A stretch of DNA of 32,316 nt from Desulfurococcales archaeon (GTDB lineage Archaea; Thermoproteota; Thermoprotei_A; Sulfolobales; NBVN01): NCBI GenBank assembly GCA_026986435.1, contig JALSOP010000122.1:1-32316 (forward strand). The letters run 5' to 3'. Positions within the stretch are counted from its first letter, which is position 1, and every line of letters starts with the position of its first letter. A model generated the notes under the pieces. It had not been told where the DNA came from. It saw nothing but the letters and a program-made list of their open reading frames with translations, and did no database searches. The position numbers and the translations under genes are program-made. Below are positions 1 through 32,316 of the stretch, in pieces.

Positions 1-2723
1 CCATATACTTCGCACTCAAGGTCGGGGCCAGGCCAAGAGGCTCGTCACTGGACGACCTCGTGAACGCCCGCCACAGGGCCCACGGGATGGGTGTGTTGCT
101 CGAGCTTGAGGACGAGCACAGAGTAATGCAGGTGCGTGTGAGGAAGCCCTTCGGCAAGCCGGCAACGTACTCTTTGAAGGTGCTGGACAAGCTAAGAGGG
201 AGGGTTGTTGACGCTGCGAACTCACAGACGGGGGTCAGGTCTAGGCTCGAGCACTACCTAGGCGTGAGCGTCGACACGGTGGTGAGGACATCGATAATAA
301 GGCAGGGTGAACTCACCAGACTCCTCATGGAGCAGCCCAGGGACAGGCTGGAGACCATTGACAAGATACTCGGGCTCGACACCTACCAAAAAGCCTACGA
401 GAAATTCAACGACCTCGTTCAGGTAGGCACAGCCAGCGGAGCAACCTACAGGGTAACGGAGAGGAGGGCGGTCGCTAGGGAGGCGGAACGTGTTAAGGCG
501 AGGATCGAGGAGCTGAAGGAGAGGGTTAGGGCGAGGCGCAAGGAGATAGGGCAGAAGGTCGTTGAGAAGAAGCAAAGGGAGGCCCGCCTAAAGAAGCTAA
601 GGAGCGAGCTCGACGCGGTTAGGGCAGAGGTCGAGGCCCTCCGCAAGAAAGCAGAGGAGGCGGCGGCAATACGTAAGCAGATCGAGGACAGGGAGGCCAG
701 GCTGAGAACGATAGCGGCAGAGCTCCAGAACATCCGCAAACAGAGGGAAAACATTGAGAAGAGGGTGAGCGAGCTCGCCGAATTCGAGAAGCTGGCGGAC
801 GCCCTCCCCGTTCTCAGCGAGGCTTCGAAGCTAGTCAACGAACTGAGAACCCTCGAAGAGGAGCTAGAGCAGCTCACGGATCGCCTAAGGAGCGCCGAGA
901 CCCTCTGGTCCACGGCGGCGAAGCTGGCAGGCGATCTCGGCATAAGCCCGGAGGAGGCTGAGGCCGAACTGCGGGCTGCTGAGGACATGCTGCAGGAAAT
1001 GATCGAGAAGAGGCAGGGAGTAGCGGCTTCGCTAGAGAACTCGAGGAGGCGGAGGAAGGAGCTGGAGGCCGAGCTAGCGGACATAACCAAAAACGTAGAG
1101 GAGGCCCTCAAGAGAGCTTCTTCTGTAGCAGGTCAGGGATTCGGGAGCGTGGCCGAGGCGTATGAGGCCATAAATAAGAGGCTGGCCGAACTGGAGGCCG
1201 AGATCGAGGAGATCGGTGAGGCGTTGAAGAGGGTGGCTGAGGAGAGGGCAGCCCTCACCGCCATGGCGGAGGAGGTCAAGAGGAAGATTTCCCTGCTTAG
1301 GCCAGGCATAATGCGGTGTCCCCTATGCGGTCATGACCTGAGTAGGGAGCGGGCTGAGGAGCTTAGGAGGGGTTACGCACAGGAGCTAGAGGAGATAACT
1401 GGTTCATTAGCCGAGCTTCGTAAGGCGGAGGCGGACCTCGAGAGGAGGATGGCTGACGCAAAGAGTGAGAGAGAACACCTGCACAAGCTGGAGAGGATGC
1501 TTGCCGAGGCCAGACCCCTTGAGGAGAGGGCATCAGATATCAAGGCGGCCATAACGAGGCTATCAGACGAGGAGGTCGCGGCTGAGTCAGCGCTCAACGA
1601 GCTCAGCAACAGGATAGCGGCGCTGAGGGAGAAGGTCGAGAAGCTCTCGAGGCTCTCTAAGACCATGGAGAGGCTCCACGGACTGCTCGGAAAGCACCCG
1701 TCAGAGACGGTGATCGAGGAAATGAAGGGGGAGGTGGAGAGCATTAAGCAAAAGCTTGAGGAAAGGCGCAAGTCCCTCGCCAACACACTGGCAAGGGCGT
1801 CCGAGATTCTCGGCAAGGAGGTCCATGAGGGAGAGATAATTGAATTATATGGTAAGGCGGTGGCCCCCGAGGCAAGGGAGGCTGTGCAGAGGATTAGGAG
1901 GCTTAGGGAGAAGCTGACCGCGCTGAGGGAGCAGGAAAACCGCCTTGCCTCCGAGGCAGAGATGATTGAGTCGGAGGTGCAGGGTCTGAGGGAGAGGCTG
2001 GAGAGCCTAAGGGAGTTCCTCAAAAGCCTGGAGATGAAGGAGGGCCTCATGAGGGAGAAGGAGGGAGAGGTGCTTGAGGAGGAGAAAGCTCTCAGCGCTG
2101 TCGAGGCCGAGATAAGGGGTATGGAGGAGGAGGTCGCCGAGAAAGAGAGGGAGATAGAGGACCTGAGTGCGCAGGCCGAGGAGCTGGGCAGGGTTGCTAG
2201 GAAGCTCGCTGTGCTGGCCTGGATCAAGGATAACGTGCTCCACAGGGAGAAGGCCCCGGCAATGATTAGGGAGAGGGCTAGGGAGGCTGTGGAGACGCTC
2301 CTAACGGACTACCTAGCGAGGCTCGGGATAGAGTTCGACTCCGTGAAGGTGGGGAAGGACTTCAGCATAACCCTAATCCGCGGGGGAGTGCAGGCACCGT
2401 TCACTTCACTCTCCGGTGGCGAGAAGGTTGCTCTGTCTATAGCCCTGCTCCTAGCGCTGAGGGCGGCGGTGTTAGGTAGGGCTGCCGGGTTCCTCATACT
2501 AGACGAGCCGACCATACACCTCGACAGCGAGAGGAGAGAGCTCTTCGTCGAGCTCCTCAAGGAGTTCCGTGGCGGGAGAATAGTTAGGCAGTTGCTCGTG
2601 GTCACGCATGAGGAGAGGGTTGAGGACGCCGCAGACCTGGTGATCAGGGTGATTAAGAGGCCTGGCTCCGACTCGGAGATAAGGTATGTCGGGGTCGGGG
2701 AAGCGGTTGGTCAGACAGCGTAA
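1..2723 (+). CDS. rad50: Rad50 DNA double-strand break repair ATPase (5' end missing)
   Basis: SMC-like ATPase that partners Mre11 in tethering and processing DNA ends. The frame is open to the left edge, reading IYFALKVGARPRGSS before the first GTG (60), so the true start and the Walker A loop lie outside the window. Visible parts, in order: the end of the N-terminal ATPase lobe, with the Q-loop-type stretch RTSIIRQGEL (about 290-320); a long Glu/Lys/Arg-rich coiled coil; a zinc hook CPLC at 1317-1328; the return coiled coil; the C-terminal lobe with ABC signature SLSGGEK (from 2406), Walker B FLILDEP (about 2491) and the switch-type VVTHEE. nurA and herA follow, and mre11 is probably just upstream, as in many archaea. 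The identification is firm; only the 5' end is incomplete. Confidence 0.96.
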   Translation, partial: IYFALKVGARPRGSSLDDLVNARHRAHGMGVLLELEDEHRVMQVRVRKPFGKPATYSLKVLDKLRGRVVDAANSQTGVRSRLEHYLGVSVDTVVRTSIIRQGELTRLLMEQPRDRLETIDKILGLDTYQKAYEKFNDLVQVGTASGATYRVTERRAVAREAERVKARIEELKERVRARRKEIGQKVVEKKQREARLKKLRSELDAVRAEVEALRKKAEEAAAIRKQIEDREARLRTIAAELQNIRKQRENIEKRVSELAEFEKLADALPVLSEASKLVNELRTLEEELEQLTDRLRSAETLWSTAAKLAGDLGISPEEAEAELRAAEDMLQEMIEKRQGVAASLENSRRRRKELEAELADITKNVEEALKRASSVAGQGFGSVAEAYEAINKRLAELEAEIEEIGEALKRVAEERAALTAMAEEVKRKISLLRPGIMRCPLCGHDLSRERAEELRRGYAQELEEITGSLAELRKAEADLERRMADAKSEREHLHKLERMLAEARPLEERASDIKAAITRLSDEEVAAESALNELSNRIAALREKVEKLSRLSKTMERLHGLLGKHPSETVIEEMKGEVESIKQKLEERRKSLANTLARASEILGKEVHEGEIIELYGKAVAPEAREAVQRIRRLREKLTALREQENRLASEAEMIESEVQGLRERLESLREFLKSLEMKEGLMREKEGEVLEEEKALSAVEAEIRGMEEEVAEKEREIEDLSAQAEELGRVARKLAVLAWIKDNVLHREKAPAMIRERAREAVETLLTDYLARLGIEFDSVKVGKDFSITLIRGGVQAPFTSLSGGEKVALSIALLLALRAAVLGRAAGFLILDEPTIHLDSERRELFVELLKEFRGGRIVRQLLVVTHEERVEDAADLVIRVIKRPGSDSEIRYVGVGEAVGQTA

Positions 2724-2798
2724 GTATTACCTATGAATCCCGGGGATCCACGTGAGGAGCAATAACAGCTTATTCGGGCATACTGTCCTAATTACTTA

Positions 2799-4040
2799 GT
2801 GGGCGGCCATCTCTTGAACAGATCATTGATAGAGGCTGCTGGGAGAAAGAAGTGGCGCCTCAGGAGTTTCTTCGGGATGACGTCAGAGTTCGCTGAACTA
2901 CTCAGAACAGCGCTGACGCAGATGTGGGTACCGATCAATGGCGGGCACCCGCCCTCATCGGTTGTCGGAGTCGACGGCTCACTAGTTAGCCTAGACCTAA
3001 GGAACATGCTCATATATGCCGTGACGTCTGTCGCGGTCGGTTTTAGGCGGGTGGGGAACGGTTACTCGGAATCCGAGCCCATAGAACTGGCGGATATTGA
3101 TGTAGTCATAGGTAAGGAGATGGAGAGCGTCACCCACCTAGCGAGGGAGATCCTCGAGGTTAAGGCCCTAAGGGAGGCGATAATCAGGCAAGACCCCAGC
3201 CTAGTGCTCGTGGACGGCTCGCTCCTGGCAATCCTAATGAGGCCAGCGCCTGTGCTCGGCAGAGCCTCACTGAGGGAGATGGCTGCCCAGTTCCGCGAGA
3301 GCACAGGCATCGACCCCCTAGAGCTCGTGGAGCAGGGCCTGAGAGAGGAGGTTGGGAGAGACAGTATACTTAGGCAGAGGCCCCTCCTTGTAATAGACTC
3401 GGTCAACCCCCACGCCCTCAGCGAGGAACTCATTAAGCCTGTCCTGCTGTTCACGTACCTAGAGAAGCTGGCGGCCTTGAGGCAGGCCCTTGATGAGGCC
3501 TGGCGGAGAGGGGCAACGGTGGCGTATGTCGCTAAGAGGGGTATCTCTTCCCACTTCTACGACAGATACGTTAGGAGGCTCCTCAAAGAGACTATTGAGA
3601 CACCGAGGGCGAGGAGGCTCAGCGACATAACTTTCTTTGATCTGGCCGACACGCCGGGCTACGCCGTCCTACCACCGCAGCACGGCGGCGGTGTACATGT
3701 CGAGGGAGCCACAGAACACGCTGCCGAACCCCCTAGGGAGCTCGGCTTGCTGGATTTCTACCGAGGTGTAAACATAGCGATCACCTACGTCAAGCTATCA
3801 CCGACGGCGCCGGCACTGAGGGTCGAGATACCGCTCCGCGGTGGCGACCCCGAGGAGGTAGTGGAGGATGTAGTTGAGGCCATGCTCACGCTCAGCCCTG
3901 AGGGGTACCCGTACCCACTCACTGTTGCGGACGCTCACTGCAGAATCAGGCATGAAGACCTGAGGAGGGTCCTTGATTTCTTGGGCATAGGCCCCAGACT
4001 CACCGGTAGGGAGGGGATGGGTGTATGGCTCAAGACATGA
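2799..4040 (+). CDS. nurA: NurA 5'-3' nuclease
   Basis: Nuclease that works with the HerA translocase in DNA end resection after Mre11-Rad50. The 413-residue product has the NurA hallmarks: an N-terminal VVGVDGS with metal-binding Asp59, a second LVLVDGS strand near residue 140, and a C-terminal region ending in TVADAHCRIRHEDLRRVLDF, typical of the RNase H-like fold of NurA. The start is GTG at 2799 with no clear Shine-Dalgarno sequence. It lies 75 bases after rad50 and overlaps herA by 16 bases, so NurA and HerA are probably made together. The family call rests on motifs, length and position between rad50 and herA. Confidence 0.9.
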   Translation: MGGHLLNRSLIEAAGRKKWRLRSFFGMTSEFAELLRTALTQMWVPINGGHPPSSVVGVDGSLVSLDLRNMLIYAVTSVAVGFRRVGNGYSESEPIELADIDVVIGKEMESVTHLAREILEVKALREAIIRQDPSLVLVDGSLLAILMRPAPVLGRASLREMAAQFRESTGIDPLELVEQGLREEVGRDSILRQRPLLVIDSVNPHALSEELIKPVLLFTYLEKLAALRQALDEAWRRGATVAYVAKRGISSHFYDRYVRRLLKETIETPRARRLSDITFFDLADTPGYAVLPPQHGGGVHVEGATEHAAEPPRELGLLDFYRGVNIAITYVKLSPTAPALRVEIPLRGGDPEEVVEDVVEAMLTLSPEGYPYPLTVADAHCRIRHEDLRRVLDFLGIGPRLTGREGMGVWLKT

Positions 4041-5668
4041 ACCAGAACCGGGCGTACGTTATAGGGGAGGCCACGCACTCATCAATATACTTCATATCGC
4101 CAACACCTCCGAGGGTGGGAGAGTACGTTGTTGTGAGGCACCCGGAAGGGGACGTTCTCGCCCTCGTAGAGAAGTCGGTAATGGGTAACCCCCTCCTTCC
4201 GCCTGACACGAGATCCATGGACATAGTCGTTACGGCGGTCCGGATGGGTGTAGGTGACAGGCACTACATGCTTGGACAGGCAAAGCTCCTTACGTTCATA
4301 CGCTCCATAATAGAAGAGGGGGAGCCCAGGCGCCCGAAGACCCCTCCGCCCCCCGGGTCTGAGGTCGTGCCTGCGGATGATTCTGTGCTGGCCATGATAT
4401 TCGGGAGGCAGAGGAGTGACTGCATCAGGGAGTTAGGGGGGAGGTCGTACAACGTGTGTGTCCGCCTCGGCACCCTACTTGGTTACGGGGGCAGGGTGGA
4501 GTACTACGTCAATGTCGAGAGTCTGGTTAGTAGGCACCTAGCGATACTCGCCGTCACAGGCGCGGGTAAATCAAACACCGTGGCGATATTGGCTAGGAGG
4601 ATCGTTGAGGGCCTGAAGGGCACAGTGCTGATCGTGGATCCTCACTCGGAGTACAGGTCACTGGCCCAGGCAGAGGAGCTGCGGGAGAAGGTACACATAA
4701 TACCGCCCAGGATACATCCAGCGGCCCTCACGATCGACGACTACTACCAGCTCATAGGCATAGGGCCGGGCGCCAGTAAGCAGCGCCTCTACTTCAAGTT
4801 CGCGTATGATGCCGCCAGACACGACGCCGCGCAGGCGAGGACCGACGAGTTCTTCGACCTCCTCTACGAATATGCGAGGAGGATGGCGCTAGAGAACAAA
4901 TACAGAACACTTGATGGTAAGTGGGCTGACGTCAAGGGAAATGACAGGAACTCAGTAATTGATGTCTTCCTAAAGCTTGACACGTTCCGGAGCAGGTACT
5001 ACGGCGAGGGTGCCAGGGACTTCACCCTCCTTGATAATTCGGCACCCCACGACCTTGAGGCAATGGTGGTTCCCGGAAAGATAAACGTGCTGCCAATAGG
5101 GGAGCTCACTGAGGAGACCCAGGATGTCGTGGCATCGTTCTTCATAAAGAAACTGCTGTACGAGAGGAAAAACTACGTAAACAGCGGTGGGGTAAGGGGG
5201 TACCCAGTACCGGTGCTCCTGGTAATCGAGGAGGCCCACACCCTGATACCAGCCAACAGGTCGACGATGACCAAGCAATACGTTGCCAAGGTAGCGAGAG
5301 AGGGCAGGAAGTTCGGCGTCGGCATGGTACTCGTGTCACAGAGGCCGAGAGGCCTTGATGAGGAGGCCCTCTCCCAGACGAACAACAAGATAATCTTGAG
5401 GATAGTGTCGCCGGACGACCTAAGGCAGGTGAGGGCGGCTAGCGAGAACCTCAGCGAGGAACTCAGCGAGCTCCTTCCCTCGCTCAACAACGGTGAGGCT
5501 ATAGTGCTCGGGATGATGACGCCCCTTCCGGCCCTAGTTAGGATAGACCTAGCGGACTTCAAAATAGGCGGGACGGACAGGCCCATAGTGCATGAATGGA
5601 TGAGGTATTCATCGAGCCAGGATAGCTCGAGTGCGTTATGGGGAGGTGAGGACGATACTTTAATGTAA
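4025..5668 (+). CDS. herA: HerA hexameric DNA translocase
   Basis: FtsK/HerA-type ATPase that forms a hexameric ring, docks NurA and drives resection. The 547 residues show an N-terminal HAS-barrel (about 8-55), Walker A AVTGAGKS at 176-183, VLIVDPHSEY at 201-210, Walker B VLLVIEEAH near 397-405 with Glu402/Glu403, and a VSQRPRGLDEE stretch further on, as in HerA. Two starts are possible. ATG 4025 sits about 10 bases after a GAGG and overlaps nurA by 16 bases. ATG 4037 forms an ATGA with the nurA stop but has a distant ribosome site. I prefer 4025. Length and motifs are normal for the family. Confidence 0.95.
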   Translation: MAQDMNQNRAYVIGEATHSSIYFISPTPPRVGEYVVVRHPEGDVLALVEKSVMGNPLLPPDTRSMDIVVTAVRMGVGDRHYMLGQAKLLTFIRSIIEEGEPRRPKTPPPPGSEVVPADDSVLAMIFGRQRSDCIRELGGRSYNVCVRLGTLLGYGGRVEYYVNVESLVSRHLAILAVTGAGKSNTVAILARRIVEGLKGTVLIVDPHSEYRSLAQAEELREKVHIIPPRIHPAALTIDDYYQLIGIGPGASKQRLYFKFAYDAARHDAAQARTDEFFDLLYEYARRMALENKYRTLDGKWADVKGNDRNSVIDVFLKLDTFRSRYYGEGARDFTLLDNSAPHDLEAMVVPGKINVLPIGELTEETQDVVASFFIKKLLYERKNYVNSGGVRGYPVPVLLVIEEAHTLIPANRSTMTKQYVAKVAREGRKFGVGMVLVSQRPRGLDEEALSQTNNKIILRIVSPDDLRQVRAASENLSEELSELLPSLNNGEAIVLGMMTPLPALVRIDLADFKIGGTDRPIVHEWMRYSSSQDSSSALWGGEDDTLM

Positions 5669-5697
5669 CGACTTGTTCGCATAAAGTTTCCTTAAGA

Positions 5698-5742
5698 ACT
5701 TAATTATGAAAATAATTGTTGACACAGGAGAATAAAGGAGGG
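5698..5742 (+). promoter_or_regulatory. Candidate promoter and strong ribosome site of the DUF998 gene
   Basis: A TATA-like TTAATTAT (about 5700-5707) lies some 45 bases before the start. GGAGGGA (5736-5742) follows, eight bases before ATG 5751. This suggests a separate transcript from herA with a short leader. The ribosome site is clear; the TATA element is read by eye. Confidence 0.45.
5702..5717. repeat. AT-rich inverted repeat in the promoter of the DUF998 gene
   Basis: AATTAT (5702-5707) and ATAATT (5712-5717) flank GAAA. The repeat lies inside the AT-rich stretch upstream of the membrane protein gene and overlaps its likely TATA element. It could be an operator half-site pair or a chance AT palindrome; at six A:T pairs it is weak as a hairpin. 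Confidence 0.3.
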
Positions 5743-5750
5743 ATGAATTA

Positions 5751-6287
5751 ATGAGAATAAGTTATCTCTTTGTGATCATAACGATAACGACTCCCTTCCT
5801 AGCCATAGCGATCTCCGCCTCGATGTACCCGGGTTTCAGCCCCTGCAAGAACGCCCTCAGCGACCTCGGCCACGCCACCAGGTCCCCGTCGGCCCCGATC
5901 TTTAACCTCGGCCTCACAATAACGTCGTTCCTGCTCATTATCCAGGCGGTCGCGTACCTGTGGGAGAAGGACCACGCGTTGTCAGGGACGCTTCTCTCAG
6001 CTGCCTTCTTCCTCCAGCTCGTCGCTGTTTATGATGAGGTATACGGCGTTAGGTTCGATCACTTACATTTCTTAGTGTCGGCGCTCTTCTTCATAGCAAT
6101 TATCACGTTCCTACTCCTGTACGCGGTGAAGCGGAAGAGGGTATGGGCAGCGATAGCAGTGGTGACAGCGATCGCTGTTTGGGCCCTACACTTCGCAGCA
6201 AGGGTACCGCCGGGGGCAGCAATACCCGAGCTTCTGTCGGTGCTCCTGTTCCTCCCTGCTTACGTTGAGCTAATGCTTAGTGGCTGA
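5751..6287 (+). CDS. DUF998 family integral membrane protein
   Basis: A 178-residue polytopic membrane protein with about six hydrophobic segments (near 6-26, 53-72, 80-96, 107-126, 130-148 and 158-176). The motif FSPCKNALSDLGHATRS after the first segment matches the NALSDLG signature of the DUF998 family, whose biochemical role is not settled. ATG 5751 is preceded by a good GGAGGGA at the right distance. It has its own AT-rich upstream region and is not translationally coupled to herA or to the glycosylase that follows. The family call is good; the function is unknown, and nothing ties it to DNA repair except position. Confidence 0.75.
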   Translation: MRISYLFVIITITTPFLAIAISASMYPGFSPCKNALSDLGHATRSPSAPIFNLGLTITSFLLIIQAVAYLWEKDHALSGTLLSAAFFLQLVAVYDEVYGVRFDHLHFLVSALFFIAIITFLLLYAVKRKRVWAAIAVVTAIAVWALHFAARVPPGAAIPELLSVLLFLPAYVELMLSG

Positions 6288-6323
6288 GATCGGTATCAGC
6301 GAGTAACCGCCTCATCACCGATC
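6288..6323. repeat. Inverted repeat after the DUF998 gene
   Basis: GATCGGT (6288-6294), directly after the stop codon, pairs with ACCGATC (6317-6323) across a 22-base loop. No T tract follows, so it is not a classical archaeal terminator. It may be a weak RNA hairpin between the two genes. Confidence 0.3.
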
Positions 6324-6376
6324 ACTCTCCCCGAAAACTCATCATCCAGTAAGGGAGATGAGGAGGGAGATATAGA

Positions 6377-7210
6377 TTGCTCATAAACGAAGCCAGGGCC
6401 AGGGAACTGGGGAACCTATTCGGGAGCGTCGGCTTACGGGGTGTGACGGCCTTCGAGGACGAGGACCCGCAGATGAGGTCAGCGAAAACAATAGAGGCCA
6501 TATGCCCCGGCACCGCAGCTACGGCGCTCTATACTAACGCCTTGGTGAGCTACATGCTCCCCATGAAGGGGGAGAGGTACTGGGCTCTTTTCGCCGAGCA
6601 CATAACAAGGAGCTGCCCCAGGGGCTGGGAGCAGCTAATCGAGTCTGTGAAGGGGTTCACCAGTTCTGTACACAGGTTCGGGGTAAGGCAGAAGCTTAAC
6701 AGACTGGATGCACTGAGGCGCTGCGTAAGATTGGAAAACCTCATAAGGGTAGGTGATTACGTCGGCCTCTGGCACGAGACAGCTAGGTGCCTGAGAACAC
6801 AGAGAGACAAGAAGACCGTCGTATTCTCTGTGAAGATGGCGTACTATGGGAGGAGGGCAGCAGGTCACCGAGAGGCACTGCCGATGAGCATACCGATACC
6901 CGTCGATAGGAGGGTGGCCAGGGCATCAATACTCTCAGGCGTGATAGAGGGAGCAGCGAGCATTGAGGACCTGATGAGAAAGCACAGAATCGTTGCGAGA
7001 GCGTGGGGGATTGTGGCGGAGATTAGCGGCGTTCCCCCGCTTCACCTCGACTCAGTACTCTGGGTAATCACTTCATACTGGGAGATCCCTTCCCCCTATA
7101 AAGTGCTGAGGTCCTTGCCACAGGGTCTTGTTGAGAAGGTCGGCGAAGACCTGCTTCTTGTCATCATTAAGGAACTCCTGTTCTACCGGAGGAGCATTCG
7201 GCAAAACTAA
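6377..7210 (+). CDS. Archaeal 8-oxoguanine DNA glycosylase/lyase, AGOG type
   Basis: Base-excision repair enzyme that removes 8-oxoguanine and nicks the abasic site. The 277-residue product carries the AGOG core: RDKKTVVFSVKMAYY (143-157) followed by IPIPVDRRVARAS with Asp177. In Pyrobaculum AGOG the catalytic pair is Lys140 and Asp172; the same 32-residue spacing here points to Lys145 (or adjacent Lys146) and Asp177. The start is TTG 6377, supported by a strong AGGAGGG (6361-6367) nine bases upstream; no in-frame ATG lies nearby. It is slightly longer than the Pyrobaculum protein (about 256 residues). Its position after rad50-nurA-herA makes a loose repair neighbourhood. Confidence 0.85.
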   Translation: MLINEARARELGNLFGSVGLRGVTAFEDEDPQMRSAKTIEAICPGTAATALYTNALVSYMLPMKGERYWALFAEHITRSCPRGWEQLIESVKGFTSSVHRFGVRQKLNRLDALRRCVRLENLIRVGDYVGLWHETARCLRTQRDKKTVVFSVKMAYYGRRAAGHREALPMSIPIPVDRRVARASILSGVIEGAASIEDLMRKHRIVARAWGIVAEISGVPPLHLDSVLWVITSYWEIPSPYKVLRSLPQGLVEKVGEDLLLVIIKELLFYRRSIRQN

Positions 7211-7247
7211 TTTGCTTGTCCGCATACCGCCTATGGTCAGGTAGGTC

Positions 7248-7967
7248 ATGGTAGACGTCGTCATTGTAGAGAACCTCGTCAAGAGATACGGGGACGTCCT
7301 AGCGCTGAGGGGGATATCGTTCACTGTGAAACAGGGCGAGATATTCGGGCTCGTAGGCCCTAACGGCGCAGGAAAGACTACGACTCTCCGCATACTGGCG
7401 ACACTCCTAACACCTACCTCAGGCAGGGTCGAGGTGCTGGGCCACGATGTCGTTACTGAGAGGGACGAGATCCGGAAGCTGATGTCGTACCTGCCCGAGG
7501 AGGCGGGCGCTTACCCGTACCTCACGGGGAGGGAGTATCTGGAGCTAATGGCGAAAATATACAGGGCAGGCCTTGAGGCCGTTGAGGAAGGCATAAAGAT
7601 CGCTGGGCTCGGCGACGCAATCGACAGGCAGGTCCGGACGTACTCTAAGGGTATGAAGAGAAGGCTGCAGTTGGCGAGGGCACTCATGGTCAAGCCGAAG
7701 CTCGCCATACTGGATGAGCCGACATCGGGCCTCGACGTGATCCATGCTGTGCACGTTAGGAGAATGATCAAGCAGTACGCAAAGGAACACGGCGTCTCCG
7801 TTCTCCTCTCGTCTCACAACATGCTTGAGGTACACTACCTCTGCGATCGTGTAGCCCTCATCGACAAGGGCGTGCTGAAACTAGTGGGCAAGCCAGAGGA
7901 GCTGCTAGAGGAGTACGGGGCATCGAACCTTGAGGAGGTGTTCGTGAAGGTGGTGGCCCATGCTTAA
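7248..7967 (+). CDS. ABC-2 type transporter ATP-binding subunit
   Basis: A 239-residue ATPase that would power the permease encoded next. It has Walker A GPNGAGKT (37-44), a Q-loop region near SYLPEE, a signature in the YSKGM form (132-136) common in this subfamily, Walker B LAILDEP (152-158) and switch His190 (LSSH). The family (CcmA/NatA-like) exports drugs, Na+, lipids or polysaccharides; the substrate cannot be read from the sequence. ATG 7248 starts the frame. The end overlaps the permease start by eight bases, so the two are translationally coupled. Confidence 0.92.
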   Translation: MVDVVIVENLVKRYGDVLALRGISFTVKQGEIFGLVGPNGAGKTTTLRILATLLTPTSGRVEVLGHDVVTERDEIRKLMSYLPEEAGAYPYLTGREYLELMAKIYRAGLEAVEEGIKIAGLGDAIDRQVRTYSKGMKRRLQLARALMVKPKLAILDEPTSGLDVIHAVHVRRMIKQYAKEHGVSVLLSSHNMLEVHYLCDRVALIDKGVLKLVGKPEELLEEYGASNLEEVFVKVVAHA

Positions 7968-9288
7968 GGAGCTGATCATAAAGGACGTGAAGAACACCCT
8001 GCGCGACCTCAAGATAGTTGTTGGCGCGATAATCCTGCCATTCATATTGTTCTCGATAATGGGCATAGCGATCTCCGCTGGTGCCGGGCAGATGGTGCAG
8101 GAGGTGACGGAGAAAGTAAAAGCAGTTAACCTCATAGTGTGCGACGAGGACGCAAGCAACTACAGCACTCTCTATGTGAGCTTCCTCGAAAAGGTTGCGA
8201 GCAACGTCACCTACGCAACAAGCTGTAGCGCTTCGCCGGAGGAACTCCTTAGTCAAGGATACGACCTCGTGGTCGTTATCCCGAAGGGCTTCGGGGAGAA
8301 CATAAGCGAGGAGGACCCGGCCAACGTGGAGGTCTATACTAAAGTTAAGGGCGTGTCCATGACTGCCGTTTCCCTAGTGACGGCGATGGTGGGTGTCGTG
8401 AGGTCGGCGGCCGACATGCTCTCGTCCTACCTTCTCACGCAGGCGGGAGTTAAGCCGGAGTTCGCCTTCAGTCCTCTGAGGATAGAGTCACTCGTCATGA
8501 TGAGGGGAGAGATGGTCGACCTGAGGGTGCTTGAGTCAATAGCGTCCTCGATGTTCATGCTCATCTTCGCCCCACTAGTTGTCGTTTCCTCGGCGCTGGG
8601 CATGGCAGCGACATCCATGGCGAAGGAGAATGAGGAGAAGACCATGGAGGTACTCCTAACGTTGCCCGTGCCAAGAATTCATATAGTGCTGTCGAAGCTT
8701 GTTGGGACTATGATACTTGTGGCGCTCTCAACGATCTCATTCATAGGCGGCTTCGCGGTCTACGTAGGGAGCATAATGGCTATGGCCTCAGCACCGGAGA
8801 GTGGTGGGGCGGCATCGACCGGGTTCGGCACAGCGAGCTTCGTTGACCCTACCTTGATGGTGCTCTTTGGGACAGTGATATTCATCTCCTTGATGGCCGT
8901 GGCAGCGCTGGGCATACTCCTCGGGTCAATAGCCCCTGACTCGAGGGCTGTCGGCACCTACATAGGTCCTGTGAGCATAGTCGTGATGATACCCGCCTTC
9001 ATACTAATGTTCGTGGACTTGTCAAGCCTCTCACCAGCTGGGCAGGTGGCCCTCCTCCTAACGAGTCCATTCACAGCTGCCGTGATAGTCGTCAAGGCCT
9101 GGTTCGAGAGTGCTTACACATTCATTGCGGCCAGCATCGGTGTCTCACTGGCGTTTGTCCTAGCGCTCCTTTACCTATCATCAGCTCTTCTAGAAAGTGA
9201 GAAATTGTTAAGTCTTCAGTATAGACTTATGATGATGAGATCCGGCAAAGGAAGAAAGAGACGAAAGCGGCTCTTTTCGAGAAGTTAG
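7960..9288 (+). CDS. ABC-2 type transporter permease
   Basis: A 442-residue membrane protein with the ABC-2/NatB plan: one N-terminal membrane segment (about 21-43), a large extracytoplasmic domain (about 50-190), then several C-terminal segments from about residue 200. The cytoplasmic coupling-type motif KENEEKTMEVLLTLP lies between the second and third segments. The tail is strongly basic (RSGKGRKRRKRLFSRS) and probably cytoplasmic. It overlaps the ATPase gene and with it forms a complete exporter, working as two permeases plus two ATPases or as a dimer with itself. The substrate is unknown. Base composition is ordinary for the window, in contrast to the next three genes. Confidence 0.9.
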   Translation: MLKELIIKDVKNTLRDLKIVVGAIILPFILFSIMGIAISAGAGQMVQEVTEKVKAVNLIVCDEDASNYSTLYVSFLEKVASNVTYATSCSASPEELLSQGYDLVVVIPKGFGENISEEDPANVEVYTKVKGVSMTAVSLVTAMVGVVRSAADMLSSYLLTQAGVKPEFAFSPLRIESLVMMRGEMVDLRVLESIASSMFMLIFAPLVVVSSALGMAATSMAKENEEKTMEVLLTLPVPRIHIVLSKLVGTMILVALSTISFIGGFAVYVGSIMAMASAPESGGAASTGFGTASFVDPTLMVLFGTVIFISLMAVAALGILLGSIAPDSRAVGTYIGPVSIVVMIPAFILMFVDLSSLSPAGQVALLLTSPFTAAVIVVKAWFESAYTFIAASIGVSLAFVLALLYLSSALLESEKLLSLQYRLMMMRSGKGRKRRKRLFSRS

Positions 9289-9350
9289 AACAGGGTTTCG
9301 CATCCTTAACTTAATCTACCTTATAGTCCCGTATTATGCGGTAATGGGTG

Positions 9351-10103
9351 ATGAAGATACGGATTACGCCGCTGCTCTTCCTTGCAGTCTCTCTGACAAT
9401 GGTAGTGACGACGTCATTGAGCCATGCGGCCGATGCATGTATGGGTGAGGGTACTTTCAATCTCACATCTACAGCAACAGTGGTAACACCGGACGGGAAT
9501 TTTACTATAGATTTTCTGTTTCTGATTAATGTCACTAGAATTGATAGCGGATATAACATATCCGTTCTAGGAAAAATAGTTAACATAACAGGTCCTCCGG
9601 TAATTCTTCAAGCAAGAGTACCGTTATTCGACTTCGCCGTTAGCACGGACAAGGGAGAGTACAGATGGTCCGATGGGAAATTATTTACTGCAGTCATGCT
9701 ACCGGTGTCAAATGGCGTCACTTATGGAATGAGGCTTCAGAACATCGAATCCTCCTGCATAAGGTCGATAGTGATAGATGCGTCTGGCCTAGGTTTACAT
9801 AACCTGGTCATTATAGGTGAGAGCGGTCTCTGGGATAACGTTAGATTCGGTCTCGCTCAATCAGCCGAGACATCATCTACACACACGACTACCCGGACTA
9901 GCTCGCCATCATATAGTATGGTGACACCCACAGATACTGAGAGTTCCCTTTATGCCAAGGACCTATCCGTAAGTGCTGTCTACGCGGGTAAGGGAAATGC
10001 GCACGCGTGGGAGGGAAGCGTAGAGAGAAACCTTATGGCAGCACTCATAGCATTGCTCGCTGCCCTAGGCGTGGGTCTCCTTCTCTATACAGCCTTTACT
10101 TAG
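9351..10103 (+). CDS. Membrane-anchored exoprotein of unknown function
   Basis: Not recognised. The 250-residue product starts with a signal-type segment (ITPLLFLAVSLTMVVTTSL), continues as a beta-rich extracytoplasmic domain of about 150 residues with two Cys (CMGEG near the mature N-terminus and SSCIRS), then a Ser/Thr-rich linker (TSSTHTTTRTSSPSYS) and a C-terminal anchor (LMAALIALLAALGVGLLLYT). The two Cys could form a disulfide. ATG 9351 directly follows an in-frame GTG (9348), so either may be used. Composition is distinctly A+T-rich: 21 of 60 bases at 9481-9540 are G or C, against 33 of 60 at 8521-8580 in the permease. This suggests a different history from the upstream genes. Confidence 0.7.
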   Translation: MKIRITPLLFLAVSLTMVVTTSLSHAADACMGEGTFNLTSTATVVTPDGNFTIDFLFLINVTRIDSGYNISVLGKIVNITGPPVILQARVPLFDFAVSTDKGEYRWSDGKLFTAVMLPVSNGVTYGMRLQNIESSCIRSIVIDASGLGLHNLVIIGESGLWDNVRFGLAQSAETSSTHTTTRTSSPSYSMVTPTDTESSLYAKDLSVSAVYAGKGNAHAWEGSVERNLMAALIALLAALGVGLLLYTAFT

Positions 10104-10127
10104 GCGTCTCCAGTTTATAGCTCGTAA

Positions 10128-10134
10128 GGAGGGA
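10128..10134 (+). promoter_or_regulatory. Shine-Dalgarno site deciding a TTG start
   Basis: GGAGGGA lies six bases before TTG 10141. It supports that TTG over the in-frame GTG at 10150 and ATG at 10153. Confidence 0.6.
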
Positions 10135-10140
10135 TATTTT

Positions 10141-10584
10141 TTGGTTAAGGTGATGGCGAAGAAGAAAGCAACGACCTTACCCACAGGCACAGCGCTACAG
10201 ATATATCTCCTCCTAGTCTCGTCAAAGGAGCCCATGGGGGTTAGGGAAATACAGGCTAAGATAGGTCTTAAGTCACCGTCCACGGTCAAGTACCATCTTG
10301 ATAGACTTAGGAAGGATGGGCTAGTTATCCAGGTTCCGGACGGTAGATACGCAGCTGCCAAGGCGGATGACCCGCTTACTGGCCTTTACTTTTTCATAAA
10401 GAACTCTCCGATACCTAGATTAATACCAGCGTCTCTCTCATTCGCTGTGTTTATAGCTACATATTTGATCCTTACTCAACAACTAGACCTCTTCATATTA
10501 GGTGCGACTATAGGCTTCGTAATCTATGTTATAATAGAGGGCAGTAGATTAAGGAAACTGATAAGATTTCTTCTGGAAAAATAA
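10141..10584 (+). CDS. Membrane-tethered winged-helix DNA-binding protein
   Basis: A 147-residue protein with an N-terminal winged helix-turn-helix (about 15-72). The recognition region reads KSPSTVKYHLDRLRKDGLV, and the wing is IQVPDGRY. Two hydrophobic segments follow (about 95-115 and 119-138), then a short basic tail. The layout suggests a transcription regulator held at the inner face of the membrane. TTG 10141 is supported by a strong ribosome site; ATG 10153 is the alternative. It lies between an exoprotein and a protein kinase on the same strand, so it may relay a surface signal to DNA. Ligand and target genes are unknown. Confidence 0.75.
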   Translation: MVKVMAKKKATTLPTGTALQIYLLLVSSKEPMGVREIQAKIGLKSPSTVKYHLDRLRKDGLVIQVPDGRYAAAKADDPLTGLYFFIKNSPIPRLIPASLSFAVFIATYLILTQQLDLFILGATIGFVIYVIIEGSRLRKLIRFLLEK

Positions 10585-10624
10585 AGCTGGTAGAGGTAAA
10601 AAAATAGTTTGAGGAGAGGCTAAT

Positions 10625-11893
10625 ATGAGGAAAGAGCCCATTCGTGGCGAGCAAGCAGTTAGGGATATAATATCGGAGAACTATACAGGCATTATTTCGT
10701 TATTTAAGCGGCGTAAGACTACCTCAGCAAAAGACACGGGTAGCACAACTGAGCCCTCGCCCGGGATGCGCCTATACGCTTATGAGCTTATCAAACTCCT
10801 CGGTGAGGGGGCATATTCGCGCGTGTGGCTCGGCAGAAATGATAAGGGGGATTACGTTGCAATAAAAGTGATTAAGCCGATCTCGGGTGAGTTCCTCTCG
10901 CAAAGAGAGTTAATGATTCTATCAGAGGAGGTAAGGCGAGCTTTCGAAGTGAGCTATGCGAGACTATTAAGTCATTCCTCTTCGACGTTCTCGCACAACG
11001 TGGTCAAGGTACTTGACATCAACATGAGGCCCGTACTTAGATACCTATCTGGAGGAAGACCATACGAGAACGCGGAGGAATATAGAAAGGATCCGCCCTA
11101 CTTAGTGATGGAATACGTTTCGGGCGGCTCAATAATCGATAATCGAAGAATAATACTTGCCTCACCTAAGATGTTCCTTTGCACAGTGAAGCAGATGGTC
11201 GGGGCAGTTAAGTTCGTCACAGAAGCTCTAAGGGAAAGGGTACACGGCGACGTAAAACCAGATAATATCCTGGTAAGAGCTGGTGGGCGTTTTCCCGTGC
11301 CGGTGCTAACAGACTTCGGCACATCGATCAACATTACATGGGATGGCTGGCTATTCGGAACCCCTGAATATATGCCGCCAGAGGGCCTGCTCTACCCTGC
11401 CAGTAGCGCCATTACGTCAAGCTACGACACCTATTCTCTCGGACTGACGATTTACGAACTCCTTACCGGAGAGATACCCAGCACTCAATCTCTCCTTATA
11501 GCCGTATCGAGACACCCGCTTCTTAAGTCAGAAAGAAGATCACCGCACATAACCAGGCTTGCGAGGTCTTTTGATGAACCGCCTGGTCAGCTTATTACGG
11601 CAGCGGAGAAGGTCATCTATAGTGAGCAACTACCACAAGGAGATGGGATAATACACCGGTTGAGAGCACTGGAGGATGAACTTAATGAGGGGTCACTGAA
11701 ACAGTTACGAATACATGACCTAAATGTCCTCGAAGAAGCGGTAAGTAAGGCGAGGCAACCCGAGGAAACTAAGGATCTAGTAAAAGAATTAATAAGGATC
11801 GGTCCCACTCAGAGGCCTGCTCTTGATGTGCTCCTCAAATACGTTGATAATATCTTATTGAGCTATGGTATTAAATGCGAAAATCAAGAATGA
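10625..11893 (+). CDS. Eukaryotic-like Ser/Thr protein kinase
   Basis: A 422-residue soluble protein kinase. After a polar N-terminal tail of about 47 residues come the Gly-rich loop GEGAYSRVWLG (60-70), Lys81 in VAIK, hinge-type LVMEYVSGGS, catalytic loop HGDVKPDN (207-214, base Asp209), DFG (230-232), GTPEYMPPE (245-253, APE equivalent) and Asp268 in DTYSLGLTIYELL. All catalytic residues are present; the HRD Arg is Gly, suggesting activity may not need activation-loop phosphorylation. There is no transmembrane segment. ATG 10625 has GAGGAG eight bases upstream. The end overlaps the CcdA-fusion gene. Codon use is A+T-richer than in most of the window. Substrates are unknown; the adjacent HTH protein is a candidate. 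Confidence 0.93.
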   Translation: MRKEPIRGEQAVRDIISENYTGIISLFKRRKTTSAKDTGSTTEPSPGMRLYAYELIKLLGEGAYSRVWLGRNDKGDYVAIKVIKPISGEFLSQRELMILSEEVRRAFEVSYARLLSHSSSTFSHNVVKVLDINMRPVLRYLSGGRPYENAEEYRKDPPYLVMEYVSGGSIIDNRRIILASPKMFLCTVKQMVGAVKFVTEALRERVHGDVKPDNILVRAGGRFPVPVLTDFGTSINITWDGWLFGTPEYMPPEGLLYPASSAITSSYDTYSLGLTIYELLTGEIPSTQSLLIAVSRHPLLKSERRSPHITRLARSFDEPPGQLITAAEKVIYSEQLPQGDGIIHRLRALEDELNEGSLKQLRIHDLNVLEEAVSKARQPEETKDLVKELIRIGPTQRPALDVLLKYVDNILLSYGIKCENQE

Positions 11894-13443
11894 AATTCTT
11901 ACACACTATCCTTAAACCCTCCCTTGAACTACATCAACGGTGTCCGGTGGTGGGACATAAAAGAATAATCGTAGCCGCAGTTATCATCGTTTTGACTATA
12001 AGCCCACTTATAGGCTTGTCTTACCAGGTACCTGACCCATACTACCTAATCTATGGATCCACACTATGCCCGCATTGCAGAGCTCTCAAAGCATTCATGG
12101 AAGAAGAATTTCCTAGCAACTTTGGCTTCTGCCCTATCAATACTGACGAGTCCTGTGCGACGCTCTACCAGCTCGTTCATGCGTTTCTTGGACTCCCCCT
12201 TAACGCTACTTACGGAGCTGTGCCCTTCACGCTTGTTGTGAGAGAAGGAGCCGTTGTCGGCATAGTGATTGGCGAGATGGAAAATAAGACGTTCTGGGAA
12301 AGCTTCGAACCCAGCAACAGAGTAAGTATCTACCTAGGTCCGTACCTGAGGGGGTACGTAGCGACTAACCAAACGCTGATGACGGGACTCTTCGTTAAGC
12401 CCGCGATGATCGAGGACACCACGCTAAGGTCGGCGGCCACGAAGCTGGTAGCTGCGTACCTATACGCGTATGCTTCCTACATAATGTTCGACTCGGCTGG
12501 AGAAATCGGCATGGCGAAGCTAATGAACGAGACCAAGGACACGATCCTCAACGCCTATCTGAAGATAGTTGATGAGCTACTAAGTAACAAAGCGCCTGAC
12601 AAAGGCTCGCTCAGCATGCTAGAGAATGCTTCAGAGCAGGCCAAGAGGGCGGGTGAGGAGGGCACTGACGACAGAGGCAGATCGTTCGCTCATGAGGCAG
12701 CGCTCAACATATTAGAAGCGCTGAAAACCTTGACAGGTTCGAGTCACAACAACGAGGGTGGCGGGAACACCGAGCTGCCCACACCCCAAAGTAACGTAGT
12801 AACAGCGTTACTGACTGCCGTGGGCTTGGCCTCCATAGACGCCTTCAACCCGTGCTTCCTCACGCTCTATGCCGTCATATTACTCTCGGTGGCAGCAGGC
12901 ACCACGCGGGGGAGGCCGATAAGGAAGTTATTAGTAGTGGGCCTATCCTTCACTGCCGCCGTATTCATAGGGTACTACATCATGGGCGTGGGCCTCTCCG
13001 CGATCTTCGAGAAAATACCCAGGTACGTGTTTCCTGCCATAGCCTTCGTCGCTGGCGCCTGGATGATCTATAGCGGCCTAAGGGATAGAGGAGAGTGTAA
13101 GGTCTGCCGTGAGGGCGAGAGATACTCAGCTGCCTCAGCGGCGGCTGCGTTCGCACTGGGCCTCACTGCCACGTTCACGCTCCTTCCCTGCACAGCGGGG
13201 CCCTATCTATTCTTCACCTCCCTGGCATCAAGTTACGACATGGTCACAAGGCTCGGCCTCCTAGCAATATATAATATCATATTCGTCCTTCCCCTCTTCA
13301 TAATCTTGGTATCGGTAGCTGCCGCCGTCGCGAAGGTTGAGGGAATCAAGGAGTGGATGGTGAGGAACTCCTATAAGGTATCAGTGGCGGGCGGTGCAGC
13401 CTTGATAGGGATAGGCACATACACGCTGGCATTCCTGCACTAG
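11890..13443 (+). CDS. Thioredoxin-like/CcdA (DsbD-type) transmembrane fusion protein
   Basis: A thiol-disulfide carrier across the membrane. With the ATGA start at 11890 (517 residues): a membrane anchor (about 26-45), an extracytoplasmic thioredoxin-like domain with CPHC (60-63), a long linker domain (about 150-290), then a six-helix CcdA/DsbD-type domain. That domain has the two transmembrane Cys, in NPCFLTLYAV (Cys322) and TLLPCTAGPY (Cys434), plus an extra CKVC (403-406) in the central loop. CcdA proteins pass electrons from cytosolic thioredoxin to outside partners, so the fused domain may be the recipient. An upstream in-frame ATG at 11875 is possible. The gene overlaps the kinase stop and meets birA tail-to-tail with a four-base overlap. 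Confidence 0.82.
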   Translation: MKFLHTILKPSLELHQRCPVVGHKRIIVAAVIIVLTISPLIGLSYQVPDPYYLIYGSTLCPHCRALKAFMEEEFPSNFGFCPINTDESCATLYQLVHAFLGLPLNATYGAVPFTLVVREGAVVGIVIGEMENKTFWESFEPSNRVSIYLGPYLRGYVATNQTLMTGLFVKPAMIEDTTLRSAATKLVAAYLYAYASYIMFDSAGEIGMAKLMNETKDTILNAYLKIVDELLSNKAPDKGSLSMLENASEQAKRAGEEGTDDRGRSFAHEAALNILEALKTLTGSSHNNEGGGNTELPTPQSNVVTALLTAVGLASIDAFNPCFLTLYAVILLSVAAGTTRGRPIRKLLVVGLSFTAAVFIGYYIMGVGLSAIFEKIPRYVFPAIAFVAGAWMIYSGLRDRGECKVCREGERYSAASAAAAFALGLTATFTLLPCTAGPYLFFTSLASSYDMVTRLGLLAIYNIIFVLPLFIILVSVAAAVAKVEGIKEWMVRNSYKVSVAGGAALIGIGTYTLAFLH

Positions 13444-14180
13444 GCAGGGCGCAAGTGAATAACGTCACCAACTAAAACCCTTTGAACTCCCCTATCTGTC
13501 CTAATCAGTAGAGCCCCCTCATCGTCGATGTCCATCGCCACACCCCTCAACTCACCATCATCGAGTATGACCCAGACCTCCCTCCCTAAGGTGTCAGAGA
13601 GCTCTCTCCACAGATCGAGTATAGTCCGCTGCCCCTCCACGACGTCCCGCAATGCTGCGATAACTGAGCACACGATGCCCTCAACAACCTCGTCGGGAGA
13701 GGCGTCGCTTACCCAATCACTTAGCCTCGTGGCATAGGGCTTTAGCTCGTCGGGGATACTGTTAGCGACGTTCACACCAACCCCGACTAACACCCTCGTC
13801 TCCTCACCTGCCACTGCCTCGATGAGGACTCCCCCGATCTTCCTGTCCTCGATGACGAGATCATTGGGCCACTTAACCCGCACATCCACACCGTACCTGC
13901 TCCTCATCCACTCAGCCAGTCTAGCGCCAACAGCTATAGGTAGGATGCTCTGAGCCGATCCAGCCGGTAACTGCGCGGACACAGTTACCCACGCACCGCC
14001 TTTCCCAGCGCACCATCTCCGTCCCAGCCTACCCCTCCCCTTACTCATTGAGTCACAAGAAACAGCGACGGGGCCCTCCTCATTAAGGTCTCTCGCGGTA
14101 TCCTGAGTACTCCCGCACTCCGGGAACCTGTAGTGTGCCACACGAACGTCTCCGCAAGCTATATAGTCACTGGGCCTCAA
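13440..14180 (-). CDS. birA: Biotin--protein ligase
   Basis: Joins biotin to the carrier domain of a biotin-dependent carboxylase through biotinyl-AMP. The 246 residues lack the N-terminal DNA-binding domain of E. coli BirA, so this is a single-function ligase. Motifs: STQDTA (24-29), GRGRLGRRW (48-56, biotin and AMP loop), KWPND (103-107), KIGGVLIE (114-121) and GVGVNV (133-138), then a C-terminal SH3-like domain. TTG 14180 gives full length, but a G-rich run abuts it directly, so a GTG about 12 codons inside is an alternative. It is last in a four-gene minus-strand operon with two MetE-like genes and a DJ-1 protein. No carboxylase is in the window. Confidence 0.92.
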   Translation of the reverse strand: MRPSDYIACGDVRVAHYRFPECGSTQDTARDLNEEGPVAVSCDSMSKGRGRLGRRWCAGKGGAWVTVSAQLPAGSAQSILPIAVGARLAEWMRSRYGVDVRVKWPNDLVIEDRKIGGVLIEAVAGEETRVLVGVGVNVANSIPDELKPYATRLSDWVSDASPDEVVEGIVCSVIAALRDVVEGQRTILDLWRELSDTLGREVWVILDDGELRGVAMDIDDEGALLIRTDRGVQRVLVGDVIHLRPA

Positions 14181-14229
14181 CCCCCCTACCCCGCGACCGT
14201 CTAGAGTGGTTTCGGGGAAGGAAAAACCG

Positions 14230-14802
14230 TTACACCTTCCTCAATACCCTAACGAACTCGCGCATCCACTCAGCTACGAAAGTCGTGTGCCTAGCGGTCA
14301 CGAGGTTCCCGTCAACGACTACATCCTCGTCCACATACATAGCACCAGCATTAACGAGGTCGTCACGGATCCCCCAATACCCGGTGACCCTCCTCCCCTT
14401 CAAGACACCGGCAGATATGAGTAGCTGGGGACCGTGACATATCGCTGCTGTCGGAACCCCAGAGGTGACGAGCTTTTTAACCAGTTCTACAGCCTCCCTG
14501 TACCTCCTGGCCCTGTCCGGGCCCCTTCCACCTGGGAGTATTAAGGCATCCCACTCTATTTCCAGCGCCTCCGAGAACGTCACATCAACGGCGAGCCCTA
14601 TGCCGTGCTTAGTTACGAGGACTCTCCTCTCCGGAACCGGTTCACCGCTCTCTGAGAAGGTCAAATATTTACCGTATTTCCTAGCAGCAGCCACGAGAAC
14701 TTCATATCCCTCCTCCCTGAGCCTGTAGTAGGCATATAGCGCCTCGAGATCGTCAACCCCGTCCTCAGTGACTATAACTGCCCTCTTGGTCACGGAGCCC
14801 AC
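14230..14802 (-). CDS. DJ-1/PfpI family protein
   Basis: A 190-residue class I glutamine amidotransferase-like fold protein. AICHGPQLL (120-128) carries nucleophile Cys122 and His123 on the nucleophile elbow; LILPGGRGPD (88-97) is the usual oxyanion-side loop. The N-terminal stretch VDDLEALYAYYRLREEG aligns with PfpI FEDVELIYPYHRLKEEG, but the acidic residue matching PfpI Glu12 is Asp17. Relatives are described as intracellular proteases, glyoxalases or deglycases; the exact activity cannot be assigned. GTG 14802 lies one base after the metE stop, so it is co-translated with metE. Forty-nine bases separate it from birA. Confidence 0.85.
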   Translation of the reverse strand: MGSVTKRAVIVTEDGVDDLEALYAYYRLREEGYEVLVAAARKYGKYLTFSESGEPVPERRVLVTKHGIGLAVDVTFSEALEIEWDALILPGGRGPDRARRYREAVELVKKLVTSGVPTAAICHGPQLLISAGVLKGRRVTGYWGIRDDLVNAGAMYVDEDVVVDGNLVTARHTTFVAEWMREFVRVLRKV

Positions 14803-14803
14803 C

Positions 14804-15835
14804 CTACGGACACGTGAGCTCCTTCCTTAACTCCACTCTCTCTAGTCCCTTCCTCTTTAGCTCCTCCCTAACGATCTTGGTGCCCTCGACCATCACCCTC
14901 AGCTTCTGCCTCGCTATCCTCCTCGGCAGGAGCTTCAGCCCACAGTCTGGGTTTATGAAGAGGCATTCGGGAGGCACATACTGCATGACCTTCCTTATCG
15001 CCGCAGCGACCTCCTCCGGTGACTCCACCCTCCTGCTGTGGACGTCGACGACCCCGAAGCCCAATTCCTTGTTAAGGCCCTTCAGAACCTCCAGATCCCT
15101 GAACCCCCTGTTAGCGAATTCCAGGGCGAACTGAGAGACGTTTAATCTGTCATAATAGGGCCTGAGGATGCCGTAGTCGCTGTAGCAGACGTGGAGCCCG
15201 ACCTTGATGTTCACGCCCTTAACGGCCTCGTTCACGGCCTCTATTGCCCACTCTATTTCTTCGGGGTGGGTCGTCAGCGCTGGTTCATCGACTTGAACAT
15301 ATATGGCGCCTGCCTCCTCAAGGGCCTTTATCTCTCTGTTTATTATTCTAGCAATCTCGAAAGCCAGGTCCTCCTTGCTCGGATAGTACTCGTTGAACGA
15401 CCAGTCCGCTATAGTGTAGGGCCCTGTTATCGTCACCTTAACTACTTCGGAGTAAGTCACCCTCCTAGTGAAGAGGAACTCATCTACGACCATCGGCCCC
15501 TTGTACCTAAGCTTAGAGACGACAGCCGGCTTACGGAAGTAGTTATTGCCCCAGACTCTCACCGGGCCGTAGAACTTGAAACCATCGATCCTCTCAGCAA
15601 AGTACTCAACCATCTCATCCCTCCTCATCTCTCCATCCGACGGTATGTCGACACCGGCCTCCCTATGGTCATTGAGCACGGCTATGACCGCATCGTCGAA
15701 CGCCTCCCTCATCTGCTCCTCCTTGTACCTCCTCTCCCTATAACCGGCGATGAACTCTCTCAACCACTTTGGCCTCGGGTAGGAACCGATCACGGTTGTT
15801 GGGAGAACGGGGAGCTCCACACTCCTCCACACCAT
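14804..15835 (-). CDS. metE: Archaeal methionine synthase (core MetE, catalytic)
   Basis: Cobalamin-independent methionine synthase that methylates homocysteine. The 343 residues match only the C-terminal catalytic barrel of bacterial MetE. All four zinc/thiol ligands appear at the expected spacing: His215 and Cys217 (GLHVCYSDY), Glu239 (FALEFANRG) and Cys298 ([10 protein letters not shown]). The opening [10 protein letters not shown] and [13 protein letters not shown] are typical substrate-site motifs. Without the bacterial N-terminal half, the methyl donor is probably not the usual polyglutamylated methyl-tetrahydrofolate, as argued for other core-MetE proteins. ATG 15835 follows a GGGGGTG ribosome site, and the gene starts four bases after its zinc-less paralogue. 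Confidence 0.9.
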
Positions 15836-15839
15836 TTCT

Positions 15840-16817
15840 TCACACCCCCGACTCGCGTACGAGCCTCCTCTTCACCCTCCCAAGGAACCTGACCTTCTTC
15901 CTAGCGACGGGCTCGGGTAGGAAATCAAGCAACGTATTGTTGGCAACGAAAACTTCCTCAGCACCATCCTCAGCGACCCTCTTTGCTAAAGAGACTAAAG
16001 CTCTGCATCTCTCCATCTTTGTATTCCTGGCATCAACGGCTCCCAGCGCCAACCGCTTCACTCCGGCACTCACCATCTTCCCTGCATCGGTCCCAGAAAC
16101 TACGTCGACGGCGACAACGAAGCCCTCACCGAGCCTAGCCAGCATATCGACTACGGGATCCGCTGGCCGGAAGTACGTAACGTACCAACCTTCATTAACG
16201 CTGGCCACAAGTTCGACAGCCTTAACCCACAAGTCTCTCCTGGACAAATCCCAGACAATCTCAGGTTCATGGAATTCCGGAACACAACCCCCCTTAATGA
16301 GATCCTTAGTCAGTGGCTCGAGCACACCACTCCACCATTTATCAATAAGGTCTTCAACGTCCTCACCCTCAGCAATCGAGGCGGAGGCAATGGTTGCTGG
16401 GCCGGGTAACGGCTGCTTAAGCGTGACCTGTCCTTTCACACCGAGTTTCTCCAGGACCTCAACACCCTTTCTGCACCAAGCCGTAATCGGTTCGCTATCT
16501 TTGAGGGAAGGATCGGACTTTACGACAGGGGCCCTGAAGAAGAAGTTATTGTCGTAGAACCTCACAAGCCCGTTCACCTCGACACCGTCCACGAACCTTA
16601 TTAGTGGGTTGAATATGTCGTCCCACCTAAGCATCCCGTCGGTGAAGGAGTCGAGGCCGGCCTTAACGAAGGTACCTATGAGCCTCTCAGTCTCCGCCCC
16701 TATTAGGCGCTCGAATTCCTCCATCCCTATAACGCCTTTGATAAGCTTTCTGTGGATGGTGGCTACCTTTTCGCTCCTCGGGTAGGAACCGATTAGGGCA
16801 GCGCCGAACACCGCCAT
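15840..16817 (-). CDS. MetE-like paralogue lacking zinc ligands
   Basis: A 325-residue protein with the MetE barrel plan: an opening [24 protein letters not shown] matching the substrate loop of metE, and a [13 protein letters not shown] stretch like the [11 protein letters not shown] of its neighbour. The zinc-binding positions are lost: the HxC region reads [10 protein letters not shown], and the last Cys region reads [11 protein letters not shown] instead of [10 protein letters not shown]. It is therefore unlikely to activate homocysteine. It is first in the operon, four bases before metE, so the products probably act as a pair; it may bind the methyl donor or carrier. Paired MetE-like genes are known in Sulfolobales. 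The role is inferred. Confidence 0.75.
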
Positions 16818-17007
16818 CCTGCTTTCCTCGAGAACATTGTTTAGGTGGTGGACTAAAATCAGTTGATTAGTAATTCCAAGTTAACATAACGTAATAACGC
16901 AGGTTGTGCCATGATCTAGGACTAAACGAATTAATTGCACCGATCACAAGTGTCTCGAGATCGCTAGGGGGTGAGTTGAGACGGATAGGAGAATATACGA
17001 GCACCCC
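16818..17007. promoter_or_regulatory. Divergent intergenic region between the metE and pdh operons
   Basis: About 190 bases drive two operons apart. On the minus strand a TATA-like GATTTTAG (complement of about 16853-16860) lies about 36-43 bases before the metE-side start. On the plus strand CGAATTAATTG (about 16927-16937) is TATA-like, and GGGGGTGAG (16967-16975) is a strong Shine-Dalgarno match. That ribosome site is well placed for a start near 16981, where no ATG, GTG or TTG exists in the pdhA frame. No other gene is seen. Confidence 0.45.
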
Positions 17008-18435
17008 GTGCTGAAGTTCGACAGGGGCCGCCCTATAGTAATTAACTTCAATGGCAAACCCGTCAAGGCGTTCGAGACCGAGACCGTTGCGGCGGCCCTG
17101 TACGCCTCCGGTGTGATAAAGTTCGGATACTCTGCCGAGAGGCACAGGCCGAGGGGCCCGTTCTGCATGATCGGTAAGTGCAGTCAGTGCCTCATGAGGG
17201 TGAATGGCTACCCACACGTAAGGACATGCATAACACCGGTCGAGGACGGCATGGTCGTTGAGTACGAAGAGGGACATGACGCAGAACTACCTCTACCAAC
17301 TAAGGAGATGCTCGTGAAGAGGGAGGACTTAGAGTATGACGCCGCAATAATCGGTGCGGGTCCCGCAGGCCTCAGCGCCGCCTTAGAGGCGTCTGGCATG
17401 GGCGCGAGGGTCCTCGTCATGGACCAGTCACCTGTCCCAGGGGGACAGCTCGTGAAGCAGACACACAAGTTCTTCGGCACTAAGGAGACCTTTGCAGGGA
17501 TGAGGGGGTTCGAGATAGCGAAGATGCTCACAGACAAGCTAAGGGACAGGGAGAACGTCGATGTGATGCCCTCAACTCAGGTGATAGGCTACTTCCGGAG
17601 GGAGGGCTCCCTAGCAGCTTTCAGGACAGACGGCCTAGGGAAGTACACCCTACTGAGGATAAGGGCAAAGTCAATAATCGTTGCCACAGGCGCCATGGAG
17701 AGGAGCCTGGTGTTCCCTGGGAACGACCTCCCCGGGGTCATGGGGGCCGGAGCCGCACAGACACTCATGAACGTCTTCGGGATCAGGCCAGCTGATGAAC
17801 CCTTGATAATAGGTGCGGGTAACGTCGGTGTGATAGTTGCTTATCAGGCAGTCCAGGCAGGGATCAAGGTTAAGGCGGTCATAGACATAGCCAAGAAATC
17901 GGCAGCGTACCTCGTCCATTCCTCAAAGATAAGGAGGATGGGGATACCGATACTGATGAGGCACACCATAAGGGAGGCCTACGGTAAGGGGAGAGTGGAG
18001 GGGGCGACGATCTATAAAGTCGACGACAACTTCCACCCCATAAAAGGTAGTGAAGTAGACATCGAGGTTGACGGTGTGTGGCTGGCTGTCGGCCTGACCC
18101 CGAGTATCGAGGTGCTGGAGCTGATGGAGGCAGGCATAAAGTTCGTCCCCGAACTCGGCGGCTACGTCCCGCTGAGGCACAGGAACCTCGAGACAACGGT
18201 TCCTGGGGTCTTCGTTGCAGGGGACGCGTCCTGCATCGAGGAGGCCAGCACGGCGATGATGGAGGGGAGGGTGGCCGGCATAGCGGCTGCCATGAAGGCG
18301 GGGCTCGGCGGCGATGAGCACGTCAAGAGGATGAAGGAAGCCATCAAGTGGTTGGATGAGTTCCGCTCAAGCCCCCACTACAGGCGCATACGTGAGGGCT
18401 TGTTTAAGGTAACCCTCGAAGGAGGTGCTTCATGA
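17008..18435 (+). CDS. pdhA: Dye-linked amino acid (proline-type) dehydrogenase alpha subunit
   Basis: FAD- and [2Fe-2S]-containing subunit of a PDH1/HcnABC/sarcosine oxidase-type complex that passes electrons from amine oxidation. Residues 1-80 form a plant-type ferredoxin domain with Cys53, Cys58, Cys61 and Cys74. Next come an FAD-binding AAIIGAGPAGLSAALEASG, an ATGAMERS motif, a second dinucleotide fold PLIIGAGNVGVIVAYQA, and GVFVAGDASC near the end. GTG 17008 is the first normal start, but the open frame reaches back to 16975 and reads RRIYEHPVLKFDRGR, a conserved N-terminus in this family, so the real start may be an unusual codon upstream. The gene overlaps pdhF (ATGA). The order alpha, ferredoxin, small protein, beta matches Thermococcus profundus pdhAFXB. 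The substrate is unproven. Confidence 0.82.
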   Translation: MLKFDRGRPIVINFNGKPVKAFETETVAAALYASGVIKFGYSAERHRPRGPFCMIGKCSQCLMRVNGYPHVRTCITPVEDGMVVEYEEGHDAELPLPTKEMLVKREDLEYDAAIIGAGPAGLSAALEASGMGARVLVMDQSPVPGGQLVKQTHKFFGTKETFAGMRGFEIAKMLTDKLRDRENVDVMPSTQVIGYFRREGSLAAFRTDGLGKYTLLRIRAKSIIVATGAMERSLVFPGNDLPGVMGAGAAQTLMNVFGIRPADEPLIIGAGNVGVIVAYQAVQAGIKVKAVIDIAKKSAAYLVHSSKIRRMGIPILMRHTIREAYGKGRVEGATIYKVDDNFHPIKGSEVDIEVDGVWLAVGLTPSIEVLELMEAGIKFVPELGGYVPLRHRNLETTVPGVFVAGDASCIEEASTAMMEGRVAGIAAAMKAGLGGDEHVKRMKEAIKWLDEFRSSPHYRRIREGLFKVTLEGGAS

Positions 18436-18968
18436 TGCCTGGACTAGAGGAACAAAGGACACTCGAATCCGGCTACGTAACCCTCGATGACCTGAGGAGG
18501 CATGGCAACATACCGCCGGACGAGGTGCTCGAGTCAAGAGCCGTACCGATCTTCGACTGCATAGAGGAAATACCGTGCACGCCCTGCAGGGACGCCTGCC
18601 CAACAGGTGCCGTGATCATGCCAACAATGAACGACAAGCCCAGGGTCAACTGGGAGGCCTGCACAGGCTGCACCCTCTGCGCGCAGGCATGCCCCGGCCT
18701 CGCCATAACCATAGTGAACATACCGTTCGGCAAGAAGGTGCTAAAGGACCCGGCGAAGGCGCTGGTGAGCGTGCCGTACGAGATACTCCCTATACCGAAG
18801 AAAGGTGAGAGGGTGGCGCTGTACGATAGGGGACATAGGTACTTGGGTGAGGGCGAGGTGTTCTCAGTGATCAGGAGCCACAAGTACGGCACGGTGCTTA
18901 TCAACGTGATCGTTCCCAAGGAGATCGCCTTAGAGGTCAAGTTCGTGGAGGTGATTCGAGATGAGTGA
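18432..18968 (+). CDS. pdhF: Ferredoxin-like subunit of the dehydrogenase complex
   Basis: A 178-residue electron-transfer protein with two [4Fe-4S]-type Cys sets: Cys43, Cys49, Cys52 and Cys56 (IPCTPCRDACPTG), then Cys77, Cys80, Cys83 and Cys87 (CTGCTLCAQACPG). A C-terminal region of about 85 residues shows no recognised motif. It would carry electrons between the flavin subunits and an outside acceptor. It starts with an ATGA overlap to pdhA, preceded by GGAGGTG (18421-18427), and overlaps pdhX by eight bases. Size and place match PdhF of T. profundus. Confidence 0.83.
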   Translation: MMPGLEEQRTLESGYVTLDDLRRHGNIPPDEVLESRAVPIFDCIEEIPCTPCRDACPTGAVIMPTMNDKPRVNWEACTGCTLCAQACPGLAITIVNIPFGKKVLKDPAKALVSVPYEILPIPKKGERVALYDRGHRYLGEGEVFSVIRSHKYGTVLINVIVPKEIALEVKFVEVIRDE

Positions 18969-19284
18969 GGGCGGGTCCAGGGGTCACCCAGCGATAGTGT
19001 GCAGGTGTATGGACATAACGGAGGAGGAGATGCTGATGGCGTTCAAGGTCATGGTGAGGTTCCTAGGCACTGCTGACCCGGACACCTACAGGAGGATAAG
19101 CAGTGCAACAACCGGGTACTGCCAGGGAAGGGGATGCCTCCAGCACATGCAGAGGTACCTGGCCAGGGGCATGAGGGAGCTGGGGATAAGCCTCGACATG
19201 GACAGGTTAGTGCCGAAGAAGAGGCCCCCGCTACAGCCAGTCCCAATGGGCCTATTCTATAACCCGGAGGTGCTGGAAGAGTGA
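18961..19284 (+). CDS. pdhX: BFD-like [2Fe-2S] subunit of the dehydrogenase complex
   Basis: A small 107-residue protein with a bacterioferritin-associated-ferredoxin-like motif: Cys14 and Cys16 (CRCMDITEEE), then Cys54 and Cys59 (GYCQGRGC). This CxC...CxxxxC pattern binds one [2Fe-2S] cluster in related oxidases. The C-terminal tail, with PKKRPPLQPVPMG, resembles the linker after BFD domains in HcnB and sarcosine oxidase-type proteins. It sits between pdhF and pdhB with overlaps on both sides (eight and four bases), so complex assembly is likely co-translational. Confidence 0.8.
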   Translation: MSEGGSRGHPAIVCRCMDITEEEMLMAFKVMVRFLGTADPDTYRRISSATTGYCQGRGCLQHMQRYLARGMRELGISLDMDRLVPKKRPPLQPVPMGLFYNPEVLEE

Positions 19285-20414
19285 GGGTTGTCGTAGTAGG
19301 CGGCGGGATAGTTGGGGCACTGACGGCGTACTACCTAACCGAGAGGGGTGCCAAGGTAACGCTACTCGAAAAGAGATACTTCACATACGGCTCCACAGGA
19401 AGGTCGACGGGTTCCTTCACAGCCCAGCAGCATCACCCAGTGCTCGTGAGGGCAGCCCTGAGGAGCATAGAGAGGGTTAAGGAACTCAAGAAGAGGTTCA
19501 TTGAGCAGCGCATCCCGTTCGCATACCGCTTCATGGACGACGAGAGCCCCCACGTGGCGATAGCCATGAGCGATGGCGACGCGGAGAGGTTGGAGAAGGA
19601 AGCACTCATATGGTCGAGCGGTGGGGCAGAGGTACTAAGGGCTGACCCCGAGAAGGTCACTGAGTATGTCCCATTCCTTGACCCCGAGGCTGTTAGGGCT
19701 GCCTTCATAACCCCGAAAGATTACAAAGCGATGCCGCAGCCCATAACCTGGGCATCGATAGCGGCAGCTAGGCTGAACGGTGCCGAAACAAGAACGTATG
19801 AGGAAGTCACCAAGATAGAGCGTGAGGACGACGCGATCGCCGTGAGGACGAGCAGCGGCAGAAAATATGTGGCAGATGCCGTAGTTCTAGCAGCCGGGGC
19901 AGCGACCCCGAAGCTCGCCTCCGGCGTCGGCGACAAGTTCAACGACTTCGTCAAGCCGCATTATGCTGGCGGCCTGGTCACGGAGCCCTTCAGGTACGTT
20001 ATGAAGGCGACTGTCCGTGTTATGAGGTTCTCCTACAGGTTCACGCAGACGGTCAGGAGGGAGTTCGTCGCAACAATAGACGACATGGGGGAGGAGAACC
20101 AGTCACTCGATGTGAGTGACAGCCTCAAGTTCATAGAGAAGGCCAGCACAATAACAGTCAAGCTGATGCCTGTAATGAGGGCAGTGAACATCCTGAGGGT
20201 GTGGGGAGCGTACGTCGACGTAACGGCTGATAGGCTCCCCATAATCGGTTGGTCACTAAACGCTGAGGATGCCGTGTACTACGCCTTCGGATTCAACGAC
20301 TACGGCCTCAGCACCTCCCCCTATCTGGCGGAATTGATCGCCGACGAGGTCAGCAAGGGCGTGAGACACCCTGACCTAGAGTCGTTTCGCCCAGCAAGGG
20401 CCCTGAAGCAGTAA
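19281..20414 (+). CDS. pdhB: FAD-dependent dehydrogenase beta subunit (D-amino acid oxidase fold)
   Basis: The likely substrate-oxidising subunit. The 377 residues start with the Rossmann motif VVVGGGIVGALTAYYL and an LLEKR acidic end, then GSTGRSTG, typical of DAO-family flavin sites, and end with RLPIIGWS and YYAFGFNDYGLSTSP, matching the C-terminal FAD contact region. GTG 19281 overlaps the pdhX stop (GTGA). Relatives oxidise L-proline, sarcosine, glycine (to cyanide) or octopine. The gene order favours the archaeal proline dehydrogenase type, but the substrate is not proven. The next 182 bases form the upstream region of the hydrogenase operon. Confidence 0.85.
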   Translation: MRVVVVGGGIVGALTAYYLTERGAKVTLLEKRYFTYGSTGRSTGSFTAQQHHPVLVRAALRSIERVKELKKRFIEQRIPFAYRFMDDESPHVAIAMSDGDAERLEKEALIWSSGGAEVLRADPEKVTEYVPFLDPEAVRAAFITPKDYKAMPQPITWASIAAARLNGAETRTYEEVTKIEREDDAIAVRTSSGRKYVADAVVLAAGAATPKLASGVGDKFNDFVKPHYAGGLVTEPFRYVMKATVRVMRFSYRFTQTVRREFVATIDDMGEENQSLDVSDSLKFIEKASTITVKLMPVMRAVNILRVWGAYVDVTADRLPIIGWSLNAEDAVYYAFGFNDYGLSTSPYLAELIADEVSKGVRHPDLESFRPARALKQ

Positions 20415-20501
20415 CCACACGCACTTTTCTTGCTATGGGCGGGCCTAATACTGCGTTTCTACATTGATGGGTTTCTTTCGAGCCGATATATTAGGTGGTG
20501 A

Positions 20502-20527
20502 AATCTTGTTGTGCACAAATAAAGATT
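20502..20527. promoter_or_regulatory. Nested dyad upstream of the hydrogenase operon
   Basis: A perfect 10-base palindrome TTGTGCACAA (20509-20518) lies inside a second inverted repeat, AATCTT (20502-20507) and AAGATT (20522-20527). It is about 70 bases before hydB and about 30 bases before the likely TATA box, a position that suits an activator site; it could also fold as an RNA hairpin after pdhB. Confidence 0.45.
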
Positions 20528-20552
20528 GGATCATGTTGTATATGCTAGTGAA

Positions 20553-20587
20553 GTTTTTAATTACATAAATTAAGGATGATCGGGTGA
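20553..20587 (+). promoter_or_regulatory. Candidate promoter and ribosome site of the hydrogenase operon
   Basis: The AT-rich GTTTTTAATTAC (about 20553-20564) is the best TATA candidate, placing initiation near 20582-20586. GGTGA (20583-20587) lies nine bases before GTG 20597, so the leader would be very short. ATTAAGGATGATCG at 20569-20582 recurs with one change before iorA. Confidence 0.4.
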
Positions 20588-20596
20588 CCGGCAGAA

Positions 20597-21574
20597 GTGA
20601 TCTACTACGCAGGTCCCGACTTCCTTGACAGAGTGATTAGGAGGCTGAGAAGCGACGGCTACGCGACCTACGCCCCCAGCGAGTGGGGGTGGTTCGAGGT
20701 CGAGGGCCACTTCAGCGAGCCTCCAACACCCCCTCCAGTACCCCCGAAGCATGTCTTGAGGAAGACACCATCCCTCGTCTTGAGGGTCAAGGGCACGCGC
20801 TTCGAGTATGTTGAGCCAGACAGGACACCGGTGGCGCTGATAGGCATAAGACCGTGCGATGCTTTCGCCCTTGAGATACTTAGGAAAGTATCGATGTTCT
20901 CACCCACACTCGTTACAGAAAAGCTAAGCAACCTCTTCATGGTTGTTGAGGAGTGCCCCAACCCTTCCCCCACATGCTTCTGCGCCGATGCCGGGACAGG
21001 GCCAGACGCCAGGGTGGGTGACCTCGCCTATATGAGGCTCGGCGACGGGTTCCTAGTGAGGCCCTTGACCGAGAGGGGCAAGGCCCTCCTCGTATCGGTG
21101 GGGATCGATGAGCTGGCGCCGAAGGAGGCGCTTGAGACGTACAATGACATAGTAAATAAGGCGACGAAGAGGGCCAGAATTGAGCCCTCCCCCCACCATC
21201 ACGCAGATGAACTGAAGGAAGCTACCTGGGAGGACTGGGAGAGAGCATCAAGAAACTGCGCTGGCTGCGGCTCCTGCTCGATATCGTGCCCGACCTGCTT
21301 CTGCTTCGACATAAGGGAGGTGCATGAGGGCCCAGATGAGGGCGGCAGGGTGGTGGTGTGGGACACCTGCCTCTCCCTCTACTTCGCCGCCATGGCCTCA
21401 CACAACCCGAGGGAGAAGATACCGGCGAGGCTCAGGCAGTTCGTGATGCACAAGCTGGTGTGGTGGCGCGAGCAGTTCGGGATAACCGGGTGCGTGGGGT
21501 GCGGGAGGTGCACTTCCCTCTGCCCATTCAACGTGGGGATCATAACGGCCGTGAAGGAGGTGGTTAAGAAGTGA
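20597..21574 (+). CDS. hydB: Cytosolic hydrogenase beta subunit (sulfhydrogenase HydB type)
   Basis: Iron-sulfur subunit linking the [NiFe] module to the flavin module or to sulfur reduction. The 325 residues show the HydB-specific IGIRPCDAFALEIL and CPNPSPTCFCADAGTGP, then two [4Fe-4S] motifs: CAGCGSCSISCPTC (mid-protein) and CVGCGRCTSLCPF (near the C-terminus). GTG 20597 follows a GGTGA. It is the first gene of a beta-gamma-delta-alpha operon as in Pyrococcus furiosus hydrogenase I, and its stop overlaps the hydG start. Length is close to the family norm. Whether the complex also reduces polysulfide is not readable from the sequence. Confidence 0.9.
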   Translation: MIYYAGPDFLDRVIRRLRSDGYATYAPSEWGWFEVEGHFSEPPTPPPVPPKHVLRKTPSLVLRVKGTRFEYVEPDRTPVALIGIRPCDAFALEILRKVSMFSPTLVTEKLSNLFMVVEECPNPSPTCFCADAGTGPDARVGDLAYMRLGDGFLVRPLTERGKALLVSVGIDELAPKEALETYNDIVNKATKRARIEPSPHHHADELKEATWEDWERASRNCAGCGSCSISCPTCFCFDIREVHEGPDEGGRVVVWDTCLSLYFAAMASHNPREKIPARLRQFVMHKLVWWREQFGITGCVGCGRCTSLCPFNVGIITAVKEVVKK

Positions 21575-22380
21575 TGGACTCAGTTACCCATAAACTCACA
21601 CCCATAAAGGCGGTTATAGCGGACGTCATCAAGGAGGCCGAGGACACAGTAACCCTAGTTATGAGGGTGTCCCCGCAGAAGGTCCCCGAGCCAGGGCAGT
21701 TCGCAATGCTGTACGCGCCCCTCGTGGGTGAGTCGGCCATATCTTTCAGCGGGATAAGGGACGGGGTCGTAGAGCACACCGTCAGGCGTGTTGGTAAGGT
21801 AACAACAGTCCTAACGAGCCTCTCACCCGGTGACGTGATTGGGTGGAGGGGGCCATACGGCAAGCCGTGGCCCATGAGCGAGGCGAAGGGCAGGGACCTC
21901 ATAGTCGTCGCTGGTGGGATAGGTATGGCGCCCCTCAGGCCCGTCATACACAGGAGGATAGATGAGGGCGAGGCAGAGAGGACGATACTCCTGTACGGCG
22001 CGCGCTCACCCGACCAGCTCCTCTACAGGAAGGAGCTGAAGGAGTGGCAGGAAGCGGGCGTGGATGTCAGGCTCACCATCGACAAGCCTCACCCGTCTTG
22101 GAGCGGGAGGACTGGGTTCGTGACAGAGCTCATACCGGAGGCGCTTGAAACCGCCAAGGACCCTGTGGCGTTCATCTGCGGGCCAGAAATAATGATGAAG
22201 GTAGCGATAGGGGTGTTCGAGAAGTCGGGCATTGACCTCAGCAGGGTATGGGTCTCGCTAGAGAGGAAGATGAGGTGTGGTTTCGGCTCTTGCGGATACT
22301 GCCAGATAGGCCCTATCTTCGTGTGCAGGCACGGCCCCACATTCAGGGCGGATGAGCTGAGGTGTGTCCTGGGATGGTGA
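21571..22380 (+). CDS. hydG: Cytosolic hydrogenase gamma subunit (FAD/NAD(P)H reductase)
   Basis: A flavin reductase-type subunit that exchanges electrons with NAD(P)H. The 269 residues contain an FAD-binding barrel ending in GESAISFSGI, the nucleotide-binding motif VVAGGIGMAPLRPVI, a FICGPEIMMK stretch and a C-terminal [2Fe-2S] site, CGFGSCGYCQIG followed by a later Cys (FVCRHG), as in the PyrK/HydG family. GTG 21571 lies 10 bases after GGAGG and overlaps the hydB stop; ATG 21574 follows directly and may be used instead. Partners are HydB and, through it, the HydD/HydA core. Confidence 0.9.
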   Translation: MMDSVTHKLTPIKAVIADVIKEAEDTVTLVMRVSPQKVPEPGQFAMLYAPLVGESAISFSGIRDGVVEHTVRRVGKVTTVLTSLSPGDVIGWRGPYGKPWPMSEAKGRDLIVVAGGIGMAPLRPVIHRRIDEGEAERTILLYGARSPDQLLYRKELKEWQEAGVDVRLTIDKPHPSWSGRTGFVTELIPEALETAKDPVAFICGPEIMMKVAIGVFEKSGIDLSRVWVSLERKMRCGFGSCGYCQIGPIFVCRHGPTFRADELRCVLGW

Positions 22381-23039
22381 GGAAGCTCAAGGTAGCCGGG
22401 CTCAAGCTCGCCTCATGCAGCGGGTGTCTAGCGACCATAGCCGACGCCCTGCTCCCGTACATCCTTAAGGGCGATGTCGAGCTTGGATGCTTCGCCCTAC
22501 TGACTGACCCGGAGATGGATGGGGAGTACGACGTCGGCTTCGTGGAGGGCTCCGTCGCGACAGAGGAGCAGGAGGCGGAGCTGAAGGAGTTCAGGAAGAG
22601 GGTGAAGTTCCTCATTGCGGTGGGGGCGTGCGCACTCTTCGGTGGCCCGCAGTCAATAAATCCGGGCATCGCTAAGCTGGTTGAGGACGTTGTGGGAGTC
22701 GACTACAGGATACCTGGTTGCCCCATAGAGGAGTGGCAGGTGAAGGAGGTAATCAACCACCTCATGAGGGGAACCAGGCCGCCGAAGGAGACGGAAACCC
22801 TCTGCACGGAGTGCAGGAGGATGAACGTCCAGTGCGTAGCCATAACTGAGGGGCTGACGTGCCTCGGGCCCGCCGTGATGGCCGGATGCAGTGCCCTATG
22901 CCCAAGCTTCGGCAGGGGGTGCTACGGGTGCAGGGGGCCCTCACCAGGCACCTCAGTCAAGCCCATACTCGAGCTTGACCCTAACGCCCTGAATAAGGCA
23001 ATCGTTTCGCAGGAGAAGGTGAGGAGGGGATGGAGGTAA
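22374..23039 (+). CDS. hydD: Cytosolic [NiFe] hydrogenase small (delta) subunit
   Basis: Carries the iron-sulfur relay next to the [NiFe] site. With ATG 22374 (221 residues) it begins MVRKLKVAGLKLASCSGC; the CSGC pair provides proximal-cluster ligands together with GACALFGGPQS and the IPGCPI motif. A C-terminal Cys-rich region (LCTECRRM, CVAITEGLTCLGP, CSALCPSFGRGCYGC) supplies further cluster ligands. An earlier in-frame GTG at 22362 would add four residues; I prefer the ATG, which lies about 11 bases after GAGG. It overlaps hydG by seven bases and hydA by ten. Confidence 0.9.
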   Translation: MVRKLKVAGLKLASCSGCLATIADALLPYILKGDVELGCFALLTDPEMDGEYDVGFVEGSVATEEQEAELKEFRKRVKFLIAVGACALFGGPQSINPGIAKLVEDVVGVDYRIPGCPIEEWQVKEVINHLMRGTRPPKETETLCTECRRMNVQCVAITEGLTCLGPAVMAGCSALCPSFGRGCYGCRGPSPGTSVKPILELDPNALNKAIVSQEKVRRGWR

Positions 23040-24271
23040 AGATCCACAGGCTAGGCAGGGTTGAAGGAGACGGAGGTATAGAGATCGTCATAGGGCCAGC
23101 GGGCATCGAGGAATCCAGAGTATACGTCTACGAAGCAAAGAGGTACATAGAGAAGGCACTGAGGGGGAGGCACTACAGCGAGGTCCCGGACATAACCTCG
23201 AGGGTCTGCGGCCTCTGCCCGACATCTTACTCTGTGGTGTCGAGCACGGCGATAGAGAAGTGCCTTGGCTGTGAGCCGCCGGAGCACGTGGTGAGGCTGA
23301 GAAGGGCAGCGCAGCTCTGCGAGTGGGTCAACTCCCACGCTGTCCACGTGGCACTACTCCACGCACCGGATTTGATTAAGTTCGGGAAGAGGGATCCGGA
23401 ATGGGCGAGGATCGAGCTAGCGAAGGCCGCCTACACAATAAGGAAGTGGTCTAAGACAATGTCCAAGGCGCTAGTCGGGCGCGCCATACACCCAGTCAAC
23501 ATCAAGGTCGGCGGGCTATGGTCATCACCAAAGGCGGGCCTCGTCAAGACCCTGCTCAGGTCGTTCGACGAAGTGCTGTCAACTGCCACCAGGCTCCTCG
23601 AGATCGTGCTGGAGCTGAAGAGGCCTGAGTGGCCGCCCCTAAGGGAGGGCGGTTCAGTGCTCGAGGAGAGCTACCCACTTCTAGGGCAGGAAGTGGTGCT
23701 GATGAACTACTCCGGCGACGCCCTAAGCCTCTACACGATGCTTGAAAAGGAGAAGCCACCGTACTCCAACGCACCTAGACTGAGACATAAAGGCAAGGCA
23801 TTCTCCTTAGGCCCCATACCGAGGTACATGAGGTTCGACCACAGGCTGAGGCCCGAGGCAAGGGACCTGCTAAAGCAGGCGGGTTTCACACCGAGGAGCA
23901 TGGCTGACTCGATAGTCATTAGAGCGGCCGAGATAATCCACGCGCTCCTCGAGGTCAGGGATACGGTGGAGGAGATCGATAGATATAGAGTATGGAACAC
24001 CGAGTGCCCAAAGGCCCCAGGCGAGGAAAAAGTCTGCTTCGCCGCCATTGAGGCACCTAGAGGCATTCTATACCACAGGTACGTCATAGGCGCTGACGGC
24101 AGGGTGATAGAGGCCGAGCTCCTGCCGCCAACAGTAGCCAACCTAGCGGCCGCTGAGGAGGACATGAATCACATACCCAGCGAGCTCCTCAGGAGCAGGG
24201 AGACTGCCGAATGGGCGTCTGCACTGATCGTGAGAAACTACGACCCATGCATCTCCTGCGCGACGAGATGA
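23030..24271 (+). CDS. hydA: Cytosolic [NiFe] hydrogenase large (alpha) subunit, no C-terminal extension
   Basis: Holds the [NiFe] active site. The 413 residues start with GRVEGDGGIEI (Glu12 of the conserved RxEG). The first Cys pair is RVCGLCPTSYS, with Cys60 and Cys63; the usual CxxCxxxH His is Tyr67. The second pair is Cys407 and Cys410 in DPCISCATR. The stop codon follows Arg413 directly, so there is no peptide beyond the site where a maturation protease normally cuts. All four Ni ligands are present, so metal binding is expected. The gene order hydBGDA and the soluble partners point to a group 3-type bidirectional enzyme. Confidence 0.92.
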   Translation: MEVKIHRLGRVEGDGGIEIVIGPAGIEESRVYVYEAKRYIEKALRGRHYSEVPDITSRVCGLCPTSYSVVSSTAIEKCLGCEPPEHVVRLRRAAQLCEWVNSHAVHVALLHAPDLIKFGKRDPEWARIELAKAAYTIRKWSKTMSKALVGRAIHPVNIKVGGLWSSPKAGLVKTLLRSFDEVLSTATRLLEIVLELKRPEWPPLREGGSVLEESYPLLGQEVVLMNYSGDALSLYTMLEKEKPPYSNAPRLRHKGKAFSLGPIPRYMRFDHRLRPEARDLLKQAGFTPRSMADSIVIRAAEIIHALLEVRDTVEEIDRYRVWNTECPKAPGEEKVCFAAIEAPRGILYHRYVIGADGRVIEAELLPPTVANLAAAEEDMNHIPSELLRSRETAEWASALIVRNYDPCISCATR

Positions 24272-24291
24272 GGGCCTCCGACGCAGCCGAG

Positions 24292-24308
24292 GGAGCAGTC
24301 ACGGCTCC
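24292..24308 (+). terminator. Possible terminator hairpin after hydA
   Basis: GGAGC (24292-24296) pairs with GCTCC (24304-24308) across seven bases, about 20 bases after the hydA stop, followed by a pyrimidine-rich TCTCCGTCC. The stem is short and there is no long T run, so this is tentative. Confidence 0.2.
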
Positions 24309-24356
24309 TCTCCGTCCGACGGGTCTTCATCGGCCCAATAACTCACCAGCGACTGC

Positions 24357-24378
24357 GGTAAAATGGTAACCTTTTACC
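24357..24378. repeat. Inverted repeat in front of the DHH gene
   Basis: GGTAAAA (24357-24363) and TTTTACC (24372-24378) flank TGGTAACC, which itself contains the dyad GGTAACC. It lies 32 bases before ATG 24410, over the likely TATA region. It may be an operator or a hairpin between hydA and this gene. Confidence 0.4.
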
Positions 24379-24409
24379 TCACAAACACGTCATTAAGTTA
24401 GATGATTGT

Positions 24410-25402
24410 ATGGGCGCGGACGAACTCACCATAATAGCGCATGGCGACTCAGACGGAGTTTGTTCAGCAGCGCTCGCAGTCGCTGCCCTCCGCCGGGAGT
24501 ACTCCGTAATCAAGGTCTACTTCAGTCACCCAGCAGACCTCGTTAAGGACCTCAAGGAGTTCGCCAAGGGAGACGTCGTCATAGTCGACATAGCTATAAG
24601 CGAGTCACACGCCATCGAGCTAATCGAGTTTATGGGCTCGTACAAGGGACAAATAACCTACATAGACCACCACCCAGGCCCCCTCGAACTCAGCATCAAA
24701 GACCTGCCGGCGAGGGTCTTCCACGAAGAAGGGGCTTCAGCCTCCGAGCTAACCTACAGGTACTTCTCCAAAAGGCTGGGCAGAGAATACAGCAGGGTCG
24801 CACTCTATGGAGCAATAGCCGACTATCTCGACCAGACAGAGTGGGTGAGGTCGACCCTCTCGATGTGGGACAAGAGAATAATCTATTTCGAATCGGGAGT
24901 GCTCTCACAGGCCCTTGAACACTCAAGAAAACTCCATGACTTCAAGAGAAGGGTCGTGGCCTACCTCTCAGAGAACAGGCTACCGTCTCAGAACTCCGAG
25001 CTCCTAGTTAGGGCGGTTCAGCAGGCGGCGCAGAACGAGGAACTCCTCCACTGGGTAGAGAAGAATGTGGAGGTGGAGGGAGCGGTAGCATACGTGATCG
25101 ATCCGCCGGGTTCCCTTGGTATAGCAGCAACACTTGCGAGGGGCCTGACTGGTTCGCTGATAGGTATTGCCGCTGAGAGACGGGGTGACACATACGTTAT
25201 GTCATTAAGGGCTACGAAGGGTGTTATAGACCTGAACAGGGTGCTAAGATTAGCGATCAAGCATCTGGGCGGGACTGGCGGCGGTCACCCAGAGGCTGCT
25301 GGTGCAAGAATACCGCTGAAGGCATTTGAGAAGCTAATAGTTATACTGAATAAGGAGGTCATGACTCCTCGCCGCCGAGCCACGGGTAGAGGGCCTGGAT
25401 AA
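24410..25402 (+). CDS. DHH/DHHA1 family phosphoesterase (RecJ-like)
   Basis: A 330-residue phosphoesterase of the DHH superfamily, which includes RecJ nucleases, nanoRNases and cyclic dinucleotide phosphodiesterases. Motifs: HGDSDG (11-16), VVIVDIA (Asp60), YIDHHPG (Asp86-His87-His88), AIADYLD (Asp138) and a DHHA1 substrate motif GGGHPEAAGA (290-299). All metal ligands are present, so it should be an active Mn2+-dependent enzyme. It lacks the extra RecJ domains, and the exact substrate (short DNA, RNA or nucleotide) is open. ATG 24410 gives the start. The last 44 bases overlap the convergent THUMP gene, giving a basic tail (RRRATGRGPG). Confidence 0.85.
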   Translation: MGADELTIIAHGDSDGVCSAALAVAALRREYSVIKVYFSHPADLVKDLKEFAKGDVVIVDIAISESHAIELIEFMGSYKGQITYIDHHPGPLELSIKDLPARVFHEEGASASELTYRYFSKRLGREYSRVALYGAIADYLDQTEWVRSTLSMWDKRIIYFESGVLSQALEHSRKLHDFKRRVVAYLSENRLPSQNSELLVRAVQQAAQNEELLHWVEKNVEVEGAVAYVIDPPGSLGIAATLARGLTGSLIGIAAERRGDTYVMSLRATKGVIDLNRVLRLAIKHLGGTGGGHPEAAGARIPLKAFEKLIVILNKEVMTPRRRATGRGPG

Positions 25403-26423
25403 TGGCCATGAGTGCTGCGGGGACGGCGAACTCTGTTGAGAGCGTCACCCCAGGCGCTATATCTAGGACGAGGTCAGCGAACCTGTACACCCCCTCAGGC
25501 ACGCCTACCCTCGACCCGAAGAGCATGTTAATGCGCTTTCTCCTAAAGATCTCCCTCAGCTCAGATACCCTGTCTAGGACGTAGTCGCCCTCCGGCTCGA
25601 ACACGATTATAGGTTCGTTGCTTCTCGCCCTGACGAACTGGTATATTTCGTACACGTATGTCGGCGTACGCCACGCCCCGTCAGCATATGCCTTCTTCTG
25701 GACCTCGTACCTTGCCCTCATGCCCTCTTCGAGCCCCGAAAGGAATGCCGCCAGCTCCTCCCCCCTTACTGGCTTGTCGAGGAGGACGACGTACTCCCCT
25801 ACCTCGAAGTTCTGCACACCCCTACCTATCCTCGCACCCATCTCTCTGCAGGCATCAAGAGGGCCGAGGAACGGTATCTGCCCGACACTCACCCTCCTTA
25901 AGGCTCTCCTCACAATTCTTTTTCCTTTGCCGAACTTTCTCCATTCCTCGCTACCTGGGTAGACAGCTATTATTGCTAGGTCACGCAGTATCTCTATAGC
26001 AACCACCCAGTCGGGCTCACGGAGATTCACCGACGCGCCAGTGACCTCCTGGACAGCCCTTCCGGCAACCACGTTAACGTCTATGCTCGTGAAGCTGTGC
26101 CTACCCCTCCTTGTAGTCCTGACAGCGAAGGAGTGCCCAGCCCCGATAACGTCCTTAGCCGCTTCAGCCGCAGCTTCAGCTATCTTCGCTGGGTCGGCTT
26201 CAACACACTTACGGGCTACGATGACCTTCGTGGCCTCCGGCACCCTCTCTTTTATCAGCCTAGCGACCTCCTCCTTGATCATCGATGGCTCAATAAGCAC
26301 GAGGCCCCTAAGCCCCCTTGGGGACGGTATGACCCTCGCTCCGGGGTCGATGTCCTTGATATGGGATGCCGCCAGTACTTCATTGCCTAACTCAGTTTTT
26401 ACGAGGACGTAGTTGCATTCCAT
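25359..26423 (-). CDS. THUMP-domain, SPOUT-type RNA methyltransferase candidate
   Basis: A 354-residue protein. The region from about 90 to 175 looks like a THUMP RNA-binding domain (HSFAVRTTRRGRHSFTSIDV, then VNLREPDWVVAIEIL). The C-terminal third (from about residue 270) resembles a SPOUT trefoil-knot methyltransferase: IVFEPEGDYVL, LFGSRVGVPEG and LVLDIAPGVTLSTEFAVPA. A role in archaeal tRNA modification is likely, but the modified base is not known from sequence. ATG 26423 follows an A+T-rich stretch (about 26451-26458) that would suit a leaderless promoter. It ends inside the convergent DHH gene. Confidence 0.7.
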   Translation of the reverse strand: MECNYVLVKTELGNEVLAASHIKDIDPGARVIPSPRGLRGLVLIEPSMIKEEVARLIKERVPEATKVIVARKCVEADPAKIAEAAAEAAKDVIGAGHSFAVRTTRRGRHSFTSIDVNVVAGRAVQEVTGASVNLREPDWVVAIEILRDLAIIAVYPGSEEWRKFGKGKRIVRRALRRVSVGQIPFLGPLDACREMGARIGRGVQNFEVGEYVVLLDKPVRGEELAAFLSGLEEGMRARYEVQKKAYADGAWRTPTYVYEIYQFVRARSNEPIIVFEPEGDYVLDRVSELREIFRRKRINMLFGSRVGVPEGVYRFADLVLDIAPGVTLSTEFAVPAALMAIIQALYPWLGGEES

Positions 26424-26463
26424 TAAGTGTTCCCTACACTATGTACAAGGAAATTAATACTGC

Positions 26464-26489
26464 ATGATTAAGGATCATCGTTAAATTTC
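26464..26489 (+). promoter_or_regulatory. Candidate promoter region of the iorAB operon
   Basis: GTTAAATTTC (about 26480-26489) is TATA-like, about 31-40 bases before ATG 26520. Just upstream, ATGAT (26464-26468) and ATCAT (26474-26478) form a small dyad inside ATTAAGGATCATCG (26467-26480), which closely matches the sequence before hydB. The ribosome site GGGAG is at 26509-26513. Confidence 0.35.
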
Positions 26490-26519
26490 TGAGATCGTTG
26501 AGGAACCTGGGAGACTTTA

Positions 26520-28403
26520 ATGGGGAAGATCGGGCGCGTCGACGTCCTCCGCGCCCCGCCGGGGACAAGGGCGGCGCTTCTCGGGAACGAGGCCATCGCG
26601 AGGGGCGTTATCGAGTCCGGGATCTCCGTCGTCACAGGGTACCCTGGCACCCCTTCGTCGGAAGTAATAATGACGCTCCACGCTTACAGGGCCCACGAGC
26701 TTGGGATATACGTGGAGTGGGCCGTTAACGAGAGGGTCGCCTTCGAGATCGCGTACGGAGCATCCATAGGCGGGGCCAGATCGATGGTGACTATGAAAGC
26801 TCCCGGCGCTAACGTGGCCGCCGACCCCATCGTCTCCGCGGCCTATGGCGGCGTCGAGGGAGGCCTGGTCATCTACATTGCCGATGATCCCGGTCCACAC
26901 ACAACACAGACCGAGCAGGACACCCGCTGGTTCGCCAGGATGGCAGGGCTCCCCATGATATCGCCTGTAGACCCCGACGAAGCCAGGAAATTCGTTAGAG
27001 CCGCTATAGAGCTCAGCGAGGCCCTCAAGCTCCCCGTTATTCTTAGATCAACGACTAGGGTCTCTCACACTGTGGGAGACGTTGTTTTCGGTGAGGCAGT
27101 CGAGCCGGTGAGGTATAGAGGGTTCAAGAAGGATGTCAAGAGGTTCGTGAGGGCCGGGATGAGCTGGAACAGGGAGAGGCATGCCTGGCTCCTCGGGCAG
27201 TTGCGGAAAGCGGAGGAGCTAGCTGTCGAGAAGGGCCTCGTCTCGTCCGAAGGTAGCGGCGATTACTGCGTGGTTTGTGAGGGGGTCGCCTGCGGCCACC
27301 TGAGGGAGGCCCTCAAGTCCCTTGGAGAGAGTGTGGCCGATAGGGTTAAGGTGGCCAGGTTAGGGATGGTTCACCCAATACCGAGGGAGTGGGTTAGGAG
27401 GGAGCTAGGTGGGTGCAGAAAGGTCCTGGTGCTTGAGGAGCTGAGCCCGTACCTGGAGATATCCCTAAAGGCCGTTCTCCACAGCACCGATACTGAGGTT
27501 ATGGGGATGGAGGAGGGCCTCATCCCGTCGGTTGGCGAGCTGAGCCCTGCCCACGTGGCGGCGGCCCTTAACTCAGTCCTCGGCAGGTCAGGTGGATCAG
27601 TGGAGGCCGAGGCGCAGGATAAGGCGCCGCCCAGGCCTCCACCGCTGTGTCCGGGGTGCCCGCACAGGAACTCGTTCATTGCTCTGCGCTTCGGCCTGGC
27701 TAAGGCTGGGTACAGCCCTACGAAGGTCCCGGTCTTTGGTGATATCGGTTGCTACGCGCTGGGGGTCAGCCCGCCGCTTGAGGCTATATGGACAGAGCAC
27801 AGCATGGGTGCATCGATCTCCATGGCTGCTGGCCTCAAGATCGGGGGCTTCGAGGGTCCTGTGGTCGCTGTCATAGGTGACTCGACCTTCTACCACGCGG
27901 GTCTACAGTCGCTTATTGAGGCCGTCCATAAGAGGGTCGACCTGCTCGTGATGATCCTCGACAACGACATAATAGCGATGACAGGCCACCAATCCACCCC
28001 GGCTTGGGCGAGGACAGAGACGGGGAGGGAGGCGAGGCCCGTGAGGATAGAGGAGGTCGTTAAGGCAATTGGCGTAGAGCATGTCTATGTTGTCGACCCA
28101 TACGACATAGACAAGGCGATAGAGGTTGTTAAGGAGGCTGTGAAGAAGCCTGGCGTCAAGGTAGTAATTATGAAGCACCCGTGCGCCCTGTGGGAGGCGA
28201 GGGTAAAGGGTGTCAAGGCTGTCTACAGGGTAGTGCCCGAGAAGTGCACGTCGTGCATGGCATGTGTCAGGGTCACTGGTTGCCCAGCGCTGTACGTGGC
28301 TGAGGACGGGAAGGTGAGGATAATGGAGGAGGACTGCACCGGTTGCGGCCTGTGCGCCAGGTACTGCCCGTACGACGCAATCATTAGGGTTGAGAGGGGG
28401 TGA
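26520..28403 (+). CDS. iorA: Indolepyruvate ferredoxin oxidoreductase alpha subunit
   Basis: Oxidatively decarboxylates aryl pyruvates from aromatic amino acids to aryl-acetyl-CoA, reducing ferredoxin. The 627 residues hold an N-terminal pyrimidine-binding domain (VVTGYPGTPSSEV, EWAVNERVAFEIAYGAS), a central domain, the TPP-binding half (CPGCPHRNSF, FGDIGCYALG, GDSTFYHAG, DNDIIAMTGHQ) and a C-terminal ferredoxin domain with CTSCMACVRVTGCPALY and CTGCGLCARYCPYDA. The first ferredoxin motif has the longer last spacing (CxxCxxCxxxxxCP) usual for IorA. ATG 26520 has GGGAG six bases upstream. The stop overlaps the iorB region, so alpha and beta are coupled. Confidence 0.95.
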   Translation: MGKIGRVDVLRAPPGTRAALLGNEAIARGVIESGISVVTGYPGTPSSEVIMTLHAYRAHELGIYVEWAVNERVAFEIAYGASIGGARSMVTMKAPGANVAADPIVSAAYGGVEGGLVIYIADDPGPHTTQTEQDTRWFARMAGLPMISPVDPDEARKFVRAAIELSEALKLPVILRSTTRVSHTVGDVVFGEAVEPVRYRGFKKDVKRFVRAGMSWNRERHAWLLGQLRKAEELAVEKGLVSSEGSGDYCVVCEGVACGHLREALKSLGESVADRVKVARLGMVHPIPREWVRRELGGCRKVLVLEELSPYLEISLKAVLHSTDTEVMGMEEGLIPSVGELSPAHVAAALNSVLGRSGGSVEAEAQDKAPPRPPPLCPGCPHRNSFIALRFGLAKAGYSPTKVPVFGDIGCYALGVSPPLEAIWTEHSMGASISMAAGLKIGGFEGPVVAVIGDSTFYHAGLQSLIEAVHKRVDLLVMILDNDIIAMTGHQSTPAWARTETGREARPVRIEEVVKAIGVEHVYVVDPYDIDKAIEVVKEAVKKPGVKVVIMKHPCALWEARVKGVKAVYRVVPEKCTSCMACVRVTGCPALYVAEDGKVRIMEEDCTGCGLCARYCPYDAIIRVERG

Positions 28404-28408
28404 TCGTG

Positions 28409-29005
28409 ATGGCCCAGAAAGTTTTGAACATATTAATCGCATCTGTCGGGGGACAGGGAGGCCTCACACTCTCGAGGGTAATAGCGGCCGCGGCGGTAGC
28501 TGAGGGCCTGAGAGTCCGCACCGGCGAGACTCTGGGAATGGCCCAGCGCTTCGGCTCCGTCATGAGCTTCGTGCGAGTAGGGGAGGAGGTCACCTCACCC
28601 CTATTCGGTCACGGGGAGGCCGATGTCTTCATAGGGATGGAGCTGATCGAGGCGCTCCGGAGGATCCCCTACGTGAGGAAGGGGGGTGTCGCCGTAGTCG
28701 CCCTAACGCTTAAGCCACCCGTCAGTTCCTCACTGGGCATAGCCCCGAGGCCGAGTAAGGAGGAGCTCGTGAAGGAGTTGAGGAGGGCTCTCCCCTCCAT
28801 TCGCTTCGTGGACGCTGTGGAGGAGGCCAAGAAGATCGGCAACTACAGGGCCGCTAATATGGTTCTCCTCGGGTACGTGAACGGGCTTGTGGGGATGCTG
28901 AAGGACGAATCGGTTGAGGCCGGCATATCGGCGATACTTCGGCCTAAGGCCGTGGAGACCTCAATACGTGCATACTACAGGGGTAAGGAGCTGGCTAAGG
29001 AATGA
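28409..29005 (+). CDS. iorB: Indolepyruvate ferredoxin oxidoreductase beta subunit
   Basis: The gamma-domain-type partner of IorA, thought to bind CoA or complete the active site. With ATG 28409 the product has 198 residues. It shows the family opening LIASVGGQGGLTLSRVIA, GETLGMAQRFGSVMSFVR and ADVFIGMELIEALR. The start is well supported: GGGGGTGATC (28396-28405) is a near-perfect complement of the archaeal 16S rRNA tail, eight bases before the ATG when counted from its G-run. A GTG at 28400, in the iorA stop overlap, is also in frame. The gene ends in an ATGA overlap with the GDPD gene. Confidence 0.93.
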   Translation: MAQKVLNILIASVGGQGGLTLSRVIAAAAVAEGLRVRTGETLGMAQRFGSVMSFVRVGEEVTSPLFGHGEADVFIGMELIEALRRIPYVRKGGVAVVALTLKPPVSSSLGIAPRPSKEELVKELRRALPSIRFVDAVEEAKKIGNYRAANMVLLGYVNGLVGMLKDESVEAGISAILRPKAVETSIRAYYRGKELAKE

Positions 29006-29667
29006 GCACACTGGTAGTAGGTCATGCCGCGAACACCCCAAGTAAGGTGGCCCGATACCTCAGCTCCGGGGCTGACGGCGTAGAGATAGATGTTTTTTGG
29101 CCCGAGATCGCTCACCCACCCGAGAACCAGCCTAAGAGACTTAGCGGGGCAGTCGCCAGGTGGGTACTCCATGCGTTCACGACAAGACTTAGGAAGTACA
29201 GGGTAGTGGAGGTACTCGACGCAGCGAGGAAAATGGGGGCCAAGGTGATCGTGCTCGACATAAAGACAGCCCCACCACATGCCTTCGAAGATATCGGCGA
29301 CGTCATATTCACCTCGAAGAACCACCCCCTCCTTCACAGGCTGGCGAAGAAGTGGGGACACATTGTCTATCCGACGCTGCACTCGAGGCCAGTAAGGCCA
29401 TGGGAAGTCATAATGAAGGCCGGAGGGAAGGGCGCATCCATTCACTACTCCTTCGTCGATGAGGAACTAATCCACGAGTTCCGGGTGAGAGGACTAGGGC
29501 TGATGGTCTGGACCGTTAACGACGCGGCCACGGCAATGAAGCTTGCCGATGCCGGCGTGAACTTCATAACTACTGACAGGCCGGAGCTGGTCGCCCCCGC
29601 TGTTAAGTACGGTGTTCTTCCCCCTCTCTACGGCATATACAGGAAGGCATCCGGATTCAACCATTAA
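29002..29667 (+). CDS. Minimal glycerophosphodiester phosphodiesterase-family protein
   Basis: A 221-residue TIM-barrel protein of the GDPD/PI-PLC-like group. Visible: VVGHAANTP with His8 (the usual HRG Arg is Ala), GADGVEIDVF with metal ligands Glu28 and Asp30, a candidate second catalytic His38 (IAHPPE), KVIVLDIK, GLMVWTVND and NFITTDRPE at the end. Active GDPDs hydrolyse glycerophosphodiesters; in archaea with ether lipids the natural substrate may differ. It is shorter than most GDPDs. ATG 29002 overlaps the iorB stop (ATGA), so it is translated with iorAB, an odd pairing by known function. Confidence 0.75.
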   Translation: MSTLVVGHAANTPSKVARYLSSGADGVEIDVFWPEIAHPPENQPKRLSGAVARWVLHAFTTRLRKYRVVEVLDAARKMGAKVIVLDIKTAPPHAFEDIGDVIFTSKNHPLLHRLAKKWGHIVYPTLHSRPVRPWEVIMKAGGKGASIHYSFVDEELIHEFRVRGLGLMVWTVNDAATAMKLADAGVNFITTDRPELVAPAVKYGVLPPLYGIYRKASGFNH

Positions 29668-29684
29668 CGCTGTTTAAGGTAGGT

Positions 29685-29781
29685 TAATTTATATCCAAAT
29701 TATAACTCAATTAGCTACAACGGGTTATCAAACTTGTTAAGGAAAAAGTTAAATAAGGTAACCCAACAGTATATTTGGTGA
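29685..29781 (+). promoter_or_regulatory. AT-rich regulatory region of the peroxiredoxin gene with dyads
   Basis: TAATTT (29685-29690) pairs with AAATTA (29697-29702). Further down, GGGTTA (29722-29727) pairs with TAACCC (29759-29764), enclosing AACTT (29731-29735) and AAGTT (29746-29750). TTAAATA (29749-29755) is the likely TATA box, and GGTGA (29777-29781) lies six bases before ATG 29788. The dyads around the TATA box suggest a repressor site. Confidence 0.45.
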
Positions 29782-29787
29782 ACGAAT

Positions 29788-30507
29788 ATGCCCGGACAGA
29801 TCCCACTTATAGGTGAGAAGCTACCCGAGATGGAGGTAATGACCACCAGGGGCAAGATAAAGCTACCCGACGCCTACAAAGGGAAGTGGCTCGTGATCTT
29901 CAGCCACCCAGCAGACTTCACACCGGTCTGTACGACCGAGTTCTACGCCTTCAGCGTCAGGTACGAGGACTTCAAGAAGCTCAACGCCGACCTACTCGGT
30001 CTCAGCGTAGACAGCACCTTCAGCCACATCAAGTGGGTCGAGTGGATAAAGGAGAACCTCGGTGTTAAGGTACCGTTCCCGATAATCGCTGACCCAACCG
30101 GTGAGGTGGCGAGGAAGCTCGGCATGCTCCACCCAGCGCTCCCGACCCACACCGTCAGGGCGGTCTTCATCGTCGACCCGAACGGTGTGATAAGGGCAAT
30201 ACTCTACTACCCGCCAGAGACCGGTAGGAACATCGACGAGATACTGAGGCTCCTCAAGGCCCTCCAGGTCGTCGACAAGTACGGTGTCGCAACCCCAGCA
30301 AACTGGCCGAACAACGAGGTCGTGGGCGAGAACGTGATCGTGCCGCCGGCCTCCACAGAGCAGGAGGCTGAGGAGAGGTTGAAGCAGTACAAGTGCTTCG
30401 ACTGGTGGCTCTGCTACAAGGAGGTCCCGAAGGAGGAGGTCGAGGAGGCCAGGAAGTTCCTCCAGAGGGCCTCTGAGCCCAAGCAGGCCCTCCAGCCCAA
30501 GAAGTAA
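29788..30507 (+). CDS. Peroxiredoxin, archaeal Prx6-like
   Basis: Thiol peroxidase that reduces H2O2 and organic peroxides in the cytosol. The 239 residues include the active-site stretch [14 protein letters not shown] with peroxidatic Cys48. The catalytic Arg is likely in [11 protein letters not shown] (Arg124). A C-terminal arm carries Cys203 and Cys209 ([12 protein letters not shown]). Size and the three-Cys layout closely resemble Aeropyrum pernix ThPrx, which forms a decamer of dimers and uses a C-terminal resolving Cys. ATG 29788 has a good GGTGA. The gene has its own promoter region and is followed by a T-rich end, so it is likely a single-gene transcript. Codon use is highly regular, suggesting strong expression. 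Confidence 0.95.
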
Positions 30508-30527
30508 GTACGCAACACCCTAGTCCT

Positions 30528-30534
30528 GTTTTTC
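30528..30534 (+). terminator. T-rich terminator after the peroxiredoxin gene
   Basis: GTTTTTC, about 20 bases after the stop, is the only T5 run in the 83-base gap. Archaeal RNA polymerase commonly stops in such tracts without a hairpin. Confidence 0.35.
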
Positions 30535-30599
30535 AATATACCGTAAACACATAATTCAGTTATTACCCCAGATCCATCTACTCCCCTTAGGTGCAGTGG

Positions 30600-31580
30600 A
30601 TGCTGAACAAAGTGCACACCGCCCAAGCACTCACAATAATGATCCTTGCAGGACTCATAGCACCTGCCTTAACTATTGCCGAGACATCAACTACGGCGAC
30701 GACCACCCCAGCGGGAAACTCGGCCACAACCACGCCCCCATCAAGCGGTGCTGTCACAGCCCTAGTCACGCAGTGGAGAATTGTACTAGATCTCGACAAG
30801 GACGGCGACCTCCTAACATACCTGAAGGCAATGGATCCCCAGATCGCTACAGCGGCTGCTAACAATCCCCAGATCCTCGCTAACCTAAGGTCAACGCTCA
30901 ACTACCGCTGGGTTATCGTTGAGGGCATAAACGCGACCGTGTACATAGTAGGGGGTTCCCCAACCGACTTCCGGGCACTCCTCATGATCAAGGAAATGCC
31001 AGTGTACTTCACTATAGGCGTGGGATTCTTCGCATCCATAACTAGGCCAGACAAGAAGGTTGTCCTCCTAACACCGGGGGCGGAGCTGGACAAGAACCAG
31101 CTCTCCCCGAGCGCTTACCAGCTCACGAAGTACCCTCCAGCAACGTCGGTGACGCCGCTTCTTGGGCTACCACCATGTAATGACGCAGGGTATGGGTGCG
31201 TCATGAACGGTACGTGGTACCTGAGCCTGTTCAGGTTCTTCAACTACTCAGCGCACAACGACCCCGGAGCAGCGAGCGTCGCCCTCAGCCAGCTGGGAGG
31301 GGCGAGCATGGACCCCGAGAACGACTCCGCAGCTGTTTTCCTTACCGGTGACACCCTCCTGAAGGGCGAGTACACGCTCACGGTCCGGGTTATGGTGAGG
31401 TTACCGAGTAACGAGACCCCCTCTAAGTACCTCAGCATACTCGGTGTTGAGGTTCCGGGGGCCGAGACGGAGCCTCCCCCGACACCTTCCTCACTCTGGA
31501 ATTACCTCATACCTGTTGGCGCGGCGTCACTCGCCGTGGGTGTTTTGATCGGCATAGTAATTAGGCGTAGGAGGAGGTGA
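30600..31580 (+). CDS. Membrane-anchored exoprotein paired with an ABC ATPase
   Basis: Not recognised by family. With ATG 30600 the product has 326 residues: an N-terminal signal segment (ALTIMILAGLIAPALTIA), a Thr/Ser/Pro-rich stretch (TSTTATTTPAGNSATTTPPS), an extracytoplasmic domain of about 230 residues with one Cys pair (PPCNDAGYGCVMNG) and several N-x-S/T sites, a Pro-rich spacer (ETEPPPTPSS), one C-terminal membrane helix (LIPVGAASLAVGVLIGIVI) and an RRRRR tail inside. AGGTG lies eight bases before the ATG; GTG 30591 is an in-frame alternative. It is directly coupled to a MacB/LolD-like ATPase, so it probably works with that transporter, for example as a surface or adaptor component. 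It resembles the exoprotein at 9351 in architecture only. Confidence 0.7.
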   Translation: MLNKVHTAQALTIMILAGLIAPALTIAETSTTATTTPAGNSATTTPPSSGAVTALVTQWRIVLDLDKDGDLLTYLKAMDPQIATAAANNPQILANLRSTLNYRWVIVEGINATVYIVGGSPTDFRALLMIKEMPVYFTIGVGFFASITRPDKKVVLLTPGAELDKNQLSPSAYQLTKYPPATSVTPLLGLPPCNDAGYGCVMNGTWYLSLFRFFNYSAHNDPGAASVALSQLGGASMDPENDSAAVFLTGDTLLKGEYTLTVRVMVRLPSNETPSKYLSILGVEVPGAETEPPPTPSSLWNYLIPVGAASLAVGVLIGIVIRRRRR

Positions 31581-31582
31581 GG

Positions 31583-32314
31583 ATGAGCGACTACGTACTA
31601 GTGCTCGAGAATGTTAGGAAGGTGTATAAGACCGGTGAAGTAGAGACCCACGCCTTAAGAGGCGTTAACCTAGCGGTAAGGAGAGGGGAGTTCATAGCGA
31701 TCATGGGGCCCTCTGGGTCGGGGAAGACGACGCTCTTGAACATGATCGGCTCCCTGGACGTGCCGACATCTGGCAGAGTGCTGATAGACGGTGTCGACAT
31801 ATCGAAGCTCAAGCCGAAGGAGATGGCGAGGCTAAGGAACCAGAAGATAGGTTTTGTGTTCCAGCAATTCAACCTCATATCCAGGCTCACTGTGTATGAG
31901 AACATAGAGCTACCCCTGATACCTCGGGGCCTTCCCAGGAAGGAGAGGAGGGTGCTCGTTGAGAGAGCCCTCCTCAGGGCAGGCGGGGACAAGTCCTGGT
32001 TCCCCAAGAGGCCCACACAGCTCAGCGGCGGGCAGCAGCAGAGGGTCGCGATAGCTAGGGCCGTGGTCACCGAGCCGCCCATACTCCTAGCGGACGAGCC
32101 AACGGGGAACCTTGACAGGGCGTCTGCCGCGAAGGTTCTCTCCACATTCCTCTCGCTCAATAAGTCGGGCCAGACGATCGTGATGGTGACGCACGACCCC
32201 GAGGTCGCTAACTGCGCTCAGAGGATACTGATTATCAGGGACGGCGTCATAGTTAAAGAGATGGCCCCCGTTTTCAGCAGGTGCATAGTCAACACTGTCG
32301 GCAAGGCAACCTAA
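31583..32314 (+). CDS. ABC transporter ATP-binding protein, MacB/LolD type
   Basis: A 243-residue ATPase (from ATG 31583) of the LolD/MacB/FtsE group. In numbering from GTG 31577: Walker A GPSGSGKT (44-51), Q-loop FVFQQFNL, signature LSGGQQQR (149-156), Walker B LLADEPTGNLD (170-180) and switch His206 (VTHDP). Such ATPases drive FtsX-like permeases in mechanotransmission, lipoprotein or peptide export; the permease is not in the window and is expected just downstream. GGAGG (31573-31577) is five bases before the ATG, overlapping the end of the exoprotein gene. The gene is complete, ending two bases before the window edge. Confidence 0.93.
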   Translation: MSDYVLVLENVRKVYKTGEVETHALRGVNLAVRRGEFIAIMGPSGSGKTTLLNMIGSLDVPTSGRVLIDGVDISKLKPKEMARLRNQKIGFVFQQFNLISRLTVYENIELPLIPRGLPRKERRVLVERALLRAGGDKSWFPKRPTQLSGGQQQRVAIARAVVTEPPILLADEPTGNLDRASAAKVLSTFLSLNKSGQTIVMVTHDPEVANCAQRILIIRDGVIVKEMAPVFSRCIVNTVGKAT

Positions 32315-32316
32315 CT

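Follow-up and report, generated by a model that had tools for sequence, protein, structure and literature searches.

A conserved pair of a surface exoprotein and a membrane-bound winged-helix regulator in Thermoproteota, with a palindromic element before its operon

To our knowledge, the routes by which an outside signal reaches a gene in archaea of the Thermoproteota are poorly known. Among the systems described so far, the co-component systems (ToxR/ToxS, VtrA/VtrC and TcpP/TcpH) were described in enteric bacteria, and archaea are unmentioned in PMC9214523. In these systems, adjacent and often overlapping genes encode a membrane-tethered winged-HTH factor and a single-pass partner with a fast-evolving extracytoplasmic domain. 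In archaea, the part of PMC6396743 drawn on here describes ArnR and ArnR1 of Sulfolobus acidocaldarius as membrane-bound one-component regulators with an N-terminal HTH and two C-terminal TM helices, which are phosphorylated by the Hanks kinase ArnC. In addition, a survey of transmembrane transcription regulators (TTRs), in which a DNA-binding domain is joined to a TM region, reports in its portion used here that the Thermoproteota are enriched in such proteins (PMC10269533).

In the present study, a window of 32,316 nucleotides from a Desulfurococcales archaeon (assembly GCA_026986435.1, contig JALSOP010000122.1) was analyzed. Mechanical gene calls placed four ORFs on the + strand, at 9348/9351-10103, 10141-10584, 10625-11893 and 11875-13443, encoding 251, 147, 422 and 522 aa, respectively. 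The first-pass annotation had read the products as an exoprotein, a membrane-bound HTH protein, a Ser/Thr kinase and a thioredoxin-CcdA fusion, and domain, motif and TM evidence agreed with this for all four proteins; TM helices and signal peptides were called by simple hydropathy. The exoprotein (9351-10103, + strand; GTG 9348 or ATG 9351 as possible start) consists of an N-terminal signal peptide, an all-beta ectodomain (about residues 28-157) with a BsuPI-like motif and two conserved Cys, a Ser/Thr-rich, disordered stalk (about 158-220) and a C-terminal TM helix (229-247). Compared with the sister species (genome G159), 23/30 residues are identical in the TM helix, 90/130 in the ectodomain, 20/63 in the stalk and 8/27 in the signal peptide. 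The match to BsuPI is a weak sequence lead for the ectodomain (E 0.04, 0.04, 0.0009 and 0.003 across four orthologs), and the low-confidence AF2 model (pLDDT 52, all-beta) gave no significant match in PDB comparison. Between exoprotein families the ectodomains differ, with no relationship among them. The regulator, here called wHTH-2TM (10141-10584, + strand; start TTG, or ATG 10153), has an N-terminal winged HTH of the Pfam LexA/ArsR type (1e-5 to 1e-6), followed after only about 20 residues by two C-terminal TM helices, 94-112 and 114-132, with hardly any loop between them. Family matches in Pfam and NCBIfam were LexA/ArsR/Lrs14-like only, and PDB fold comparison of the protein gave generic winged helices, with no match below E 0.001. 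The recognition helix, SPST-K-HLDRL, is near-invariant among the wHTH-2TM proteins. A TATA-like TTTATA (10114-10119), conserved in the alignment with the sister species, stands before this gene, which could possibly have its own promoter.

The exoprotein and wHTH-2TM genes appear from sequence comparison to be the core of the locus, a widely conserved and previously undescribed archaeal pair. When 24 wHTH-2TM genes of Desulfurococcales and related Thermoprotei with a complete adjacent same-strand upstream gene were compared, the upstream neighbour was a signal-peptide/C-terminal-TM protein in 23, against 6 of 119 control neighbours (Fisher p 5e-20). In other Thermoproteota lineages the order is reversed and the exoprotein partner lies downstream. 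Across the phylum, such a neighbour was found up- or downstream at 61 of 109 loci, a count that rests on crude TM calls, compared with 19 of 264 control genes; the HTH family of the Sulfolobaceae is mostly without such a partner. At several loci the two genes overlap, by 16-22 bp. Other genera of the family carry the pair at the same place beside the AGOG gene, with no kinase, CcdA or ABC genes there. The genes that follow the pair vary freely (AMMECR1, MBL, MarC, TrkA_C and radical SAM).

A degenerate palindrome with the consensus TGTTCGAAnnnTTMGAACA is also conserved before the exoprotein-HTH operons. In the window it is represented by CTTTTCGAGAAGTTAGAACA at 9273-9292, the best PWM site on both strands and the proposed operator of the HTH protein; it shares bases with the stop codon of the permease gene that precedes it and adjoins the TATA region on its upstream side. 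The exoprotein promoter region (9284-9326, + strand) emerged from the alignment with the sister species, in which 9284-9319, from part of the operator through CTTAACTTAATCTAC, is identical and is followed by a TATA-like CTTATAG (9320-9326). An initial dyad search for the operator gave a near-noise signal, and the palindrome was recovered by EM motif search, with an LLR of 173.7 as compared with 55-62 (max 62.4) in shuffles. In leave-one-out scoring, 20 of 31 loci lay above all 201 clean control upstream regions, from which divergent promoters and HTH operons had been taken out, and 24 exceeded the 95th percentile of the controls (Mann-Whitney p 5e-14); the palindrome is weak or absent in about 7-11 of the 31. 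Where the HTH gene has no preceding partner, the motif can precede the HTH gene itself (L235, L208 and L212), as a perfect palindrome in L208. Furthermore, the palindrome is nearly unique in the genome. Scanning of four genomes with at most one mismatch found it before the exoprotein-HTH operon in 4/4 and at one further site in 2/4; in the genome of the window, the sites were the exoprotein promoter and one position inside apparent coding DNA. The surface-to-DNA link proposed in the first-pass annotation is thus supported in a general form, since the pair co-occurs across the phylum and shares a palindrome before its operon.

We consider it probable that the exoprotein and the wHTH-2TM protein form a two-gene, self-regulated transmembrane signalling pair, with the kinase as an add-on and Trx-CcdA as a neighbour. 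Because almost nothing of the wHTH-2TM protein lies outside the membrane, it would be the output, and the exoprotein would be the likely input because of its C-terminal TM anchor and its fast-evolving ectodomain on a flexible stalk. The signal would need to travel from the exoprotein to the HTH protein by TM-TM contact. The regulator, probably as a dimer, would then bind the palindrome upstream of the TATA region and control its own operon, that is, the exoprotein, the HTH protein and, by read-through, the kinase, with both a ligand and a direction of regulation presumed. It is unlikely, in our opinion, that the exoprotein is instead an effector, associated with the envelope or S-layer, and that the HTH protein senses the state of the membrane and controls exoprotein production. 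Such an arrangement would suit the partnerless HTH proteins, the palindrome standing before the exoprotein gene and the unrelated ectodomains of the exoprotein families, but a membrane-anchored single-pass partner is near-obligately adjacent in either gene order, and a regulator that barely extends beyond the membrane requires an input. The signalling pair may also have been extended by the kinase (10625-11893, + strand), a soluble Hanks-type Ser/Thr protein kinase (PF00069, 1.7e-26) with complete GxGxxSxV, VAIK, HGDVKPDN, DFG and APE-type motifs. A three-gene operon, in which the kinase of this genus truly belongs to the pathway as its third member and CcdA is a bystander, is possible, although we lean against it. 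The 40-bp spacer between HTH and kinase genes carries an SD-like element (GAGGAG) and, in the alignment with the sister species, no conserved promoter; both species have retained the kinase (66% identity), and a Hanks kinase phosphorylates the membrane-bound HTH proteins ArnR and ArnR1 in the part of PMC6396743 drawn on here. However, a kinase gene beside the pair is confined to this genus (two genomes) and is missing there in all other genera seen, and the paralogs of the kinase function in a vWA/FHA context. A role as defence kinase (MAD6, PD-T4-6) was rejected, as similarity is limited to the generic kinase domain. In the signalling pair that we prefer, the kinase would be a genus-level addition; it is plausible that it phosphorylates the HTH regulator, because ArnC phosphorylates ArnR, and it may modulate the regulator in the same way.

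The Trx-CcdA gene was listed with an ORF start at 11875, and homology favours GTG 11947 (11947-13443, + strand), with which the start of the sister-species CcdA aligns, leaving a kinase-CcdA spacer of ~53 bp. The four genes are on the same strand as first annotated, and the overlap between kinase and CcdA is probably an artefact of the wrong CcdA start. The spacer contains a TATA-like CCTTAAAC (11910-11917, + strand), conserved in the sister species and probably a separate Trx-CcdA promoter. The protein has a CPHC thioredoxin/glutaredoxin-like domain (the N-terminal part matches glutaredoxin/thioredoxin chains weakly) and a CcdA-like membrane domain with invariant NPC and LPC Cys, one Cys in each of two TM helices; in Pfam, a weak SfLAP match was the only one. 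As Trx-CcdA occurs in much of the class apart from these genes and beside others, it is probably an independent neighbour and not a member of the unit, and it would serve as the general outward thiol-reductant carrier of the cell, with its own promoter. We therefore consider very improbable the four-gene signalling and redox unit that had been proposed, with the exoprotein as sensor, the HTH protein as substrate of the kinase and the disulfide state of the exoprotein set by Trx-CcdA. The single strand, the short gaps, the order retained in the sister species, the two conserved Cys and the ArnC-ArnR precedent for the kinase step agree with it. Yet all four genes in order were found only in this genome and in one other of the genus, between which the surrounding block is fully syntenic, so that the order carries no special weight; the search of other archaeal genomes found kinase and CcdA missing beside the pair, whose downstream neighbours vary, and CcdA has different neighbours elsewhere and the conserved TATA-like element here. 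The argument for the exoprotein Cys as a target of the thioredoxin is weak as well, since both Cys are equally invariant where the ortholog has no CcdA next to it. The base composition invites one more explanation, namely a low-G+C island of unrelated, recently acquired genes. G+C is 46.7% across 9351-11893 versus 56.7% in the remainder of the window, the minimum 2.5-kb stretch starts at 9459, and GC3 is 0.46-0.49 in the exoprotein, HTH and kinase genes as compared with 0.62-0.73 in flanking genes. The dip had been noted from base counts, of which 21/60 at 9481-9540 was reproduced exactly, and that at 11101-11160 is 24/60 and not 25/60. The island is scarcely credible, because the sister species has the same genes in the same order and its whole AGOG-to-CcdA stretch is likewise G+C-poor; moreover, other genera keep exoprotein and HTH at the same place beside AGOG. 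Recent horizontal transfer inferred from G+C was rejected on the synteny of the block, and for the exoprotein-HTH pair recent acquisition is largely refuted.

The pair and its predicted operator offer a concrete, testable system for ectodomain sensing and for the passage of a signal across the membrane where no histidine kinase takes part, and they bear on the control that a factor held in the membrane exerts over its own promoter. The chances seem to us evenly balanced that they represent an undescribed co-component class throughout the Thermoproteota, in which a wHTH-2TM protein is combined with a single-pass surface protein of exchangeable ectodomain, is autoregulated through GTTCGAA-n3-TTCGAAC and, in some genera, has Hanks kinases wired in. 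As compared with ArnR, which combines a HAMP-like with a sensor domain and adjoins the archaellum operon (in the part of PMC6396743 drawn on here, where no partner exoprotein is described for it), the regulator of the window is of 147 aa, with no HAMP-like or sensor domain in the ~20 residues between HTH and TM. The single match of the wHTH-2TM profile in the genome presumed to be S. acidocaldarius (G213) lies far from archaellin genes. Archaellin (PF01917) gave no match in the two genomes of the genus (G000 and G159), and archaellum regulation was rejected on this basis. The TTR survey treats its proteins as one-component, and an exoprotein partner with a shared operator was not found in the portion of PMC10269533 used here. 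At 34%, the closest relative of the window kinase belongs to a kinase-vWA-FHA/zinc-ribbon cluster of the same genome (G000:C25), which recalls ArnA (FHA) and ArnB (vWA) with their Hanks kinases, whereas the window kinase, a soluble protein, stands without vWA or FHA neighbours. With the co-component systems the locus shares a membrane-tethered winged HTH and an adjacent, often overlapping gene for a single-TM partner with a fast-evolving extracytoplasmic domain, in a conserved gene order that is reversed in other lineages. Their factors have a CadC/OmpR-type HTH, one TM helix and a periplasmic domain (PMC9214523), whereas the factor here has a LexA/ArsR-like wHTH, two TM helices and no ectodomain, and Pfam and NCBIfam found no ToxR/VtrA-homologous HTH of the CadC/OmpR type in it; their partners are lipocalin-like and encoded downstream, whereas here the partner is usually upstream in this class. 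By analogy, the pair most likely works like ToxR/ToxS and VtrA/VtrC, from other parts, and if this is true, the co-component idea would extend from enteric bacteria to archaea by way of unrelated parts.

In the present study, ORF calls and domain searches on this contig (C122) of a 1.54 Mb archaeal genome bore out the four genes and domains proposed in the first-pass annotation, namely an exoprotein (9351-10103), a membrane-bound winged-HTH regulator with two C-terminal TM helices (wHTH-2TM, 10141-10584), a kinase with complete catalytic motifs (10625-11893) and a thioredoxin-CcdA fusion (Trx-CcdA, 11947-13443). The overlap described between the kinase and CcdA genes is probably a start-codon artefact; gene starts are uncertain, and most of the compared genomes are MAGs. 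The reported G+C dip was reproduced (46.7% over 9351-11893 versus 56.7% elsewhere), and the corresponding region is G+C-poor also in the sister species G159 (Desulfurococcales MAG, WAOK01), which argues against recent transfer of a low-G+C block. On the minus strand (14804-16817), adjoining genes of 343 and 325 aa were read as cobalamin-independent methionine synthase, with a Pfam check of the first gene only.

The four-gene order is kept in G159, the one congeneric genome that the searches covered, but the kinase and CcdA genes do not stand beside the pair of exoprotein and wHTH-2TM in two further genera of the family, g8 and g9. Since synteny with G159 spans both flanks, extending from the window's left edge past the AGOG gene, the ABC genes and biotin ligase, the order alone is uninformative on a functional unit. 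BLAST identities to G159 were 63% for the exoprotein where its N-terminal part aligned (tblastn gave 55% for the protein as a whole), 83% for the HTH protein, 66% for the kinase and 78% for CcdA, compared with mostly 78-96% for the flanking genes. In g9 (G160, G161), AGOG is followed by a small opposite ORF, the exoprotein, the HTH gene and then unrelated genes; g8 (G157, G158) has the same arrangement, and no kinase, CcdA or ABC genes were found at the pair locus in either. What follows the pair differs between loci, with AMMECR1, metallo-beta-lactamase, MarC, TrkA_C and radical SAM genes among the neighbours. An ABC ATPase/permease pair (6377-9288) separates AGOG from the exoprotein in this genus only; in other genera of the family (L098, L099) only the small opposite ORF does so.

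The pairing itself is widespread. HTH profile matches among named relatives came from Desulfurococcales, Pyrodictiaceae, Acidilobaceae and Thermoprotei MAGs. Of 24 wHTH-2TM genes directly preceded by a complete gene on the same strand, 23 had an upstream neighbour with an N-terminal signal and C-terminal TM by hydropathy-based calls, versus 6 of 119 control neighbours. Phylum-wide, a similar crude TM rule, in which several misses had only one of two TMs called, gave such a neighbour at 61 of 109 loci (37 upstream, 24 downstream; small, 83-146 aa, in the downstream type) versus 19 of 264 control genes. The arrangement is mostly absent from Sulfolobaceae. Exoprotein ectodomains had no recognisable relatedness across the families compared; against G159, conservation covers the TM (23/30 residues identical) and the ectodomain (90/130) but not the stalk (20/63). 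At L161-L219, in Thermoproteota outside the class, the order is reversed and the signal-peptide/TM partner lies mostly 20-60 bp downstream. In a second HTH-2TM subgroup (L232, L235-L239), the gene is transcribed divergently from that of a large N-terminal-signal protein (about 600-730 aa), and at L235 their shared intergenic region holds the GTTCGA motif.

Upstream of the pair lies a predicted operator (9273-9292), and G159 matches the 36 bp at 9284-9319 exactly, despite the divergence of the adjoining exoprotein gene. The motif tTGTTCGAAnnnTTAGAt, obtained from 31 non-redundant upstream regions, had a log-likelihood ratio of 173.7 versus 55-62 in shuffled sets; at 20 of the 31 loci the leave-one-out score was higher than in any of the 201 clean control regions, and at 24 it passed their 95th percentile. 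It lies mostly about 45-100 bp 5' of the start codon, followed by an AT-rich TATA-like stretch. The best site in the window scores on both strands at one position and the L208 site reads GTTCGAATGCTTCGAAC; hence the motif is a degenerate palindrome. It is nearly unique: with up to one mismatch, this genome had the exoprotein site and one other, inside apparent coding DNA, G159 the exoprotein site only, G160 its own only, and G161 its own and one more. Where the HTH gene has no upstream partner, the motif can precede the HTH gene itself (L235, L208, L212), which indicates the HTH protein as the predicted binder.

The regulator has an N-terminal wHTH, two C-terminal TMs and almost nothing outside the membrane. 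Its conserved recognition helix and the conserved palindrome imply a dimer on its own promoter, and the exoprotein provides the outside domain. In the simplest model, sensor and regulator would be joined through the membrane as a complex controlling its own operon. Here the pairing, the motif with its near-uniqueness and the sequence conservation are observations, and operator binding, TM contact, a ligand and the sign of regulation are what we infer.

A 40-bp spacer that holds an SD-like element separates the HTH gene from the kinase gene, and alignment with G159 revealed no conserved promoter between them; therefore, judging by sequence, the two genes are likely co-transcribed. The spacer ahead of Trx-CcdA contains CCTTAAAC, a conserved element that suggests a promoter of its own for this gene. 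Of the 229 genomes in the class, 113 had Trx-CcdA matches, with varied neighbours. In the Trx-CcdA of the genus, the linker joining the Trx and CcdA parts is longer by about 120 aa than in most relatives, and there is an extra CxxC (CKVC). Full-length kinase relatives were confined to the genus itself, to a paralog on the C25 contigs of this genome and G159, and to G139. The paralogs adjoin vWA genes and, on C25, also FHA/zinc-ribbon genes. Those on C25 (L108:136-4111; L109) have 7-8 N-terminal TM helices and are followed by the vWA and then the FHA/zinc-ribbon gene, an ArnA/ArnB-like set located between a MoeA gene and others.

No description of an archaeal exoprotein/wHTH-2TM pair or of the palindrome was found in the PMC open subset, the only literature searched, which is no proof of absence. 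The predicted working of the pair resembles bacterial co-component systems (PMC9214523). However, two defining features of those systems are that the factor has its own periplasmic domain and a CadC/OmpR-type HTH; the wHTH-2TM regulator lacks such a domain and its HTH is of another type, so the pair was not classed as a member. The Hanks kinase ArnC phosphorylates the membrane-bound HTH proteins ArnR and ArnR1 (PMC6396743), and the kinase next to the pair may likewise act on the wHTH-2TM regulator. ArnR has a HAMP/sensor part and an archaellum link, both absent from the wHTH-2TM regulator, but shares its overall layout.

Follow-up and report, generated by a model that had tools for sequence, protein, structure and literature searches.

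The C-terminal tail of [NiFe]-hydrogenase large subunits may act as a protease signal, as a wedge holding the active site open or as a proofreading gate. In other large subunits the protease cut falls after the H/R of the DPCxxCxxH/R motif (PMC2670836). The HydA of P. furiosus SHI (PF0891-0894, group 3b) carries the tail -VVRL, the short removable peptide to which the original prediction referred; its removal by FrxA is needed for activity, and recombinant SHI is inactive when FrxA and HycI are both absent (PMC2865534). In T. kodakarensis, the tail of immature HyhL pushes the N-terminus out of place, and the N-terminus then brings HypA to the site (PMC7294309). A natural tail-less relative must achieve this differently. 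Engineered truncations had a mixed outcome: truncated HoxG still matures and is active, whereas truncated HoxH (group 3d) and Hyd-2 (HybC) were nickel-free or without cofactor, with HoxH lacking nickel (as told in PMC7294309). The same paper calls for tests of whether further large subunits tolerate the absence of the tail. Naturally extension-less enzymes are listed for groups 2b/2d (H2-sensing), 4c (CODH-linked), 4e (Ech-type) and 4g, and RH, which lacks an extension, relies on the canonical Hyp machinery (PMC7294309); a second list comprises 2b, 2d, 4c and 4e (PMC12134894). The precedent claimed earlier for H2-sensing and CooH-type enzymes thus exists, in 2b/2d and 4c. The passages considered from PMC7294309, PMC12134894, PMC6769069, PMC7654741, PMC2865534, PMC2670836 and PMC5037454 do not name group 3 as naturally extension-less, and the titles and abstract openings listed by literature searches, mainly of freely available papers, contained no tail-less group-3 enzyme. 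The tail-less state is known in other groups, and a group-3b-like case would be an addition to the lists as published in those passages.

The window, a stretch of 32,316 nucleotides forming one contig of an archaeal draft genome (1.54 Mb, 168 contigs, 93.6% complete), contains four overlapping genes at 20597-24271 on the plus strand that encode HydB-, HydG-, HydD- and HydA-like subunits of the archaeal sulfhydrogenase type in intact order, hydBGDA (Table 1). HydA, whose frame opens with the ATG at 23030, matches PF00374 with 79 bits and carries the ligand cysteines of the R58-C60-C63 motif as well as C407 and C410; in alignment A1 all four Cys ligands, the EAPRG motif with R344, and E41 are kept. 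Its best NCBIfam match is ShyA (186 bits, far below the equivalog cut-off of 700), and in the PDB it scores best against alpha chains of sulfhydrogenase 1 and the alpha subunit of a cytosolic NiFe-hydrogenase (9e1j, 9nez, 5yxy), with P. furiosus SHI alpha first (E 6e-36). The locus resembles P. furiosus SHI in its four-subunit set, which is that of group 3b, and in its L1 and L2 cysteines, but it differs in having no tail and an Arg end where P. furiosus has -VVRL, and the relationship is distant (128 bits over 410 residues).

H2-sensing 2b/2d hydrogenases are sensors with a signalling partner and without diaphorase subunits; here the operon contains hydB- and hydG-like subunits, and no kinase was found among the nine neighbourhood proteins scanned. 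CooH/Ech-type enzymes (4c/4e) have membrane subunits in the operon and a group-4 sequence; no membrane-subunit family was matched among the same nine neighbours, and HydA fits group-3 models best. HydA most likely serves as large subunit in a group-3b-like [NiFe]-hydrogenase of the sulfhydrogenase type, with its activity (NADP(H)-dependent H2 turnover in group 3b) predicted only, and both gene order and family matches agree with the earlier assignment to a catalytic-type operon. Like the natural extension-less groups, its gene stops directly after the L2 motif, but those are sensors, CODH-linked, Ech-type or uncharacterised 4g enzymes whereas this is a group-3b-like operon (PMC7294309). It also resembles the engineered tail-less HoxG, HoxH and HybC in that the gene encodes the processed form; however, those are laboratory constructs, whereas the state of HydA has been kept by evolution (PMC7294309). 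Two neighbouring features can be added. The HydG-like subunit scores higher against AsrB of anaerobic sulfite reductase (190.6 bits) than against ShyC or HydG (139 bits). Upstream of hydB, at 17008-20414 on the plus strand, four genes encode a Fer2_4/pyridine-nucleotide oxidoreductase, a 4Fe-4S protein, a BFD-like [2Fe-2S] protein and a DAO-type FAD oxidoreductase, a set suggestive of an amino-acid or opine dehydrogenase complex adjoining the hydrogenase.

Table 1. Features of the hydBGDA region, in window coordinates
Feature	Position	Strand	Basis
hydB-like subunit (4Fe-4S; sulfhydrogenase beta / AsrA-like)	20597..21574	+	Pfam Fer4_22; NCBIfam ShyB/HydB/AsrA, all under NCBIfam cut-offs
hydG-like FAD/NAD(P)-binding subunit	21571..22380	+	NCBIfam best AsrB, then PRK08345 and DHOD electron-transfer models, ShyC/HydG next
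hydD small subunit	22362..23039	+	Oxidored_q6; NCBIfam HydD/ShyD
hydA, extension-less [NiFe]-hydrogenase large subunit, 413 aa	23030..24271	+	PF00374; NCBIfam ShyA; PDB P. furiosus SHI alpha
L1 motif R58-V-C60-G-L-C63	23201..23218	+	Translation and alignment A1
L2 motif D405-PCISCAT-R413, ends the protein (D405 24242-24244; R413 24266-24268)	24242..24268	+	Translation, alignment A1
TGA stop at maturation cleavage position	24269..24271	+	Sequence; identical stop in the congener G159
Candidate C/D-box-like small RNA abutting the hydA stop	24269..24336	-	Almost unchanged in G159; related blocks in 10 f8 genomes

The 413-codon hydA frame closes with GAC CCA TGC ATC TCC TGC GCG ACG AGA TGA, so that the product ends in NYDPCISCATR with zero residues past the L2 motif. 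Its closing residue, R413, fits the wide DPCxxCxxH/R motif (PMC2670836), and since the cut in other large subunits follows the H/R of that motif, the stop sits exactly at the cleavage site and leaves nothing to remove, as originally predicted. The same end is found in a second genome of the genus (G159, 99% complete), which is 84% identical to the window over 18.7 kb of this region and encodes a 413-residue HydA of 86% identity ending GCG ACT AGG TGA (ATR-TGA). The two hydA genes differ by 44 substitutions at first, 23 at second and 141 at third codon positions, a distribution that shows purifying selection on hydA in the genus.

Both genomes are many-contig drafts, which would leave room for an assembly or base-calling error at the stop; however, two genomes this different share the HydA end, and an artefact has next to no probability. 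A miscalled stop or frameshift near 24269-24271, named beforehand as the finding that would overturn the prediction, is in this way ruled out. A tail could also be supplied by recoding, if ribosomes either read through the TGA or slipped by -1 into a frame of 34 codons whose ATG/GTG start is at 24268. Both frames are open beyond the stop in both genomes of the genus, where the DNA is very similar, but this conserved DNA is a block that is also found in f8 genomes, where it lies between unrelated genes with no hydA beside it. In the read-through frame both substitutions within the block fall at second positions, further downstream the changes in the -1 frame follow no coding pattern, and no FLK-like tail is encoded past the stop. 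Recoding is accordingly very improbable, and a tail from either frame is ruled out by the substitution pattern together with the homology of the block to an RNA-like element.

We surveyed 229 genomes of the class, 48 of which contained a HydA match at E <= 1e-30 (55 matches). The C-terminus was readable in 53, after exclusion of one match cut by a contig end (G149) and one without an L1 motif (G157). A tail of 5-15 residues follows CxxH in 45 of these 53 rows and is absent from the other eight. Among the best 80 named loci of the GTDB matches listed, 79 were readable (L273 was not read); all 79 carry a tail of 4-31 residues, which in 52 is exactly nine residues long (FLKLEMDRG and similar). 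Pooling the class rows with these best 79 named homologues among the matches listed, 124 of 132 combine a tail with a closing His, six are tail-less with His, and the two of the window genus are tail-less with Arg. The tail is near-universal in HydA homologues outside the eight tail-less rows, and the expectation that would have spoken against the prediction, that all close homologues are extended, fails on the congener and two other clades without extension. The survey also contained a second, divergent HydA-like clade (L055, L056, L057, L060-L063) with the N-terminus DKVFGHLE or DRVFGHLE, DPCLPC and short tails, which co-occurs with the main HydA in several genomes and beside which the tail-less g2 pair (L064, L066) branches.

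In an IQ-TREE phylogeny of the 53 class rows, the tail-less rows form three starred clades, namely the window with G159, G110-G113, and G142 with G143, and three changes of tail state are forced. When 16 of the 79 named rows were added, a single clade of all eight tail-less rows was rejected (p-AU 1e-41), as was a clade uniting the window pair with G110-G113 of family f5 (p-AU 0.0023). A single loss is ruled out by the starred branches and the AU tests, and the phylogeny indicates that the tail was lost at least three times in this archaeal class. The branch leading to the window pair is long (1.55-1.66 changes per column), which calls for caution, and the place of the pair moves, from next to the f1 clade with 53 rows to next to the f4/f5 clade with the 16 named rows added. 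A shorter N-terminus that might compensate for the missing tail, given the HyhL-HypA 'crane arm', was looked for in alignment A1, where no consistent difference was seen. Repeated natural losses within a single enzyme family, for which the tailed sisters serve as controls, provide a comparative series for tail tolerance.

The closing R413 is unique to the window genus, whereas His occupies this position in 118 of 118 core homologues. Arg also closes L2 in the two group-4 large subunits of the same genome, on contigs C145 (TER) and C19 (TDR), and both HydA (E41) and the C145 subunit have a Glu 19 residues ahead of the first Cys of L1, as read from the sequence. These group-4 subunits differ from HydA in their 27- and 26-residue tails and their group-4-type operons. 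Group 1 enzymes bind a divalent cation through the equivalent Glu together with the C-terminal His. Arg413 may substitute for this cation through a salt bridge to E41, as may also hold in group 4. In the L1 motif, Tyr takes the place of the His of CxxCxxxH (23201-23230), both in the window HydA and in 78 of the 79 named homologues, the best among the matches listed; on this distribution the Tyr is taken as a trait of the HydA family and no defect.

The genome encodes one HycI-type protease (PF01750; C145:26587-26925), which in NCBIfam passes the cut-off of the superfamily model TIGR00072 only, with HycI next. Its gene shares an operon with the group-4-type large subunit that ends DPCISCTER plus the 27-residue tail; the second such subunit, on C19, ends DPCFSCTDR plus 26 residues, and C41 encodes an Nqo4-like protein without the Cys motif. 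The genome search suggested with the original prediction thus turns up one protease, and it lies beside a tailed group-4 enzyme. A protease profile (A2) built from 14 proteases and searched against the 229 genomes gave matches of at least 100 bits in 29 of 38 tailed versus 3 of 8 tail-less genomes (Fisher p 0.044, kinship and threshold choice ignored). The correlation is weak and not clean: the tail-less f5 genomes G111, G112 and G113 keep proteases of 101-124 bits, six tailed genomes (G004, G145, G146, G148, G151, G164) have weak matches only, and three others (G161, G162, G127) have no match to this profile. For this reason we limit the protease claim to alternative substrates. A group-4-type large subunit lies within a few kb of the protease in G000 (the window genome), G159, G142, G143, G111 and G112 and about 9 kb away in G113, and its tail was read in all of these except G111, in which the stretch ended inside the gene's end; the remaining tail-less genome, G110, gave no protease match with profile A2. 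Because of these neighbours, every protease found in tail-less genomes has another possible substrate. Among the Hyp genes, HypD is present in the window genome and HypA in G159. HypC (PF01455) had no match in either genome (93.6% and 99% complete, both drafts in which assembly gaps are possible), and it was present in 6 of 6 other genomes searched.

Altogether, we consider it highly probable that HydA belongs to a group-3b-like hydrogenase that naturally matures independently of the protease, and that the class has seen such a loss at least three times. The stop of hydA at the point where relatives are cut after nickel insertion means that the protein is made already in its processed form. 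The Hyp machinery would then insert Fe(CN)2CO and Ni directly into the tail-less HydA, whose C-terminus would close over the active site without endoproteolysis, while assembly with HydD would supply whatever proofreading remains and the genome's HycI would serve the two tailed group-4 enzymes. On this reading the Hyp machinery most likely supplies HydA with its NiFe centre while no proteolytic proofreading takes place, a maturation route that, like the catalytic activity of HydA, we infer from sequence. RH and truncated HoxG are precedents for it, whereas the failed truncations of HoxH and Hyd-2, the unclean protease correlation and the lack of a HypC match in the genus weigh against it. The original prediction of maturation without the endopeptidase checkpoint stands in that there is nothing to cleave, and is tempered by the HycI-type protease that the genome encodes. 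If correct, this would be a group-3b-like hydrogenase needing one maturation gene fewer, which would be useful for heterologous production.

HycI might nevertheless act on HydA as a non-proteolytic chaperone or Ni sensor, giving a checkpoint without cleavage. The enzyme is encoded in the genome, a protease is described as binding to a large subunit from which the peptide is missing (PMC7654741), and a single T. kodakarensis protease serves group 3B and group 4D enzymes (cited in PMC7654741); the location of hycI in a group-4 operon with its own tailed substrate speaks against such a role, which we regard as unlikely. Slightly less likely still is that HydA is a degenerate or non-catalytic homologue, a scaffold or relic for which the tail is irrelevant. 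Its activity may possibly have been lost, given the long branch and the nine departures (H413R, P37K, E14D and six others) among 61 columns of strong conservation. Against this, the four Cys, R344 of EAPRG and E41 are retained, hydA is under purifying selection, hydB, hydG and hydD are intact, and the other two tail-less clades keep the His and normal motifs. Beyond the protease-independent reading of HydA itself, it is tempting to speculate that the group-3b-like hydrogenases of the class repeatedly evolved checkpoint-free maturation, with the window genus having gone furthest (tail lost, C-terminal metal-liganding His changed to Arg, and HypC, the chaperone for Fe(CN)2CO, gone), a generalisation that we hold to be rather doubtful.

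The DNA beside the stop is conserved in its own right. Over 24272-24337 the window and G159 differ at just two positions, and homologous intergenic blocks occur in 10 of the 229 class genomes, all of family f8 and at another locus, which in the three genomes with genes listed lies between an HD-domain-like and a reductase-like gene. In the minus-strand reading, GCCGATGA stands at one end of the blocks and CTGA or CGGA close to the opposite end, with a variable middle between them, which suggests a candidate C/D-box-like RNA. The block matched no tRNA or Rfam family, its plus-strand fold is no better than that of shuffles (z -0.46), and a search for an rRNA target of the window copy gave no duplex clearly above the plus-strand control. 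We conjecture that a rearrangement placing this RNA element against hydA removed the tail in the window genus; in the other tail-less clades the sequences after the hydA stop contain no such block. In four f8 loci (L106, L107, L109, L110), a second conserved RNA-like block lies beside the first, and up to 16 of its bases can pair with 23S rRNA.
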